A stretch of DNA of 64,000 nucleotides, from NCBI RefSeq assembly GCF_030409835.1, contig NZ_JAUFQO010000004.1:558001-622000 (forward strand). Direction: 5' to 3'. Shown in pieces: positions 1 to 64,000 of the stretch. Positions within the stretch are counted from its first letter, which is position 1. Each line of letters begins with the position of its first letter. The notes beneath the pieces are model-generated. The model ran no database searches and was not told the origin of the DNA. It worked only from the letters and a program-made list of their open reading frames with translations. The DNA is from Lutimonas halocynthiae (GTDB lineage Bacteria > Bacteroidota > Bacteroidia > Flavobacteriales > Flavobacteriaceae). A program made the position numbers and the translations under genes.

Positions 1-460
1 CAATGATCAATATAACCGCATAACCAATTGTGTTTCCAACACCATCAAGAATTGATTTCCAAGGGCCATTAGCTAAAGCAAAGGCTTCAAACCTACCCAT
101 GATAATACAATTTGTTATAATAAGACCTACGAATACAGATAGCTGTTTACTTACATCATATGAATAGGCTTTTAAAACCTGATCCACCAAGATCACCAAA
201 AAGGCAACAATCAGTAACTGAACAATAATTCTTATTCTGTTAGGTATAAGATTTCTCAATAAGGAAACAATTAAATTTCCAAATACCAATACAAACATAA
301 CAGCCAATGACATTACTATAGCCGCCTTTAATTGAACTGTAATAGCCAAAGCTGAACAGATCCCTAATACTTGAACCGTTACCGGATTATCATCATTCAA
401 AGGATCAATTAATAACCTTTTGTTCTTTTGCGAAAACAAAGCTTCTTTTTCTCCTGCCAT
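1..460 (-). CDS. nqrD: Na+-translocating NADH:quinone reductase subunit D, partial (C-terminus cut by window edge)
   Basis: I translated the minus strand from the ATG at 460. It opens [17 protein letters not shown] and continues with [19 protein letters not shown], then long hydrophobic helices and the segment [20 protein letters not shown]. This is the NqrD/RnfD-E type membrane fold that helps form the ion- and electron-transferring core of Na+-NQR in the inner membrane. About 153 codons are visible, so roughly the last quarter of a ~210-residue protein is missing. Its start lies 2 nt beyond the nqrC stop, so the gene is translated in the nqrABCD(EF) operon. nqrE and nqrF should follow beyond the left edge. 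Confidence 0.93.
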
Positions 461-462
461 CA

Positions 463-1158
463 TTAATTATTTTTAAAGTATGGTAAATAGTTTCCTAATC
501 TTTCTTCTAACATATCTGAAACCCCGTCTGAAGTAATTGTCCCTCCAGAAATTGCATCTACTGAATGCTTAGGGTCTGCAGTAGCACCTGACTTGACCGC
601 TTGAACCGAAACAAAATTATTGTTGTCATCTAAAATGGTCTTTCCTATGTATTGGTCTTCATACCAAGATTGGTTAATCTCAGCACCTAAACCAGCGGTT
701 TCACCGGCGTGATCAAATGATGCACCAACTATAGTATTCTTATCCTGATCTAATGCGACATAACCCCAAATCTCTTTCCAGAGACCAGCTCCAAAAAGTG
801 GTATCACATAAAACTTCTTTCCTTCTTTTTCAGCGATATATAACGGAAATGCCTGCTCATCGCTTGGCTTTTTCGTTTCTTTCATCAACTCTATTTTAAA
901 AGCATCTACGTCAGTATTGACGGTTCCGTCTGAATTCAAGGCCAACTCCTCTTTCACAAACTGTGAAAACTGATCGCTAGCTTCTTTTCTGGTTACGTTG
1001 ATGCCAATTGTCGATAAAATATTTTGCATCTTTTCTTGCCTGACATTCTCTGCTTGCAATGGTTTTAGCGTAGTTGCCGTAAAAGCAAGTGCAGCTGCTA
1101 CCACCACAACCATAACAATGGCAAAAATAAAGGTGTATGTGTTGCTATTTCTATCCAT
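463..1158 (-). CDS. nqrC: Na+-NQR subunit C, covalent-FMN periplasmic subunit
   Basis: The 231-residue protein has one N-terminal membrane anchor (about residues 9-30) followed by a soluble FMN-binding domain. The covalent flavin site is read as the threonine in SGGTITS (T207). ApbE-type flavin transferase would attach FMN there by a phosphoester bond. The segments [14 protein letters not shown] and [12 protein letters not shown] are typical of the NqrC/RnfG FMN_bind fold. The gene sits between nqrB (2 nt away) and nqrD (2 nt away), so it is translationally coupled. Its role is one-electron transfer within the Na+ pump. The third position of the flavinylation motif is Gly rather than the usual Ala. 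Confidence 0.95.
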
Positions 1159-1160
1159 AA

Positions 1161-2303
1161 CTATGCGTTAACTTTTTGTAATCTCTTTTTTCTTCTTTTA
1201 ACATTGCCTTCAATCACATAATGATCAATTGTTGGCGCAAATACGTTCAATAATAATATGGCCATCATCATTCCTTCAGGTAATGTTGGGTTCACTACTC
1301 TAATTAGAATTGCAAATACTCCAATCAAGAAACCATAAATCCATTTTCCTTTAGTTGTTTGCGCTGCCGAAACAGGATCTGTTGCCATAAACACCAAACC
1401 AAATGCAAAACCACCGGCTAATAAATGTTGCCACCATGGGAAATTCAACAACTCATTGGTTTCACTACCAATCGCGTTAAATATAAGACCCATAAGAGAC
1501 GCACCCAGCAAACATGAAATCATTACCCTCCAACTGGCTATACCAGTAAAGAGCAACAAGGCGGCGCCTATCAATATCATCAGTACGGAAGTTTCTCCAA
1601 CCGATCCGGGTATATATCCCATAAACATGTCCATCCAACTTGTGTCAGGAACAGTACCACCTGCAAGAGCTCCTAGAATAGTCTCTCCAGAAACACCATC
1701 TGCAACTGAATCTGCTACCCAAACTGTACTACCAGACATATAAGGTGCATACGAAAACAAAGCAAAAGCCCTGGCAACAAGTGCCGGATTTAAAATATTC
1801 ATTCCAGTACCTCCAAAAGCTTCTTTCCCAATAATTACAGCAAAAACTACAGATACTGCAAGCATCCATAAAGGAAGGTCAATTGGCATGATCATAGGTA
1901 TTAACAATCCTGTGACCAAATAGCCCTCATTCACATCATGCCCTCTAAAAATGGCATAAGCAAATTCAATCCCAAGACCAACTCCGTATGAAACGATGAT
2001 CATCGGTAAAAAACGCAGGGCCCCAAAAATAAAGTAATCCATGAATCCCTGACCTTCACCCATATTTTGATAACCAATATTCCACATTCCAAAAATAAGG
2101 GCAGGTAATAAAGCAATAACCACAGTGATCATCACCCTTTTTAAATCTATCCCATCTCTGATATGTGAACCGAATTTGGTTGTGTGGTTCGGAACATAAA
2201 GAAAAGTATCTATTCCGTTAAATGCAGGAGCGTATTTTTCAAATTTACCCCCCTTATCAAAATGAGGTTTAATTTTATCTAATTGTTTTCTAATAAAATT
2301 CAT
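1161..2303 (-). CDS. nqrB: Na+-NQR subunit B, membrane subunit with covalent FMN
   Basis: The 380-residue polytopic protein has about ten hydrophobic segments. Conserved NqrB features include KEAFGGTGMNILNPAL around residues 160-174 and the C-terminal segment FMATDPVSAAQT. The covalent FMN site is read as T208 in DGVSGETILG. NqrB forms part of the Na+ path and binds FMN and quinone-side cofactors. Length is slightly short of the proteobacterial ~410 residues, mainly at the N-terminus. It starts immediately after nqrA (stop and start adjacent), in operon order A-B-C-D. The residue before the flavinylated Thr is Glu, where Ala is usual. Confidence 0.95.
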   Translation of the reverse strand: MNFIRKQLDKIKPHFDKGGKFEKYAPAFNGIDTFLYVPNHTTKFGSHIRDGIDLKRVMITVVIALLPALIFGMWNIGYQNMGEGQGFMDYFIFGALRFLPMIIVSYGVGLGIEFAYAIFRGHDVNEGYLVTGLLIPMIMPIDLPLWMLAVSVVFAVIIGKEAFGGTGMNILNPALVARAFALFSYAPYMSGSTVWVADSVADGVSGETILGALAGGTVPDTSWMDMFMGYIPGSVGETSVLMILIGAALLLFTGIASWRVMISCLLGASLMGLIFNAIGSETNELLNFPWWQHLLAGGFAFGLVFMATDPVSAAQTTKGKWIYGFLIGVFAILIRVVNPTLPEGMMMAILLLNVFAPTIDHYVIEGNVKRRKKRLQKVNA

Positions 2304-3650
2304 TTAGCCTACTTCTTTAATCATTAAATCTAATCCTTCACGTATAATCTGTTGTGCCTCAATCTTCGAGGAACTTATGAAATCAATCAATGCGAAATCC
2401 TCCGGTGCAACTTCATATATTCCCAGATTTTCCATTTTTTCGATATCCTGGATCATCGTAACTTTTAATAACTGCATTGGGTAAATATCCATCGGGAAAA
2501 CCCTTTCCATCTCACCTGTAATTACAAAAGCTCTTTCTTCACCATTCAAGTTTGTATCAAGATCGTATTCCTTATTAGGTGACAACCATGAAAAGAATGT
2601 TTTACTCATACTGAATTTATGATTCCCTACAAATGGCATCCAACCGAAAAATTCATAATGATCTCCTTCTGGTATAACACTTACAGAATCATGGTAAAAA
2701 CCAACAGATTCTTTAGGACCAACAGCGTCTCCCGTTAAAGGGTTTCCACTGATGACTCTACTTTTACCTGTTTTTAATTTCCCGGCAAGAATATCTTTTA
2801 TTTGGGTTCCCTGAATAACTGAATAATATTGAGGACCTTCTACTTGACTACCAGTTAGCGCAATTACTTTCGTAGGATTATATTTTCCTGTTAAAAATAA
2901 GCTTCCAATAGAAGCAACATCCTGTGGATGAACTACCCATATACGATCTCCAGAATTAATTGGGTTTATATGTGAAATCTGAACACCAACATTTCCTGCT
3001 GGATGATTCCCACTAACTTTGTGTAAAACAACCCCATTTATTTCATCTAAAAAGCTTTCTGAAGCCCCAACCGACAAATGAATTTTCCCTTCTGTCAACT
3101 TGCTTAAAGCATCGATACCAGCTTGAAACTCTTTTTCTCTCCCTTCGAGGGTAACGCTGTGTGAAGCCGCCAAGGGTGCCGTTGCGTAGGCTGATATATA
3201 AATGTCTCTCGGGTTATCTTCAGGGTTTGCCACAACATCATACGGGCGTTGTTTAACCATTGGCCAACATCCGCTTTCTAACAATGATTCTTTAACTTGT
3301 GGACCTGCTAATTTTCCAGGTGTTTTAGCACCAAAATCAACAAATGTATCTTTTTCGTCTGCGCTAATCTTAATAGATAAAATCTTGCGTTTTGCTCCTC
3401 TCACAATCTCCTTTACTTCTCCACTTACGGGAGAAACAAATTTCATTTGATCATTACTTTTTGCATAAAAGACCGTATCACCAACCTTTACCTTATCGCC
3501 TGCTTTTACAGCTAATTTGGGTAATATTCCGTGAAATTCAGGTGGATTTATAGCAAAAACTTTAGAGCGATTCGCCGTAGATATCACATGATTGGCTACT
3601 CCTTTAAGCTTAATGTTTAAGCCCTTTTTAATTTTAATGTCTGTAGACAT
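2304..3650 (-). CDS. nqrA: Na+-NQR subunit A, cytoplasmic quinone-side subunit
   Basis: The 448-residue protein starts MSTDIKIKKGLNIKLKGVA, as typical NqrA does, and carries the lipoyl/barrel-sandwich-like segment KAGDKVKVGDTVFYAKSND near residues 50-68. It lacks transmembrane helices, which fits the peripheral cytoplasmic subunit that contributes to quinone reduction. It is the first gene of the nqr operon. The 212-bp gap upstream separates it from the divergent plug-protein gene and carries a TAnnTTTG element on the minus strand. Length matches the family (about 445-450). Confidence 0.95.
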   Translation of the reverse strand: MSTDIKIKKGLNIKLKGVANHVISTANRSKVFAINPPEFHGILPKLAVKAGDKVKVGDTVFYAKSNDQMKFVSPVSGEVKEIVRGAKRKILSIKISADEKDTFVDFGAKTPGKLAGPQVKESLLESGCWPMVKQRPYDVVANPEDNPRDIYISAYATAPLAASHSVTLEGREKEFQAGIDALSKLTEGKIHLSVGASESFLDEINGVVLHKVSGNHPAGNVGVQISHINPINSGDRIWVVHPQDVASIGSLFLTGKYNPTKVIALTGSQVEGPQYYSVIQGTQIKDILAGKLKTGKSRVISGNPLTGDAVGPKESVGFYHDSVSVIPEGDHYEFFGWMPFVGNHKFSMSKTFFSWLSPNKEYDLDTNLNGEERAFVITGEMERVFPMDIYPMQLLKVTMIQDIEKMENLGIYEVAPEDFALIDFISSSKIEAQQIIREGLDLMIKEVG

Positions 3651-3730
3651 ACTTTGCTTAATTAAATTTAATTCCCCTTGGCCCGCATGAGCCCTAAAAA
3701 AGGAAAAATCAATTGTTTATTAATCGAGTG

Positions 3731-3738
3731 CAAATTTA
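3731..3738 (-). promoter_or_regulatory. Candidate -7 element for nqrA
   Basis: The minus strand reads TAAATTTG, matching the Bacteroidota -7 consensus TAnnTTTG. It would start transcription about 75 nt upstream of the nqrA ATG. I see no clear TTG -33 partner at the expected distance, so this is weak support only. Confidence 0.35.
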
Positions 3739-3862
3739 ATAATTAATATTTTATAGATTAGCATTTAATTAACATTTATTTGGATTGATTAAACGAACCT
3801 GTTTTTGTTCATCATTCGCTTAAAAATCATTCACAAAAACTATACAACAACTTATAATACAG

Positions 3863-5131
3863 ATGTCTATAAAAACTGCTAGTGTAAAAAAAATACTCCT
3901 ATTATGGACTCTTCTCTTGTTTTATGGTCAATCACAAGCTCAGCAGAATAATATCATTCCACCTCCATTACACATTAAAACTATTGAGTTCAAACCTCTT
4001 AATCCCGAAGCTTATGCCCCAATTGTGAAGCTAGGTGAGAAATTGATGCTCAGTTTTGACGATATAAATTCAGAAGAAAGAATTTATTCCTACAAAATTG
4101 AACATTGTGATTATAACTGGCAAAAATCTAACTTATCTTCAACGGAATACATGACTGGTTATGCCACTGACCGGATTAGAAAATACCAGAATTCTTTTAA
4201 CACATTACAGTATTACACACATTACGAACTTCAAATCCCAAATGAAAATAACAGGATTAAAATAAGCGGCAATTATTTGATTAGCATACTTGATGATTAT
4301 GGCAATGTTTTATTTACGAGAAGGTTTATCGTGTATCAGCCAAAAGTAAATGTTGCTGTAACTGCTCATAGAAGCACAGATCCGGCGGTTATTAATGAAA
4401 AACACAGTATACAATTTGCAATAAATCATCCGAATCTAAGATTAAATGATCCTTATCGTGAAATCAAAGTTGATGTGTATCAAAATAATGATTGGAACTC
4501 TGTTATCAAAGATATCAAACCGAAAAATGTACGAGGTACCCAGCTCTGGTATAATCATGTAGATGGTATATCTTATTGGGCAGGAAACGAGTATTTGTAT
4601 TTTGATAGTAAAGAGATTAGAAATGCGACCAACAATATTTTCAAAACAAGATTGGACAACATTTTTAACACCTTTCTATATACGAACGAAGCCCGTGGCA
4701 ACAGACCTTATACATTCTACCCAGATGTGAATGGAAATTTTGTCTTAAGAACATTGGATGCTGAAGATGTGGGTCTTGAAGGCGATTATTCATTTGTTCA
4801 TTTTTCTCTGAAATACAATGAAAATTTTGACCAGGATGATATTTACATTTATGGCAACTTTAACGATTGGCAAATAACTCCAGAGAATAAGATGCACTAT
4901 AATCAGGAAAGCGGCTTGTATGAAGCCCGAATACTCTTTAAACAAGGTTTTTTCAACTACACCCATGTTGCTGTTGACAAAAATTACAGGATCAATCCTT
5001 ATAAAGTTGAGGGCTCATTTTATCAGACAGAAAATGAATATACCGTGATTGTCTACTATAGAAAATTTGGAGATCGATATGATCAGGCAATTGGTCTTGG
5101 GTCTACAAATTCAAAAAGACTTTTAAATTAG
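3863..5131 (+). CDS. Type IX secretion system plug protein (DUF5103 family)
   Basis: The 422-residue protein has a Sec signal peptide (KKILLLWTLLLFYGQSQAQ, cleavage near residue 26). It then shows the DUF5103 signatures IKTIEFKPLNPEAYAPIVKL, IYSYKIEHCDYNW and YMTGYATDRIRKYQNSFNT. A C-terminal beta-sandwich stretch (IYIYGNFNDWQITPENKM) follows. In the family, this protein is the periplasmic plug that closes the SprA translocon of the type IX secretion system of Bacteroidota. No other T9SS gene lies in the window, which is usual because these genes are scattered. It is transcribed alone, divergently from nqrA. Family assignment is by recognition; the plug role is established for homologues. Confidence 0.85.
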   Translation: MSIKTASVKKILLLWTLLLFYGQSQAQQNNIIPPPLHIKTIEFKPLNPEAYAPIVKLGEKLMLSFDDINSEERIYSYKIEHCDYNWQKSNLSSTEYMTGYATDRIRKYQNSFNTLQYYTHYELQIPNENNRIKISGNYLISILDDYGNVLFTRRFIVYQPKVNVAVTAHRSTDPAVINEKHSIQFAINHPNLRLNDPYREIKVDVYQNNDWNSVIKDIKPKNVRGTQLWYNHVDGISYWAGNEYLYFDSKEIRNATNNIFKTRLDNIFNTFLYTNEARGNRPYTFYPDVNGNFVLRTLDAEDVGLEGDYSFVHFSLKYNENFDQDDIYIYGNFNDWQITPENKMHYNQESGLYEARILFKQGFFNYTHVAVDKNYRINPYKVEGSFYQTENEYTVIVYYRKFGDRYDQAIGLGSTNSKRLLN

Positions 5132-5315
5132 ACCAAGCCAAATAAAGATGCTTCTTGCTTCCTAGAATGATTTCAAGCTATTGTTAAATATATTTTTTTA
5201 TCAGCTTATTGGCTTTTTGAATCTTAAACAGGAAAAATGATCAAAAGTTTGGAGTTGCATTAAAAGATTAGCAATAAACTGCCATAACATTTCATTAAAT
5301 CTCAAAAATCAAAAA

Positions 5316-5350
5316 ATTGCTATTATTATAAAATTCATAATAATAGCAAT
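5316..5350. repeat. 13-bp perfect inverted repeat with 9-nt loop
   Basis: ATTGCTATTATTA (5316-5328) and TAATAATAGCAAT (5338-5350) are exact reverse complements around a 9-nt spacer. The hairpin is A/T-rich with little poly-T and sits about 185 nt after the plug-gene stop. An operator or a weak terminator are both possible. Confidence 0.6.
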
Positions 5351-5474
5351 AATTCTTTCCGAATAATTCTACAAATCGACAGATTTTGTTAAAGAATTAA
5401 AAAAAAAAGCGCGTCTTGGTGAGAATTTTCTCATATGTCACCCTAATAACGTAAGTGATGATATTCGTCATGTT

Positions 5475-5501
5475 TTGAAGTCTTTCTTATCAATAATTTT
5501 G
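5475..5501 (+). promoter_or_regulatory. Promoter candidate for the mce-mmd-mut operon
   Basis: A TTG at 5475-5477 is followed after 16 nt by TAATTTTG (5494-5501). This matches the Bacteroidota TTG / TAnnTTTG pattern with a spacing one base shorter than typical. Predicted start of transcription is near 5508, giving a leader of about 32 nt before the mce ATG. Confidence 0.55.
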
Positions 5502-5539
5502 TCGGATAATTCAACCACGATTAACAAAAATCTCAACAA

Positions 5540-5941
5540 ATGAATATCAGTCACATTGAACACATCGGAATTGCAGTAAAAAGCATTGAAGAATCGATTA
5601 AATACTACGAAGAAGTACTAGGCTTAAAATGCTATTCAGTCGAAGAAGTAGCAGATCAAAAAGTAAAAACTGCCTTTTTCCAGGTTGGGGATACAAAAAT
5701 TGAACTGCTAGAAAGCACATCTCCGGACGGGCCCATTGGAAAATTTATCGAAAAAAAAGGAGAAGGCATGCATCATATCGCCTTTGCTGTACCAAACACT
5801 ACTGAAGCACTTGAAACAGCTGCTGAAAAAGGAGTTCAATTAGTCGATAAGGTTTCAAGAGCCGGCGCAGAAGGATTGCACATTGGCTTTCTTCATCCAC
5901 GATCAACCCACGGTGTCTTAACTGAGCTTTGCTCTAAATAA
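5540..5941 (+). CDS. mce: Methylmalonyl-CoA epimerase
   Basis: The 133-residue glyoxalase/VOC-fold protein interconverts (R)- and (S)-methylmalonyl-CoA. Metal ligands and landmarks visible are HIEHIGIAV at the N-terminus, TKIELLEST in the middle, GEGMHHIAFAV around residue 75, and the C-terminal HPRSTHGVLTEL. The length is that of the family. It is the first gene of the methylmalonyl operon, with mmdA starting 57 nt downstream. Its presence links the (R)-specific mutase product encoded 7 kb downstream to the (S)-specific decarboxylase encoded next door. Confidence 0.93.
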   Translation: MNISHIEHIGIAVKSIEESIKYYEEVLGLKCYSVEEVADQKVKTAFFQVGDTKIELLESTSPDGPIGKFIEKKGEGMHHIAFAVPNTTEALETAAEKGVQLVDKVSRAGAEGLHIGFLHPRSTHGVLTELCSK

Positions 5942-5998
5942 GGAACCTGAATCCAAAAAGCAGAAAAAAAATTATAGAGACCAGTTAAATAAGAAACC

Positions 5999-7558
5999 AT
6001 GGTTAATCAGACAAAAATTAATGAACTCATTCAAAAAAGAGTAAAAGCAAAATTGGGTGGGGGTGAAAAGAGAATTGAATCCCAACATGCAAAAGGAAAA
6101 CTAACGGCCCGTGAAAGAATAGATCTATTGCTTGACGAAGACAGTTTCGAAGAATTCGATATGTTCGTTACACACAGAACCAAATCATTCGGACTTGACA
6201 AGCAGATATTTCTTTCAGACGGAGTCATCACAGGTCACGGAACAATTGACGGAAGAATAATATATGTTTTCTCTCAGGATTTTACCGTTTTCGGAGGGTC
6301 TCTTTCTGAAACATATGCCTTAAAGATCTGTAAGATTATGGATATGGCTATGAAGATTGGAGCCCCAGTAATAGGACTAAATGATAGTGGTGGAGCACGT
6401 ATTCAAGAAGGAGTAAGATCACTGGCGGGATATGCCGAAATTTTCCAAAGAAATATCATGGCATCAGGTGTTATACCTCAAATTTCATCCATCCTAGGGC
6501 CTTGTGCAGGGGGAGCGGTGTATTCACCAGCCCTGACTGATTTTACCATCATGACCGATCAAACGAGTTATATGTTTGTGACTGGTCCTAAAGTGGTCGA
6601 AACAGTTACTGGAGAGATCGTTACAGCAGAGGAGCTTGGAGGCGCTCACATTCACTCAACCAAATCAGGCGTTTCGCATTTCTTGGCTGAAAATGATGAG
6701 GAAAACATCCTTTTGATTAGAAAGCTCATGAGTTACCTTCCTTCAAATAATCTTGAAGATCCTCCAATTATAAAATGTACTGACCCTATTGACAGACTTG
6801 AAGACAGGCTGAACGAATTTATTCCTGAAAACCCAAACGAACCATACGATATGGTTAATGTAATTTCCACTATTACCGATAGAGGAGAGTTCATGGAAGT
6901 TCATCGAAACTACGCAAGAAACATTGTGGTGGGATTTGCCAGATTTAATGGACGCCCAGCCGGTATAGTTGCCAATCAACCCAAATACTATGCAGGTGTT
7001 CTTGATATTGAAGCATCGAGAAAAGCAGCTCGATTTGTAAGATTCTGTGATGCATTTAATATTCCTATTGTAACACTTGTTGACGTGCCAGGATTCCTTC
7101 CGGGAACAGGTCAAGAATATGGAGGGATAATCCTTCACGGTGCTAAACTGCTTTTTGCTTATGGTGAAGCTACTGTTCCAAAAGTGACTATTACTTTACG
7201 GAAATCATACGGTGGAGCACATGATGTAATGAGCTGTAAACAGTTAAGAGGAGATGTTAATTACGCTTGGCCAACCGCAGAAATTGCTGTAATGGGTGCC
7301 AAAGGAGCTGTAGAAGTTCTCGAAGGAAGAAACATCAGTAAAATTCAAGATGATGAGGAGAAAAGCAAATATATCAGTCAGAAAGAAGACGAATACACAA
7401 AGAAATTTGCCAATCCATATGAAGCCGCCAAATACGGCTTTATTGATGACGTGATAGAGCCGAGAAATACCCGCTTTAGAATCATCAGAGCACTTGAGTT
7501 ATTAGCCAATAAAAAAGAGGTAAATCCTCCAAAGAAACATTCAAATATTCCATTATAA
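5999..7558 (+). CDS. mmdA: Methylmalonyl-CoA decarboxylase alpha subunit (carboxyltransferase)
   Basis: The 519-residue carboxyltransferase has two crotonase-like halves. Landmarks are [20 protein letters not shown] near residue 35, [20 protein letters not shown] around residues 128-147, [13 protein letters not shown] around 167-179, and the C-terminal-half [21 protein letters not shown]. It transfers CO2 from (S)-methylmalonyl-CoA to the biotin on MmdC. Sequence alone cannot separate it from propionyl-CoA carboxylase beta. The downstream OadG-, biotin-carrier- and OadB-type genes, and the lack of a biotin carboxylase gene, argue for the decarboxylase. Its stop overlaps the next start by 1 nt (TAATG). 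Confidence 0.9.
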
Positions 7559-7917
7559 TGATACCATCTATTATTTTAATGTCAACGCTAAAAGAAGGTT
7601 ATCTTATCCTGTTTTCAGGTTTGATCATAGTCTTTAGTGCCCTTTTGACCCTCTCCCTATTCTTCAAGTTCGGACTACCGGTGCTGCTTTTTATTTATAA
7701 AATCATCACTAAAGGTCCTGATAAAAAGATAAAGGATATCGCAATAGGTTCCAATCAGAAATTTACTGGAGAAGAAGCTGCTGTTATAGCCGCTGCAATC
7801 CATTTATATCTTAATGAGCAACACGATTTTGAGAATCCAATCTTAACGATTAAAAAGGCAGAAAAATCATATTCACCTTGGAGTTCCAAAATTTATGGTA
7901 TCCAAAATAAATTGTAG
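7558..7917 (+). CDS. mmdD: Small membrane subunit of Na+-pumping decarboxylase (OadG/MmdD type)
   Basis: The 119-residue protein has one N-terminal transmembrane helix (about residues 14-47) and a soluble tail with FTGEEAAVIAAAIHLYLNE, typical of OadG-like delta/gamma chains. In the family this subunit anchors the carboxyltransferase to the membrane and stabilises the complex. It starts inside the mmdA stop codon (1-nt overlap), which indicates translational coupling. A second ATG at 7579 (M8) is a possible alternative start. These chains diverge strongly, so the call relies on position between mmdA and the biotin carrier as well as on topology. Confidence 0.82.
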   Translation: MIPSIILMSTLKEGYLILFSGLIIVFSALLTLSLFFKFGLPVLLFIYKIITKGPDKKIKDIAIGSNQKFTGEEAAVIAAAIHLYLNEQHDFENPILTIKKAEKSYSPWSSKIYGIQNKL

Positions 7918-7961
7918 AAACGTTCTTCAAAAAAAATTGAACAACCAGAAAACGACAAAAA

Positions 7962-8381
7962 ATGAAATCATTTAAATTCAAAATACACGACAATAATTAC
8001 AAGGTGAATCTATTGTCGCACGAAGGCAATAATATTGAGCTTGAAGTCAATGGTACCAAATACGAGGTAAAACTAAAAGAGGATATAAAAACTACTAAAA
8101 CCCCGACTTTAGTTCGATCAGCATCTAAAAGACCGGTAGAACCGCTTAAAGTAAATCCATCCTCGAAAAAAACAAAAATACTGGCTCCTATACCGGGAAC
8201 TATTTTAGCTGTAGATGTCAAAGTTGGTGATACAGTAAAAATAGGTGACCGACTTGTACAGTTAGAAGCTATGAAAATGGAAAATAATATCATTTCTGAA
8301 AAAGCAGGAACTATTACTGCAATTCATGTAACTGTAAATCAAAAGGTTTTACAGAATGAACCTATGATAGAAATTGAATAA
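7962..8381 (+). CDS. mmdC: Biotin carrier subunit of methylmalonyl-CoA decarboxylase
   Basis: The 139-residue protein ends in a biotinyl/lipoyl domain with the biotin-attachment motif EAMKMEN; the modified lysine is K105. The N-terminal part (residues 1-60) is a lysine-rich platform, joined by a linker containing TKTPTLVRSASKRPVEPL. The biotin shuttles CO2 from MmdA to the membrane decarboxylase MmdB. It lies 44 nt after mmdD and 62 nt before mmdB in the same operon. A biotin ligase is not present in the window. Confidence 0.92.
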   Translation: MKSFKFKIHDNNYKVNLLSHEGNNIELEVNGTKYEVKLKEDIKTTKTPTLVRSASKRPVEPLKVNPSSKKTKILAPIPGTILAVDVKVGDTVKIGDRLVQLEAMKMENNIISEKAGTITAIHVTVNQKVLQNEPMIEIE

Positions 8382-8443
8382 GAAGGCTTCATAGATACGA
8401 GTTTTCTAAATCGAACTGATTTATTACAGAAAAAGAAAAAACA

Positions 8444-9769
8444 ATGAAAAAATTATTTATCATATTTGGAGCCATAGCCTTACTGCTACTTCTCCAACCC
8501 ATTTTGAGCATGGGCAGTCTGGCCGAGCCCATCGAGTTTGCCTCCAACAATGTAATAACCCAAAGCGCAGACGTTGAAGCTGACTCTTCAGTTTCAGGCG
8601 CATTCCATGGCTTAAAGCGATTTTATAGTTTTACCGGTTTTGCCAATGCAACTTCCGGTAACCTAATTATGATTTTGATTGGTATCGTTTTTATATACCT
8701 CGGAATCAAATACGACTATGAACCCTTACTTCTTATCCCAATTGGAGCTGGTGTAATTATTGGAAATGTACCTTTTGTCGCAGGAAATCAAACAGGAATC
8801 TACGAGAGTGGCTCAGTACTGAACTATTTATATTTCGGTGTTGTTAAAGGGATTTATCCGCCATTGATCTTTCTCGGTATTGGTGCAATGACAGATTTTT
8901 CGTCACTAATTGCCAATCCAAAACTCATGTTACTTGGAGCTGCCGCACAAATTGGTGTATTTGCCACATTTATTGGTGCGCTTTATTTAGGATTCAACCT
9001 GCCCGAAGCCGGAGCTATAGGAATTATTGGAGGTGCCGATGGCCCAACTGCTATTTTCTTATCTTCTAAACTGGCAAATGGAGTGAATATCCTTGCCGAC
9101 GGAACAACAGTTAAAAATCTTATAGGGCCTATAGCAATTGCCGCGTACTCTTATATGGCACTGGTTCCGGTAATTCAACCGCCTTTAATGAGATTACTGA
9201 TATCGAAAGAAGATCGCAAGATTCGAATGAAGCCACCTCGTGCAGTTTCTCAAAAAGAAAAAATGATCTTTCCGGTTGTTGCTTTGCTATTAACAACATT
9301 TATTTCTCCAAGTGCCTTACCTCTTTTAGGAATGTTATTCTTTGGTAACCTTTTAAAAGAATCTGGAAGAACTGAAAGACTAGCTGATACAGCAAGAACA
9401 AAACTAATTGACATTGTGACCATATTATTAGGTGTTACGGTAGGTGCTTCGACTCAAGCAGATATATTTATCACTAAAGATTCATTATTAATTTTTGGCT
9501 TAGGTGCAGTTTCATTTGTTATCGCAACAATGGGTGGGCTACTTTTTGCTAAATTTATGAACCGATTCTTAAAAGGTGATAATAAAATCAACCCGCTTAT
9601 AGGAGCAGCAGGAGTTTCTGCAGTACCTGACAGCGCAAGGGTGGTAAATGCTGAGGCGCTCAAGTCAGATCCTCATAATTACCTTTTAATGCACGCCATG
9701 GCACCAAATGTTTCAGGGGTTATTGGTTCTGCTATAGCGGCCGGTATTATTCTTAGTTTTTTATCTTAA
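8444..9769 (+). CDS. mmdB: Na+-translocating decarboxylase beta subunit
   Basis: The 441-residue integral membrane protein belongs to the OadB/MmdB/GcdB family. This subunit decarboxylates carboxybiotin and exports Na+. The diagnostic loop GGADGPTAIF is present with its conserved Asp at about residue 199, and the second conserved region GAAGVSAVPDSARVVN is near the C-terminus. An N-terminal hydrophobic helix is followed by about 50 polar residues before the canonical core (GNLIMILIGIVFIYLGIKY). This makes it longer than the shortest family members, as is seen in other Bacteroidota. Its presence makes the operon an energy-conserving decarboxylase rather than a carboxylase. Confidence 0.94.
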   Translation: MKKLFIIFGAIALLLLLQPILSMGSLAEPIEFASNNVITQSADVEADSSVSGAFHGLKRFYSFTGFANATSGNLIMILIGIVFIYLGIKYDYEPLLLIPIGAGVIIGNVPFVAGNQTGIYESGSVLNYLYFGVVKGIYPPLIFLGIGAMTDFSSLIANPKLMLLGAAAQIGVFATFIGALYLGFNLPEAGAIGIIGGADGPTAIFLSSKLANGVNILADGTTVKNLIGPIAIAAYSYMALVPVIQPPLMRLLISKEDRKIRMKPPRAVSQKEKMIFPVVALLLTTFISPSALPLLGMLFFGNLLKESGRTERLADTARTKLIDIVTILLGVTVGASTQADIFITKDSLLIFGLGAVSFVIATMGGLLFAKFMNRFLKGDNKINPLIGAAGVSAVPDSARVVNAEALKSDPHNYLLMHAMAPNVSGVIGSAIAAGIILSFLS

Positions 9770-9811
9770 ACACAACGTGAACAATAATTATAACTACTAA
9801 ATATAGATCAA

Positions 9812-11101
9812 ATGAAAATTCCCAATATAATGACAGCCCAACAAGCTGTTAAGCTAATCAAATCAGGAGACCGAGTATTAATTCAAGGGGGAGCAGCTAC
9901 ACCACAAGCTTTAGTAAGAGCCATGGTTGCCAGAGGCCCTGAACTAAAAGGCGTAGAAGTAGTCCATCTTCACACAGAGGGAGAATGTGGCTACACATCA
10001 ATTGAAATGAAAGACAGTTTTCATACCAATGCTTTTTTTATTGGAGGAAACATCAGAAAAATGATTGGTGTAACTGCCGATTATATTCCAATCTTCCTTA
10101 GTGATATTCCTAGCCTGTTTCGTCAGGGATATATGGATCTTGATGTTGTTTTGGTCAACGTATCGCATCCTGACAAGCATGGATTCTGCTCATTAGGTGT
10201 ATCCGTTGATATTGTGGTTTCTGCCATTGAAATGGGGAAAAAAGTAATTGCACAGATTAACAAGAATATGCCTCGAACTTTTGGTGATGGAATTGTCCAT
10301 CTCAATAATTTTGATGCTTGTGTGTTACTTGATGAAGACATTCATGAAATGAAATTTGTGGCGCCTTCAGCTGCTGAGAAGCAAATCGGTAAAAATATTG
10401 CCGAAATTATCGAAGACGGTTCCACTTTACAAATGGGAATCGGTGGAATTCCAAATGCGGTCCTTACTTATTTGCACAATCACAAAGATTTGGGTGTACA
10501 TACTGAAATGTTTTCAGAAGGAATTGTTGATCTGGTAGAAAAAGGGATAGTGAACGGAGCTCATAAAAAAGTCAATCCATATAAAATCGTTTCAGGGTTT
10601 GCGATGGGTACCAAAAGACTTTATGATTTTATGGATGACAATGCCGAGATAGAGATGAGAGATATCGCTTACGTTAATGACACCGCCGTCATCAGACAAA
10701 ACCCAAAAGTAACAGCCATTAATTCTGCGATAGAAATTGACATGAGTGGCCAGGTTTGTGCTGATTCAATAGGCTTGAGAATGTTCTCAGGTGTTGGTGG
10801 ACAAATGGACTTTATGAGAGGCGCAGCGCTTTCTCTAGGAGGAAAACCGATCATTGCCATCACTTCAACAACGGCAAAAGGAGTTTCTAAAATAGTTCCT
10901 TCCTTAAAACCAGGTGCAGGTGTTGTAACAACCAGAGCGCATGCAAGATTTGTTGCGACTGAATTTGGTGTGGCTGAACTTTTTGGTAAAAACCTTAAAC
11001 AGAGAGCACAAGCATTAAGAGACATCGCACATCCTGATCATCGTGAAGATCTAGACAAGGCTATCCACGAAAGATTTGGAGGTACGCTTGTGAGCATATA
11101 A
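9812..11101 (+). CDS. Acetyl-CoA hydrolase/transferase family CoA-transferase (probably succinate:propionyl- or acetyl-CoA)
   Basis: The 429-residue class I CoA-transferase has LQMGIGGIPNAVLTYL followed by GVHTEMFSEGIVDLVEKG. Glu232 in HTEMFSEG is the likely catalytic residue that forms the glutamyl-CoA thioester. A second domain follows with SGVGGQMDFMRGAALS and PGAGVVTTRAHARFVATE. Members include acetyl-CoA hydrolases and butyryl-, 4-hydroxybutyrate- and propionyl-CoA:carboxylate transferases. Substrate cannot be read from sequence. Placement between the decarboxylase and the mutase suggests it exchanges CoA between propionyl-CoA (or acetyl-CoA) and succinate, closing the cycle. It is 42 nt after mmdB and 57 nt before mutA. 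Confidence 0.82.
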   Translation: MKIPNIMTAQQAVKLIKSGDRVLIQGGAATPQALVRAMVARGPELKGVEVVHLHTEGECGYTSIEMKDSFHTNAFFIGGNIRKMIGVTADYIPIFLSDIPSLFRQGYMDLDVVLVNVSHPDKHGFCSLGVSVDIVVSAIEMGKKVIAQINKNMPRTFGDGIVHLNNFDACVLLDEDIHEMKFVAPSAAEKQIGKNIAEIIEDGSTLQMGIGGIPNAVLTYLHNHKDLGVHTEMFSEGIVDLVEKGIVNGAHKKVNPYKIVSGFAMGTKRLYDFMDDNAEIEMRDIAYVNDTAVIRQNPKVTAINSAIEIDMSGQVCADSIGLRMFSGVGGQMDFMRGAALSLGGKPIIAITSTTAKGVSKIVPSLKPGAGVVTTRAHARFVATEFGVAELFGKNLKQRAQALRDIAHPDHREDLDKAIHERFGGTLVSI

Positions 11102-11158
11102 TCACTAAATTTATCAAACATAAAAATTAAATCAAATTAAAGACATAAATCACAGGTT

Positions 11159-12985
11159 ATGAATAAAGATAGCAAAAGCAAAATGCTGTTTCAGGATTTC
11201 ATTCCTCCAACGAAGCAAGACTGGATTGAAAAAGTTACAGTTGATCTTAAAGGAGCTGATTTTGATAAAAAATTGGTATGGAAAAACCTTAATGGCATAG
11301 ACGTGCAGCCATTTTACACAAAAAATGATCAAGAAAAGGTCTTGGCAAATACCGGCGAAAATAGTGCCCAGGTAGTTAATTACAGAAGGATTAATGTACA
11401 GGAAGTAAAAGAAGCCAATCGACTTGGATTGAAGGCCCTTGAAGAAGGAATGACAGGGCTGCTTTTTGAGATTAATTCAGAAATTTCTGCTGAACAATTG
11501 CTCGCAGATATTGATTTCAATGGCATATCAATTTCATTTGTGCTTAACAAGGAATCTTATTCCTTTAAAAATTCATACAAAAGCTTTTTAGAAGCACAGG
11601 CTATAGATCCTCAATTGGTAATTGGATATGTTGACCTTCAACTTTTTGATGACTACCTCACCACGGGAATACTTGATAAAAACAAGTTTGAGGAATTAAG
11701 TGAATTGACCAAATTATATGCGGCTTACCCAAATTTAAAAACTTTGTTAGTTTCAGGAAGTACGTATCAGGATGCTGGCTCCAATCAAGTTCAAGAAATA
11801 GCATACACCTTAAATTCTTTAATTTTCCTCATTGAAAAAATGACAGAAAATGGAATTAGCAATGAACAGGTATTTGAAAACCTTCACTTCATCCTAGGGC
11901 TAAGCGCTGAATATTTTGTTGAGATCGCCAAACTAAGGGTTTTTAACAGTTTGCTTTCAGAGATCGCTTTGAAATATGGCATAAGCAAGTTAAATGTTGG
12001 TTTAACGGCGAAAACATCTGTCTGGTCTAAATCAATTACTGATGCAAATACCAATATGCTGCGGACTACTACTGAGGCCATGGCGGCACTACTAGGGAAT
12101 GCAGACGGTATTGAACTGGATCCTTATGATCATGAATTTAAAAACTCAAGTGATTTCTCTAGCCGGGTAGCCGGTAATATTGCTACAATTTTAAAAGAAG
12201 AGTCTTATTTTGGAAAAGTTTCTAATCCGGTAGATGGCTCTTATTATATTGAAGAATTGAGTTTGAAACTGGCTCAAAATGCGCTTGGAATTTTTAAAGA
12301 AATTGAAGCTTTTGGCGGTTTTTACAAACAAATCGAAAATGAAAATATCCAATCTCAAATTGCTGAGATGAGAATGAAAAAGACCAAATTGCTGTCTCAA
12401 AGAAGACTGGCCATGGTTGGGGTGAATAAATATCCAAATTTGATGGAGTCTGTACCTAAAGAATTCCTTGCTGATCTGGATACGCCATCAAATTCTAAAA
12501 TTTTAGCTCCACAACGTGCCGGACTAGAATTAGAGAAAATAAGATTGGTCACCGAAACATTCGTCAGTGAAAATGGTTTTAGACCAACTGTTGAAATAGC
12601 AAGTTTTGGTCAATTAACCATGAGAAAAGCGAGAGCTGCCTTTGCTTATGACTTCATAGGTGTAAGCGGATACCAAATTGAAAACGAGAAGAGTTTTGAA
12701 TCAGCCAAAACGGCTGCACAACAAACAGCTACATCAGCATCTGATATAGTTGTTATTTGTAGTTCAGACCCTGACTATCTTAACTCAGCCTTAGACTTTG
12801 TGAACGAATTCAGATCGAAAAACAGTTCTAAAATACTGATGCTGGCTGGATATCCTGAACAAATTAAAGAGTCGCTTTTAGATGCTGGCTTAGATGGCTT
12901 TGTCCATGTAAGATCCGATATTTTTAAAACCCTCTCTGCTATTCAAAACAAAATTTCAAAAACCACTAAACCTTTGGAGATATGA
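11159..12985 (+). CDS. mutA: Methylmalonyl-CoA mutase small (beta) subunit
   Basis: The 608-residue protein is homologous to the barrel and cobalamin domains of MutB but divergent. It begins with [22 protein letters not shown]-type sequence and contains [20 protein letters not shown]. It lacks the DxHxxG cobalamin motif in its C-terminal Rossmann-like part, as expected for the non-catalytic subunit of the heterodimeric mutase. Its stop overlaps the mutB start by 4 nt (ATGA), which implies coupled, stoichiometric translation. With MutB it isomerises succinyl-CoA and (R)-methylmalonyl-CoA. Confidence 0.92.
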
Positions 12986-15111
12986 GACCTGACTTTTCTG
13001 ATCTAAGTATCAACACGAGCGTTGAAGAAAAAGCAAGACCTTCAGATAAACAAGAACCTTGGATAACACCTGAAGGCATCCCTGTAAAAAATGTTTTTAC
13101 AAAAGAAGATATAAAAGAAGCGGAACATTTAGATTTTGCTGCCGGGCTACCACCTTTTACAAGGGGGCCATATAGCACCATGTATGTTTCAAGACCATGG
13201 ACGGTAAGACAATATGCCGGATTCTCAACTGCAGAGGAGTCAAATGCCTTCTACAGAAGAAACCTGGCTGCAGGACAAAAAGGACTATCAGTAGCCTTTG
13301 ACCTTGCAACGCACCGTGGCTATGATTCAGATCATCCCAGAGTTACGGGAGATGTCGGTAAAGCCGGAGTTGCTATTGATTCAATATTAGACATGGAGAT
13401 TTTGTTTGATCAAATTCCCTTGGATAAAATGTCTGTTTCGATGACCATGAATGGAGCGGTACTGCCCATTATGGCTTTTTATATTGCTGCTGCAAAAAAG
13501 CAAGGAGTTGGTCTTGATAAATTAAGCGGAACCATACAAAATGATATTCTTAAAGAATTCATGGTTCGTAATACTTATATCTATCCGCCACTTCCATCAA
13601 TGAAAATTATTGGAGATATTTTTGAATATACAACCAAAAACATGCCCAAATTCAATTCAATTTCAATCAGTGGATACCACATGCAAGAAGCAGGTGCAAC
13701 CGCCGATATCGAGTTGGCTTATACGCTGGCAGATGGTTTGGAATATATTCGAACCGGATTAAATTCAGGATTAAAAATCGATGAATTTGCGCCGCGATTA
13801 TCATTCTTCTGGGCGGTTGGAATGAACCATTTTATGGAGATTGCAAAAATGCGCGCCGCCAGAATGCTATGGGCTAAAATAATCAAACAATTTGACCCCA
13901 AGAACCCTAAATCAATGGCACTGCGAACGCATAGCCAAACTTCTGGATGGAGTTTAAGTGAGCAGGATCCTTTTAATAACGTGGCCCGAACCTGCGTTGA
14001 AGCCATGGCTGCCGGTCTTGGTGGAACGCAATCACTGCATACCAATGCCTTGGATGAAGCCATAGCGCTACCAACAGATTTCTCAGCACGTATTGCCAGA
14101 AATACGCAAATCTTTATTCAGGAAGAAACCCAGATCACGAAATCAGTTGATCCCTGGGCTGGTTCTTTTTATGTGGAATACCTGACTCAGGAAATAGCTA
14201 AAAAAGCCTGGAAACTTATTGAAGAAGTAGAAGAACTGGGCGGAATGGCCAAAGCTATTGAAACTGGAGTTCCTAAAATGAGAATAGAAGAAGCCTCAGC
14301 ACGAAAACAAGCAAGGCTGGATTCTGGTCAAGACATCCTGGTTGGTGTGAATAAATTCCAGACTAAAGAAGCTTCAAATATTGATATTCTTGAAGTTGAC
14401 AATACTGTGGTTAGAGATTCTCAAATTGAAAGGTTAGCAAAACTAAAAGCACAAAGAGACCAGTCTATAGTATCTGAGAAATTAAAAGCAATTGAAGCCT
14501 GTGCCGAAAACGGAAAAGGCAACCTTCTTGAACTTGCTGTTGATGCGGCTGAAAATTTTGCCACGCTCGGTGAAATCTCTGATGCCATGGAAAAACACTT
14601 TGGAAGACATAAGGCTGATACCAAACTAATCAGTGGCGTTTACCGAAAAGAAGTGAGTGATGACCGTACTTTTGCAGAAGCTCAAAAATTAGCTGATCAT
14701 TTTGCAGAAATTGAAGGAAGAAGACCTAGAGTTATGGTTGCCAAAATGGGGCAAGACGGCCACGATAGAGGTGCTAAGGTAGTGGCTTCCAGCTTTGCCG
14801 ATCTTGGTTTTGATGTTGACATGGGTCCATTGTTTCAAACTCCTGAAGAAGTAGCACGTCAGGCTATTGAAAATGATGTTCATTTTGTGGGTGCTTCCAG
14901 TTTAGCAGCCGGACATAAAACTTTGATTCCGCAATTGATTGATGAACTTGAAAGGCTAGGAAGAACTGATATTATGGTCTTCGCCGGAGGAGTGATTCCA
15001 GCTCAAGACTATGACTATCTATTTGAAAGAAAAGTTGCAGCCGTTTTTGGACCTGGAACTGTAATCGCTGAATCAGCTATTAAAATGATGAAAATGTATC
15101 TAGAAGATTAA
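12982..15111 (+). CDS. mutB: Methylmalonyl-CoA mutase large (alpha) subunit, B12-dependent
   Basis: The 709-residue catalytic subunit has an N-terminal substrate barrel ([59 protein letters not shown]). Its C-terminal cobalamin domain carries the base-off motif DGHDRG, in which H594 is the predicted cobalt ligand. A conserved [14 protein letters not shown] segment follows. It is the last gene of the operon, followed by a hairpin terminator and the convergent meaB. Adenosylcobalamin is required, but no B12 synthesis genes are in the window. Confidence 0.96.
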
Positions 15112-15130
15112 TGAACAATGATCTTATACT

Positions 15131-15162
15131 AAAGGGCCTTATCGATGATGAGGCCTTTTTTT
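15131..15162. terminator. Bidirectional terminator between mutB and meaB
   Basis: The left arm AAAGGGCCT (15131-15139, one bulged G) pairs with AGGCCTTT in the right arm and is followed by a run of seven T on the plus strand. The A-run before the left arm also gives a U-tract for the convergent meaB transcript. Confidence 0.75.
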
Positions 15163-15173
15163 ATGATGGATAA

Positions 15174-16178
15174 TTAAAGGCTTGACTTAAACTCTTCTAT
15201 AATTTTTTCAGCAGCCTTCACAGGGGAAATCTTATCTTCTATGATGTCTTTTTCCAATATATCGAGGTGTTCTGCGATATGATCAGAACCATAAAATAAT
15301 TGTTTTAAGTCTTCATGAATATTGTTATACATCCACTGAATTTGCTGCTCTCTTCTATTCTTTTCGAAATAGCCATTTCCGTGCACAAGTTTTTTAAATT
15401 CCATCATTTTATCCCAAACCTCAGGTATGCCTATATTCTTTAAAGCAGATGCTGTTGTCACAACTGGAGTCCAACCAGATGCCGACTGTGGAAAAATGTG
15501 TAAGGCATTTTCATATTGTCTCTTCGCTATCTGACTTTTCTGAATATTATCGCCATCAGCTTTGTTGATAACAAGCATGTCAGCCATTTCCATAATACCC
15601 TTTTTAATGCCTTGTAATTCATCCCCGGCACCAGAAAGCATAAGTAATAGGAAAAAGTCTGTCATACCGTGTACAGCCGTTTCAGACTGCCCTACCCCTA
15701 CTGTCTCAATAAGAATAATGTCATATCCAGCTGCCTCACAAAGCAACATGGTCTCTCCGGTTTTATTTGCTACACCTCCTAAAGTATCTCCTGAAGCTGA
15801 TGGCCGAATATATGCCTCTTCGCGATTAGCAAGTTCTTCCATCCTGGTTTTATCACCAAGTATACTTCCCTTAGATCTTTGGCTGCTAGGATCAATTGAT
15901 AGAATCGCTACTTTATGCCCCTGCTCTATTAGGTGTTTTCCAAAAACCTCAATAAAGGTGCTCTTCCCAACTCCAGGCACACCGGTTATTCCAATCCTTA
16001 AAGAATTTCCGGAACTAGGCAATATAGACTGAATAATCTCTTTTGCTAATACTTTATCACTCGCCAGATTACTTTCAACTATCGTAATGGCCCTTGACAA
16101 AAGTACCCTGTCACCTTTTAAGACACCATCAATATATTGATTTGCTTCTAGTCTTTTTCTTGGTTTGTAATTTCCCAT
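15174..16178 (-). CDS. meaB: MeaB/ArgK-type GTPase, methylmalonyl-CoA mutase chaperone
   Basis: The 334-residue G3E-family GTPase has the P-loop GVPGVGKST at residues 66-74, ILSIDPSSQRSKGSILGDKTRM (switch region) and NKADGDN (base recognition). Homologues protect and reload the adenosylcobalamin cofactor of methylmalonyl-CoA mutase. Its position tail to tail with mutB fits that role exactly. It is transcribed on its own from the minus strand, with 185 bp of noncoding sequence between its start and the next gene. The old name ArgK (arginine transport kinase) is not supported here. Confidence 0.93.
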   Translation of the reverse strand: MGNYKPRKRLEANQYIDGVLKGDRVLLSRAITIVESNLASDKVLAKEIIQSILPSSGNSLRIGITGVPGVGKSTFIEVFGKHLIEQGHKVAILSIDPSSQRSKGSILGDKTRMEELANREEAYIRPSASGDTLGGVANKTGETMLLCEAAGYDIILIETVGVGQSETAVHGMTDFFLLLMLSGAGDELQGIKKGIMEMADMLVINKADGDNIQKSQIAKRQYENALHIFPQSASGWTPVVTTASALKNIGIPEVWDKMMEFKKLVHGNGYFEKNRREQQIQWMYNNIHEDLKQLFYGSDHIAEHLDILEKDIIEDKISPVKAAEKIIEEFKSSL

Positions 16179-16363
16179 AAAACTTGATAAGATTGGGCTT
16201 TGACCAGGTTGATCACCGCCTCATTCACTCGATAAATATACAAATTGATAGCCCCAAAAGCAAAGACAGAGATCGATAATTGATCTTTTTCACCCTTTTT
16301 TAAACTACTGTTTAACAGCTTTTTATTTCTATAAAATTGTAAAATAAGTCTAAATATCCAGGA

Positions 16364-17071
16364 CTATTTTCTATCTCCAAAAATCCTTAGTAAGAAAAGG
16401 AATAAATTGACAAAATCAAGGTATAATGACAAAGCTCCCATAATCGAAGTCTTCTCCATATTGTCTTCATTTACAAAACCCCGACTACCGATTTCCTTTA
16501 GTTTTTGTGTGTCATAAGCTATAAGTCCAACGAAGATGGCAACGCCCAAATAACTAATGATCCAGTACATCATTTCGTTCTGTAAAAACATATTGACAAC
16601 AGAAGCAATGATTATTCCGATAAGGGCCATAAATGCCATATTACCAATACTAGTAAGATCCCTTTTAGTGGTATATCCATAAAAACTCATAGCAGCAAAG
16701 GTTCCTGCAGTAATATAAAAAGTCGTCGCAATTGAATTTGATGTATAAGCCAAAAATATAACAGACATGGTAAGTCCGTTAAGCATCGAATAAATCAAAA
16801 ATGCGCCAATAGCTGCATTTCTGCTAAGTTTATTGATAGAGCGAGTCAAGTAAATCACCAAACCTAATTCACCAATGATCAGTCCGAAAAAAAGAATTTT
16901 AGAACCAATAATTGCATTCATTAATGAAGGAGTTGTAGCGGTAAAATAGGCAACCAATCCTGTGATTAAAAGCGCCAATGCCATCCAATTGTATACTTTT
17001 GTGATGAACACTGCTTGATAACTTTTTATTCCTAATTGCTCTTTTGAACCAGTCGATACTTGATTTTCCAT
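16364..17071 (-). CDS. Bax inhibitor-1/YccA family membrane protein
   Basis: The 235-residue protein has seven hydrophobic segments after a short polar N-terminus (MENQVSTGSKEQLGIKSYQA). Family landmarks are YNWMALALLITGLVAYFTA, FYGYTTKRDLTSIGNM and the C-terminal GALSLYLDFVNLFLFLLRIFG. BI-1/YccA proteins are pH-sensitive ion-leak channels or modulators of membrane proteolysis; the physiological substrate here is unknown. The gene is monocistronic and divergent from the cytochrome c-rhodanese gene. A TATCTTTG element on the minus strand (17101-17108) could be its -7 box. Confidence 0.9.
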   Translation of the reverse strand: MENQVSTGSKEQLGIKSYQAVFITKVYNWMALALLITGLVAYFTATTPSLMNAIIGSKILFFGLIIGELGLVIYLTRSINKLSRNAAIGAFLIYSMLNGLTMSVIFLAYTSNSIATTFYITAGTFAAMSFYGYTTKRDLTSIGNMAFMALIGIIIASVVNMFLQNEMMYWIISYLGVAIFVGLIAYDTQKLKEIGSRGFVNEDNMEKTSIMGALSLYLDFVNLFLFLLRIFGDRK

Positions 17072-17097
17072 ACCTTAAAAAAAATTTAATTTTTCGA

Positions 17098-17130
17098 TTG
17101 CAAAGATATTAAAACCCATTAGTAATTTTG
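17098..17130 (+). promoter_or_regulatory. Promoter candidate for the cytochrome c-rhodanese gene
   Basis: TTG at 17098-17100 and TAATTTTG at 17123-17130 are 22 nt apart, within the range reported for Bacteroidota promoters. Start of transcription would be near 17137, giving a leader of about 18 nt. The minus-strand element TATCTTTG for the divergent BI-1 gene overlaps this promoter. Confidence 0.45.
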
Positions 17131-17154
17131 CATTCTTTTTTATAATTTGCTCTA

Positions 17155-18240
17155 ATGTCTCAAGCCGTAAATTCCACTTCGATTATAAACCGCAAATTCA
17201 TACTTATTTTGCTTTTTTTTACCAGCATGAGTTATGGGCAAATAAGAAATGCCCCATTAACTAAAATTGACATGGACCGTGCTGAACAAAATTATCAAAA
17301 ATACTGTATGCTCTGTCATGGTGCTGACCGCGAAGGTGGGGCTGCAGACTATGCTCCATCACTTAAGTCAAAGTCACTCATGTCTACCATGCCTTTAAAT
17401 TTTTTAGCAAGCTCTATAGGTTTTGGAAGACCCAATACCGCTATGGCGCCTTATTTGGCTGACTCTGGAGGCCCTATGTCAATGAAAGAGATTTTTAATT
17501 TGGCCATCTGGCTTAAATACAAAGCTGGCCATGAAACGATTGAACTGTCGATGGATCCCATTGAGGGAGATCTCAAAATAGGCTCTAAATTATTCGCTCA
17601 AAAATGCGCAGAATGTCATGGTTCAAAAGCAGAAGGCCTTACTGCTCCTGCATTGGCCAATCCGGCATTTTTAGCTTTTGCCACTGATGCCTATATCAAA
17701 CATGCCATAGAAAACGGAAGGGAAGACACTGAAATGAAAGCCTTCAAAACACAATTATCTCAAGAACAATTAGACGATCTTACCGCCTATATCAGAAGCC
17801 TGACATCGGGTTGGAGCCCAGAACCAAGAGAATTATCGCCTTATCCAGAACCAAAGGATTATGTCACCAATCCTCAAGGAGCAAGGCCTGACTTTACTTT
17901 AAAACAAGATAGGTATGTTCCGATGGAGCAAGTAGCCAAGGCATTAAAAAATAAAAACAAAATCGTGCTTCTGGATACCAGGACCAGTTCAGAGTGGCAT
18001 AATGCGCATATTCCAGGTGCCATTCCTATTCCGTATTATATTTCTGAGGCTAAGGTATCGAAGGGCTTACCGAATGACGATACATGGATCATAGCTTATT
18101 GTTCCTGCCCTCATGCCGCATCGGATAAAGTAATTGACATGTTAAGAAAAAAAGGATACAAACACACGGCAGTGATTGATGAAGGTTTTTTTAACTGGAT
18201 CAACGCAGGCCATCCCATTATTGGAGGCACTTCAAAATAA
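17155..18240 (+). CDS. Periplasmic di-haem cytochrome c fused to a rhodanese domain
   Basis: The 361-residue protein has a signal peptide (hydrophobic residues 14-27, cleavage near SYGQ). Two cytochrome c haem sites follow: CMLCH at residues 51-55 and CAECH at 151-155. A rhodanese-like domain spans about residues 255-357, with VLLDTRTSSEWHNAHIPGA and the active loop YCSCPHAAS, where C316 would be the persulfide-forming cysteine. It lies 4 nt from the 3' end of nosY on the opposite strand, so it flanks the nitrous-oxide reductase locus. A role as electron carrier or sulfur relay is inference. The split of one polypeptide into electron-transfer and sulfur-transfer parts is directly visible. Confidence 0.85.
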   Translation: MSQAVNSTSIINRKFILILLFFTSMSYGQIRNAPLTKIDMDRAEQNYQKYCMLCHGADREGGAADYAPSLKSKSLMSTMPLNFLASSIGFGRPNTAMAPYLADSGGPMSMKEIFNLAIWLKYKAGHETIELSMDPIEGDLKIGSKLFAQKCAECHGSKAEGLTAPALANPAFLAFATDAYIKHAIENGREDTEMKAFKTQLSQEQLDDLTAYIRSLTSGWSPEPRELSPYPEPKDYVTNPQGARPDFTLKQDRYVPMEQVAKALKNKNKIVLLDTRTSSEWHNAHIPGAIPIPYYISEAKVSKGLPNDDTWIIAYCSCPHAASDKVIDMLRKKGYKHTAVIDEGFFNWINAGHPIIGGTSK

Positions 18241-18244
18241 TGAC

Positions 18245-19027
18245 TTAAAAATCTTTCTTTTTTAGTTTTACCCGTATCCTCCAAACCGGAAGAATGACCC
18301 AAAGCGCCATAACGCCAAAAGAGAGGAAAAACCCTAAGTCAGTGCCGAAGAATTTCTTAAAAACAGCTCCTGTATAACCTAAAAGCGCAGAAATATCAAG
18401 CTTTAATAAGATCAATATTCTCGAAAGATCTATAGGGTTAAACATAGTGGCGAACAAGGCAAATTTATCAAGTGGGTATTCATTTAGCATCACCAATGAT
18501 ATCAGGAAGACACCGTCATAAATAACTGCCAAAAACAACCACATCAGTATGGCATAGCCAAATCCTTTGATCTTATTTTCATTTGACAGGGCTATATTAA
18601 AAGCCAAGGCTACAAAAATAAAATTCAGCATAGTACCTACTACCAATAAGAGTGTAAACTCGAATATCGCCGAAGACATAAAAAGACCATAAAGTAAAAA
18701 AGGTATCCCAAGACCCAATATTAAGCTCAGGGTCAGCGAGATCGATATACCTAAGTATTGCCCTGTAAAAATTGTACTTCTTTTAATGGGTTGCGCAAGT
18801 AGTAATTCAGTGAACTCCTTTGAGTTATAATAATACATGACCCCAAATATGGTTCCGATCAAGGGTGTCAATACAATAATGATATTCATCAGCGTAATGA
18901 CTGCCTTATTCACATCATTATTAAGAAATAAAAGCACAAAACCAAGTGCCAAATAAAATGCGAAATAGACATAACTCCAGCGGCTACGCATCAAGTCAAA
19001 AAAGCTATATTTTAAAATCTTTATCAT
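18245..19027 (-). CDS. nosY: NosY-type ABC transporter permease
   Basis: The 260-residue ABC-2 permease has six hydrophobic segments and begins MIKILKYSFFDLMRSRWSYVY. In nos clusters NosY forms a transporter with NosF. Together with NosD it is needed to build the CuZ centre of nitrous-oxide reductase, probably by acting on a sulfur or copper species or on NosD conformation. Its ATG overlaps the nosF stop by 1 nt (TAATG). It is the last gene of the minus-strand nos operon, convergent with the cytochrome c-rhodanese gene. Confidence 0.88.
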   Translation of the reverse strand: MIKILKYSFFDLMRSRWSYVYFAFYLALGFVLLFLNNDVNKAVITLMNIIIVLTPLIGTIFGVMYYYNSKEFTELLLAQPIKRSTIFTGQYLGISISLTLSLILGLGIPFLLYGLFMSSAIFEFTLLLVVGTMLNFIFVALAFNIALSNENKIKGFGYAILMWLFLAVIYDGVFLISLVMLNEYPLDKFALFATMFNPIDLSRILILLKLDISALLGYTGAVFKKFFGTDLGFFLSFGVMALWVILPVWRIRVKLKKKDF

Positions 19028-19728
19028 TAGTCTTTTGAAATCAGTTTAGCAATTGCGTGTTCAAGATCAATCTGACCCGTCCGCTCCTTTAATTCGTCTG
19101 AACTTCCTTTGAAATAGATTTCTCCATCAAGAAGAAATACAATCTCATCTGCAATTTCTTCAACAAAGCTCATTATATGCGTTGTTATCAATATGGTTTT
19201 ACCCTTCTTCTTTTCAAGATGAATGAGCTCTTTTAAATGAATGAGAGAAATCGGATCAAGACCAGTGGTTGGTTCATCCAAAATAATAAGATCACTTTCA
19301 AACATAAAAGTAAGTACGATATTTACCTTTTGCTTTGTTCCTCCAGAGAGGTTGCCCAGTTTTTTGTCTAAAAAGGGTTCAAGACCAAAATGCTCAATTA
19401 GTTTTACGTCATTGGCCTCTTTGGGTCTTAAATTTTTGACCATCTTAATTAACTCCTTAACGCTAAGGTTAGCTGGAAAATTAGCTATTTGCGGTAAGTA
19501 ATTTATATTGTTCCTGTAATCCGATTGATTTAATACAGAAGCTCCTTCAATTTTTATGTCTCCTTTATCAGGAATCACCATCCCGAGAATACTTTTGATC
19601 AAAGTTGTTTTACCCGAGCCATTGGGGCCCAAAACGGCAAATATACCACCTGAATTAATATTAAGATCCAGGCCGTCAAGAACCGTAAGTTTACCAAACC
19701 GCTTATTCAAACTGCTTATTTCAATCAT
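19027..19728 (-). CDS. nosF: NosF-type ABC transporter ATPase
   Basis: The 233-residue ATPase has Walker A GPNGSGKTT near residue 34, the Q-loop in INYLPQ, signature LSGGTKQKV, and Walker B LIILDEPTTGLDP. It powers the NosFY transporter required for CuZ assembly. The start overlaps the nosD 3' end by 8 nt, and the stop overlaps nosY by 1 nt, so the three genes are translationally coupled. ABC ATPases of this kind look alike; the nos assignment rests on the neighbours. Confidence 0.9.
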   Translation of the reverse strand: MIEISSLNKRFGKLTVLDGLDLNINSGGIFAVLGPNGSGKTTLIKSILGMVIPDKGDIKIEGASVLNQSDYRNNINYLPQIANFPANLSVKELIKMVKNLRPKEANDVKLIEHFGLEPFLDKKLGNLSGGTKQKVNIVLTFMFESDLIILDEPTTGLDPISLIHLKELIHLEKKKGKTILITTHIMSFVEEIADEIVFLLDGEIYFKGSSDELKERTGQIDLEHAIAKLISKD

Positions 19729-20956
19729 CTATCCGTTGCATTAAAGGGTTACTGTCTATAAGGTTATCTGGTGTAAAAATAGGGGATACTTTTTCTGAAA
19801 AATTAATAATATCAACAAACATACTTCTCAGCAAAATAATCGTTTCTGGTGTATTGTGCACAATATATGAAAACAGCTTTACAGGCCGGTAAGGGATATC
19901 TCCCACCCCATTTCGATCAAGATCATAACCAGCGTATTCGCTCCAATAATTATTTTCAAATATATTGGTATTTATCTTGCTGTTATAACTTAGGTCTAAG
20001 GCATTATTTAAAAAATTATTCCTGGAAAATACATTTTCATAGCAGGCACCAATAATGGTTATGGCCCACCCGTTTCTACTGAATGTATTATTGGTATAAT
20101 TAATCCTTGTAGAACCGTCAACACTTATGCCAATAGTATTTTGTTCAAACACATTGTTGGTGATTTCTGCGTCATAAATCTCTTTTAGTAATAATCCGTA
20201 GGATGCTGTACCCCAATTATGTTCAAATCGGTTGTCATGCATTTTCACAAACTTTGAAAACATAATGGCTACGCCTGCTCCATTGTCTTTAAATACATTG
20301 TCATAGTATGCGTTTTCGTTAGAAAACATGAAGTGTAAACCATAACGTAAGTTCCCGACACTTTTATTTCCAAAAACTTCGCTCTTCTTGACAAATTCAA
20401 AATAAATCCCATCTCTCAAACCTGATAACTCGTTATTTGCCACGAGCATTTTTGAACAATGCCATAGATGAATACCATTTCCTGAATTGGCCTGAGACTC
20501 AGCCTCTGAACTCAGTATATTGTTTCGAATCTGTCCATTCTTCGATTTTTCAACAAGAATTCCAAAAAAGACGTGCTTAAAAACATTGTTTTCAATGACA
20601 AAACCATCAGATCTCGAAACCAGAATCGCTGCAAAATCTTTTGTATAGCTACGACCTACATTGATGATTTCAAGACCACTAATAGAAAAATTATCTGTTG
20701 AAAACCTAAATATGGTTTCTTTATTTTCACCATCCACTATAGGGCCATTAACACCTTTAATATGAATTGATTTCTCAACCAATATGTCGTGCTCTTTATA
20801 AATACCCCTTTTGATAAGAATCACATCCCCATCCTGACTTAATGCTACAGCCTCTTTGATAGTTTTAACCTCACAACCTGAACACACCTCTATTTCTTTC
20901 CCATAAACGGAAAACAAAGAAATAAATGCCAAAAAAACAAGACCAATTCTTTTCAT
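19721..20956 (-). CDS. nosD: NosD, periplasmic copper-site assembly protein
   Basis: The 411-residue protein has a signal peptide (residues 1-19) followed by a right-handed parallel beta-helix. The helix shows as repeated NN-x-F/I rungs such as ENNVFKHVFFGILVEKS, LHFMFSNENAYYDNVFKDN and ITNNVFEQNTIGISVDGS. NosD is the periplasmic partner of NosFY in CuZ biogenesis. The stop and start of nosL and nosD are directly adjacent, and the 3' end overlaps nosF by 8 nt. Length matches family members of about 400-440 residues. Confidence 0.92.
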   Translation of the reverse strand: MKRIGLVFLAFISLFSVYGKEIEVCSGCEVKTIKEAVALSQDGDVILIKRGIYKEHDILVEKSIHIKGVNGPIVDGENKETIFRFSTDNFSISGLEIINVGRSYTKDFAAILVSRSDGFVIENNVFKHVFFGILVEKSKNGQIRNNILSSEAESQANSGNGIHLWHCSKMLVANNELSGLRDGIYFEFVKKSEVFGNKSVGNLRYGLHFMFSNENAYYDNVFKDNGAGVAIMFSKFVKMHDNRFEHNWGTASYGLLLKEIYDAEITNNVFEQNTIGISVDGSTRINYTNNTFSRNGWAITIIGACYENVFSRNNFLNNALDLSYNSKINTNIFENNYWSEYAGYDLDRNGVGDIPYRPVKLFSYIVHNTPETIILLRSMFVDIINFSEKVSPIFTPDNLIDSNPLMQRIDD

Positions 20957-21397
20957 TTACTCAGCATCAAATTTTTTCAAAAGTGCTACCCAGCTATATA
21001 TTTCCCCGTCATTCTCACCTTTTGCCGCCAAGGCATCGTTCTCAGTTACAAAGCCTGAAAGATTTGCTCCCATTGGGCTTTTAATTGCCGGACTAATTAG
21101 ATAAACAGACGAGATGGCAGAGGTCATATGACCAGGTGAATTATAATCTGCAACGAGAAGTATCGCAATATCATCACGTTTTTTCTCAGCCAATTCGTTT
21201 ACCATACATTCTATGGCATCATACTTGAATTGCTTTCCTTTATTGGTGACATATTGTGCAGCGTGCTGTTGGTCAACTATGGTCATTTTACAAAAATGAC
21301 AGGCATCACTGCCATAGTTTATTTGTTCTGGTTCCACTTTACAGGAAACCAATAAACATAGCACAGCCATCAAAGCAGTTAATTGTACTTTTTTCAT
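20957..21397 (-). CDS. nosL: NosL, copper-binding lipoprotein
   Basis: The 146-residue lipoprotein has lipobox LLVSC (Cys19) and the copper-site region DACHFCKMTIVDQQHAAQ typical of NosL. NosL delivers Cu(I) to apo-NosZ. The domain ends within the conserved segment SPAIKSPMGANLSGFVTENDA. It is followed without a gap by nosD. A TATATTTG element on the minus strand at 21416-21423 lies about 20 nt upstream of the start and might give an internal promoter, but no -33 partner is evident. Confidence 0.9.
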   Translation of the reverse strand: MKKVQLTALMAVLCLLVSCKVEPEQINYGSDACHFCKMTIVDQQHAAQYVTNKGKQFKYDAIECMVNELAEKKRDDIAILLVADYNSPGHMTSAISSVYLISPAIKSPMGANLSGFVTENDALAAKGENDGEIYSWVALLKKFDAE

Positions 21398-21473
21398 TTT
21401 TTTTAGTTAGTTCAACAAATATAATCCTTTATTCATACTTCTCTTTTATTCAAAAGAAGATGAATATTCTCAC

Positions 21474-22064
21474 TTAGGAAACCTTCGCCTCTTTCTTGCC
21501 CACAAAGAAAGCTACTAGTGTGAGCATCATTCCTGCAAACATCATATACGCTCCTGAACGAGGATATGAATGAGCAATAAAGTTAAGAATATGTTTGGTA
21601 CCAAATAATGGTGGTTGGAATCCCATTGGGCTTCCATCCGGATTTTTAAAATTCATGATGGCCTTTGGATCGAGGTTGTGTCCATAATCATATTCCCATA
21701 AATAAAAATCATACATTCCTGCGATACCAATAACAGACATTATAACGAACCATAGCAAAAACCATTTATAGTTTGCAAAGACACCAATAAGAACTCCTAA
21801 AAGTGACATGAATCCAATTACCAACGGGAATATTGTAAATTCAGGAATCGTTTCCGGGATATACTTCATTCCTACATAATGATTCATCAAATTGATATTT
21901 TTAATATCAAACTCATGCACATCCGAAAATTTATTGATGTGAATATTCATTCCCAGTGGGATCGGATATTGAGGCGCTTCTAAGGTTATATTCCACAAAG
22001 GAAATGCAAACAATCCTAATATCAACAAGGATCCTATGACCATTAAAATCTTTGACTTTTTCAT
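21474..22064 (-). CDS. Membrane protein of nos cluster, NosB-like candidate
   Basis: The 196-residue protein has an N-terminal hydrophobic helix (residues 5-24). A periplasmic loop rich in aromatic and His residues (NINLMNHYVGMKYIPETIPE) follows, then two adjacent helices (about 78-118), a loop with MYDFYLWEYDYGHNLDPKA, and a final helix. I do not recognise a named domain. Clade II nosZ operons typically carry an integral membrane protein, NosB, directly after nosZ, and this gene is in that place. I therefore suggest, but cannot prove, that it is the NosB counterpart or a quinol/electron-transfer accessory. Confidence 0.6.
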   Translation of the reverse strand: MKKSKILMVIGSLLILGLFAFPLWNITLEAPQYPIPLGMNIHINKFSDVHEFDIKNINLMNHYVGMKYIPETIPEFTIFPLVIGFMSLLGVLIGVFANYKWFLLWFVIMSVIGIAGMYDFYLWEYDYGHNLDPKAIMNFKNPDGSPMGFQPPLFGTKHILNFIAHSYPRSGAYMMFAGMMLTLVAFFVGKKEAKVS

Positions 22065-22162
22065 ACTTGGTATTTATGGGGATTGCGAAAGAAACAGGTT
22101 TTACAACCTATTTTATTCTTTAATCTTATTTTTTAAGGTTGGATAATTACCCGTTTTATACA

Positions 22163-22196
22163 AAAACGGACAGTTAAAAATTCCACTGTCCGTTTT
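22163..22196 (-). terminator. Intercistronic terminator or attenuator between nosZ and the NosB-like gene
   Basis: AAAACGGACAGT (22163-22174) and ACTGTCCGTTTT (22185-22196) form a perfect 12-bp stem with a 10-nt loop. On the minus strand the hairpin begins about 33 nt after the nosZ stop and runs into a short U-tract. It probably ends most nosZ transcripts, with partial read-through into nosL-D-F-Y. Confidence 0.7.
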
Positions 22197-22228
22197 CTAC
22201 AATAATTAACTTAACCTCTTTCTTTATG

Positions 22229-24208
22229 TTATTCAACGTCTACAGCGTCACCATCAAGTGTGAATGAAATAGGTACATTTGAACCTTTTTTAGACACCCT
22301 TACGTATCCTTGCATCTCTTGATGAAGCGCAGAACAGAAATCTGTACAATAGAATGGCCAAACACCTTCTTGTTTTGGTTCCCATATAAATGTTTCTGTT
22401 TGCCCTGGCATGATCAATAATTCAGATGTATTGGCTCCAATCATTGCTACACCATGTGGTACGTCATAATCTTGTTCTAGGTTTGTAAAGTGGAAATACA
22501 CTTTATCACCAACTTGAATTCCTTCGATATTATCAGGTGCAAAATGCGATCTAATCATAGTCATATATACATGAACCACATTGCCATCTCTAACCACTTT
22601 GGCTTCCGCTTCGCTTTTAACAGCGTATGGATGCTCATTATCTTCAAGTTTAAAGAACTTCTTTGAATTCTTGGCCACGATATCAGCCGGAATACCTGCT
22701 GCATAATGTGGTTCTCCAATCGTTGGGAAATCTAATAATAATTCCATTTTATCTCCTGAGATATCATATAACTGAGCTGACTGAGTAACTTCTGGCCCTG
22801 TTGGCAGGTATCTGTCTTTTGTTATTTTATTCATGGCAACAACATACTTACCAAATGGTTTTCTTGAATTACCACCTGGGATCATCAAGTGACCTACAGA
22901 GTAATACGTTGGTTTTCTGTCTAAAACTTCCCATGTTCCTAATTTCCATTTTACAACTTCTGAAGAAATAAAGAAAGTAGTATAAGCATTTCCTTTACCG
23001 TCAAATTCAGTATGAAGTGGTCCTAATCCTGGTTGTTTAACAGCTCCTGCTAAAGTAGATTCATAGGATAAAATTGGAATTCCATAAGCCTCTCCATCAA
23101 AATCTTTATTCTCAATGGCTGTTAACATTTTGCTAAAAGAATGTATGGTCAATTCCGCAGCAAGTTTTCCACTACCAACTATATACTCACCACTTGGATC
23201 AACATCACAACCGTGAGGAGATTTTGGAGTAGGCATAAAGTAAATAGCTCCGGGAACTTCACTAGGATCTACTACAAGAACTTCTTTTTTCATAGTTGAA
23301 GTAGCACTGTGTGTAGCATCATCATATACGTTATGTGCGTAGTTAGCAGGAACTTTTGTACCTCCACCACCATTCACATAAGCCTCTATTTTCTTCCAGT
23401 TAATTGCTGCAATAAAATCTTTGTCATTTTGCGAAGCGTTTACCTCCAATAATGAATTTGCCTCTTCTGTATTATAAGTTGTAAAGAAGAACCATCCATG
23501 AGAATCACCTCTACCAGGGTGAGATAGGTCATAATCAAAACCTGGCATCATGATTTGAAATTTTATTTCCATTCCACCGTCTTCCGGATCCACAGAAATA
23601 AAAGATAAAGCGCCTTTAAAGTTTCCTTTGTATTCAGAAATTGGCATATCTCTTTGTGGGTATGGAACACTAAATCTTGTTCCGGCCACGACATATTCTG
23701 TATTTTCTGTTACAAAAGAAGAACTGTGGTTACCCGCAGAATTAGGAACTTCAATAATTTCAGTTGTTTCAAAAGTAGTCAAATCAATTTTCGCAATACG
23801 AGGTGTATTGTTACCATTGATAAACACATATCTTCCATCTAGTTCTCCATTAGTTTGAGAAATGTCAGGATGGTGAGAATCATCCCAAGGAATAAAACCA
23901 TGTGATGTATTCAACATCGGTTTTGTTTCTTCATTAAAACCCCAAGCCTTTTCAGCATCTACTGAAAATACAGGAATCACTTTAAAAAGTCTTCCAGATG
24001 GCAATCCATACACAGCAAGCTGTCCTGAAAAACCTCCCGAGACAAAAGCATAAAATTCATCATGCTCACCTGGAGCAACGTAAACCTTTTCCGCAGCATT
24101 ACCTGATAATGCTCCTTTATTAGATTTACTCGAATTAGCATCACCACATGATACCATCCATAAAGACAGCACCGTTAGTGTGATAAAATATTTATACATT
24201 GTTTTCAT
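22229..24208 (-). CDS. nosZ: Nitrous-oxide reductase, clade II (Sec-type) lipoprotein form
   Basis: The 659-residue enzyme reduces N2O to N2. The N-terminus is a lipoprotein signal peptide (Cys21 in WMVSC), not a twin-arginine signal, which marks the atypical clade II group. A seven-bladed propeller follows with CuZ-type histidine segments (DDSHHPD, GNHSSSF, HGWFFFT, PKSPHGCDV, GPLHTEF, EPHYAAG). The C-terminal cupredoxin domain binds CuA with H585 (VPHGVAM) and C621-x3-C625-x3-H629-x2-M632 (CTDFCSALHQEM). All expected ligands appear intact. It follows the lipoprotein cytochrome c by 22 nt and is separated from the downstream nos genes by a strong hairpin. Confidence 0.96.
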   Translation of the reverse strand: MKTMYKYFITLTVLSLWMVSCGDANSSKSNKGALSGNAAEKVYVAPGEHDEFYAFVSGGFSGQLAVYGLPSGRLFKVIPVFSVDAEKAWGFNEETKPMLNTSHGFIPWDDSHHPDISQTNGELDGRYVFINGNNTPRIAKIDLTTFETTEIIEVPNSAGNHSSSFVTENTEYVVAGTRFSVPYPQRDMPISEYKGNFKGALSFISVDPEDGGMEIKFQIMMPGFDYDLSHPGRGDSHGWFFFTTYNTEEANSLLEVNASQNDKDFIAAINWKKIEAYVNGGGGTKVPANYAHNVYDDATHSATSTMKKEVLVVDPSEVPGAIYFMPTPKSPHGCDVDPSGEYIVGSGKLAAELTIHSFSKMLTAIENKDFDGEAYGIPILSYESTLAGAVKQPGLGPLHTEFDGKGNAYTTFFISSEVVKWKLGTWEVLDRKPTYYSVGHLMIPGGNSRKPFGKYVVAMNKITKDRYLPTGPEVTQSAQLYDISGDKMELLLDFPTIGEPHYAAGIPADIVAKNSKKFFKLEDNEHPYAVKSEAEAKVVRDGNVVHVYMTMIRSHFAPDNIEGIQVGDKVYFHFTNLEQDYDVPHGVAMIGANTSELLIMPGQTETFIWEPKQEGVWPFYCTDFCSALHQEMQGYVRVSKKGSNVPISFTLDGDAVDVE

Positions 24209-24230
24209 AATTACTTAGATTTATGTCTGA

Positions 24231-24695
24231 TTAATTTTTTGTTCTAAAATATTCTAAAAGCGCTCTTGCTTCTTGTTCAGTAAGATTTTGATTTGCCATA
24301 GGAGCTCCGTTATACTCAACCAACAGCTTCTGAGCTATAGGATCGTCTGCAACCATTCCTTCTGGGTTTAAAGCCATATTCATAATCCATTCTGGAGACC
24401 TTCTTTCTGTAATACCTTTTAAAGCTGGGCCTACAAACTTCTTAGTGATTTTATGACATGCAGTACATTTTGCTTTAAATATAACTTCTCCCTCAGCAAC
24501 CATGGTATTGTCAATCTCGCCCAAAGTCAAACTTTTTATGGGTCCTATACCTTTATTAGTCATTGGATCGACTGCTTCAGGTGCTACCTCCGTTTCCTTT
24601 TCTTTTGCAGCTGGAGCATCCTTCTTAGGCTTATCTCCTCCACAGCTCGCCATAGCAACAGCCAGGGCACATCCGATAATAAATTTTAATTTCAT
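24231..24695 (-). CDS. Lipoprotein monohaem cytochrome c, probable electron donor to NosZ
   Basis: The 154-residue protein has a lipobox (MASC, Cys18), a charged Lys/Glu/Ala/Pro linker (residues 20-45) and one class I cytochrome c domain. The haem site is CTACH at 77-81 and a likely Met ligand lies in NGAPMANQN near residue 133. It is anchored in the membrane on the periplasmic side. It is immediately upstream of nosZ (22 nt), so it is a good candidate for the direct electron donor. Clade II nos clusters commonly include small c-type cytochromes at this place. Confidence 0.88.
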   Translation of the reverse strand: MKLKFIIGCALAVAMASCGGDKPKKDAPAAKEKETEVAPEAVDPMTNKGIGPIKSLTLGEIDNTMVAEGEVIFKAKCTACHKITKKFVGPALKGITERRSPEWIMNMALNPEGMVADDPIAQKLLVEYNGAPMANQNLTEQEARALLEYFRTKN

Positions 24696-24727
24696 TCTTC
24701 TAGTTATATTATGTAGTTATATTATGA

Positions 24728-25303
24728 TTATTCGGCAGGTACCAAGACGTCATCAATGACATGGATCCAACCATTACTTACTTGTACTGTTTTTAATATT
24801 TTTGTTCCACCAACATAGATCTCTCCATCTTTGTTCTCTACAACCAAGTATTTACCTGAAGCCATATAAAGTTTTCTTCCTTTTTTTGCTTCTTTTTTCA
24901 ATTGTTTGATTGGATAGTTTGCAGGAGCCACATGATTTACAAGAATAAAAGACAGCGTCGCTTTATTCTCTGGTTTTACAAGATTCTCAACTGTTCCTTC
25001 TGGCAATTTTGCAAATGCTGAATTCAAAGGAGCAAAGATGGTTAAAGGGCCTGCATTTACCACAGCATCCTCAACTCCTGCGGCTTCAATTGCGGCAACT
25101 AAAGTGCTAAAATCCTCTATTGATTTTGCAACTTGTAATGCATTAGCGTCAGACTCATTGTCTTCAACCCCAGATTGTCCTTTTTGTTCTTTTGTTTCAA
25201 TGACTTTTTCAGAGCTTGAGCCTTCTGATTGTTGCGCTTCTTTTTTACAAGACGTAAATGAAAAAGTTAACAAGACTGCAATGATTAATATGCGACTTTT
25301 CAT
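24728..25303 (-). CDS. Fasciclin (FAS1) domain lipoprotein, first gene of nos operon
   Basis: The 191-residue protein has a lipobox (TSCK, Cys at about 19), a low-complexity Ser/Glu/Gln/Lys linker, and one FAS1 domain from about residue 60 to the end. The domain shows DFSTLVAAIEAAGVEDAV, GPLTIFAPLNSAFAKLPEG and the C-terminal GWIHVIDDVLVPAE. FAS1 domains are adhesion or ligand-binding modules, and their role in N2O respiration is unknown. It is the promoter-proximal gene of the operon, 32 nt before the cytochrome c gene, and faces the divergent Rrf2 regulator across 124 bp. Confidence 0.87.
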   Translation of the reverse strand: MKSRILIIAVLLTFSFTSCKKEAQQSEGSSSEKVIETKEQKGQSGVEDNESDANALQVAKSIEDFSTLVAAIEAAGVEDAVVNAGPLTIFAPLNSAFAKLPEGTVENLVKPENKATLSFILVNHVAPANYPIKQLKKEAKKGRKLYMASGKYLVVENKDGEIYVGGTKILKTVQVSNGWIHVIDDVLVPAE

Positions 25304-25348
25304 TATGTATAATTTAAGTTAGTTTATAATTTTATGTTAGATTTGTTA

Positions 25349-25356
25349 CAAAATTA
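25349..25356 (-). promoter_or_regulatory. -7 element for the fasciclin-cytochrome-nosZ operon
   Basis: The minus strand reads TAATTTTG, which matches TAnnTTTG. It would place the start of transcription near 25344, about 40 nt upstream of the first ATG. There is no TTG at the -33 position, as expected for a promoter that depends on an activator. Confidence 0.5.
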
Positions 25357-25378
25357 TGTAACATAAGTCACTAAAACC

Positions 25379-25392
25379 ATGATAAATATCAT
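25379..25392. promoter_or_regulatory. FNR/CRP-like dyad in the nos-rrf2 intergenic region
   Basis: ATGATAAATATCAT is a perfect palindrome with 5-nt half sites ATGAT and ATCAT around a 4-nt centre. It differs from the FNR consensus TTGAT-N4-ATCAA by one base per half. Its centre (25385.5) is about 41.5 nt upstream of the start predicted from the -7 element at 25349-25356, the usual place for a class II activator. Binding by the adjacent Rrf2 protein is an alternative. Confidence 0.5.
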
Positions 25393-25427
25393 ATAAAGGA
25401 CAAGATTATCTTTTATATATTTGTAAG

Positions 25428-25856
25428 ATGCTGAGCAACCAAAGTAAATACGCCATAAGAGGTGTGATCTATCTAGCCTTAAATGGTTCTGAAGATAATA
25501 AATTAGGATCAAAAGAAGTAGGTGAAAATATTCATGTACCCATTCCGTTTCTAGCCAAGATTTTTCAACACCTTAGCAAGGAGAAAATTATTAGTTCTTC
25601 TAAGGGACCAACCGGGGGGTTTTTTCTTTCTAAAAAACAATTAAGAGGAAATCTCATGTCAGTAATCTCTTGTTTAGATGGTGAAGAAAACTTCAATTCC
25701 TGCTATTTAGGGCTGCCAAAATGCAGTGATGCGAACCCTTGTGCGATCCATCATTTGGCCTCCCCTTTTAATATCAAAGTAAAAGATGAACTTAAAAAAA
25801 GAAGCATCTCTGACTTTGCATTAGAAGCCAAAAAAGGAAAATCCCATATTTTTTAA
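25428..25856 (+). CDS. Rrf2 family transcriptional regulator (NsrR-like, Fe-S candidate)
   Basis: The 142-residue protein begins MLSNQSKYAIRGVIYLALNG with the winged-helix pattern of Rrf2 proteins (IPFLAKIFQHLSKEKIISSS; KGPTGGFFL). Cysteines at C92, C99 and C105, plus C82, form a C-x6-C-x5-C array close to the cluster-binding C-x5-C-x5-C of NsrR and IscR. It is divergent from the nos operon and probably senses NO or redox state to control it. A TATATTTG element at 25416-25423 ends only 5 nt before the ATG, so the mRNA could be almost leaderless. Confidence 0.9.
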   Translation: MLSNQSKYAIRGVIYLALNGSEDNKLGSKEVGENIHVPIPFLAKIFQHLSKEKIISSSKGPTGGFFLSKKQLRGNLMSVISCLDGEENFNSCYLGLPKCSDANPCAIHHLASPFNIKVKDELKKRSISDFALEAKKGKSHIF

Positions 25857-25865
25857 AATAATTAG

Positions 25866-25873
25866 TATCTTTG
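25866..25873 (+). promoter_or_regulatory. -7 element for apaG
   Basis: TATCTTTG matches TAnnTTTG and would give a start near 25879, about 23 nt before the apaG ATG. No clear -33 TTG is visible. Confidence 0.4.
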
Positions 25874-25901
25874 CTTAGTCTAATTAAGGCATTGAAAAGC
25901 T

Positions 25902-26288
25902 ATGATTCAGCAAGTTACAAAAGGAATAAAAATTTCAATTACTTCAAATTTTGAAGGTAACCGCTATCAAAATTCGAAGGTATATTACGCCTTTAGTTAT
26001 AGTGTTACCATTGAGAATCAGAGTAGTGATACCGTGCAACTAATCAGTCGCAGGTGGAATATTTTTGATTCCTTAAATGATTTTGAAGTGGTTGAAGGAG
26101 AGGGTGTTATAGGCAAAAAACCTGTTCTTAAACCCAAGCAATCCTATACTTATTCATCCCACTGTTTTTTAGTTTCACCCATCGGCTCAATGAATGGGCA
26201 TTATTCTATGATAAATTTTTCAACTTCAGAAAAATTCAGGGTAAGTATTCCTACATTTCAGTTGATGCTTCCGGCTACTTTTAATTAA
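25902..26288 (+). CDS. apaG: ApaG domain protein
   Basis: The 128-residue protein is a single ApaG (DUF525) fibronectin-III-like domain. The core signature appears as YSVTIENQSSDTVQLISRRW, then GEGVIGKKPVLKPKQSYTYSS and a Gly/Met-rich turn GSMNGHYSM. ApaG was linked to Co2+/Mg2+ efflux phenotypes and Ap4A metabolism in enterobacteria, but its biochemical activity is not firmly known. It follows the Rrf2 gene by 45 nt with its own -7 element. Confidence 0.93.
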   Translation: MIQQVTKGIKISITSNFEGNRYQNSKVYYAFSYSVTIENQSSDTVQLISRRWNIFDSLNDFEVVEGEGVIGKKPVLKPKQSYTYSSHCFLVSPIGSMNGHYSMINFSTSEKFRVSIPTFQLMLPATFN

Positions 26289-26327
26289 ATTGATTACATT
26301 TATTTTTTGGATTAATCAAGCCTTTTC

Positions 26328-27773
26328 ATGAAGTCAATTACCCGTTTTACAAAAAATATCCGCGGCAAAACGTGTTTGAATTGCGAAAATGATATTTCGG
26401 AAGATGATAATTTTTGCCCGAATTGTGGTCAGGTTAACGATCTTAAAAAGGTGAGTTTGAAGCAATATCTTTCGGCTTATTTTGATGATTTTCTTTCTTT
26501 TGACAGCAGATTTCTCAATACAATTGTTGGCCTGGTTTTTAAACCTGGATACGTGACCAAGAATTATGTGGAGGGAAAGAGAATGCGGTATATGAATCCT
26601 TTCAGATTATATATTCAAATTACTATTTTGTTTTTCCTTGTTATTGGAATCTTTTCAACGATAGATAATTTTAAGACTATTGATGAACAATCGTATCAAC
26701 TGATCCCTGAAATAAACCTCGATCAGGGAAAGGAACAAATGGATAATATTAAATCCGAAACATTAGATGAATTGAGAAAAAATGATGTGGTTCTTGATTC
26801 ATCTACCCTGAGTCTTATTGATAATAGTATTAATACTATTTCCAATAACAAAGATTCAATTCAGAACGAATACAATAATCGATTAACGCTTCAAACTACA
26901 ATGTTGTTCAATTTCATAGATTCGATTGCGGCAGATAGTTTAACATTAGAGAAGTTCAAGGATAAACGTATTCCGATTTCTGAGAAAGATTCTGCTATGA
27001 ATCAGCTGTTTGAACTTATTGGAGAAAAGGCGGAGAAACTGACTGATCTTGATCAAAATTTCAAGCTTAACAGTGCCTTCTCCGCATCAATGTTATGGCA
27101 AGAAATCTCGGTCAAAGGAAATATAGAAAGACAAGGTGTCAAACATTTAGACAGTATTTTTAATGCCAATAAAATAGATTATGAAATCCCACTAGCAATG
27201 ATTTATCGTTCAAAAGAAAATGAAAGTGGGTTCAATATTATAAAGACATTCATAGATTATCAAAATGACTATCCTACTGGAAAAACCTCAGAGGCTCTTA
27301 AGAAACTTGGTTTTGAACCATCTTACTGGAATGGGTTTCTTTTTAACAAATCCAAAGAATGGGCTGACGCCTTCGATGATGAAGGTTATTGGAAGCAAAT
27401 AATTGAACGAGTGCTTTCAAGAATCTCCGTTGCCTTATTCTTTTTGTTGCCTATTTTTACATTAATCGTATCGCTGCTCTACATTCGTCGGAAATTTAAT
27501 TACACTGAAAACCTGGTCTTTGTTTTTCATATTCAAACCGTTTTCTTTTTATTGTTGCTGATCTTTTTAATAGTCGACCGAATTGTTGACTCAGATATTG
27601 GAATCTTAATCTTCCTTCTTACATTTATGATTTACTTGTATAAAGCAATGCAGAATTTTTATGGGCAAGGCTGGTTCAAAACACTGATCAAATATATATT
27701 ACTCAACGTAGCATTTTTGTTTTTGGCCCTTTTAGGAGGAGTCATTATTTCATTCCTCGCTTTTTTGATCTAA
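26328..27773 (+). CDS. DUF3667 family membrane protein with N-terminal zinc ribbon
   Basis: The 481-residue protein has a zinc ribbon CLNCENDISEDDNFCPNCG (residues 17-35). A conserved amphipathic segment FLSFDSRFLNTIVGLVFKPG and EGKRMRYMNPFRLY-type sequence follow, then a first membrane helix (about 93-108). A long, largely helical soluble loop (110-370) precedes four C-terminal helices. DUF3667 proteins are common in Bacteroidota and have no assigned function. Its 3' end overlaps the convergent NRDE gene by 24 nt. Confidence 0.85.
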   Translation: MKSITRFTKNIRGKTCLNCENDISEDDNFCPNCGQVNDLKKVSLKQYLSAYFDDFLSFDSRFLNTIVGLVFKPGYVTKNYVEGKRMRYMNPFRLYIQITILFFLVIGIFSTIDNFKTIDEQSYQLIPEINLDQGKEQMDNIKSETLDELRKNDVVLDSSTLSLIDNSINTISNNKDSIQNEYNNRLTLQTTMLFNFIDSIAADSLTLEKFKDKRIPISEKDSAMNQLFELIGEKAEKLTDLDQNFKLNSAFSASMLWQEISVKGNIERQGVKHLDSIFNANKIDYEIPLAMIYRSKENESGFNIIKTFIDYQNDYPTGKTSEALKKLGFEPSYWNGFLFNKSKEWADAFDDEGYWKQIIERVLSRISVALFFLLPIFTLIVSLLYIRRKFNYTENLVFVFHIQTVFFLLLLIFLIVDRIVDSDIGILIFLLTFMIYLYKAMQNFYGQGWFKTLIKYILLNVAFLFLALLGGVIISFLAFLI

Positions 27774-28448
27774 TCCGTAAGGGAAATAATTCATTTCGCA
27801 GTTCATTTCTTTTAATAACACCTGAGTTATACTAACAGTACCCACTTTTTCTCGTCTCATAAACACGTCAACTTCAGGATCTCCTATGCCTGCGTTTCGA
27901 TGAAATTCCAAAATTGATACTGGTTTAACTTCATTTTCTGCAAGCCAATCTAAAAACCAGTCTTCCCTCATTACTTTCATTTCATCCGTGTATAAAGTAG
28001 AAGATGACCATATACTGGGTTTCCAATCCAATTCTTTAAAAAATCTATTGTTTCCATCCCAGACAAACTCATATAACCTTTGCTCATCTGACCAAGTTAC
28101 GGCTGTAATTGTGAAGGGCTCTATATTCAAAAGATCGATTTCATGACAGGCAGTTTCTAAATCAATTGAAGCCAAGAGCTCCTTTACGATCAGGCCCCTG
28201 CTTTTTGCATAGAAATTTTGCTGCTCATGATTTTTAAATCCACCATTTAATAAACAGATCAACCTGTTATTGCGACTTGTTCCGATCCAAGTACCGCCTC
28301 CTTTACCATCTTTTGGATAGTGTAAAGAAACACCATCTTCAATATAGCTCTGAGGAGCCAATGCCTTTTCTCGCTGATAACCAACATCCCTGCTTGAGGT
28401 TAAAACAAATCCATTTTCGTTTAATGGTAAAAATGTAACTGTGCACAT
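27750..28448 (-). CDS. NRDE (TANGO2-like) family protein
   Basis: The 232-residue protein begins MCTVTFLPLNENGFVLTSSRD, the N-terminal Cys and 'SRDE' context that define the NRDE/TANGO2 family. GGGTWIGTSRNNRLICLLNGG follows. The initiator Met would be removed to expose Cys2, as in N-terminal-nucleophile hydrolases, but no substrate is established; TANGO2 homologues have been linked to haem or lipid handling. It is convergent with the DUF3667 gene (24-nt overlap of 3' ends) and divergent from pruA. Confidence 0.87.
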   Translation of the reverse strand: MCTVTFLPLNENGFVLTSSRDVGYQREKALAPQSYIEDGVSLHYPKDGKGGGTWIGTSRNNRLICLLNGGFKNHEQQNFYAKSRGLIVKELLASIDLETACHEIDLLNIEPFTITAVTWSDEQRLYEFVWDGNNRFFKELDWKPSIWSSSTLYTDEMKVMREDWFLDWLAENEVKPVSILEFHRNAGIGDPEVDVFMRREKVGTVSITQVLLKEMNCEMNYFPYGLDQKSEE

Positions 28449-28537
28449 AAAAAATGTGAATATAAAAATTTAACGAATCATTAACGACAAAGTTAACATT
28501 TCGCACCTAGTTAAGTCTTAAAATCTTACATATTTCG

Positions 28538-28545
28538 TACCTTTG
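28538..28545 (+). promoter_or_regulatory. -7 element for pruA
   Basis: TACCTTTG matches TAnnTTTG. Transcription would start near 28551, about 38 nt before the pruA ATG. There is no obvious -33 TTG. Confidence 0.45.
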
Positions 28546-28588
28546 CACTCACTAAAAAAAGAATTATTCCAATCTAAAATATTATCAT

Positions 28589-30217
28589 ATGTCAAACGGA
28601 TTTTTCAAGGTGCCAAAAGCGATAAACGAGCCAGTAAACGCTTATGCTCCAGGCACTCAAGAACACACAGATTTAATTGCAACGTATAACAAAATGTTCA
28701 ACGAACAGGTAGACATTCCATTTTATATTGGAGGTAAAGAATACCGAACGGGAAATACTGTTGAAATTAATCCTCCACATGACCACAAGCATAGTGTAGG
28801 AAAGTATCATACTGCAGATAAAGAGCATATTGAATTAGCCGTTGTAAAAGCTGCTGAAGCAAGAGAGCAATGGGCTAATACAAGCTGGGAACACCGAGCT
28901 GCCATTTTCTTAAAAGCAGCTGAGCTTTTGGCCGGGCCATTCAGATACAGAATGAATGCAGCAACGATGATCGCTCAATCAAAAAATGTGATGCAAGCAG
29001 AGATTGACGCTGCCTGTGAGTTAATTGATTTTCTGCGCTTTAACGTAGAATTTATGACTCAAATCTACAGTAACCAGCCTGAATCTTCACCTGGTATATG
29101 GAATAGAATGCAATACAGACCTTTAGAGGGCTTTGTCTATGCGATCACACCTTTTAACTTTACAGCTATTGCTGGTAATTTACCTGCAGCTCCTGCCATG
29201 ATGGGAAATGTTGTGATATGGAAACCAGCAAGATCTCAAGTATATTCTGCTCATGTCATTATGGAATTGTTTAAAGAAGCTGGTTTACCTGATGGTGTTA
29301 TCAATATGGTTACCGGAAATTCAGGAACAATTACAGATGTATTATTGAATAATAAAGATTTTTCAGGCGTTCACTTTACCGGATCTACTCCAGTTTTCGA
29401 TAACTTCTGGGAAACCATTGGAAAAAACGTGAAATTTTATCGTTCTTACCCAAGAATAGTTGGAGAAACAGGTGGGAAAGATTTTATATGGGCACATCCA
29501 TCGGCTAATGCTCCTGAAGTAGCTACGGCTATTTCAAGAGGTGCCTTTGAATACCAAGGTCAAAAATGTTCGGCTGCTTCAAGAGCTTATTTACCAAAAA
29601 GTTTATGGGCTGACATTAAAGAACAAGTGATTAAGGATGTGAATTCATTCAAAATTGGAACACCTGGTGATTCTTCAAACTTTATCAATGCAGTTATTGA
29701 TAACCGCGCTTTCAAAAAGCTTTCAGGATATCTTGATCAAGCTAAAAAAGACAGTGATGCCGAAATCATTGTTGGTGGTGGATATGATGATTCTGTAGGT
29801 TATTTTATTGAGCCTACGGTAATCCTTACCAGTAATCCTAAATACGAAACAATGTGTACCGAATTGTTCGGCCCTATCATAACAATTTATGTTTATGAAG
29901 ACGATCAATGGGAAGATGTACTTGATTTGGTAGATCAAACTGGTGAATATGCCTTAACAGGAGCTATTTTTAGTCAAGACAGGTATGTTATAGATTTGGC
30001 TACAAGAAAATTAGAAAATGCAGCCGGAAACTTCTATATTAATGACAAACCAACCGGAGCTGTTGTAGGACAACAACCATTTGGTGGAGCAAGAGGTTCG
30101 GGCACAAATGACAAGGCCGGATCAGTATGGAATCTATTGAGATGGGTATCAAACAGAACTCTTAAAGAGACTTTTGTACCACCCACAAATTACAGGTATC
30201 CGTTTTTAGGAGAGTAA
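28589..30217 (+). CDS. pruA: L-glutamate gamma-semialdehyde (1-pyrroline-5-carboxylate) dehydrogenase
   Basis: The 542-residue aldehyde dehydrogenase matches the ~540-residue Bacteroidota and eukaryotic P5CDH type rather than fused PutA. Landmarks are YAITPFNFTAIAGNLPAAP, HFTGSTPVFDNFWETIG, the catalytic Glu in RIVGETGGKDFIWAHP, and the nucleophile Cys in FEYQGQKCSAASRAYLP. It oxidises the proline and arginine breakdown intermediate to glutamate with NAD+. No proline dehydrogenase gene is adjacent. It is monocistronic, with its own promoter and a strong terminator. Confidence 0.94.
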   Translation: MSNGFFKVPKAINEPVNAYAPGTQEHTDLIATYNKMFNEQVDIPFYIGGKEYRTGNTVEINPPHDHKHSVGKYHTADKEHIELAVVKAAEAREQWANTSWEHRAAIFLKAAELLAGPFRYRMNAATMIAQSKNVMQAEIDAACELIDFLRFNVEFMTQIYSNQPESSPGIWNRMQYRPLEGFVYAITPFNFTAIAGNLPAAPAMMGNVVIWKPARSQVYSAHVIMELFKEAGLPDGVINMVTGNSGTITDVLLNNKDFSGVHFTGSTPVFDNFWETIGKNVKFYRSYPRIVGETGGKDFIWAHPSANAPEVATAISRGAFEYQGQKCSAASRAYLPKSLWADIKEQVIKDVNSFKIGTPGDSSNFINAVIDNRAFKKLSGYLDQAKKDSDAEIIVGGGYDDSVGYFIEPTVILTSNPKYETMCTELFGPIITIYVYEDDQWEDVLDLVDQTGEYALTGAIFSQDRYVIDLATRKLENAAGNFYINDKPTGAVVGQQPFGGARGSGTNDKAGSVWNLLRWVSNRTLKETFVPPTNYRYPFLGE

Positions 30218-30238
30218 TTGATATTATTCAAATATTTT

Positions 30239-30270
30239 AAAACCCGGAATCATTGATTTCGGGTTTTTTT
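30239..30270 (+). terminator. Terminator after pruA
   Basis: AAAACCCG...CGGGTTTT arms form a hairpin (about 11 pairs with one mismatch) followed by a T7 run ending at 30270. The A-run at the left arm lets it also serve the opposite-strand gene that ends at 30269. Confidence 0.75.
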
Positions 30271-30448
30271 ATACCCCTTGCATTTTATCTGCATCTGGTA
30301 ATAGGCCTATCAATTTTTCAGGATTATGAATAAGTACGGGCATGTGTTGCGCACAGATATAAAAACTTGAATCTTTGTAATGGAACTCCGTGACAGGAGC
30401 CTCATTTTGAGTCTTTTGACAAACCAGGCATTCGTTTTGATTGTTCAT
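30269..30448 (-). CDS. Small Cys-rich (zinc-ribbon-like) protein
   Basis: The 59-residue protein, started at the ATG at 30448 (the frame opens from a TTG 21 nt further upstream), has CLVCQ near the N-terminus and YICAQHMPVLIHNPEKLIG in the centre. The pattern C-x2-C ... C-x2-H could bind one zinc ion. I do not recognise a named family. The conserved-looking C-x-x-H followed by a leucine- and proline-rich stretch, and its separate position between pruA and kynU, suggest a real gene rather than a shadow. Function is unknown. Confidence 0.55.
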   Translation of the reverse strand: MNNQNECLVCQKTQNEAPVTEFHYKDSSFYICAQHMPVLIHNPEKLIGLLPDADKMQGV

Positions 30449-30544
30449 AATGATATTATTTTGGTTCAAAAGTAATTCAGATACTTAAGTTAAATCATGA
30501 CTTTGATTAGCTTATTCCCCAAAAGATTCTTGTAACCTTTCAGT

Positions 30545-31813
30545 TTATACCCCTAATGCCTCCTTCAATATTTGAACAAAGTTAAAAACGTCACTAAAAT
30601 TATTATATAAAGGTGCTGGGGCAATTCTGATCACGTCTGGCTCTCGCCAATCAGCAATAACTCCTTTCTCACTTATTATTTTGAATAATGACTTATCACT
30701 TTTCAAAACCCTAATAGACAATTGGGCACCTCTTGAGGTGGCATTTTTAGGGCTAACAATTTGAATCCTGTTTGTATCAAGTGATTCAATCAGGTATTCA
30801 AGATAAGCCGTGAGCAGCCTTGATTTCTTAATCAGAGCCTTCATTCCAACCTCGTCAAAAATCTCAAGAGAAGCCTTCAAGGCCGCCATTGAAAGAACAG
30901 TCTCATTACTCATCTGCCAGCCTTCAGCACTTGGGATTGGCACAAATGTATCATCCATCAAGAATCGGGTTGCTTTATCATGACCCCACCATCCCGCAAA
31001 ACGCTTCAGGTCTTTTCGTTTCAAATGCCTTTCATGAACAAAACAGCCAGCGATACCTCCGGGCCCGGAATTCATATATTTATACGTGCACCACACTGCG
31101 AAATCTACACCCCAATCATGCAAATTCAATTCGAGATTTCCTGCTCCATGAGCCAGATCAAACCCCACAAGACAGCCCATATCATGGCCTGCTTTAGTAA
31201 TCTTTTCAATCTCAAAAGCCTGACCCGTATAATAATTTAATCCCCCAATCATGATCAAGGCAATCTCTTGACCTTTATTTGAAATCAGATCGAGTATATC
31301 TTCTGTTCTAATCAGATCTTCACCATCCCGAGGTTCAATTTCCAAAAGCGCTTCTTCGGGGTCGAAACCATGGAACTCAATTTGTGATTTTACCGCATAT
31401 TGATCTGAAGGAAATGCATTTTTTTCTATGATCACTTTAAATCGTGTATCAGTCGGATTATAAAATGAAACCATCATAAAATGAAGGTTCACCGTTAGAC
31501 TATTCATTGCCACTACTTCATCTTTCTGTGCCCCAACAATTTTAGCCATTTTCGCACCGAGATCTTCATGATAGGTCGCAAAAGGATTGTCACCTTCAAA
31601 ATGCCCTTTAACGCCAAGGTCTCGCCAGTCATCCAGAACTGCTAAAATATGAGACTTCGCTGATTTAGGCTGCAGCCCCAAGGAATTGCCACAAAGGTAT
31701 ATGGCTTCTTTCCCGTTGCTGTGTTTAGGAAAATAAAAATCATTTCTGTATTGCCTTAAAGGATCTACTTGATCCATTTCTTCTGCAAATTCTCTAGTTG
31801 GTTTATATTCCAT
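30545..31813 (-). CDS. kynU: Kynureninase
   Basis: The 422-residue PLP enzyme of aminotransferase fold class V cleaves kynurenine to anthranilate and alanine, or 3-hydroxykynurenine to 3-hydroxyanthranilate. Visible landmarks are YLCGNSLGLQPKSA, MNSLTVNLHFMMVSFY, FDLAHGAGNLELNLHDWGVD, and the PLP lysine K245 in CTYKYMNSGPGGIAG. It is the last gene of a three-gene minus-strand operon, 24 nt after the cyclase-family gene. Length matches the family. Confidence 0.95.
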   Translation of the reverse strand: MEYKPTREFAEEMDQVDPLRQYRNDFYFPKHSNGKEAIYLCGNSLGLQPKSAKSHILAVLDDWRDLGVKGHFEGDNPFATYHEDLGAKMAKIVGAQKDEVVAMNSLTVNLHFMMVSFYNPTDTRFKVIIEKNAFPSDQYAVKSQIEFHGFDPEEALLEIEPRDGEDLIRTEDILDLISNKGQEIALIMIGGLNYYTGQAFEIEKITKAGHDMGCLVGFDLAHGAGNLELNLHDWGVDFAVWCTYKYMNSGPGGIAGCFVHERHLKRKDLKRFAGWWGHDKATRFLMDDTFVPIPSAEGWQMSNETVLSMAALKASLEIFDEVGMKALIKKSRLLTAYLEYLIESLDTNRIQIVSPKNATSRGAQLSIRVLKSDKSLFKIISEKGVIADWREPDVIRIAPAPLYNNFSDVFNFVQILKEALGV

Positions 31814-31837
31814 AGGGTAAATAATAGTAAAGCTAAT

Positions 31838-32653
31838 TTATTTAATTAATGGGTAAAGTAAGGGGCGACTCGGTGAGGCATCCGATTCAAATGGTGCTAT
31901 TTGTAAATTTAATAAATACGAACCATCTTTAATTTTTTCATTTACATAAATCATTTCGGTAATGGTCTTTTGCATTTCCTGCTTCGCATCTAACTCATGA
32001 CTGCCTTCTTCCAAATTCCAAAAAACATGATGTGCATTTAAGTTTCCATCGTCAAATAACCGATCAACAGAAGGGAGATCTATTAATAAATGTTCTACTC
32101 CCTTTTCGACAATAAACTTCATGGCTTCAAGAGAAAAAAAAGGAGGCTCATGATCCATGTAATTTCTCGCTTTTTTTGAATCATCGTTCGGAAGGGTTCT
32201 TATGACCAATGCCTTCATAAAATCCTCTGGCACAGACAACAAAGCTTTTTGCAAAACCCGCTTACTAATAAAAAAATCTTCTTTATTTTTTTCCGGTTTA
32301 TAATGATCTGCCGAACCAATCGCTCTTTCAGGAACCACACTTATCAAAGTAGCCGGAATGATAGAATCTTTCAGTTGTTCTCGAATACTATACCTTTTAT
32401 GAGTAATATGACCGAGGCATTCAGTATGTGTGCCGTTACAATGCGGAGTTATGATTAATTGTTCGAAATTGCATCCCCCGCCTCTTCGGGTATCGCCAAT
32501 AAAATCGTCTGTTTCATAGGCTTTGGAACTCGCCTTCTCTACTCCGTAGGTATTTGGCTGATCTCCATTAAAATATAGCGGTATGGAGATATCTAAAACC
32601 CTACTAGTATCAAAAACAAATTCTTGCTTATCTAAAATCGTACGTAGTATCAT
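31838..32653 (-). CDS. Cyclase-family protein, probable kynurenine formamidase
   Basis: The 271-residue protein belongs to the metal-dependent cyclase/KynB superfamily. Its metal motif is HCNGTHTECLGH (H71, H76, E78, H82). This resembles the KynB signature HxGTHxDxPxH but with Glu for Asp and Gly for Pro. It is somewhat longer than classical KynB (~205-220 residues), with an insertion around KPEKNKEDFFISKRVL. Placement between tryptophan dioxygenase (12 nt) and kynureninase (24 nt) strongly suggests hydrolysis of N-formylkynurenine. Substrate is inferred from context. Confidence 0.8.
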   Translation of the reverse strand: MILRTILDKQEFVFDTSRVLDISIPLYFNGDQPNTYGVEKASSKAYETDDFIGDTRRGGGCNFEQLIITPHCNGTHTECLGHITHKRYSIREQLKDSIIPATLISVVPERAIGSADHYKPEKNKEDFFISKRVLQKALLSVPEDFMKALVIRTLPNDDSKKARNYMDHEPPFFSLEAMKFIVEKGVEHLLIDLPSVDRLFDDGNLNAHHVFWNLEEGSHELDAKQEMQKTITEMIYVNEKIKDGSYLLNLQIAPFESDASPSRPLLYPLIK

Positions 32654-32665
32654 TATCCTAAACTA

Positions 32666-33763
32666 TTAATGTTTTTTTGAAAAACTAAAGTTCAATTTCT
32701 CCTTCAATTCGATTGGTAACTCTGGTAAAAATGACCGTGGAATTAATAGCGTTGATATATTGTGAAGATCGTAAAAGACCCTGTGCTGTTCTGCAGTCTT
32801 TTTTAAATAATCATAACCCGATGAACCTCCCGTACCAATTTTCTGACCCAAGGTTCTTAGCACCATTTGCGCATGCCTGTTCCGCCAGGTGGTTAAGAGT
32901 TCATCCATATCTATCAACTTTTGCAAAAACATAAAAGGCTGTCTCAACAATGGCTCGTCTCTGTATAAATTGATCAAAAGCGCACTAATTGTTGCCTTAT
33001 AAGACAATTTCAACTCACCATTTTCTAATTTCTGATTATGGATACCAACATCAAAAATCGATTTAAAATAAGTATCAGTCTCTGCCAGCATATTAATTCT
33101 AAACTGTTTTTCCTGCTCAGAAATATAATCCGCCTTATTGATGTCATCTTCTTCTCTATCATGCATCAAATTCACAGACTTTTGATACTCCTCAAGAAAG
33201 TCAAACTTTTCAAATTGTAAAAAAGGTGTTCTTTCAAGCCATTTTTCTACCAGATCAAACATAGAGTCTCCAGCCTCTAAACCGTCCAGAATTTTTTGTT
33301 CTTCATCTGAAAAAACCCCTGAGTAAGAACACTGTGTGTAAGATATCCTCCTTTCTCTTTTCAATCCAAGGGATACTTCTAATTGTCTGAATTGAAAACT
33401 TTGAAACCCTGATGCCGGTAACAAATAATTTCTAAAATCTAAGAAATCAAGAGGCGTTATGGTTTCAATAATATCAATTTGATCAACAAGAATCTTCTGA
33501 ATTTTAACTATTCTGTCAAGCCTCGAAATAGCAATTCCTATATCCGATTCTTCCACACTTCCTTCACTAAAAAGATTCATCACGGAGCCAATATCATGCA
33601 GAATTTCCTTAAACCAAAGTTCATAAACCTGATGCACAATAATGAAAAGCATTTCATCATGAGCTGGTTTTTTAAATTCCACACTTCTTAACTTTTGCGC
33701 ATCTAGTATCTTTTGTAACTGTAAGTATTGATCGTAGTGTATCGATGAAAGTTCTTTATCCAT
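32666..33763 (-). CDS. kynA: Tryptophan 2,3-dioxygenase
   Basis: The 365-residue haem dioxygenase converts L-tryptophan to N-formylkynurenine. It shows the N-terminal substrate region IHYDQYLQLQKILDAQ and MLFIIVHQVYELWFKEIL. The C-terminal haem site is WRNRHAQMVLRTLGQKIGTG, with H297 the axial haem ligand. It is longer than the ~280-residue proteobacterial enzyme and closer to the animal and Bacteroidota type. It is the first gene of the kynA - formamidase - kynU operon. Confidence 0.95.
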   Translation of the reverse strand: MDKELSSIHYDQYLQLQKILDAQKLRSVEFKKPAHDEMLFIIVHQVYELWFKEILHDIGSVMNLFSEGSVEESDIGIAISRLDRIVKIQKILVDQIDIIETITPLDFLDFRNYLLPASGFQSFQFRQLEVSLGLKRERRISYTQCSYSGVFSDEEQKILDGLEAGDSMFDLVEKWLERTPFLQFEKFDFLEEYQKSVNLMHDREEDDINKADYISEQEKQFRINMLAETDTYFKSIFDVGIHNQKLENGELKLSYKATISALLINLYRDEPLLRQPFMFLQKLIDMDELLTTWRNRHAQMVLRTLGQKIGTGGSSGYDYLKKTAEQHRVFYDLHNISTLLIPRSFLPELPIELKEKLNFSFSKKH

Positions 33764-33985
33764 AAATTATCGCGAGTAAGATTTTTGAGAATATTTCAAT
33801 AATCAAGCTAATTTAAGGAAGAAAATTAAGGATTAGAAAATTAAGAGTCACTTTATTGGTAAATTTTAAATTTAAAACACTTGCGTAGTCTGGTCTTTTT
33901 TTTATCAAATGCAGCTATTAATCTCTGTTCAACAACTAAATGTTTTGTAATTTGAAAACAATTATTTTAAATTAAAATTCTACTC

Positions 33986-34564
33986 ATGAAAAAGCTGATT
34001 AATTACCTGCTTCAAGGACTGCTATACCTAGCCCCATTGACCATTACTGCTTATATCATCTATGCAGCATTCAATTTTATTGACGGCCTTTCTCAAAAAA
34101 TAATAACAAAGTTTTTTGACGTTCATATCCCTGGCCTAGGCCTACTCTCATTATTGGTATTTCTGGTATTGATAGGCTTTCTCGGAAGGACCATAATAGC
34201 GCAACCTCTGAAAAAAATATTTAGAAAAGTAATTGATTCAGTTCCATTGTTGAATTTTATCTACTCCGCATTTAACGACCTCTTCAGTGCCTTTGTAGGT
34301 AAAGAAAAAAAGTTCAACCAACCCGTACTGGTCCAGGTAAATTTGAATTCAAATCTGGAAAAACTTGGATTTGTAACTGAAGAAAATTTGGATATTATCC
34401 AAGCAGAAGGCAAAGTTGCTGTTTACTTTCCGCATTCATATAATTTTTCAGGGGAACTGTTTATCGTTCCTAGAACCCAGATTAGACATCTTGATGTGAA
34501 TTCAAGTGAAATGATGAAATTCATTGTGTCTGCAGGCCTTACAGGATGGGAAAAACACGCTTAG
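33986..34564 (+). CDS. DUF502 family membrane protein
   Basis: The 192-residue protein has two N-terminal transmembrane helices (about residues 9-28 and 48-68) and a cytoplasmic domain with DSVPLLNFIYSAFNDLFSAFVGKE, the DUF502 hallmark. VYFPHSYNFSGELFIVPR follows near the C-terminus. Function of DUF502 is not established; plant relatives (LCV/COV) affect membrane traffic. Its last four bases overlap the convergent rsmG stop. Confidence 0.88.
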   Translation: MKKLINYLLQGLLYLAPLTITAYIIYAAFNFIDGLSQKIITKFFDVHIPGLGLLSLLVFLVLIGFLGRTIIAQPLKKIFRKVIDSVPLLNFIYSAFNDLFSAFVGKEKKFNQPVLVQVNLNSNLEKLGFVTEENLDIIQAEGKVAVYFPHSYNFSGELFIVPRTQIRHLDVNSSEMMKFIVSAGLTGWEKHA

Positions 34565-35190
34565 AGCCTGACTTTTATAGGAATATGAACCACTTTTTTC
34601 GTTTCAAAAAACGGATCTTCAAAATAATTAGGTAGTTCATATAATGTAGCGCGCGGAAAATTCTGTAGCTCTTCAGTGAGGTCTCCTCCCTTTAAATATA
34701 AAATCCCGTTCCTTATCTCATGCTTACTCTTTGTCTTAATTTTCTTTTTTACCCATAAAACGAAGTCATCCATTTTAGTTACTGCCCGGCTAACTACAAA
34801 ATCAAACTCTCCATTCACGTTTTCTGCTCTATCATGAATAGCTTGAACATTTGAAAGACCTAAACTGTCTGCAACAGCTTGTACAACCTTTATTTTTTTT
34901 CCAATAGAATCGACCAATACAAATTGTGTTTCCGGAAACATAATTGCCAAGGGGATTCCCGGAAAACCTCCTCCTGTGCCAACGTCAAGCACTTTTGTTT
35001 TTGGCAAAAAGGCTTGCACTTTCGCTATACCCAATGAATGAAGTACATGCTTTAGATTTAAAGCATCAATATCTTTTCTTGAAATTACATTAATCTGTGC
35101 ATTCCACTCTGCATACAGATCTTCAAGTTTTGAAAATTGTTCCAGTTGCTTATCTGAGAGATTCGGGAAATTGTCGGCGATCAAATTCAT
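34561..35190 (-). CDS. rsmG: 16S rRNA m7G527 methyltransferase RsmG
   Basis: The 209-residue SAM-dependent methyltransferase has the RsmG signatures YAEWNAQINVISRKD, SAM motif I VLDVGTGGGFPGIPLAIMFP and FVLVDSIGKKIKVV, and the later SRAVTKMDDFVLWVK. It methylates guanosine 527 (E. coli numbering) in the 530 loop of 16S rRNA. Loss in other bacteria gives low-level streptomycin resistance. It is monocistronic, with a 4-nt 3' overlap with the DUF502 gene. Confidence 0.95.
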   Translation of the reverse strand: MNLIADNFPNLSDKQLEQFSKLEDLYAEWNAQINVISRKDIDALNLKHVLHSLGIAKVQAFLPKTKVLDVGTGGGFPGIPLAIMFPETQFVLVDSIGKKIKVVQAVADSLGLSNVQAIHDRAENVNGEFDFVVSRAVTKMDDFVLWVKKKIKTKSKHEIRNGILYLKGGDLTEELQNFPRATLYELPNYFEDPFFETKKVVHIPIKVRL

Positions 35191-35308
35191 TCAATTTTTT
35201 AGCAAAAATACAATTATTCTTTCTTCCGCTATTCACTACCTGATTTACCCTATTAAATCATTGGCAAGACTAAGCTTCCATCAGTATATATCTGTTAGCG
35301 AAATGGGA

Positions 35309-35385
35309 TTATTTTAACAAAAAATATTAAAAATCTATCAAAAAACGACTAACTTTGCAAACTGAATTTTGTTATTTTAACAAAA
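35309..35385. promoter_or_regulatory. Desaturase promoter with flanking 14-bp direct repeats and a hairpin
   Basis: TTATTTTAACAAAA occurs at 35309-35322 and again at 35372-35385. Between them lies the -7 element TAACTTTG (35350-35357), with a predicted start near 35363. The second copy is part of a perfect inverted repeat, TTTTGTTA (35367-35374) and TAACAAAA (35378-35385). The layout, one copy near -46 and one in the leader, looks like a two-site operator. No regulator gene is adjacent. Confidence 0.5.
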
Positions 35386-35400
35386 CATAATTGAAATAAT

Positions 35401-36492
35401 ATGCAAGGGATAAAATTTGTTACAAGAGATAAGACTAATTTCATAAAGACACTTAACAAAAGAGTCAATAACTACTTCAAAGAGAACAACATAAAGAAAA
35501 CCGGTAATTGGAAGCTATATACTAAAGCAATCATCATGTTTAGCTTGTTTCTCATACCGCTAGTTGTACTTTTAACTATACAACTTCCATGGTGGGCCAT
35601 GATTCTGATGACCATAACTATTGGTATTGGAATGGCTGGAGTTGGCATGAACATTATGCACGATGCTAATCATGAATCATTTTCGAGTAAAAAATGGGTA
35701 AACAGTATTATGGGTAGCAGCATTTATATTCTTGCTGGTAACGTGTATAACTGGAAAGTGCAACACAATGTTTTACACCATACGTATACAAATATTCAGG
35801 GTATGGATGAAGACATCGACGCGGGAAGAATCATTCGGTTTTCGAAACACTCAAAATGGCTTCAAATTCATAAATTTCAAAAGTATTATTCTATTTTCCT
35901 TTATGGTCTTTTGACTATTAACTGGGCGATAACTACTGATTTTAAGCAAATGAATAGTTATTTAAAAAGGAAGCTTTCTTATGGGAAATTTCCTAATCCA
36001 GCTAAAGAATGGTCAGTCTTAGTGATTACAAAAATATTATACTATTCGATATGGCTGGTATTACCAATCATGGTTATGGATATTGCCTGGTGGAAAATTT
36101 TGATTGGATTTTTTATCATGCACTATACTGCAGGAATGATATTAAGTGTGGTTTTCCAGTTAGCACATGTGATGCCAAATACTGACATGCCTCAGCCGAA
36201 TGAAGAAGGGCTTATGGAGCATACTTGGGCCATTCACCAATTGTATACTACTTCAAATTTTGCGATTAACAATAAAATTGTGAATTTTTTCACCGGAGGT
36301 TTAAACCACCAGGTGGAACACCATATTTTTCCTCACATTTCTCATGTTCACTATAAGAAATTGTCTGAGATCGTTAAAAATACCACTAAAGAATTCAACC
36401 TTCCTTATAACGAGTATCGAACCATGATGGGCGCATTTATCGACCATTTCAAACAACTCGACAAACTAGGGAAGCATCCTGAAATTGCATAA
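35401..36492 (+). CDS. Membrane fatty-acid (acyl-CoA/acyl-lipid) desaturase
   Basis: The 363-residue integral membrane di-iron desaturase has histidine boxes HDANH (87-91), HNVLHH (122-127) and HQVEHH (303-308), and two pairs of membrane helices (about 43-83 and 165-250). The last box has Gln in place of the first His, as in front-end and linoleoyl-type desaturases, but there is no cytochrome b5 domain. It introduces double bonds and probably adjusts membrane fluidity. Regiospecificity cannot be read from sequence. The promoter carries paired repeats suggestive of regulation. Confidence 0.88.
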   Translation: MQGIKFVTRDKTNFIKTLNKRVNNYFKENNIKKTGNWKLYTKAIIMFSLFLIPLVVLLTIQLPWWAMILMTITIGIGMAGVGMNIMHDANHESFSSKKWVNSIMGSSIYILAGNVYNWKVQHNVLHHTYTNIQGMDEDIDAGRIIRFSKHSKWLQIHKFQKYYSIFLYGLLTINWAITTDFKQMNSYLKRKLSYGKFPNPAKEWSVLVITKILYYSIWLVLPIMVMDIAWWKILIGFFIMHYTAGMILSVVFQLAHVMPNTDMPQPNEEGLMEHTWAIHQLYTTSNFAINNKIVNFFTGGLNHQVEHHIFPHISHVHYKKLSEIVKNTTKEFNLPYNEYRTMMGAFIDHFKQLDKLGKHPEIA

Positions 36493-36516
36493 ATAATCCA
36501 AAATTTAAGTATTACA

Positions 36517-37704
36517 ATGTCACAACCATTATCCGACAGAATTAACAGTTTACCCGTATCACAAACCTTAGCAATGGCTGCAAAGGGAAGGGAATTAAAA
36601 GAACAAGGAAAAGATATCATCAGTTTAAGTCTGGGTGAGCCAGATTTCAATACGCCTGACTTTATCAAGGATGCTGCTATTCAAGCCATCAATGACAATT
36701 ACAATTCTTATTCTCCGGTAAACGGATATGCTGATCTAAGAGAAGCTATTTGCAGAAAATTCAAAAGAGACAACAATCTTGATTATAATATCAATCAAAT
36801 CGTAGTTTCTACAGGTGCCAAGCAATCAATTGCTAATGTGGCCATGGTTTTATTGAATCCTGGTGACGAAGTACTACTTCCTGCGCCTTACTGGGTAAGC
36901 TATTCAGCAATTAGTATTTTAGCTGAGGCCAAATATGTTGAAATTCCATCAAGTATTGATAGTGATTTTAAAATCACACCTGAGCAGTTGGAAGCGGCGA
37001 TTACGCCAAAGACAAAAATGATCTTCTTCAATTCTCCCAACAATCCGAGTGGAACTGTATATACAGAAGAAGAATACAGAGCCTTAGCCAAAGTGTTGGA
37101 AAAACATCCTCAGATTTATATTCTTTCAGACGAGATCTATGAGCATATAAATTATGGGACTCCTAACTTTAGTTTTGCATCCATTGAAAGTATGTATGAC
37201 AGAACCATCACCGTGAATGGCGTTGCAAAAGCCTTTGCCATGACTGGATGGAGAATAGGTTATATCGGTGGTCCGGAGTGGATTGCTAAAGCATGTAACA
37301 AGATGCAGGGTCAAATTACTTCAGGTGCTAACTGCATTGCTCAAAGAGCTACCATTGCAGCTTTAGATGCTCCTGTCTCAAAGATCCAGTATATGGTAGA
37401 TGAGTTCAATATCAGAAGAGATATGATTCTTGAATTGTTGAACCAGATTAAAGGCATTAAAACCAATGTGGCACAAGGTGCATTTTATGTTTTTCCTGAT
37501 GTATCTTATTACTTCGGTAAAACTATTAAAGGGACTAAAGTTGAGAACGCATCAGACTTTGCTATGCTCTTATTAGAAAAAGCCAACGTTGCAACGGTTA
37601 CTGGAGAGGCTTTTGGAGCACCAGATTGTATCCGTATAAGCTATGCTGCTTCTCAGGCTGAATTGAAAGAAGCTGTAAGACGTATCGCAGAATTATTGTC
37701 TTAG
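36517..37704 (+). CDS. PLP-dependent aspartate-type aminotransferase (class I)
   Basis: The 395-residue enzyme has family landmarks IISLSLGEPDFNTPDFIK, FNSPNNPSGTVYTEEEY, ILSDEIYEHINYG and the PLP lysine K238 in NGVAKAFAMTGWRIGY, with the substrate-binding Arg in the C-terminal CIRISYA. It is the Bacteroidota aspartate aminotransferase/AspB-like type, interconverting aspartate and oxaloacetate with glutamate as partner. It starts 25 nt after the desaturase. It is near nadB, which uses aspartate, though on the opposite strand. Precise amino-acid preference is uncertain. Confidence 0.88.
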   Translation: MSQPLSDRINSLPVSQTLAMAAKGRELKEQGKDIISLSLGEPDFNTPDFIKDAAIQAINDNYNSYSPVNGYADLREAICRKFKRDNNLDYNINQIVVSTGAKQSIANVAMVLLNPGDEVLLPAPYWVSYSAISILAEAKYVEIPSSIDSDFKITPEQLEAAITPKTKMIFFNSPNNPSGTVYTEEEYRALAKVLEKHPQIYILSDEIYEHINYGTPNFSFASIESMYDRTITVNGVAKAFAMTGWRIGYIGGPEWIAKACNKMQGQITSGANCIAQRATIAALDAPVSKIQYMVDEFNIRRDMILELLNQIKGIKTNVAQGAFYVFPDVSYYFGKTIKGTKVENASDFAMLLLEKANVATVTGEAFGAPDCIRISYAASQAELKEAVRRIAELLS

Positions 37705-37717
37705 TAAGTTTGATCCA

Positions 37718-38164
37718 ATGAGCTTTAAGTTTTCTTCTCCTACACGTTGGGCTGATTTTGACCCGAATAATCACATGCGCCATACGGCCTATAACGATTA
37801 TGCTGCAGAATCACGAGTTCGCCTATTCCATGCATACGGACTTTCATTAAAGGAATTTAACCGATTAGGGATAGGTCCGATTCTATTTAAAGAAGAAACT
37901 AATTTTTATAGAGAGATCAATCTTGGCGATGATATCACAGTTGAAGTACTTTTAAAAGGAGCTTCCCAATATGGAGAGCGCTTTAAGTTCATTCATAAAC
38001 TATACCGTAAAGATGGAATTCTTTCGGCAGAAATTGAAGTATATGCCGCATGGATGGATCTTTCGAAAAGAAAGTTGACCACTCCTCCTGATATCATTTT
38101 GGAGGTGTTTGAAAAACTTACAAAGACTGATGATTTTGAGGTCATCCCTATTAACAAAAAATAG
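37718..38164 (+). CDS. Hotdog-fold acyl-CoA thioesterase
   Basis: The 148-residue single hotdog domain has the 4-hydroxybenzoyl-CoA thioesterase/YbgC-FadM type motif RWADFDPNNHMRHTAYNDY; the Asp in ADFD is the expected catalytic residue. ITVEVLLKGASQYGERFKF follows, in the usual beta-sheet order. It is 14 nt after the aminotransferase and 9 nt before the DoxX gene, so the three are probably co-transcribed. Physiological thioester is unknown. Confidence 0.83.
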   Translation: MSFKFSSPTRWADFDPNNHMRHTAYNDYAAESRVRLFHAYGLSLKEFNRLGIGPILFKEETNFYREINLGDDITVEVLLKGASQYGERFKFIHKLYRKDGILSAEIEVYAAWMDLSKRKLTTPPDIILEVFEKLTKTDDFEVIPINKK

Positions 38165-38172
38165 TTGCAATT

Positions 38173-38601
38173 ATGTCTAAATCGACTTCTAAGTCTTTCA
38201 AAGACTTTCAACAAAATATTGGCTTATTAATCTTGCGACTGAGTATCGGTGGCTTGATGTTGTTTCATGGCTATCATAAATTAATTCATGGTGTAGACGG
38301 ACTTGTTGGCATGTTCAGTTCAAAGGGTTTTCCTGGCAGTATTGCTTATGCCGTTTACCTTGGAGAACTACTTGCCCCCATATTAATTATCATTGGTTAC
38401 AGAACCAAACTGGCTTCCTTATTTGTAGTAGCTACGATGTTAGTGGCCATGTTTGTGGCTCATGGAGAAGATCTTTTAAAGATAGGAGATCACGGTGAAT
38501 GGGCCTTAGAATTAGTAGGTTTATACCTGTTTGGCGCTTTGAGTATATTCTTTCTCGGTGCCGGTAAATTCGCTGTATCCAGTTCAAATAGATGGGACTA
38601 A
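38173..38601 (+). CDS. DoxX family membrane protein
   Basis: The 142-residue protein has four hydrophobic helices. The DoxX signatures are LLILRLSIGGLMLFHGYHKL, GSIAYAVYLGELLAPILIIIG and a late GEWALELVGLYLF. DoxX proteins occur with thiosulfate:quinone oxidoreductases in archaea and as redox-stress membrane proteins in bacteria; the exact role is unclear. It is the last gene of a short plus-strand operon and converges on nadB with 7 nt between stops. Confidence 0.87.
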   Translation: MSKSTSKSFKDFQQNIGLLILRLSIGGLMLFHGYHKLIHGVDGLVGMFSSKGFPGSIAYAVYLGELLAPILIIIGYRTKLASLFVVATMLVAMFVAHGEDLLKIGDHGEWALELVGLYLFGALSIFFLGAGKFAVSSSNRWD

Positions 38602-38608
38602 TCTTTTT

Positions 38609-40177
38609 TCAAAGATTGTCAAGACTGTAAAAAGCACCTTTATTGTCCCTTCTTTTAATCGATTGATTTACAATGAGATACGCGATTGCATTCAGGTTCC
38701 TCAATTCGCAAATTTGTGGAGACAATTTCGACTTTTCATAAGCCTTTTCGGTATCCTGAAATAAGTAATTCAAATGGTCTAAAGCTTTCTCCAGACGCTC
38801 ATCAGAACGAACAATTGAGACAAGGTCACTCATAATATTTTGAATGGTTTTCCTGTTATGAGAAATAAGCACATTCTCTTTAGGAACCATGGTTCCTTCT
38901 TCGTCCCATTCAGGTATGATGTCTTCAAAAGTAAATTTTAAATCACTCCTGTTTTGAATTATTTCCTCAGCAATCTTATGTCCAAACACCAAGGCTTCTA
39001 GCAATGAATTTGAAGCTAACCTATTGGCCCCATGAAGCCCGGTTCTAGAGCATTCTCCACAAGCAAATAAATTACCAATAGAACTGTAGCCATTCTCATC
39101 AACTTCTATTCCCCCCATCAAATAATGCGCGGCAGGAACAACAGGGATCATTTGAAATGAAGGATCTATTCCAAGATTTTTACATTTATCATATATATTA
39201 GGAAAATGCTTTTTGAATTCTGTCATATCCAAATGACTGCAATCTAGATACACATGTGGGTCACCTGAAAAAATAAGTTCTTTGTTGATGGCTCTGGATA
39301 CAACATCTCTTGGAGCTAACTCTGCCCTTTCGTCAATGTCTAACATAAATCTGGTCCCGGCCTTATTTCGTAAATAAGCACCGAACCCTCGAACTGCTTC
39401 AGAAATCAAAAATGAAGGACTCACTCCTGGCTGGTAGAGCGCTGTTGGATGAAATTGCACAAATTCCATGTCAATGATTCTGGCTTTTGCCCGATAGGCC
39501 ATAGCGATACCATCTCCTGTCGCAATAACTGGGTTTGTCGTAGCCGCATAAACCTGTCCTATTCCGCCTGTAGCTAGTATTACCGAAGAAGCTAAAAAGG
39601 TTTCAATTTTATTTGTTTTCTGATTCAATATATAGGCCCCATAACATGAAATATCACTAGAGTCAATCTTTTTGCCTAAATGATGATCAGTGATCAAATC
39701 AATGGCAAAATGATAGGGTAAAATTTCAATGTTTGGTAATTTATCTACTTGCTCTAACAGTGTTTTCTCCACTTCAAAACCAGTAATATCTTTGAAGTGT
39801 AGAATTCGATTTGCAGAATGACCTCCTTCCATTCCCAGGTCTATTTCTCCTTCAGTATTGTGGTCAAAATCAGTCCCCCACTCTATGAGTCGCTTCATAC
39901 AAGCTGGTGCCTCTTCTACAACCATTTTCACTATCTCTGGCTTATTGAGATGATCTCCCGCAACCATTGTGTCGTCAATGTGATCTTGAAACGAATCTAG
40001 CTTATCCCAAACAGCGGCAATTCCGCCTTGAGCATATTTAGTGTTGGATTCACTTTCATTTGCTTTAGTAGCTACAATTATTCTTTTTTGAGGTAGTGCC
40101 GTTGCAGATTTTATGGCAATGGAAAGCCCTGCAACTCCCGAACCTAATACCAGAATATCTGCTTTAAATACACTCAT
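38609..40177 (-). CDS. nadB: L-aspartate oxidase
   Basis: The 522-residue flavoprotein oxidises L-aspartate to iminoaspartate, the first step of de novo NAD synthesis. The FAD-binding motif is ADILVLGSGVAGLSIAI at the N-terminus. Succinate-dehydrogenase-family landmarks are TKYAQGGIAAVWD, GGHSANRILHFKD, LATGGIGQVYAATTNP and EFVQFHPTALYQPG. It is preceded by nadA with 1 nt between genes, giving a nadA-nadB operon. No nadC is in the window. Confidence 0.95.
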   Translation of the reverse strand: MSVFKADILVLGSGVAGLSIAIKSATALPQKRIIVATKANESESNTKYAQGGIAAVWDKLDSFQDHIDDTMVAGDHLNKPEIVKMVVEEAPACMKRLIEWGTDFDHNTEGEIDLGMEGGHSANRILHFKDITGFEVEKTLLEQVDKLPNIEILPYHFAIDLITDHHLGKKIDSSDISCYGAYILNQKTNKIETFLASSVILATGGIGQVYAATTNPVIATGDGIAMAYRAKARIIDMEFVQFHPTALYQPGVSPSFLISEAVRGFGAYLRNKAGTRFMLDIDERAELAPRDVVSRAINKELIFSGDPHVYLDCSHLDMTEFKKHFPNIYDKCKNLGIDPSFQMIPVVPAAHYLMGGIEVDENGYSSIGNLFACGECSRTGLHGANRLASNSLLEALVFGHKIAEEIIQNRSDLKFTFEDIIPEWDEEGTMVPKENVLISHNRKTIQNIMSDLVSIVRSDERLEKALDHLNYLFQDTEKAYEKSKLSPQICELRNLNAIAYLIVNQSIKRRDNKGAFYSLDNL

Positions 40178-40178
40178 T

Positions 40179-41177
40179 TTATTTTGAAGAAATGTCTAAC
40201 ATTTTTTGAATTGGTATCAGCGCCTTTTTCTGAACGTCCTCGGGGACATTCACTTCAGGCAACTCATGTTTCATACAGAGGTACAACTTTTTCATTGTAT
40301 TCATTTTCATATAGGGGCATTCACTGCAAGCACAGGTATTGTCTTCAACTGCTGGAGCTGGATACAATGTTTTCCCGGGAACTTTCTTTTGCATTTCATG
40401 TAATATGCCTGCCTCTGTCGCAACAATAAACTCGTTTGCTGAATCTGTCTTGGCAAAATTTATCAAACCTGATGTAGAACCAATATAGGCAGCGGTCTTT
40501 AAAATATGCTCCTCAGATTCTGGATGTGCTATAATTTTAGCCTCAGGATGCGCCAGATGTGTATTTAATAATTTATCTATTGAAAAAGCCTCATGTACAA
40601 TACATGCGCCTTCCCACAATAACATATTCCTACCTGTTACTTTATTGATATATGCTCCTAAATTCTTATCCGGAGCAAATATGATCGGTTGATCCAAAGG
40701 AATGGAATCAACTATCTTCTTTGCATTTGAAGAAGTACAACAAATATCACTTATTGCCTTTACATCAGCTGATGTATTTACATAAGTAACCACAACATGA
40801 TCTGGATGCTCATCTTTAAATGCCTGCAAATCTTTGGCTTCACAAGCCTCAGATAAAGAACAACCAGCGTTAAGATCTGGAAGTAATACTTTCTTTTTTG
40901 GGTTTAGAATCTTGGCCGTTTCAGCCATAAAATGAACTCCTGCAAAAACGATCAGGTCAGCATCAACTTCTGCCGCTTTATATGAAAGCTGTAAACTGTC
41001 ACCTACAAAATCAGCTATATCCTGAATCGCCGGCTCTTGATAATAATGAGCAAGAATTACAGCATTCTTCTCCTTCTTAAGTTTTTGAATTTCAACAGCA
41101 TAATCTATTCCTTCATTGGTTTCTATATCTAAAAACCCTTTCTCTTTTAATTCTTTTTTGGCTTGTTCAATTTCCAT
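40179..41177 (-). CDS. nadA: Quinolinate synthase
   Basis: The 332-residue [4Fe-4S] enzyme condenses iminoaspartate with dihydroxyacetone phosphate to quinolinate. Substrate-site segments are NAVILAHYYQEPAIQDIADF and VHFMAETAKILNPKKKVLLP. Candidate cluster cysteines lie in AGCSLSEAC (C106), DICCTSSNA and near the C-terminus in CACSECP (282-287), in line with the family. It is the first gene of the nadAB operon. Confidence 0.95.
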   Translation of the reverse strand: MEIEQAKKELKEKGFLDIETNEGIDYAVEIQKLKKEKNAVILAHYYQEPAIQDIADFVGDSLQLSYKAAEVDADLIVFAGVHFMAETAKILNPKKKVLLPDLNAGCSLSEACEAKDLQAFKDEHPDHVVVTYVNTSADVKAISDICCTSSNAKKIVDSIPLDQPIIFAPDKNLGAYINKVTGRNMLLWEGACIVHEAFSIDKLLNTHLAHPEAKIIAHPESEEHILKTAAYIGSTSGLINFAKTDSANEFIVATEAGILHEMQKKVPGKTLYPAPAVEDNTCACSECPYMKMNTMKKLYLCMKHELPEVNVPEDVQKKALIPIQKMLDISSK

Positions 41178-41537
41178 ACTCTAAACATTTTAGCTTAACA
41201 AAATTACTGTTTTTTAGTCAAACACAGATGTGTAAATACATGAGAGCTTTAAATATAATACATGTTCCTTTCAAAAGTTTAAGATTCATTGTTTCGCAAT
41301 TTTAACGATTAGGTGCCTCATATCGATTCATAGCCTGGTACTGTATTTTGCCTATTTCCCAAAATTTCACTATATTCGACTCATTCCTAATTGCTTAAAA
41401 AAAAGAAAATGAATCCAAATGCAGCTAACTGTATTGGATATTTTTTATTAAAATCAAATGAACAATTTAAATTGTCAAAGTATTATTATTTTTTGAGTTA
41501 AAAATTTCCATTTATTTATCCGATATAACTAATCAAT
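41178..41537. other. Intergenic region, 360 bp, between nadA and the response regulator
   Basis: I see no gene here. A minus-strand TAATTTTG element at 41199-41206 is a plausible -7 box for nadA, with a leader of about 16 nt. The remainder is A/T-rich with no clear operator, NadR/NiaR-like palindrome or terminator that I can support. Confidence 0.6.
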
Positions 41538-42278
41538 ATGAAATCCCCCGCAAAAATTTTGATAGTAGAAGACGAAATGATCATTGGTGCAAATATTTCA
41601 CTACAGCTTTCCAAGCTGGGATATGAAGTAACAGGAATCGTTTCACGTGGTGAAGAAGCCATCTCACATGTAAGGCATAGCCGGCCTGACATTGTTCTTA
41701 TGGACATTCAATTAAAAGGTGACCTTGACGGGATAGAAACCGTAAATCAAATGCACCTGGAAAACAATATACCCATCATCTATCTAACGGCAAATGCTGA
41801 CGAAGAAAACTTTGAAAGAGCTAAATCTACAAACCCATATGCATTCATTTCAAAACCTTTTAAAAAGCTTGACCTGCAGCATGCCATAGACCTTACAATG
41901 GACAGGCTCAATAGAAATGGTTTTGCTAGTGAAGAAGAGGAAACGTGTATTTCTCCCTTTGTACAAAGCGACAGTATCTATGTGAGGAGAAATGAAAAAA
42001 TGATCAAAATTCTTATTAACGATATTTATTATTTTGAAGCTGATAGAAATTATTGTAAAATCTATGCAAAGAAAAAAGAATGCTTGCTTGTTATGACGCT
42101 GAAAGAAATTAATGACAGATTACCTCGTGAACATTTTTTAAGAATACACAGGTCATTTATCATCAATCTTTCTCACGTTGATGAAGTAGCAGGAACCCAT
42201 GTTGTGATAGGAAAAAAAGCTGTTCCCTTGAGCAAGACCTTGAGAAAAGAATTGATGGACCGTTTACAAACTTTTTAA
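41538..42278 (+). CDS. LytTR-family response regulator
   Basis: The 246-residue protein has an N-terminal receiver domain (ILIVEDEMIIGANISLQL; phosphorylation site D56 in DIVLMDIQLKGD; ISKPFKKLDL). A C-terminal LytTR DNA-binding domain follows from about residue 145 (IYYFEADRNYCKIYAKKKE; LPREHFLRIHRSFIINL). LytTR regulators in Bacteroidota usually pair with a nearby histidine kinase. The kinase here is encoded tail to tail, with the two 3' ends overlapping by 4 nt. Target genes are unknown. Confidence 0.93.
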   Translation: MKSPAKILIVEDEMIIGANISLQLSKLGYEVTGIVSRGEEAISHVRHSRPDIVLMDIQLKGDLDGIETVNQMHLENNIPIIYLTANADEENFERAKSTNPYAFISKPFKKLDLQHAIDLTMDRLNRNGFASEEEETCISPFVQSDSIYVRRNEKMIKILINDIYYFEADRNYCKIYAKKKECLLVMTLKEINDRLPREHFLRIHRSFIINLSHVDEVAGTHVVIGKKAVPLSKTLRKELMDRLQTF

Positions 42279-44239
42279 TCGACATCAAATTCCATCCTAA
42301 TTTTAGTTCCTTCTCCACTTAATGTCATAATGGAGCCATCGAGCTGATGAATCAGTAAATCAATGAGCTGGGTTCCAAAACCGCTGCCTTGATCATCCTC
42401 TTTGTCAAATTCCAAAAGCCCTATCCCGTTATCAGCCACTTCTAAGAGAATTCGGTCTTTTGCTATATACTTACAGGTTATATAAACAATGCCTTTTCTG
42501 TCTTCAGGAAAAGCGTGTTTGAACGCATTAGTTAGTAATTCATTTACGATCAAACCTATTGGAATTGCTGAATCAACATCCAGTTGCATATCCTCAAGGT
42601 CATATATGTATCCAACCTCATTTTCTGAGCCAAAGGAGTCTAAAATATGTTTACTCAAGTCAATAAGGTATTCTTTCATTTCTATTGTTGAGAGATTATT
42701 TCCCTGGTATAATTTCTGATGGATCATACTCATAGAATACACCCTATTTCTACTTTCCTCTATAGCTGCAATAATTTTTGGGTCCTTTATTTTATCGGCC
42801 TGCAGATCCAAAAGACTTGATACAATTCCCAAATTGTTCTTAACCCTGTGATGAATTTCCTTTAAAAGAAATTCCTTCTCCTCATTCTGACTCTCAAGAA
42901 GGATATTCTTTTTTTTATTATTCTGATAAGTAACATACAAAACCATCAATAAAACCAGTAAAAGCCCTGATATAATTACAATCAAAGATTGTGTAGAGTT
43001 TTGTTTTTTTATTCGTTCCTCCATACCAATAATGGTGGTCTCCTTTGCCTCTAAATCAAATTCATACTCTAATAGGGCCATTCTTTGTTTTGAATTATCA
43101 TCAAATACTTGCCTTTTAAGCGAATCATATACGCTAAAAGCCTCAATGGCGTCTTTATAGTTATGATTTCCACGATAGGCCTTTCCCAATCTGTAATGCA
43201 ATTGACTTAAAAAGAATTTATCTCCAAATTCAGGTGTGGCAACATAGAGAGATTGTTTTAATAAGCCTATAGCTTCCTCATATTTTCCTTGAAACAAATT
43301 CAATCTTCCAATGGCCAACCACGATCTCATAAGTAAAAAGTCGTTATCAATTAAGTTAGCGTATTTAATGGCTTCTTGCCCTGCTGAAGAAGCCTCTTCA
43401 TATTCATTTAATTCAGTATAAAGATCAACTAAGGAAATATAGATGTCACTTAAATTGTTATAAAACCCATACTGTTCTCCAATTGATATCGCTTTTTTAA
43501 AATATATCAAGGCCTCCTGATACTTTTGAAGATTCAATAAATTATTTCCCACTACATAGAGTGCAAAATCATAATCCATATCTTTTACATTGCGCTGCTC
43601 AAAATAACTGATTGATTGCATCCCAAGGTCCAGCCCTTTTTCGAAATCCGAAAACTTCCAATACAAATTACTCAGATCACTATAAGCCTGAGCAATTGCT
43701 CTATTGTCATTTAATTCAGTTCCAATCTTTTTACATTCAAAAGCAATATCAGCCGCCTTTAAAATATTTCCCTTTCTTTCAGAAATATAACCGAGTTGTG
43801 TATAAAGTAATGGCAGGTCTTTCTTAAGCACTTTTTGCTCGGCATCTTTCAGAATGAGAAAAGCCGTGTCCAATTTTTCCATTCTTAACAAAATGGCACC
43901 TTCAGTTATCTGAAATCGTCCTTCCCACAGGATATTCTCAGAAGCCCTGACCAGCTCAAGACCCTTCCTTGTTAATTCGAGTGATTTTTTTAAGTCTCTA
44001 GTATGAGTATAGTAAGCAAGGTCATTAAGGGCTGCAAATTTCAGGGTATCTACTTCAATACTGGAATAACCCTTTTCAAGGTCCTCTAAATAAGAAGCAT
44101 CAAATTTATCCGTCTCATCAAACACCCTATAATAAGCCACTGGCCTATCATGATCAATAAGTTGCTGCGCATACACCCAATCAATATTGCATGTAAATAA
44201 AAAAACAACTAATAAATAAAATGAAAAATGTTTAATCAT
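42275..44239 (-). CDS. TPR-containing sensor histidine kinase (HisKA_2 family)
   Basis: About 654 residues from the ATG at 44239; the open frame extends 12 codons further upstream, but the signal peptide (MIKHFSFYLLVVFLFTCN) begins at this ATG. A periplasmic or extracytoplasmic array of TPR repeats covers roughly residues 40-400 (for example LGYISERKGNILKAADIAFE and YQEALIYFKKAISIGEQYG). One transmembrane helix and a coiled coil follow, then a HisKA_2 phosphoacceptor (LLKEIHHRVKNNLGIVSSLL) and an HATPase_c domain (VNELLTNAFKHAF; DNGIGL). It probably phosphorylates the convergent LytTR regulator. Confidence 0.92.
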   Translation of the reverse strand: MIKHFSFYLLVVFLFTCNIDWVYAQQLIDHDRPVAYYRVFDETDKFDASYLEDLEKGYSSIEVDTLKFAALNDLAYYTHTRDLKKSLELTRKGLELVRASENILWEGRFQITEGAILLRMEKLDTAFLILKDAEQKVLKKDLPLLYTQLGYISERKGNILKAADIAFECKKIGTELNDNRAIAQAYSDLSNLYWKFSDFEKGLDLGMQSISYFEQRNVKDMDYDFALYVVGNNLLNLQKYQEALIYFKKAISIGEQYGFYNNLSDIYISLVDLYTELNEYEEASSAGQEAIKYANLIDNDFLLMRSWLAIGRLNLFQGKYEEAIGLLKQSLYVATPEFGDKFFLSQLHYRLGKAYRGNHNYKDAIEAFSVYDSLKRQVFDDNSKQRMALLEYEFDLEAKETTIIGMEERIKKQNSTQSLIVIISGLLLVLLMVLYVTYQNNKKKNILLESQNEEKEFLLKEIHHRVKNNLGIVSSLLDLQADKIKDPKIIAAIEESRNRVYSMSMIHQKLYQGNNLSTIEMKEYLIDLSKHILDSFGSENEVGYIYDLEDMQLDVDSAIPIGLIVNELLTNAFKHAFPEDRKGIVYITCKYIAKDRILLEVADNGIGLLEFDKEDDQGSGFGTQLIDLLIHQLDGSIMTLSGEGTKIRMEFDVD

Positions 44240-44390
44240 ATTGAGGTCATAATTGCTGCTCAGTATTAAAATCAATAATTATAAAATGATCAAAAAGAAA
44301 CGAAAAAATAGAAACTGATTTGTCTTACTGTAGCATTACATATCGAAAGTTACAAATTATAATATAAATGCTTTTGATAAATAAAAAGGG

Positions 44391-44427
44391 CTCTTGGGAC
44401 AAGAAAAACGAGTCTCTGTCCTAAGAG
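44391..44427. repeat. 11-bp inverted repeat between divergent kinase and SnoaL-like gene
   Basis: CTCTTGGGACA (44391-44401) pairs with TGTCCTAAGAG (44417-44427), with one G-T position and a 15-nt spacer. It sits 76 nt upstream of the SnoaL-like start and lacks a poly-T tail in either direction, so an operator or leader structure is likelier than a terminator. Confidence 0.5.
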
Positions 44428-44502
44428 GTTTGATTTTTAGCCTAAAAGAGACTTAAATTAGTTGGTCTAAAGATCAATTGAATTACTGTAAAAAAAAATC
44501 AA

Positions 44503-45009
44503 ATGTCTACATCGATAAGAATAGTATTTCTTTTCTTGATTTTGGCAGCTTGCACTCAAAATGAAAGCAGAGCTGAAAAAGAAAGAAAGAATTTAAAAAC
44601 ATCTCTGGCTTTTGTCGATGTAGTTTGGAACAAAAAGGACTTAAAAAATATTGATCAATATTTTTCAAATGAATTCAAAAGAGATGTAAACAATATTGAA
44701 GCCGCAACCAACCTCATTGAACTGACAGCCATCTTTAATATATATTTTACTGCATTTCCTGACCTGCATTTCACAGTGGAGCAAATTACACCGGTTGACA
44801 ACCAGATATTCATGAACTGGAATTTAACAGGTACCAACACAGGTGTATTTGGAGATGTTCCTGCGACAGGTAAAAAAGTTCAGATCAACGGCGCTAGCCG
44901 ATTAGATTTTGACGAGCAAGGCAAAATCACTCACCAAACAATTTTTTACACTGAACTCGCCTTATTGCAGCAACTCGGCTATGTATTGGAGAGGCCAAAA
45001 ATTGAATAA
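44503..45009 (+). CDS. SnoaL-like (NTF2-fold) lipoprotein
   Basis: The 168-residue protein has a lipobox LAAC (Cys17) and one ester-cyclase/SnoaL-like NTF2 domain. The domain shows AFVDVVWNKKDLKNIDQYFS, FNIYFTAFPDLHFTVEQITP and KVQINGASRLDFDEQGKITH. These folds bind small hydrophobic molecules and include polyketide cyclases and many proteins of unknown function. It is the first gene of a four-gene plus-strand run ending with a methyltransferase. No specific substrate can be named. Confidence 0.75.
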   Translation: MSTSIRIVFLFLILAACTQNESRAEKERKNLKTSLAFVDVVWNKKDLKNIDQYFSNEFKRDVNNIEAATNLIELTAIFNIYFTAFPDLHFTVEQITPVDNQIFMNWNLTGTNTGVFGDVPATGKKVQINGASRLDFDEQGKITHQTIFYTELALLQQLGYVLERPKIE

Positions 45010-45040
45010 CCATAAACCAAATATTTAAAACCAAAACGAA

Positions 45041-45808
45041 ATGAAAAATTTAAAAATTAGCCTGCTTACTCTGGTCATGACCTTATTGCCTTTGATTTCC
45101 TTTGCTCAGGATTCTAAAGATTACCAAGCTTATTGGATACACGAAGACCGTGTAAAACCAGAAATGAGAGAAGAATACGAACAGATTGCCAAAGACCTGG
45201 TAGCTGCCTGCACAGAACATAATGTTCAAGAAACCCAATGGCTGACAATGTCTCTGAACGATAATTCATATTTATATATTACACCAATGCAAAATTTTGC
45301 AGAGATGGATATCGATGCATTTGCAACGCTTTCTGAAAAAATGGGCAAAGATAAAATGAGCGCACTATTTGAAAGATTTAACACTACTTATGATGAACAC
45401 GGTGACTATGTTGTATACCTCAACAAAGGTCTTTCTTATATGCCCGGAGGAATTTCTCAAACTATTGAAGGCCAAAATTATAGAACACTTTATTATAATT
45501 ATGTTACCCCAGAGAATAATAAAGGATTTGTTGCAAGTCTGAAGAAGCTCAAAGCCTCCTTTGAAAAACACAACTCAAAAATACATTACCGTGTTTATAA
45601 AACCGGATTTGGTGTAATGGGAACCTATTACATGATTGCAGTAGCCGGTGAGAGCAATCTAGAAAGTGCCAAAAGAGGAGATGAAAACTGGGAGCTTATG
45701 AAAGATGACTTTGAACCAGTACTAAAGGAAATGAGAAAGTATACTTGGAAAACTGACGAAAAGAGAGGTTGGATGAGAGAAGATCTCGGTTATATTCCAG
45801 CCAAATAA
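45041..45808 (+). CDS. Secreted protein of unknown function with two related alpha-beta halves
   Basis: The 255-residue protein has a signal peptide (MKNLKISLLTLVMTLLPLIS, cleavage near FAQD). No family is recognised. The two halves look alike: YQAYWIHEDRVKPEMREEYE with later YLYITPMQNFAEMDIDAFA, and YYNYVTPENNKGFVASLKKL with later YYMIAVAGESNLESAKRGD. This suggests a duplicated dimeric alpha-beta-barrel-like (ABM/NIPSNAP-type) fold, an inference from pattern only. It lies 31 nt after the SnoaL-like lipoprotein gene and 35 nt before the next gene, so it is probably in an operon. Confidence 0.65.
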   Translation: MKNLKISLLTLVMTLLPLISFAQDSKDYQAYWIHEDRVKPEMREEYEQIAKDLVAACTEHNVQETQWLTMSLNDNSYLYITPMQNFAEMDIDAFATLSEKMGKDKMSALFERFNTTYDEHGDYVVYLNKGLSYMPGGISQTIEGQNYRTLYYNYVTPENNKGFVASLKKLKASFEKHNSKIHYRVYKTGFGVMGTYYMIAVAGESNLESAKRGDENWELMKDDFEPVLKEMRKYTWKTDEKRGWMREDLGYIPAK

Positions 45809-45843
45809 GTAATCAACTAATCAAACCTTATATTATTACGACG

Positions 45844-46350
45844 ATGAAAAAAATATTATTCACAGCAATGCTGCTTTTTGCTATGCTCTCTTGTCAGGTG
45901 GATACGAAAGAAAGATATACACGAAATTCTCCTGAGATCGATTTGCTTAAAAAAGGCATAGAGTATTATGAAAATGCCGACTGGGACAAATGGTCTGAAC
46001 AATATGCTGATTCTGCAAAAATTTATCAGAATACCTGGCATGTATGGTCTAGCCCTGAAGTAACCAAGGAAAGACATATTGACTTAATCTCTAAATTATC
46101 GAGCTATGGTTTTGAAAGAGAAGACCTAAGCATGGAACGTATCATTGATGACAAAGGCAAAATCTGGGTAAATTCCTGGGCGCTCTGGAGAGGAACTTTA
46201 AAAGCGAATAATAAGGTTATTGAAATCCCTGTGCATCTGACCGTTCAATTTGTGGATGGGAAAATTATCGAAGAATGCGGATTCTGGGATACGGCTGCAC
46301 TTAATGAGGAGTTAAAAAATATTGAGACAATTGATCTAAGTGATAATTAA
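45844..46350 (+). CDS. Second NTF2/SnoaL-like lipoprotein
   Basis: About 168 residues from the ATG at 45844; the frame opens earlier at a TTG inside the previous gene, but the lipoprotein signal MKKILFTAMLLFAMLSC starts here (lipobox Cys17). The mature part looks like an NTF2-like domain (LLKKGIEYYENADWDKWSEQ; IIDDKGKIWVNSWALWRGTL; IIEECGFWDTAAL). It is distantly similar in layout to the lipoprotein two genes upstream. Function unknown. The repeated occurrence of this fold in one operon suggests handling of a small hydrophobic ligand. Confidence 0.65.
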   Translation: MKKILFTAMLLFAMLSCQVDTKERYTRNSPEIDLLKKGIEYYENADWDKWSEQYADSAKIYQNTWHVWSSPEVTKERHIDLISKLSSYGFEREDLSMERIIDDKGKIWVNSWALWRGTLKANNKVIEIPVHLTVQFVDGKIIEECGFWDTAALNEELKNIETIDLSDN

Positions 46351-46374
46351 TTATTAACCTAAAAAAACAACAAA

Positions 46375-47397
46375 GTGAATCAAATCAATCCTTCAAAAAT
46401 AATGCAAGTTGGTTTGGGTTTTTGGGCTTCCAAAACCCTCCTGACGGCAGTAAACCTAAATCTCTTCACGCATCTGGCTGGAGGAGAAAAGTCAGGCAAA
46501 GAAATTCAGAAATTATTGGGCCTCCACGAAAGATCATTATATGATTTTCTGGACACCTTGGTTGCGCTTCAATTTTTAAAGCGAAAAGGTCTAAAAGAAA
46601 CCTCCATCTATTCAAATACTGAAGAGACAGCTCTTTTTTTAGACAAAAACAAATTATCCTATATGGGAGGTATGTTAGAAATGGCGAATAACAGGTTATA
46701 TCCCTTTTGGAATAATCTTGAAGGTGCTTTAAAAACAGGAGAACCACAAAATGAAAGCCAATCTGGAGAGGCGTCTATGTTCGAAGCCATTTATGCCAAC
46801 CAAGAAACACTTAAGGAATTTCTACACGCCATGGGAGGCATACAGGCCGGAAACTTTGATATGTTCGCTCATAATTATGACTTCTCAAACATACAGACCC
46901 ATTGTGACATTGGAGGCGCCGGAGGTAATTTAAGCGTTCATATTGCAAAAAACAATGCACATATGAATTGTCTATCCTTTGATCTTCCCCCTGTAGCACC
47001 AATAGCCAATGAAAATTTTAAACAACTCGGTTTGGGCGACCGAGTCAAAGCGGTGGCAGGAGATTTTTTCGCTGATAACCTGCCAAATGCCGAACTCATC
47101 ACGATGTGTAATGTTTTACATGATTGGAGCCTAAAAGATAAAAAAATGCTCATTAGAAAGGCATTTGATGCCTTACCCGAAAATGGCACTTTAGTAGTTA
47201 TAGAAAATGTGATTGATAATGACAGAAATACGAATGCCTTCGGGCTAATGATGTCTTTAAACATGTTAATTGAAACTGAAGAAGGTTTTGATTATAGTTT
47301 TTCAGACATGGAATCTTGGGCTAAAGAAGCAGGATTCAAAACCGTTAGTTCAATGCCTTTAACTGGACCAACCAGTGCAGTTATAGCAGTAAAATAA
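46375..47397 (+). CDS. SAM-dependent O-methyltransferase-like protein
   Basis: The 340-residue protein starts at GTG (46375). An N-terminal winged-helix dimerisation domain (ASKTLLTAVNLNLFTHLAGG; LGLHERSLYDFLDTLVALQF) is followed by a methyltransferase domain. SAM motif I reads HCDIGGAGGNLSVHIAKNN, and a later LITMCNVLHDWSLKDKKML segment matches plant-type and hydroxyneurosporene O-methyltransferases. Motif I has GGAGG where DVGGGTG is usual. It is the last gene of the run that begins with the SnoaL-like lipoprotein (24 nt after the previous gene). Substrate unknown, but hydroxylated aromatics or polyketides are typical. Confidence 0.83.
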   Translation: MNQINPSKIMQVGLGFWASKTLLTAVNLNLFTHLAGGEKSGKEIQKLLGLHERSLYDFLDTLVALQFLKRKGLKETSIYSNTEETALFLDKNKLSYMGGMLEMANNRLYPFWNNLEGALKTGEPQNESQSGEASMFEAIYANQETLKEFLHAMGGIQAGNFDMFAHNYDFSNIQTHCDIGGAGGNLSVHIAKNNAHMNCLSFDLPPVAPIANENFKQLGLGDRVKAVAGDFFADNLPNAELITMCNVLHDWSLKDKKMLIRKAFDALPENGTLVVIENVIDNDRNTNAFGLMMSLNMLIETEEGFDYSFSDMESWAKEAGFKTVSSMPLTGPTSAVIAVK

Positions 47398-47530
47398 ATG
47401 ACGAATAATAGAAATTGACAAGTGCACGTATTTTGAAAAATTATCAAAAAGGGGAAAGGTTTCAAGATACGTGTCTTGTCTTTCTCAGTGATATCACTAT
47501 CTTTCAAAATATCAAATTCAAAAACCATGA

Positions 47531-48718
47531 ATGACTGAGCAAACAAAATCTAAGAGAATCCAATCTATTGATGTATTAAGAGGCTTAGTGATGGTTATTA
47601 TGGCGCTGGATCATGTTCGCGATTATTTTCATTTAGAGGCCATCGTTTCTGATCCTTTAGATTTGGAGACAACAACTCCCTTTTTATTTATGACGCGTTT
47701 TGTGTCACATTTTTGCGCCCCTGTTTTTATCTTTCTTACCGGTACTTCCGCCAGTCTTTACGGGCAAAACAGAACAAAGAAAGAGCTATCTAAGTTCCTA
47801 TTCACTAGAGGCCTTTGGCTGATATTTGTTGAAATCATTATTATGAATTTCCTTTGGTGGTTTAATCCTTATTATGAGTTTATAAATTTACAGGTGATAT
47901 GGGCCATCGGTCTTTCTATGATCTTTCTATCAGCCCTGATTCATCTGCCTAAAAAAATAATTCTCTTACTTTCACTGCTTATCGTTTTTGGCCATAACAT
48001 GCTTGATCCAATAACTTTTGAAGGAAATAGTTTTAGTTCTATTTTATGGTATATTTTTCATCAGGCTAAAGACCTACCCCTAGAGAGCGGACGTATGATT
48101 TCATTCTATTATCCCGTTTTACCTTGGATTGCTGTTATGGCCTTAGGCTATTGTTTTGGATTTCTATATCATAAAAAATACGATGCTAACAAGAGAAAAA
48201 AAATATTATTAATCTTGGGTTTTTCTACCATATCTCTTTTTTTACTATTACGAGTTATTAATTTATATGGTGATATGGCGCCTTGGAGCAGACAAAAAGA
48301 TCTGGTATTTACAATTTTATCATTTTTAAAGGTTTCAAAATACCCTCCTTCTTTACTGTACATTCTTATCACAATCGGGCCTACCTTTATAGTGCTTTAT
48401 TTACTTGAAGGCATTCAATCAAAAGTGACCGATTTTCTGCTTGTATTCGGAAGAGTGCCCTTTTTTTATTATGTTTTACACATATTTTTTATTCATTCAG
48501 CGGCATTGCTTACATTATTTGTATTAGGAAAAGACTGGAGATTAATGATTTTTGATTCAACATCTTTTAGCACAAATAAATTAGCCGATTATGGTTATTC
48601 TCTTGGAATCGTATACCTTGTTTGGGTACTTATCGTAGCATCATTATATCCATTATGCAAGAAATACATGCGTTATAAACTCAACAATCCTCAGAAATGG
48701 TGGTTGAGTTATTTATAA
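47531..48718 (+). CDS. DUF1624 / heparan-alpha-glucosaminide N-acetyltransferase-like membrane protein
   Basis: The 395-residue polytopic protein (about ten helices) begins KSKRIQSIDVLRGLVMVIMA followed by LDHVRDYFHLEA. The conserved RG-L-x3-MALDHVR entry marks the DUF1624/HGSNAT-related acyltransferase group, and FCAPVFIFLTGTSASLYG follows. Proteins of this type may transfer acyl groups to sugars across the membrane. It stands alone, 133 nt after the methyltransferase. Substrate is unknown. Confidence 0.82.
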   Translation: MTEQTKSKRIQSIDVLRGLVMVIMALDHVRDYFHLEAIVSDPLDLETTTPFLFMTRFVSHFCAPVFIFLTGTSASLYGQNRTKKELSKFLFTRGLWLIFVEIIIMNFLWWFNPYYEFINLQVIWAIGLSMIFLSALIHLPKKIILLLSLLIVFGHNMLDPITFEGNSFSSILWYIFHQAKDLPLESGRMISFYYPVLPWIAVMALGYCFGFLYHKKYDANKRKKILLILGFSTISLFLLLRVINLYGDMAPWSRQKDLVFTILSFLKVSKYPPSLLYILITIGPTFIVLYLLEGIQSKVTDFLLVFGRVPFFYYVLHIFFIHSAALLTLFVLGKDWRLMIFDSTSFSTNKLADYGYSLGIVYLVWVLIVASLYPLCKKYMRYKLNNPQKWWLSYL

Positions 48719-48883
48719 TTATTCTTAGAAAATCAAAGCTTTGATATCGCTTTGTATGCATTCTTTCAAAGGATAAATTTTCATATATTTACGCCTTAAC
48801 CTTATTTGCCGCCATCTAAGTCATATTTCCTTTACCCTTTCTTTCTAGGTTCGAATGGATGCTGCAATGCTAGATTATAAAAA

Positions 48884-49450
48884 ATGGACAGAAGAAATGC
48901 CCTAAGAAATTTAGGGATCCTAACAGGTGGGATGGTATTGTTACCTTCATGCAATTTTTCAGAAGAGAAAGTTAGTTTGGTGATGAATAAGTTAAACATT
49001 AAAACTTCTGAAGAAGCTTTAATGAAAGAGCTTGTTAGTTGCATTATTCCTGAAGGAGACATTCCTGGAGCAGCATCTCTTGAAGTACATAATTTTGTTT
49101 GGATAATGGTGGATGATTGTATGGATGATGAAAAACAAGCAAGTTTCTTAAAAGGCATGAAATCATTTGATTCCTTTGCAAAAGAGATGAAAGGAACTTC
49201 CTTCTTATCTATGCAGCAAAGTGAGCGTGAAAATTCCTTATCAGACATAATAAGTCAGGCATCTGAGGATGCCGATCCTTTACAAAAAGATATCTCGTTT
49301 TTTGTTTCTGCCGTAAAAGGTTTAACCTCTTATGGGTATATGCAATCTGAATACATTATGAAGGAAGTAATGCCTTATACTTTGATTCCCGGAAGCTATG
49401 GCCCTTGTGAAACAGTTGACAACTCTAAAAGAATAAACGTAAATGGCTGA
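48884..49450 (+). CDS. Gluconate 2-dehydrogenase subunit 3 family protein
   Basis: The 188-residue protein starts MDRRNALRNLGILTGGMVLL and has a lipobox-like PSC (Cys27), combining a twin-arginine-like RR motif with a lipidation site. The body contains LMKELVSCIIPEGDIPGAAS and VHNFVWIMVDDCMDDEKQ, as in the small subunits that accompany periplasmic GMC dehydrogenases. Its 3' end overlaps the GMC oxidoreductase start by 8 nt, so the two are a coupled pair. It is likely to escort or anchor the large subunit through the Tat pathway. Confidence 0.82.
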   Translation: MDRRNALRNLGILTGGMVLLPSCNFSEEKVSLVMNKLNIKTSEEALMKELVSCIIPEGDIPGAASLEVHNFVWIMVDDCMDDEKQASFLKGMKSFDSFAKEMKGTSFLSMQQSERENSLSDIISQASEDADPLQKDISFFVSAVKGLTSYGYMQSEYIMKEVMPYTLIPGSYGPCETVDNSKRINVNG

Positions 49451-51140
49451 TATGGATAAGAATGAAAACACCTTTGATGTAATTGTCATCGGTTCAGGAA
49501 TGAGTGGTGGCTGGGCAGCTAAAGAATTTACTGAAAATGGCTTCAAAACTTTAGTCATTGAAAGAGGTAGAGAAGTTAAACACAATGTAAATTATCCAAC
49601 TACAAATATGAATCCCTGGGAATTCAAACATCGGGGAAATCTTACGGAAGACATTAAGAAAGAGAATCCTATTGCCAGCAAGTGCTATGTATTTAGAGAA
49701 GATGCCGAGCATTTTGTTTCAAAAGATAAGGAGCATCCTTATATACAGGAAAAACCATTTGATTGGATTAAAGGTTACCAAACCGGAGGGAAATCAATGT
49801 TATGGGCAAGGCAAACACAAAGGTTTAGCAACTATGATTTTGAGGGCCCGGCGAGAGATGGTTTTGCTGTAGACTGGCCTATCAGGTATGATGATTTAGA
49901 TCCTTGGTACAGCTACGTGGAAAAATTTGTTGGTATTGCCGGAAATAAAGACGGGCTTGATGTTTTACCAGATGGTGATTTTCTGCCTGCGATGGGATTA
50001 AACTGCATTGAAGAACATTTTAAATCATCGGTTGAGGAAAATTACGAGGACAGGCATGTTATAAGCGGGCGTTGTGCTCATATCACCGAGAATCGAGAAA
50101 TTTTCGCCAAACAAGGGCGAGGCCAATGCCAATATAGAAACCTTTGTCAACGTGGCTGTCCGTTTGGTGGCTATTTCAGCAGTAATTCAAGTACACTGCC
50201 CTGGGCAATGAATACTGGAAATCTAAGCATGATTCATGATTCTGTGGTTGAATCTATTATGTACGATGAGGAAAAACAACAGGCTTCGGGCGTAGTTGTT
50301 ATAGACACAAAAACAAAAGAGAAAAAAGAATATTTCGCTTCTATTGTTTTTGTAAACGCCGGAACTTTGAATACCAACCTTATTTTGTTGAATTCAAAAT
50401 CTACTCGCTTTCCGAATGGGCTTGGCAATGACAATGGCCTGTTAGGAAAGTATGTAGCATTTCATAATTATCGGGCACGCATGTCAGCAGAGTTTGATGG
50501 ATATGCCGATAAACATACTACAGGTAGAGAGCCAACCAGCGCCTATCTGCCTAGATTCAGAAATGTTGAAAAACAGGAAACGAATTTTTTGAGGGGATAC
50601 GCATCAGGATTTACCGCCAGAAGACAAGTTCTTCAAGACACTAGTGGCTTTGGTAATAACTTGAAAGATGGACTGTTGAATCCAACATATGGGGTTTGGC
50701 AAGTCGGGTCGCATATGATGGGTGAAACCATTCCAAAAGAAGAAAACCAGGTATCACTGGATAGAGAAAAAAAAGACGATTGGGGTATTCCTTTGCTTAA
50801 AATTGATATTGCCTATGATGATAATGACGAAAAAATGATAAAAGATTATCATGAGCAATTGACACAAATGTTTGAGGAGGCCGGATTTACAAATATTCGA
50901 ACCTATGACTCAAAACAAGCTCCTGGTTTAGATATTCATGAAATGGGAGGCGTTAGAATGGGAAAAGATCCTAAAACATCTTTATTAAATAAATGGAATC
51001 AACTTCATGGCTGTAAAAATGTCTATGTAACTGATGGTGCTTGTATGACTTCCACCTCCACTCAAAATCCATCATTGACATATATGGCGATTACCGCAAG
51101 GGCCTGTGATCATGCTATTAAAGAAGCGAAAAAAGCATGA
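49443..51140 (+). CDS. GMC-family FAD-dependent oxidoreductase
   Basis: The 565-residue protein has an N-terminal dinucleotide-binding motif (FDVIVIGSGMSGGWAAKEF). It also has a Cys-rich segment (QGRGQCQYRNLCQRGCPFGG), FVNAGTLNTNLILLNS, and the C-terminal catalytic region DIHEMGGVRMG ... TSTQNPSLTYMAI with His and Asn as expected. It lacks its own signal peptide and is coupled to the Tat-signal-bearing subunit 3, which suggests co-export to the periplasm. It probably oxidises a sugar or alcohol. No cytochrome c subunit is adjacent, so the acceptor is unclear. Confidence 0.87.
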   Translation: MADMDKNENTFDVIVIGSGMSGGWAAKEFTENGFKTLVIERGREVKHNVNYPTTNMNPWEFKHRGNLTEDIKKENPIASKCYVFREDAEHFVSKDKEHPYIQEKPFDWIKGYQTGGKSMLWARQTQRFSNYDFEGPARDGFAVDWPIRYDDLDPWYSYVEKFVGIAGNKDGLDVLPDGDFLPAMGLNCIEEHFKSSVEENYEDRHVISGRCAHITENREIFAKQGRGQCQYRNLCQRGCPFGGYFSSNSSTLPWAMNTGNLSMIHDSVVESIMYDEEKQQASGVVVIDTKTKEKKEYFASIVFVNAGTLNTNLILLNSKSTRFPNGLGNDNGLLGKYVAFHNYRARMSAEFDGYADKHTTGREPTSAYLPRFRNVEKQETNFLRGYASGFTARRQVLQDTSGFGNNLKDGLLNPTYGVWQVGSHMMGETIPKEENQVSLDREKKDDWGIPLLKIDIAYDDNDEKMIKDYHEQLTQMFEEAGFTNIRTYDSKQAPGLDIHEMGGVRMGKDPKTSLLNKWNQLHGCKNVYVTDGACMTSTSTQNPSLTYMAITARACDHAIKEAKKA

Positions 51141-51224
51141 AGTATCCTTTGAATTCCAACGCAACTAAAACAAGTATAAACCATCTATAAGTTAAATAAT
51201 CACTATTTTCGAAAAAGTACTTTT

Positions 51225-52199
51225 ATGAATAAATCTATTCTTTACTTACTCTTATTAGTTAATTTCAGCTTGTATTCTCAGCAAGCAGAATTAAAACTTG
51301 CTGCAGACGCCTGGCCCCCTTTTACCAATGTGGAAGGTGAAAAATCAATTTTGACTGATCTTGTTAGCGAAGCATTAACGAGAATGAACACCGTTTCATC
51401 AATTTCAATAATTGAGTTCAATGATGTATTGAGTGAAATTGAATCAGGAAAATTTGACGGATCTCCTGCCTTATGGATAAGTGATGACAGAAAAGAAAAA
51501 TACTTTTTTTCCAAACCTTATTTATATAATCAATTGATTTTGGTTGGAAGAAAAGGAAGTGATGTAAGCCAAAACTCATTTTCTCAATTAAGCGGTATGA
51601 GAATCGGAGTTGTTGACAATTATGCCTATGGGAACTTCGGAAATAATAAACAGATTACCATTGTTTCAGATGTAAACAATCAAAAAAATCTGGAAAATTT
51701 ACTTTCTGATAAAATAGATTACATGCTAGTTGACGCCCTGTTGATTCAATATATGTTAAAATATCAGTTGAATGATGTAACCAAACATTTAGCCATAGGT
51801 CAGAAACCGCTATTGGTCAAGCCTTTGCATTTTGCCTTAGGCAAAAACGTTGAAAATGCTGAGGAAATAATAAGTCAATTTGATGAACAAATTGAAGAGA
51901 TGGTCGCTGATGAAAGTTTTAACAGAATACTTGAACTAAACTGGATTCAAGCTGATGTTGATGGAGACGGTGTCACCGAATTGGTTCTCGGAAGTAATAT
52001 GGCAGGAACCGCTGCACCTCAAAATATTTATGGTTTAATGATGGACAATTCCTACAAAGAAAAAAATGGTCCTAAACGATACTATATCGACGGCAAACTT
52101 TATGAAGATTGGGATAATATTCCTAAGAGCTATAAACTGGATCTTGTTGAAGACAAAACACCTAGTGAAGAAGATACCTATATCAGATTAGACTTTTAA
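51225..52199 (+). CDS. Periplasmic solute-binding protein (SBP_bac_3) with Ca-type DxDxDG tail
   Basis: The 324-residue protein has a signal peptide (residues 1-19, cleavage near SQQA). A type II periplasmic binding domain follows (LKLAADAWPPFTNVEGEKSI; SPALWISDDRKEKYFFSKPY; QLSGMRIGVVDNYAYGNFG; MLVDALLIQYMLKYQLN). After about residue 240 comes DVDGDGVTEL, a calcium-loop pattern as in dockerin or FG-GAP repeats, with a tail of about 70 residues containing YYIDGKLYEDWDNIP. No permease or ATPase genes are nearby, so it may be a sensor or orphan binding protein. A strong terminator follows. Confidence 0.8.
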   Translation: MNKSILYLLLLVNFSLYSQQAELKLAADAWPPFTNVEGEKSILTDLVSEALTRMNTVSSISIIEFNDVLSEIESGKFDGSPALWISDDRKEKYFFSKPYLYNQLILVGRKGSDVSQNSFSQLSGMRIGVVDNYAYGNFGNNKQITIVSDVNNQKNLENLLSDKIDYMLVDALLIQYMLKYQLNDVTKHLAIGQKPLLVKPLHFALGKNVENAEEIISQFDEQIEEMVADESFNRILELNWIQADVDGDGVTELVLGSNMAGTAAPQNIYGLMMDNSYKEKNGPKRYYIDGKLYEDWDNIPKSYKLDLVEDKTPSEEDTYIRLDF

Positions 52200-52233
52200 G
52201 AAACAAATTCTTATTGTTCATGCAAAACCCTGC

Positions 52234-52268
52234 CTGCCCATGCTTTTTAGCATGGGCAGTTTTTTTTT
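52234..52268 (+). terminator. Strong rho-independent terminator after the solute-binding protein gene
   Basis: CTGCCCATGC (52234-52243) and GCATGGGCAG (52250-52259) make a perfect 10-bp GC-rich stem with a 6-nt loop, followed by nine T. Confidence 0.88.
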
Positions 52269-52318
52269 GCTAAATTTATAAGATTATACTATAGCTTAAT
52301 ACCAAACCTCACGTCAAA

Positions 52319-53020
52319 ATGGACTTATCAGCAGTATTGAAAGAATTGGAATCTTATGGAGATGAAAGGACAAAAAATACGTTTTTAAAACATGGAGCTC
52401 AAGAACCTTTTTTTGGCGTTAAAGTGGGCGATTTAAAAAAAATATTAAAGAAAACGAAGAAAAACCACACCTTATCTCTTGCCCTATATGAGACAGGAAA
52501 TTCAGATGCCATGTACCTCGCTGGCCTAATGGCCGATGAAAAACAAATTAGTAAGGATGATTTAAACCGCTGGGTTCAAGCTGCCTATTGGTATTATTTA
52601 AGTGAGTATGCCGTTCCATGGGTCGCTGCAGAGACGTCATACGGATTTGAATTAGGCCTGAAATGGATTCGGTCAGAAAAAGAGAATATAGCTGCAGCCG
52701 GCTGGTCTACCCTTTCAAACTATGCCAGCGTTAATGATTCTCTAGATTTGAATGCTTATTCATCACTGTTGGATGAAATCGAAAACACGATTCACAACGC
52801 AAAAAACAGGGTGAAATATACCATGAATGGTTTTGTTATTGCAGTTGGCAGTTTTATACCTGAATTAACAGAAAAGTCTAAAAAAGTCGCTGCTAAAATC
52901 GGAAAAGTAAGCGTTTTTATGGGAGAAACTTCTTGCAAGGTACCGCTGGCTAAAGATTATATTGCAAAAATTGAATCACAGGGAAGGCTCGGCAAAAAAA
53001 GAAAAACAGCAAGATGCTAA
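52319..53020 (+). CDS. AlkD-like DNA alkylation repair protein (HEAT-repeat)
   Basis: The 233-residue all-helical protein matches the AlkD/AlkC-type HEAT-repeat DNA glycosylase family: EPFFGVKVGDLKKILKKTKK near residue 30, ALYETGNSDAMYLAGLMADE, and WVAAETSYGFELGLKWIRSE in the middle. AlkD excises 3- and 7-alkylpurines without base flipping. Key aromatic and Asp residues cannot be confirmed by eye. It is monocistronic, with its own short leader after a strong terminator. Other HEAT-type functions remain possible. Confidence 0.8.
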   Translation: MDLSAVLKELESYGDERTKNTFLKHGAQEPFFGVKVGDLKKILKKTKKNHTLSLALYETGNSDAMYLAGLMADEKQISKDDLNRWVQAAYWYYLSEYAVPWVAAETSYGFELGLKWIRSEKENIAAAGWSTLSNYASVNDSLDLNAYSSLLDEIENTIHNAKNRVKYTMNGFVIAVGSFIPELTEKSKKVAAKIGKVSVFMGETSCKVPLAKDYIAKIESQGRLGKKRKTARC

Positions 53021-53078
53021 ATGTCATGTTTTGACACCATATAAAATTAAATCTTTACCGCAAACTTAAAACTAGCTT

Positions 53079-53420
53079 ATGAAAACCGCTTCAATAGCAA
53101 ATGACTTAAATTATAATGAAACCAAGCCTAATGTCTCTGTGCTACTTGAAACTGATAACAGCAAAGAACTGCGAATTCTTTTAAAAAAAGGGCAATCTAT
53201 GAAGGAACATCAAACACCCTTTCCAATTGTCGTAGAAATTTTTGAAGGCAACATAATCTTTGGTGTAAATGGAGAAAAACACAATTTTAAAAAAGGAGAT
53301 ATGCTTTCTCTTGATGGATCTGTTCCTCATGACCTTGAAGCGCTTTCTGACAGTATCATTAGACTGTCTCTTTCTAAAAAGGATAAGATCAACAGAGTTA
53401 AAGGCGTTGCCAATAGCTAA
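53079..53420 (+). CDS. Small cupin-domain protein
   Basis: The 113-residue protein has one conserved beta-barrel (cupin_2-like). Motif 1 is reduced (MKEHQTPFPIVVEIFEGNI, with a single His) and motif 2 is MLSLDGSVPHDLEAL with one His. Two histidines and two glutamates could bind a metal, but the site is not the full canonical set. Such single-domain cupins often act on quercetin-like or sugar substrates or as sensors. It starts 58 nt after the AlkD-like gene and precedes the esterase gene by 21 nt. Confidence 0.78.
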   Translation: MKTASIANDLNYNETKPNVSVLLETDNSKELRILLKKGQSMKEHQTPFPIVVEIFEGNIIFGVNGEKHNFKKGDMLSLDGSVPHDLEALSDSIIRLSLSKKDKINRVKGVANS

Positions 53421-53441
53421 AACAAATAATAGCAAAACAAA

Positions 53442-54362
53442 ATGTACAAAATCAGCTTTATACTTTTAATCCTGTTTGCTTTTAGTTGTAAAAAATCTAG
53501 CGAGAGGAATGTAGGTGACGGGAGTCTTATCCATATCAAACCATTTCATTCTACTTTTGTGAGCCATCGAAACGTTGATATTTGGCTCCCAGATCAGTAT
53601 AGCTCAAATGAAAAATACCAGGTTCTTTATATGCATGATGGTCATGCACTGTTTGACTCAACAAAAACTTGGAACAATCAGGAATGGGCAGTAGATGAAA
53701 CAATGAGCAAACTATTAAATGAAAATAAAATTCAAAAAACCATAGTGGTTGGAATTTGGAATTCAGGTCTCGACAGACAATCTGATTACTTTCCTCAAAA
53801 AGCATTTGAATCATTGCCATTAAACACTCAGGATTCACTATTAAATGAAGTTAGAATAAGTAAAAATACAGACTTATATACTTATGATATCAATTCTGAT
53901 AATTACCTCAAATTTATTGTTAAAGAACTAAAACCATATGTTGATTCAGCTTATAGCACTTATACAGATGCACAACATACTTTTATTGGAGGATCAAGTT
54001 ACGGTGGTTTGATTTCAATGTATGCCATTTGTGAATATCCTGATATTTTTGGCGGAGCTATTTGCATGTCAACTCACTGGACAGGAACGTTTACAAATTA
54101 CAAGAATCCAATACCAGAGTCTTTCGTCAATTACCTTGATCAGCATATTCCTGATCCTGATTCTCATAAATTTTATTTTGATTATGGCACCAAAACAATT
54201 GATTCTCTTTATGAACCCAATCAATTGATGATCGATTCGATTATGACGAAGAATGGTTATCATCATAAAAATTGGATGACAAAAAAATATGAAGGCGCAG
54301 CACACAATGAAAGAGCGTGGATGAACAGACTTGAAGTACCTCTTTCATTCATACTCAAATAA
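53442..54362 (+). CDS. Lipoprotein esterase of the enterochelin-esterase/esterase D type
   Basis: The 306-residue alpha/beta hydrolase has a lipoprotein signal (LILFAFSC, Cys15). Family features are NVDIWLPDQYSSNEKYQVLYMHDG (substrate-side strand), TIVVGIWNSGLDRQSDYFP, and the nucleophile elbow GGSSYGGLISMYA, where Ser in SSYGG is the expected catalytic residue. A candidate base His is in EGAAHNERAWMNR near the C-terminus. It is probably surface- or periplasm-anchored and acts on carbohydrate esters or siderophores. It is 21 nt after the cupin gene. Confidence 0.82.
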   Translation: MYKISFILLILFAFSCKKSSERNVGDGSLIHIKPFHSTFVSHRNVDIWLPDQYSSNEKYQVLYMHDGHALFDSTKTWNNQEWAVDETMSKLLNENKIQKTIVVGIWNSGLDRQSDYFPQKAFESLPLNTQDSLLNEVRISKNTDLYTYDINSDNYLKFIVKELKPYVDSAYSTYTDAQHTFIGGSSYGGLISMYAICEYPDIFGGAICMSTHWTGTFTNYKNPIPESFVNYLDQHIPDPDSHKFYFDYGTKTIDSLYEPNQLMIDSIMTKNGYHHKNWMTKKYEGAAHNERAWMNRLEVPLSFILK

Positions 54363-54497
54363 TCAATTCATACCTTTAAATAAGTCATATGAAATTGCAA
54401 TAACCGGCATATCAATTATGGTCGATAAAGGCGCCCTGTTAGAAGGCATCGACCATCCTTGCAACCAAAAATATTAACCATTTATCAACATCAAAAT

Positions 54498-56225
54498 ATG
54501 CCTTTCAAAAACAACTTATTAAGCTTTTATATTATATTTATCATTGCAGGTTTTGTTTTGCAATCTTGTAGTAAAAGCAAAAATAAGACTGATGTAATTG
54601 TAATTTCTAATTCTCTTAGTCAAGATCTAAATAGTAAACCCAATATTTTATGGATTGTTGCTGAAGACCTGAGTGCATATATTCCGTCTTTTGGAGATTC
54701 AACCGTTGTTACCCCAAATTTGAGTAAGCTTGCGCAAGAAGGTGTCTGTTATGATAATTTCTATTCTCCTCATCCTGTTTGTGCTCCGGCCAGAGCTGCT
54801 ATCATTACCGGAATGTATGCCAATAGTATAGGTGCAAGTCATATGAGAACCGGACCCTGGTTCGGCGGTAAACCTTCAGAGGAGTTCTTGATAAATTATC
54901 AAAAAAACGCGATGCCTGAAAACATCAAACCCTATGAGGCAGTCCCATCAGCACAGGTTAAAATGTTTACAGAATACCTGAGAAAAGAAGGTTACTATTG
55001 CTCAAACAATAGCAAAGAAGATTATCAATTCCTTAAAACACCCACTGCATGGGATGAAAGTGGTGCAAAGGCCCATTGGAGAAATAGACATGACAAGCAG
55101 CCATTCTTTTCAGTATTTAATATCGGCATAACGCATGAGGCTCAAATATGGAAGAAAGAAAACGATTCCTTGTGGGTTGATAGTAATCTTAAGGTACCTA
55201 TTCCTCCTTATTTACCAGATACCGACATTGCCAAAAAGGATATCCGTCGTATGTATTCGAATATAAAAGAAATGGATGCTCAGGTAGGCAAAATTTTAAA
55301 TGAACTAAAAGAAGATGGCTTGTTAGAGAATACCATCATATTTTGGTATACAGATCACGGCGGGCCACTTCCGAGGCAAAAAAGGCTATTATATGATTCT
55401 GGAATCAAAGTTCCAATGATCATAAGATTTCCAAATCCACAACAATCACATCAAAGAGACAACAGAATGATCAGTTTTATTGATCTGGCACCTACCCTTA
55501 TGTCTCTTGCCAAAATTGAACCTCCTCAATATATGCAGGGGAAGGCTTTTCTTGGTGAGTACAAACGCAGAATAGAACCGCAATATGTATATGGAGCTGC
55601 CGATAGATTTGATGAAACCACTGACCATGTCAGAAGTGTAAGAGATAAAAATTTCAAATACATCAAATACTACGATCCCGAAAAACCCATGTTTCTTGAA
55701 GTCACTTATAGAAATCAAATGCCTATCATGCAGGAACTACTTCGTTTAAAAAAGGAAGGTAATTTAAACAAAGACCAGGCCTTGTGGTTCAGAGAGAAAA
55801 AACCAAACGAAGAGCTCTTTGATATTCAAAATGATCCCTATGAAATTCATGATCTATCCCAAGATTCTTCATATAAATCGATATTAGGGAAAATGAGAAA
55901 GGCTTGTGAAAATTGGACAGATGAAATTAATGATACCGGCCTAATTCCTGAAGAAGCATTAATAGCCAGGCTTCATCCCCATGGTATTCAGCCGCAGACA
56001 GAAGCAATTCAGGTGCAGCTGCAAAATGGAAAAATCGATTTATACTCGGAGACTGAAGGAGCTTCAATTGGGTATAAAATTGTTAAAAATGGCATCAATC
56101 CAGCTAATCTTTCATGGACGATTTATTCCAGGCCCATTACTTTAAATTCGAATGAAAGACTTTTGGCGATAGCACATCGAATTGGTTACCTGCCAAGTGA
56201 GGTTTTACAATACAATTCGCATTGA
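54498..56225 (+). CDS. Type I sulfatase, lipoprotein
   Basis: About 575 residues from the ATG at 54498; the frame continues 13 codons upstream to a TTG, but the lipoprotein signal MPFKNNLLSFYIIFI ... LQSC begins here. The formylglycine motif is CAPAR (C95, in HPVCAPARAAIITG), which must be modified to be active. Metal and substrate residues appear in NILWIVAEDLSAYIP and WYTDHGGPLPRQKRL. It desulfates organic substrates, most often algal or host polysaccharides in Bacteroidota. No maturase gene is in the window. A terminator follows. Confidence 0.88.
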   Translation: MPFKNNLLSFYIIFIIAGFVLQSCSKSKNKTDVIVISNSLSQDLNSKPNILWIVAEDLSAYIPSFGDSTVVTPNLSKLAQEGVCYDNFYSPHPVCAPARAAIITGMYANSIGASHMRTGPWFGGKPSEEFLINYQKNAMPENIKPYEAVPSAQVKMFTEYLRKEGYYCSNNSKEDYQFLKTPTAWDESGAKAHWRNRHDKQPFFSVFNIGITHEAQIWKKENDSLWVDSNLKVPIPPYLPDTDIAKKDIRRMYSNIKEMDAQVGKILNELKEDGLLENTIIFWYTDHGGPLPRQKRLLYDSGIKVPMIIRFPNPQQSHQRDNRMISFIDLAPTLMSLAKIEPPQYMQGKAFLGEYKRRIEPQYVYGAADRFDETTDHVRSVRDKNFKYIKYYDPEKPMFLEVTYRNQMPIMQELLRLKKEGNLNKDQALWFREKKPNEELFDIQNDPYEIHDLSQDSSYKSILGKMRKACENWTDEINDTGLIPEEALIARLHPHGIQPQTEAIQVQLQNGKIDLYSETEGASIGYKIVKNGINPANLSWTIYSRPITLNSNERLLAIAHRIGYLPSEVLQYNSH

Positions 56226-56245
56226 TGTGAATTATTCAGAAATAA

Positions 56246-56270
56246 AAAAAGCTCCCTATGGGAGCTTTTT
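56246..56270. terminator. Bidirectional terminator after the sulfatase gene
   Basis: AAAAAGCTCCC and GGGAGCTTTTT are a perfect 11-bp inverted repeat with a 3-nt loop. The T-run after it on both strands fits termination of the sulfatase and of the convergent lipoprotein gene. Confidence 0.88.
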
Positions 56271-56289
56271 ATTCTAAATCTAATAAGAC

Positions 56290-56943
56290 CTATTTATTTT
56301 TGCCTTCAAACTCCTTAGCCAGTTTCTCAGCATATTTTGGTGCTACTTCTGAAGCTGATTTAGGATCGGTAATATTTACAGATATCACAGCGATCATTTG
56401 ATCTCCGGGTCTGTCTAAATCAAAAACCACCGTTTCTAATTTATAAATGTCAGATTCATATGTTCTTGACGATGCAGGAACATAAGATCCTCCATAACCA
56501 TAAGGAGAATGATAAGACCCATAATAACCATTAAACCCTCCATAGTAGCCGCTGCTATAGCCTCCACTTGAAGTAGTTTTTATCTCTGTCTTCATATCTT
56601 TAATTACAGTTAAAACAATACCATTGATTCCTTGCTTTGAAAGATCTGCCACTAGTGCATCAATTTGATCTGGAGTCATTTTAAGGTTTAAATTCAATTC
56701 AGGAAATTTTTTATAGCTCTCTACGGCATCAACACCTCCTGCTTTTAATTGTTTTACAATTTCCTGTTCAAAACGCTGTCTTCCAACAACATCATCTACT
56801 CTTGCCATAACAACAAAGTGATCTGATTTTGATTCTGCTATATCAGGCGCATGCCATGAATCTGTTACGCTCACAGAAGGTCCACAACTGACCATTATCA
56901 AAATTGCTCCAAAAAGTGTAAATAGGCTTGTTAGTTTTTTCAT
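56290..56943 (-). CDS. Lipoprotein of unknown function with Gly/Tyr-rich segment
   Basis: About 217 residues from the ATG at 56943; the frame opens 12 codons earlier, but the lipobox (IMVSC) sits 20 residues after this Met. The body begins SVSVTDSWHAPDIAESKSDH. A Gly/Ser/Tyr-rich low-complexity stretch (SSGGYSSGYYGGFNGYYGS and onwards) follows near residues 130-155, and the C-terminus has PGDQMIAVISVNITDPKSAS. I do not recognise a family with certainty. The overall form resembles DUF4136-type Bacteroidota lipoproteins, but I cannot confirm it. It is monocistronic. Confidence 0.6.
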   Translation of the reverse strand: MKKLTSLFTLFGAILIMVSCGPSVSVTDSWHAPDIAESKSDHFVVMARVDDVVGRQRFEQEIVKQLKAGGVDAVESYKKFPELNLNLKMTPDQIDALVADLSKQGINGIVLTVIKDMKTEIKTTSSGGYSSGYYGGFNGYYGSYHSPYGYGGSYVPASSRTYESDIYKLETVVFDLDRPGDQMIAVISVNITDPKSASEVAPKYAEKLAKEFEGKNK

Positions 56944-57130
56944 CACTGTTGTTTTAAATTTCTTATTTATAAAGCACAAAATACGTGCCTAAAGCAAAAA
57001 TACGAATTAATTAACGTAAGACATTCTTAAGGCTTTCATAAAATATGATATGAATTAATAAAAATAAATGAATTCTTTGCATTTGAAAAGTATCTTAAAA
57101 ACACAATTATGTTTATACTCGTGTATATAG

Positions 57131-57138
57131 TATTTTTG
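57131..57138 (+). promoter_or_regulatory. -7 element for the small outer-membrane-type protein gene
   Basis: TATTTTTG matches TAnnTTTG, with a predicted start near 57144 and a leader of about 26 nt. No TTG is evident at -33. Confidence 0.4.
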
Positions 57139-57169
57139 CCGTTATGCATGCCAATTATAAGCAATCATT

Positions 57170-57730
57170 ATGAGTATCTATTACAATAGGGTGACTAAAT
57201 TATTGCTCCGCACAATAATGTACACAATGCTGCTTATACCAGTTATTGCCGCAGCGCAACTAAATGCTAATATATCTAGAGATGCTGAAAAAAAAGGTTT
57301 CATGAGTCTGGCTGGAAGTTACGGTCAGGTCTTTGAGCGTGATGCTCATTTTTTCGGCTTCAGCGGAGAGTATAGTCGTCGATTAAACAAAGTACCTATC
57401 GGTATCGCAGGTAGTTTAATGTGGGATCAGGAAACCGATGTCAAAAAAGATAAGGTTGTGAGTACTTTTACTGCGGCAATAACAGGATCATACCTTATCA
57501 GCGAACGTTGGTCAGTGGGTACGGGTTTAGGAAAAGGATTTATGGATACTGATAATAAAGACAAAAATTATAAATTCACCAGTGGAGACTGGAGTACAGC
57601 ACTCTTCTTCGGCTATTTAATTCCATTAAACCTAAAAAGTTCTTTAGGTCTATCAGCCTCCTACGAATATAATATAAGTGGGAAAGAAACTTCATTTAGT
57701 ATTGACCTCTCTTACGGGTTTACTATGTAA
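57170..57730 (+). CDS. Small exported beta-barrel-like protein
   Basis: The 186-residue protein has a signal peptide (hydrophobic segment IMYTMLLIPVIAAAQ, cleavage near residue 28). Alternating polar/hydrophobic strands follow, such as HFFGFSGEYSRRLNKVPIGI, TAAITGSYLISERWSVGTG and SLGLSASYEYNISGKE. The protein ends in an aromatic (SYGFTM). This looks like an eight-stranded outer-membrane barrel. No family is named. It lies 75 nt before corA on the same strand, with its own -7 element. Confidence 0.6.
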   Translation: MSIYYNRVTKLLLRTIMYTMLLIPVIAAAQLNANISRDAEKKGFMSLAGSYGQVFERDAHFFGFSGEYSRRLNKVPIGIAGSLMWDQETDVKKDKVVSTFTAAITGSYLISERWSVGTGLGKGFMDTDNKDKNYKFTSGDWSTALFFGYLIPLNLKSSLGLSASYEYNISGKETSFSIDLSYGFTM

Positions 57731-57805
57731 ATGAGCTGATCGACATTTATTTTGAGTAGTATTCTGCAAAAATGATTACTTTGGACTTAATTAATCATTT
57801 GCTTT

Positions 57806-58870
57806 ATGGCAGGATATTTAAAAACATCTAAAGACGAAATTGGCCTTTCTCCTCAAGAACTTATTTTTAGAGGTAAAAGAAAAATAGATGAAGTACTTCT
57901 CAGAAGTATCGAATTTAATGAGTCAAGCGTTGAGGAAAATCTGATTGAATCAGCAAAGAATTTACCAGAGTCCTCATCAAATAATGCGGTTACCTGGATA
58001 AATGTTGATGGTCTTCATGATCTTCAGCTTATAAAAGATATTGGAGACACGCTAGATTTAGACCGGCTCTTACTGGCCGATGTTTTGGAGACAAATGCTA
58101 GACCAAAAATTCATGAATATGAAAAATGGATCTTTCTTTCACTAAAAATGGTTCAATACAATGAAGAGAATGAACATTTTTCAGTTGAAAATCTCAGTAT
58201 TATGTTCAATCACAATGTTTTGATTTCCTTTCAGGAAAAAAAAGGAGACGTATTTGAGCCCGTTCGTGAGAGAATAAGAAATCATAAAAGAACACTAAGG
58301 GATTCTAAAACCGACTATCTGGCATTTGCTCTTTTAGATACGGTTATCGATCATTATTTGTACGTGCTTAGTTTATTTGGAGAGAAGATAGAATCCTTTG
58401 AGGATGTTATACTTGATAAACCAGACAAGAACGTTATAGAACAAATCAATCTGTTTAAAAAAGAACTCAATTATATTCGAAAAGGTATCAAACCCGCCAG
58501 GGAAATGGCTCTGGCATTGTCTAAAATAGAATCTGATTTCATTCATAAAAAGAATGATGTACATTTCAAGGAATTGGTTAGCAATATGAATCAAGCAAGC
58601 GACACCTTGGATAGTTATCGTGAATTATTATCTGACCAACTGAATATTTACCATATGATCATCAGCAGTAAACTGAATGATATCATGAAGTTTCTGACCA
58701 TTTTTTCTGTCATTTTTATACCCTTAACCTTTATCGCCGGTATATACGGCACCAACTTTGAATTTCTACCCGAATTACAAATTAAATACGGGTATTTTAT
58801 AATGCTTGGGGTAATGGCCGTTATTACGATCTTGATGTTATTCTATTTTAAAAGAAAAAAGTGGCTGTAA
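57806..58870 (+). CDS. corA: CorA-family Mg2+/Co2+ transporter with variant GTN signature
   Basis: The 354-residue protein has a large cytoplasmic alpha/beta and helical domain (about residues 1-285, e.g. TWINVDGLHDLQLIKDIGDT and IRKGIKPAREMALALSKIES). Two C-terminal membrane helices (about 290-312 and 325-346) follow, and the tail ends KRKKWL. The pore-entry signature, normally YGMNF, reads YGTNF (residues about 315-319). CorA forms a pentameric divalent-cation channel in the inner membrane. The Thr substitution may change ion selectivity. Confidence 0.9.
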   Translation: MAGYLKTSKDEIGLSPQELIFRGKRKIDEVLLRSIEFNESSVEENLIESAKNLPESSSNNAVTWINVDGLHDLQLIKDIGDTLDLDRLLLADVLETNARPKIHEYEKWIFLSLKMVQYNEENEHFSVENLSIMFNHNVLISFQEKKGDVFEPVRERIRNHKRTLRDSKTDYLAFALLDTVIDHYLYVLSLFGEKIESFEDVILDKPDKNVIEQINLFKKELNYIRKGIKPAREMALALSKIESDFIHKKNDVHFKELVSNMNQASDTLDSYRELLSDQLNIYHMIISSKLNDIMKFLTIFSVIFIPLTFIAGIYGTNFEFLPELQIKYGYFIMLGVMAVITILMLFYFKRKKWL

Positions 58871-58914
58871 TGTAGAAGGTTTGGTCAACACAATTGCGGA
58901 AAAGAAAGACCCAA

Positions 58915-59928
58915 TTAATTCTTTGTGGTTCCCCTTTTTATCAATGTTGTTTCTATGACGGTTGTAGCATATTCCAATTTATCATTTTTGAGCCTCTCAA
59001 TCAGTTTAGAAGTGGACACCTTACCTATATCTTTTCCATGCTGACTTATAGTAGTCAAAGGAGGATTACTATTCATAGACAAAAGACCATTTGTAAAACC
59101 AATTATTGAAATCTCTTCAGGAATTTTAAAGCCTAACCGAGAAGCAATATTGATGGCTGAAATACCAGTAAGTTCATTTGCAGCGATGATCCCATCAATC
59201 TTCTCACTTTTCAGAACCGCGTTTAAATCAGATGAAAAATCTTTGTATTCCTCAAAATGCAATACGTGTTCAGATAAACTCTTTCTTTCTGAAAGTGCAT
59301 AGGAATAGCCTCTGTACCGGTCTTTTCCTATCGAAGTTGTACTGATAGGAGATATAAATAAAATATTTTTTGCGCCTGACTTAATGAGCACCTTTGTTGC
59401 ATTATAGGTTGATTCAAAATCATTGATTACCACTTTATCACATTTGATACGATCATCTATTCTGTCAAATAAAGTCACCGGTATACCTTTGGATATCGTC
59501 TCATTAACATGCATATAAAGCCCCTGTTCTTGAGATTCTTTGCATAAAGCCATGATGATGCCGTCAACATTTCCCTGAGACAACATATCAAGTGTCGCTT
59601 TCTCCTTTGTAAAAGATTCATTGGAAAAACAGGTCAATATATTATAGCCCTGATCACTCGCTTCTCTTTCGATACCTCGTAAAACTCTAATAAAAAATGG
59701 GGCACGCATATCAGGAATAATTACACCAAGAATCTTTGTTCTTTTTGTTTTTAGCCCCTGAGCAAGTAAATTGGGAGAGTAATTATACTTAATCGCAGCA
59801 GTCTTGACCTTCTTTTTAGTGGCCTCACTAATCTCGTAACTATCATTTAAAGCTTTAGAAACTGTTGAAACAGACACTTTTAAAATAGCCGCTAACTCTT
59901 TTAGGGTTATCTTTTTATTTTTCATCAC
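58915..59928 (-). CDS. LacI-family transcriptional regulator
   Basis: The 337-residue protein has an N-terminal LacI helix-turn-helix (ITLKELAAILKVSVSTVSKA with hinge-side NYSPNLLAQGLKTKRT). A periplasmic-binding-like effector domain follows (ILGVIIPDMRAPFFIRVLRG; GIPVTLFDRIDDRIKCD; IDGIIAANELTGISAINIAS). LacI regulators in Bacteroidota mostly control sugar use. No carbohydrate operon is adjacent except the single Gfo/Idh/MocA oxidoreductase 1 kb away. It converges on corA with 44 nt between them. The inducer is unknown. Confidence 0.92.
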   Translation of the reverse strand: MMKNKKITLKELAAILKVSVSTVSKALNDSYEISEATKKKVKTAAIKYNYSPNLLAQGLKTKRTKILGVIIPDMRAPFFIRVLRGIEREASDQGYNILTCFSNESFTKEKATLDMLSQGNVDGIIMALCKESQEQGLYMHVNETISKGIPVTLFDRIDDRIKCDKVVINDFESTYNATKVLIKSGAKNILFISPISTTSIGKDRYRGYSYALSERKSLSEHVLHFEEYKDFSSDLNAVLKSEKIDGIIAANELTGISAINIASRLGFKIPEEISIIGFTNGLLSMNSNPPLTTISQHGKDIGKVSTSKLIERLKNDKLEYATTVIETTLIKRGTTKN

Positions 59929-60099
59929 TCGGGTAGATCATTTTATTGCTGCCCGGTGAAGGTACTAAAAAATACAAAATGTCAAAAAACTAAATTTTTA
60001 ACTTTCTGAAATAGATTCCGTTTTCGTCTTTATACTTCTACTAATTGAAAATAAGGGCTTCCTCTTTAAGAGGAATTAAAACTGATGCTATCAATTCAT
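59929..60099. other. Spacer between lacI-type gene and the repeat array
   Basis: This holds the upstream region of the LacI-type gene and a short hairpin, TTCCTCTT-T-AAGAGGAA at 60059-60075, preceding the first array unit. No gene is seen. Confidence 0.55.
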
Positions 60100-60131
60100 A
60101 AAAAAAGCTTCTCGAAATGAGAAGCTTTTTT
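60100..60131 (-). terminator. Array hairpin A1
   Basis: Perfect AAAGCTTCTC / GAGAAGCTTT stem with a short loop and T/A runs on both sides, so it can terminate in either direction. It lies just 3' (minus strand) of repeat element R1. Confidence 0.7.
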
Positions 60132-60136
60132 GTTGG

Positions 60137-60215
60137 TGCGGGCAGGATGGAGCGTTAAGAAAATGTCTAGTAGACATTTTTAGCGAACAGGCCAGATGGC
60201 GCATGGATCGCCCGC
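60137..60215 (-). repeat. tRNA-ended repeat element R1 (79 nt)
   Basis: On the minus strand it begins GCGGGCGATCC and ends TGCCCGCA. These are the same 7-bp acceptor ends and 3' A as the tRNA-Leu at 60738-60819, but the interior is unrelated to a tRNA. The interior has a perfect 9-bp hairpin, AAAATGTCT / AGACATTTT, with loop AGT (others have CGC). It is followed by hairpin A1. Confidence 0.7.
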
Positions 60216-60250
60216 TCTTTCGCTTTATAAAGCCCATGATTTTAATGTAT

Positions 60251-60282
60251 AAAAAAAGCCCTTCGATATGAAGAGCTTCTTT
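60251..60282 (-). terminator. Array hairpin B2
   Basis: AAGCcCTTC / GAAGaGCTT stem with one mismatch, flanked by A7/T runs; a different sequence from the A-type hairpins but at the same position relative to the next element. Confidence 0.65.
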
Positions 60283-60283
60283 G

Positions 60284-60361
60284 TGCGGGCAGGACGGAGC
60301 GTAAAGAAAATGTCTCGCAGACATTTTTAGTGACGGGCCAGATGGCGCTCGGATCGCCCGC
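60284..60361 (-). repeat. tRNA-ended repeat element R2 (78 nt)
   Basis: Same architecture as R1: GCGGGCGATCC start, 9-bp AAAATGTCT/AGACATTTT hairpin with CGC loop, and TGCCCGCA end on the minus strand. It is followed 3' by hairpin B2. Confidence 0.7.
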
Positions 60362-60390
60362 CAAACTAGTTTCCTTTATCTTGATAAAAT

Positions 60391-60422
60391 AAAAAAAGCT
60401 TCTCGAAATGAGAAGCTTTTTT
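60391..60422 (-). terminator. Array hairpin A3
   Basis: Identical in stem to A1 (AAAGCTTCTC / GAGAAGCTTT) with flanking A7 and T runs, located 291 bp from A1. Confidence 0.7.
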
Positions 60423-60427
60423 ATTGG

Positions 60428-60525
60428 TGCGGGCAGGACGGAACGTTAGAAAATGTCTCGCAGACATTTTTAGTGAACCTGCCTGCCGGAAGGCAGGCGG
60501 GCCAGATGGCGCATGGATCGCCCGC
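60428..60525 (-). repeat. tRNA-ended repeat element R3 (98 nt) with inserted palindrome
   Basis: Like R1 and R2 at both ends and in the 9-bp hairpin, but it carries about 20 extra nt containing GCCTGCC-GGAA-GGCAGGC (60481-60498). This is a perfect 7-bp stem with a GGAA tetraloop and accounts for the extra length. Confidence 0.7.
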
Positions 60526-60560
60526 TACTTAGATTAATAAAACACATAAATATAATGTAT

Positions 60561-60592
60561 AAAAAAAGCCCTTCGATATGAAGAGCTTCTTT
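60561..60592 (-). terminator. Array hairpin B4
   Basis: Sequence matches B2 exactly over the hairpin and lies 310 bp from it; it follows element R4 on the minus strand. Confidence 0.65.
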
Positions 60593-60593
60593 G

Positions 60594-60671
60594 TGCGGGC
60601 AGGACGGAACGTAAAGAAAATGTCTCGCAGACATTTTTAGTGACGGGCCAGATAGCGCCAGGATCGCCCGC
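60594..60671 (-). repeat. tRNA-ended repeat element R4 (78 nt), nearest to tRNA-Leu
   Basis: Differs from R2 at only a few bases and shares its flank (CCAAACYAGTTTCC to the right). Ends and hairpin are as in the other copies. It is separated from the real tRNA by hairpin A5. Confidence 0.7.
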
Positions 60672-60700
60672 CAAACCAGTTTCCTTTATCTTCATAAAAT

Positions 60701-60730
60701 AAAAAAAGCTTCTCTAAATGAGAAGCTTTT
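60701..60730 (-). terminator. Terminator of tRNA-Leu (array hairpin A5)
   Basis: AAGCTTCTC / GAGAAGCTT stem (loop TAAAT) located 7 nt 3' of the tRNA on the minus strand, followed by a run of T in that direction. Same family as hairpins A1 and A3. Confidence 0.8.
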
Positions 60731-60737
60731 AAGTTGG

Positions 60738-60819
60738 TGCGGGCGAAAGGACTCGAACCTTCACACCGTGAGGCACTAGATCCTAAGTCTAGCGTGTCTA
60801 CCAATTTCACCACGCCCGC
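60738..60819 (-). tRNA. tRNA-Leu (anticodon UAG)
   Basis: The minus strand reads GCGGGCGTGGTGAAATTGG from 60819. It has a 7-bp acceptor stem (GCGGGCG/CGCCCGC), discriminator A, anticodon loop CTTAGGA on a CTAGA/TCTAG stem (anticodon TAG), a variable arm (TGCCTCACGGTGT), and T-arm AAGGTTCGAGTCCTT. CCA is not encoded. The 82-nt length with a class II variable arm agrees with tRNA-Leu. It has its own promoter and terminator. Confidence 0.95.
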
Positions 60820-60832
60820 GAAATTTGGATTG

Positions 60833-60861
60833 CAAATATAATCATTTTTGCAAATTAGCAA
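60833..60861 (-). promoter_or_regulatory. Promoter of tRNA-Leu
   Basis: On the minus strand TTG (60861-60859) is followed after 18 nt by TATATTTG (60840-60833), an excellent match to the Bacteroidota TTG-N17-23-TAnnTTTG promoter. It places the start about 8 nt upstream of the mature tRNA. Confidence 0.75.
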
Positions 60862-60889
60862 ACAAAGTTTTGGAAATTTGTTATCGTTT

Positions 60890-62242
60890 TTAAAAAGAAT
60901 CTTTGATCCAGTTATAAGGCTGTCTTTTCACCCATAAACCCCTTGTGAAATCAGGGAAATCCTGAGGAGCACCATTGTTCTCAATAGACAGCTCTGATAA
61001 GGGTGTAATGGCACTCCAAGCCGCAGCATCATATGCATCAATTGGAGGTGCAATTTGTTGTTTAACTGATTCAACAAATGCGTGAATTACAAAGAAATCC
61101 ATACCCCCATGCCCGGCTCCAGAAGCATGTTCACCGTATTTAACCCATAAAGGGTGGTCATATTTTTTCAACCATGGGTCGGCATCATCCCATTTATGGG
61201 GTTCTGAAACCCCTTCAACATAAACACGGCTGCCGTCCACTTCCCAAAGACCTTTCGTCCCTTGAACCCGGAATCCCAGCGAATAGGGTCTGGGTAAACT
61301 CGTGTCATGCGTAATAATGATGGTTTCGCCGTTAGCAGTTTCTATAGTGCTGGTAATGACATCTCCCATTTTAAAATTTAATTTTGCATTCGGATGATCT
61401 TTTCCTCCATTTTCCACTATATAATTATGCAGGCCTCTGCTCTTTGTAGCATGTGAGGTCATCGAAACAAACCTGTTGCCTCGATTGATATTTGTCATGG
61501 CTGCTATCGGTCCTACTCCATGTGTTGGATAAACGTCAGCATTACGCAATAGGGAATGCTGTGTTCTCCATTTTGACTCTGAAATTCCTTTGTCACCAAA
61601 TTCAACACCTTTTCCATAGGCAGATTTGCCATCGTTAAGTTTTACAAAACGCAAATCATGCTGATAGCCGCATCTAAAATGCATCATCTCTCCAAATACA
61701 TTTTGCCTGACCATATTCAATACTGCCAAAACATCTCTTCTGTAATTCACATTTTCAAGTAGCATTAAATGCGTACCTGTTTGTTCATGGGTATTTACCA
61801 AATCCCAGCACTCTTCCATGGTATTAGCAGCTGATACTTCGAGCCCGGTATATTTACCAGCGAGCATCGCGTCTTTTGCCATTCTGGTATGCCATAACCA
61901 AGGTGTTGCAATGATAACAGCATCAAGGTCTTGAAGCTCCAATAAATTTTTATAATCCAGTTCGTTCTTTCCAAAAACCTCGGGTTTCTTTTTACCTGCT
62001 TTTTCTATAAGATCCAGATTAAGATCAATTCTGTTTTGATCGATATCACAGATTGCCATAACCTGCACATCATCTCTGGAAAGAAGGTTATTGAGATGAT
62101 TGGTTCCTCTTAAGCCTACACCTATTAAACCAATATTGACTGAAGACTTTTTATCTGGTGTAGCAAAAATTAAATTAGGTGCCAAACTCAACCCAGCTCC
62201 TATAAAGCTTGCATTTTGAATAAATGATCTTCTTGACTTCAT
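60890..62242 (-). CDS. Tat-exported Gfo/Idh/MocA-family oxidoreductase (GH109-like)
   Basis: The 450-residue protein has a twin-arginine-like signal (MKSRRSFIQNASFIGAGLSL). A Rossmann domain (NIGLIGVGLRGTNHLNNLL) and AVIIATPWLWHTRMAKDAML follow, then the Gfo/Idh C-terminal domain (HFRCGYQHDLRF; GKSAYGKGVEFGDKG). Tat-exported members of this group with tightly bound NAD include GH109 alpha-N-acetylgalactosaminidases of Bacteroidota, so a glycosidase is possible as well as an oxidoreductase. It is monocistronic. Its stop lies 29 nt from the tRNA-Leu promoter. Confidence 0.85.
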   Translation of the reverse strand: MKSRRSFIQNASFIGAGLSLAPNLIFATPDKKSSVNIGLIGVGLRGTNHLNNLLSRDDVQVMAICDIDQNRIDLNLDLIEKAGKKKPEVFGKNELDYKNLLELQDLDAVIIATPWLWHTRMAKDAMLAGKYTGLEVSAANTMEECWDLVNTHEQTGTHLMLLENVNYRRDVLAVLNMVRQNVFGEMMHFRCGYQHDLRFVKLNDGKSAYGKGVEFGDKGISESKWRTQHSLLRNADVYPTHGVGPIAAMTNINRGNRFVSMTSHATKSRGLHNYIVENGGKDHPNAKLNFKMGDVITSTIETANGETIIITHDTSLPRPYSLGFRVQGTKGLWEVDGSRVYVEGVSEPHKWDDADPWLKKYDHPLWVKYGEHASGAGHGGMDFFVIHAFVESVKQQIAPPIDAYDAAAWSAITPLSELSIENNGAPQDFPDFTRGLWVKRQPYNWIKDSF

Positions 62243-62316
62243 TCCTTGTATTTTTGATTGTAAAATATTCTTTTTTTAAATCTTATAGACCTTAAAAATA
62301 GGTCTTTTCTTTTGTC

Positions 62317-62324
62317 TATATTTG
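62317..62324 (+). promoter_or_regulatory. -7 element for the M20 peptidase gene
   Basis: TATATTTG matches TAnnTTTG, with a predicted start near 62330 and a leader of about 21 nt. It lies inside the upstream extension of the reading frame, which supports initiation at the ATG at 62351. Confidence 0.5.
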
Positions 62325-62350
62325 TTTCTGTAAAAAAAAACTATCCTCAT

Positions 62351-63748
62351 ATGTCTGCCATAAAATCCTATATTGATCAAAACAAACAACGGTTTATTGA
62401 TGAATTATTGAACTTATTAAGAATTCCTTCTGTAAGTGCAGATAAAGCATTTAAGAATGATGTTTTAAAAACGGCTGACGCTGTAAAAGCAGCTCTAAAT
62501 CAGGCAGGATGTAAAATGGTTGAGATTTGTGAAACACCCGGTTATCCTATCGTCTACGGGGAGCATATAATTGATGAAAAATTACCTACAGTTTTGGTTT
62601 ATGGTCATTATGATGTGCAGCCTGCCGACCCCATTGAACTGTGGGATTCTCCACCTTTCGAACCAGTAATTAAAAAAACAGAAACCCATCCTGAAGGAGC
62701 TATTTACGCCAGAGGATCTTGTGATGACAAGGGTCAAATGTACATGCATATAAAGGCTTTTGAAGTGATGATGCAGCTTGATATACTTCCTTGTAATATC
62801 AAGTTTATGATAGAAGGTGAAGAAGAAGTAGGTTCTGAAAGTCTGGAATGGTTCGTAAAAAGAAATCAATCCAAATTGAGTAATGATGTGATTCTAATCT
62901 CTGACACTGGAATGATTTCTAATGAGCAACCCTCAATTACAACTGGGTTAAGAGGTCTTAGCTATGTAGAAGTTGAAGTTACCGGACCTAACAGAGATCT
63001 TCATTCAGGTCTTTACGGCGGTGCTGTAGCCAATCCAATCAACATACTGACAAAAATGATTGCCTCTTTGCACGATGAGAATAATCATATTACGATTCCC
63101 GGATTCTATGACAAGGTTATTGAAGCGAGCCCAGAAGAAAGAACAGAAATGGCAAAAGCGCCTTTTTCATTAGACGCCTATAAAAATGCATTAGATATTG
63201 AAGATGTTTATGGAGAAACGAGCTATTCGACAAACGAAAGAAATTCTATAAGACCTACCCTAGATGTAAATGGTATTTGGGGTGGATACATTGGTGAAGG
63301 CGCCAAAACGGTTATTGCCAGTAAAGCCTATGCTAAAATTTCCATGCGTTTGGTTCCAGATCAGGATCCTGATGAAATTACCAATTTATTTGTTGAGCAT
63401 TTTGAAAAAATTGCACCTAACGTTGTGAAAGTCAAAGTAAGCCCTCATCATGGTGGACATCCTTATGTTACACCAATTGATAATATTGGATACCAGGCGG
63501 CTAATAAAGCTTATTCAGAAACATTTGGTGTTCCGGCGATTCCTCAAAGATCAGGTGGGAGCATTCCAATAGTTGCTTTATTTGAAAAGGAATTGAAAAG
63601 CAAAACTATTTTAATGGGCTTTGGTCTTGATAGTGACGCCATCCATTCACCCAATGAGCACTACGGGGTATTTAATTATTTAAAAGGAATTGAAACCATT
63701 CCCTTGTTCCATCATTATTTTACAGAATTATATAATAAGGAATCATAG
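62351..63748 (+). CDS. M20-family metallopeptidase (dipeptidase)
   Basis: The 465-residue cytosolic peptidase, started at the ATG at 62351 (an upstream TTG at 62312 precedes the promoter element and is unlikely). Di-zinc site motifs are LVYGHYDVQPADP, ARGSCDDKGQMYMHIK, the catalytic Glu in FMIEGEEEVGSESLE, and a later VSPHHGGHPYV and DSDAIHSPNEHYG. It belongs to the carnosinase/CNDP-like group that cleaves dipeptides. It lies 2 nt before the next gene, probably co-transcribed. Confidence 0.92.
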   Translation: MSAIKSYIDQNKQRFIDELLNLLRIPSVSADKAFKNDVLKTADAVKAALNQAGCKMVEICETPGYPIVYGEHIIDEKLPTVLVYGHYDVQPADPIELWDSPPFEPVIKKTETHPEGAIYARGSCDDKGQMYMHIKAFEVMMQLDILPCNIKFMIEGEEEVGSESLEWFVKRNQSKLSNDVILISDTGMISNEQPSITTGLRGLSYVEVEVTGPNRDLHSGLYGGAVANPINILTKMIASLHDENNHITIPGFYDKVIEASPEERTEMAKAPFSLDAYKNALDIEDVYGETSYSTNERNSIRPTLDVNGIWGGYIGEGAKTVIASKAYAKISMRLVPDQDPDEITNLFVEHFEKIAPNVVKVKVSPHHGGHPYVTPIDNIGYQAANKAYSETFGVPAIPQRSGGSIPIVALFEKELKSKTILMGFGLDSDAIHSPNEHYGVFNYLKGIETIPLFHHYFTELYNKES

Positions 63749-63750
63749 TA

Positions 63751-64000
63751 ATGCTCATATCTGACTCAAATAAGTTCATTTTTGTTCATATAAGAAAGGC
63801 TGCCGGGAGCAGCATTAGAGATACGCTAGAGCCTTTAAGTATAAAACCTGCTAAGAAATTAGCATCAAAAGTTAAAAGCAGGTTACTTAAAACAGAAGCT
63901 GATTATCAAAAATTTGCCTACAGACAACACAGTGACATTTTAAAAGTGAAAAAATTAATGCCAAAAGCAATTTTTGACGCTTATTTTAAATTCGCCTTCA
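63751..64000 (+). CDS. Sulfotransferase-family protein, partial (C-terminus cut by window edge)
   Basis: I translated from the ATG at 63751, 2 nt after the peptidase stop. The visible 83 residues begin MLISDSNKFIFVHIRKAAGS and SIRDTL. This resembles the FVHIPKTGGTS loop that binds 5'-phosphosulfate of PAPS in carbohydrate sulfotransferases, with Arg and Ala at the usual Pro and Thr-Gly places. The rest is Lys-rich. Only the N-terminal domain is present, so the substrate cannot be guessed beyond a glycan or lipid. Confidence 0.7.
   Translation, partial: MLISDSNKFIFVHIRKAAGSSIRDTLEPLSIKPAKKLASKVKSRLLKTEADYQKFAYRQHSDILKVKKLMPKAIFDAYFKFAF

Follow-up and report, generated by a model that had tools for sequence, protein, structure and literature searches.

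The four tRNA-ended units beside tRNA-Leu(UAG) are probably tandem copies of a short, nonautonomous mobile palindromic element of 66 nt, here designated E. E is a dispersed, multicopy, imperfect hairpin whose stems covary; it is enriched at tRNA genes, and some of its sites have a repeat of the target sequence, which then ends exactly at the 5′ end of E. Movement of E is suggested by its dispersal together with the comparison of filled and empty sites.

The array at tRNA-Leu(UAG) and the hairpin of E

In the window (i.e., the whole stretch of DNA analyzed, 64,000 nt), sequence reading and a repeat finder delimited a four-unit array at positions 60098 to 60744, adjacent to tRNA-Leu(UAG) (Table 1). 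The units, R1 to R4, contain four plus-strand copies of the structured element, antisense to the tRNA, each abutted by an 8- to 11-nt copy of the tRNA 3′ end and followed by an inverted GCCCGC. The tRNA-like acceptor ends of R1 to R4 arise because the tRNA-end copy and its inverted copy flank E. The same analyses bore out the layout given in the initial annotation, namely, four units bounded on the minus strand by GCGGGCG...TGCCCGCA, an invariant stem of 9 bp (AAAATGTCT/AGACATTTT) closing a loop of AGT in R1 or CGC in R2 to R4, and terminator-like hairpins of alternating types A and B, with periods of 291 and 310 bp from A to A and of 310 bp from B to B. The repeat finder also returned a 245-nt direct repeat with 92% identity between R1-R2 and R3-R4, which identifies these as a duplicated pair. 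A second palindrome (CCTGCCTGCC/GGCAGGCAGG) is found twice in the window, at position 52229 and inside R3, and sequences resembling it are also present in other fetched loci.

Table 1. Features of the array and of the adjoining tRNA gene (window coordinates)
Feature	Position	Strand	Evidence
Element E copy R1 (66 nt)	60144..60209	+	Covariance model match, 88.6 bits
Element E copy R2	60291..60355	+	Covariance model match, 77.4 bits
Element E copy R3, split by a 20-nt palindrome insert at 60478-60497	60435..60519	+	Covariance model match, 49.9 bits at 60435-60499; remainder by eye
Element E copy R4	60601..60665	+	Covariance model match, 73.8 bits
tRNA-Leu 3′ end copy (GCCCGCACCAA on minus strand), abuts R1	60133..60143	-	Sequence reading and direct-repeat test
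tRNA-Leu 3′ end copy (GCCCGCAC), abuts R2	60283..60290	-	Sequence reading and direct-repeat test
tRNA-Leu 3′ end copy, abuts R3	60424..60434	-	Sequence reading and direct-repeat test
tRNA-Leu 3′ end copy, abuts R4	60593..60600	-	Sequence reading
Inverted target copy GCCCGC, after R1	60210..60215	+	Sequence reading
Inverted target copy GCCCGC, after R2	60356..60361	+	Sequence reading
Inverted target copy GCCCGC, after R3	60520..60525	+	Sequence reading
Inverted target copy GCCCGC, after R4	60666..60671	+	Sequence reading
Terminator-like hairpin type A, distal	60101..60131	.	Sequence reading and repeat finder
Terminator-like hairpin type B	60252..60282	.	Sequence reading and repeat finder
Terminator-like hairpin type A	60392..60422	.	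Sequence reading and repeat finder
Terminator-like hairpin type B	60562..60592	.	Sequence reading and repeat finder
Terminator-like hairpin type A, adjoins tRNA-Leu	60702..60730	.	Sequence reading and repeat finder
tRNA-Leu(UAG), intact, insertion target	60735..60819	-	ARAGORN; Rfam RF00005, 59.9 bits

E does not correspond to a tRNA or a tRNA-like RNA. In the window, ARAGORN returned the real tRNA-Leu as the sole tRNA, and neither a cloverleaf (ARAGORN) nor a tRNA model match (Rfam) was obtained over R1 to R4. At the gathering score, no Rfam family covered E, either in the window or in any of six further loci; with E-values of up to 10 over the array, all matches besides tRNA scored far below the gathering scores and none was Flavo-1 (RF01705), the family to which the initial annotation had suggested the units might belong.

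When folded as minus-strand RNA, R1 and R3 were more stable than all of 200 shuffled sequences (z scores of -3.7 and -3.8), and for R4 (z of -1.9) 7 of 200 shuffles were as good; R2, for which the folded stretch stopped short of the 3′ stem arm, gave a z of -1.2 (22 of 200 shuffles as good). An alignment of 27 copies defines the E hairpin as G-C, G-C, a small loop, C-G, a variable pair, an internal loop, CGU(U/A)A/UAGCG, and AAAAUGUCU-NNN-AGACAUUUU, with about 15 nt at the 3′ end of E falling outside the hairpin. The freely varying pair is GC in 10 copies, AU in 8, UA in 5, CG in 2, and unpaired in 2, and the innermost stem letters likewise vary in step (ATGTCT/AGACAT, ATGTCC/GGACAT, ATGTAC/GTACAT, AAGGTTT/AAACCTT). 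Overall, 93.6% of the cells in this alignment are paired and 36 are double-change cells, neither value being reached by any of 500 shuffles; one of the 14 pairs of the main stem (that of columns 13 and 39) was unpaired in 14 of the 27 copies. A model-fitted alignment of 84 distinct rows gave 95.1% paired and 170 double-change cells (reached by 0 of 500 shuffles) and a covariation score of 0.344, versus 0.114 for shuffled alignments; ten pairs showed double change, a number attained in 4 of 500 shuffles, and the number of further pair types was attained in 29 of 500. The stems thus covary in both alignments, which refutes one of the signs of inert local duplication listed together in the initial annotation, namely, stems not conserved by covariation in other genomes. 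A second, far GCC/GGC hairpin past the main stem was weak and not clearly above shuffles.

G-T cells exceeded A-C cells in the E alignment (104 versus 11, with 79 of the 104 coming from one column pair), which indicates that the folding strand is most likely the plus strand of the window, i.e., that antisense to tRNA-Leu. Protein coding was considered and rejected: one frame is open only if a covarying base is not T, and since that base is T in 5 of the 27 aligned copies and is base-paired, coding of E looks like a by-product.

Genomic distribution of E

When the own genome was searched with the R1-R2 block, the interior turned up at five other places, where it lacks the tRNA ends. The covariance model recognized nine E copies in this genome, five of them outside the array, and a loop-tolerant pattern with up to two mismatches also gave nine; ten rows obtained with three mismatches comprised six reverse-strand readings of these copies and four that look like background. 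A nucleotide search detected E in 14 of 60 genomes, the own genome included. With the covariance model, E was identified at an E-value of ≤1e-3 in 181 of 397 family genomes, representing 136 of 237 genera, while the other 216 gave no match at this threshold; an order-level search at ≤1e-5 was positive for 26 of 395 genomes, nine of them outside the family. The exact E pattern occurred in named genomes in at least 80 stretches, all from Bacteroidota among the matches listed, including Myroides, Flavobacterium, Aquimarina, Winogradskyella, Maribacter, Mesonia, and Galbibacter; these names point to the Flavobacteriaceae as the family that widely carries E. No E was detected in viral contigs by the exact pattern or in plasmid and phage collections by BLAST. 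None of the literature matches listed was recognized as describing E, and a literature search for DUF6090 (see below) gave no match. E is a structured, apparently mobile repeat that is present in nearly half of the family genomes searched and matches no Rfam family.

These data bear on the possibility that the array arose merely by local duplication of a tRNA-Leu region that had been damaged and is inert. The 92% likeness of R1-R2 and R3-R4 would be in keeping with it, but E also occupies unrelated sites of the own genome and is present in the 181 family genomes, with covarying stems. Inert duplication is refuted as the origin of E and highly improbable as an explanation of the array, accounting solely for the doubling from two to four units.

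The copies of E are markedly concentrated near tRNA genes. Thirty of 245 had a tRNA or tmRNA gene at a distance of no more than 200 nt, compared to 4 of 527 shifted control positions at the same loci. The enrichment was observed in each of two sets tested against this control, i.e., in 20 of 162 copies (Fisher P = 4e-10) of a first set that includes some loci fetched for their arrays and in 10 of 83 copies (P = 8e-7) of a second set chosen by sequence alone. Eleven of the 245 copies lie no more than 3 nt from a tRNA end, either the sense 3′ ends of tRNA-Ile, -Ala, and -Pro or the antisense 5′ end of tRNA-Pro, and others are found inside antisense tRNA 3′ ends, 8 to 22 nt in (Leu, Gln, Met, and Asn); half of the tRNA-near copies (15 of 30) lie 3′ of the tRNA in antisense orientation. 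For a minority of copies, element ends do match tRNA ends elsewhere, a lack of which the initial annotation would have taken as a sign of inert duplication.

Other copies occupy a variety of sites. E adjoins 5S rRNA and is also found at the ends of yidD genes (that of locus L087 being called yidD by similarity alone). In genome G222 (L089 and L169 in G222:C8), E lies inside the 36-nt repeats of an array resembling CRISPR, its place within the repeat being identical in the eight copies listed; in G065, it lies inside a REP-like repeat, again in the eight copies listed; and in G018 (L035, L044, L051, and L055), it is carried by a MITE-like repeat with the ends AGGGCTTGTTACAAAATAA, two of the four copies being at contig ends. 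An open reading frame of G566 (L193:5397-6341), which gave no Pfam match and has motifs that we take to be RHS-like, reads through E in frame. At four own-genome sites (L003, L004, L005, and L007), E ends about 15 nt before the start codon of a DUF6090-like gene of the same direction; of the two DUF6090-like genes scanned against Pfam, that of L005 exceeds the PF19578 cutoff and one relative from G013 matches only below it. E is also found at the start of argB-like AA_kinase genes in G186 and in an Aquimarina record, and the target sequence recurs in a second Aquimarina record.

Two further arrangements were seen. G011 and G013 (L104 and L177) carry tandem arrays of DUF6090-like genes, with E before some of them and a copy of the gene start 5′ of E. 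G662 (L187 and L188) carries an island with E between mostly co-oriented small genes, as well as simple repeats in which five E copies follow one another, mostly at a spacing of 90 nt.

The strong covariation, the G-U pairs on one strand, and the positions before DUF6090-like genes and at argB-like gene starts could also be explained if E were a functional cis-acting or small RNA (a leader, a processing site, or an antisense RNA of tRNAs) under selection in place. We regard this as unlikely, given that E is also encountered in CRISPR-like, MITE-like, and REP-like repeats, in an open reading frame, and at tRNA ends of either strand and that more than half of the family genomes gave no match at the threshold used. 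Judging from the freely varying sequence upstream, E moreover does not seem to carry a promoter with it.

Target repeats and possible routes of insertion

Of 134 distinct copies in the first set, 37 had the sequence immediately 5′ of E again on its 3′ side, compared to 0 of 134 after shuffling (gap of 0 to 7 nt, repeat within 260 nt 3′ of E), many of the 37 coming from arrays (G222, G408, G325, and the window) and hence not being independent. In the second set, examined with slightly different settings (gap of 0 to 3 nt, within 300 nt), such repeats accompanied 7 of 73 copies, against 1 of 73 for shuffled and none for other-locus sequences. The shortest of the repeats measures 10 nt and the longest, which covers whole array units, 245 nt, and the gap after E also varies; repeats of such variable length are unlike the footprint of a normal transposase, which would be of fixed size.

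Filled and empty versions of the tRNA-Leu site could be compared among 17 loci from the genus with a readable tRNA-Leu 3′ flank, two of which carry E (the own genome and G008). At the empty sites of G011, G013, and G017, CAAAAAAGCCCTTC...GAAGGGCTTTTTTT comes after the tRNA. At the filled site of G008, the order is tRNA, a new terminator, E, and then GCCCGCACAGAAAAGCCCTTC...GAAGGGCTTTTTT, corresponding to a copy of the tRNA end plus, outward, the native-type terminator. Because the insert comes with its own tRNA 3′ end copy and terminator, the tRNA is left whole and the native-type terminator lies outward. As read from this one locus, the tRNA-Leu insert supplies a replacement tRNA end. G006 (L209) and G015 (L207) have another palindromic body behind tRNA-Leu, measuring about 60 nt and more in G015, in the same layout as E, i.e., inverted target copy, body, and tRNA 3′-end copy.

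The tRNA-like ends of R1 to R4 are best read as borrowed target sequence that probably has no tRNA function; coming from the insertion site, they are no marker of a new kind of tRNA. Of the two readings offered in the initial annotation, a mobile element copying tRNA 3′ ends is near to what the evidence supports, since a dispersed repeat forms the interior and the target has been copied into the tRNA ends. The other, small structured RNAs with tRNA-like ends, was not sustained, as copies of E elsewhere lack tRNA ends and different tRNAs contribute different ends. Odd arrays next to tRNA genes would be accounted for by an element that is enriched there and can import copies of gene ends.

A probable sequence of events is that E would be recognized as a folded single strand, that antisense to tRNA-Leu, by a host or trans-acting recombinase or nuclease, and would join structured or palindromic targets at their base. 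The four-unit array would then have been built by repeated insertion and a single duplication of a block of two units. None of the candidate enzymes sought tracks E: Y1 transposase matches were equally frequent in E-rich and E-less genomes (7 of 16 each) and absent from the own genome; reverse transcriptase (RVT_1) was found in 5 of 16 E-rich and 3 of 16 E-less genomes; and an integron integrase over the TIGR02249 cutoff was found in 0 of 32 genomes, all 32 having weaker tyrosine recombinase matches, so that a recombinase may still be involved. Widely spaced E-T pairs, sought for an autonomous partner, consisted of tandem DUF6090 genes and larger repeats, with no mobility gene among the open reading frames annotated.

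At some sites, the tail that directly follows E can pair with the target strand on both sides of the insertion point, over 19/19 and 14/14 nt at yidD genes, 14/14 nt at 5S rRNA, and 12/12 nt at tRNA-Gln, and imperfectly at tRNA-Met and tRNA-Leu. By shuffling, complementarity had P < 0.05 in 12 of 33 first-set sites, several from the same loci; four of the 37 sites (window 60144 and 60291, L170 2529, and L144) were left out because another E comes next. The corresponding figure for the second set was 0 of 6 sites (L259 left out for the same reason). In the window, the tails consist of only the 6-nt GCCCGC, and the copy at 60435, the sole one testable against native flank, gave a P of 0.06. The sites with a 12- to 19-nt target-complementary tail (two yidD genes and those at 5S rRNA, tRNA-Gln, tRNA-Met, and tRNA-Leu) look recent. 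It is conceivable, if improbable, that E is the scaffold of a nucleic acid-guided insertion system, in which the 12- to 19-nt tail would guide E, in the form of RNA or single-stranded DNA, to tRNA ends and other structured targets, with tandem reinsertion and no enzyme of its own. Such functional target-complementary tails, if real, would amount to a new guided-insertion principle.

Comparison with known systems

The attC sites of integrons are imperfect, bulged hairpins in which the fold is conserved and the letters vary, and they are often antisense behind genes; they carry an R-box pair of consensus RYYYAAC...GTTRRRY. E shares with attC the imperfect folded hairpin with conserved bulges. 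It could in principle be the folded single-strand recombination site of an integron-like cassette system, with the tRNA units as gene-less cassettes. Such a system would fit the freely varying stem letters, the antisense location of half of the tRNA-near copies on the tRNA 3′ side, the E sites between genes in G662, a unit of E plus gene at the start of a neighboring gene in G013, and the replacement gene ends carried by the inserts. Identity with attC was nevertheless rejected, the R-box pair being found in 0 of 245 copies (E plus 8 nt on each side, both strands). No integron integrase exceeded the cutoff in the 32 genomes, integron cassettes are not known to have long target repeats, and the tandem DUF6090 genes may have arisen by independent duplication. 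Taken together, we consider an integron-like origin doubtful and favor a nonautonomous mobile palindrome.

Integrative elements that target tRNA genes bring a copy of the tRNA 3′ end, thereby keeping the tRNA whole, and the tRNA-Leu insert resembles them in its imported 3′ end copy; the units in the window differ in being only about 140 to 170 bp long and in containing no integrase gene. A MITE, which would have terminal inverted repeats and a target duplication of constant length, was also rejected, because of the nonhairpin 3′ end of E and because its target repeats vary widely in length.

Among the structured motifs listed in PMC2864571, Flavo-1 appears as a candidate for Bacteroidetes, and the GUCCY-hairpin, of uncertain RNA status and with no Rfam number in the table, is given for Bacteroidetes and Proteobacteria. 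The GUCCY-hairpin could overlap the core hairpin of E.

Palindromic repeats of the GTAG and CGTC types have been described, the latter also in Bacteroidetes and, as presented in PMC3733652, without a dedicated transposase. The GTAG REPs and REPINs with RAYT transposases are, like E, hairpin repeats in many copies (PMC3733652). GTAG was found at the 5′ junction of E in just 4 of 245 copies, and an association with RAYT (Y1) transposases was dismissed on the distribution reported above. The Rickettsia palindromic elements and CGTC REPs, as described in PMC3733652, are like E short, palindromic, and dispersed, with no known dedicated transposase. Of the 245 copies, 33 had CGTC or GACG near the 5′ junction, where the tag is not conserved, and assignment to this group was rejected. 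E differs from them in its 66-nt length with internal loops, in its enrichment at tRNA genes, and in that it can carry copied target ends. It provides a concrete system for studying how palindromic repeats without a transposase move.
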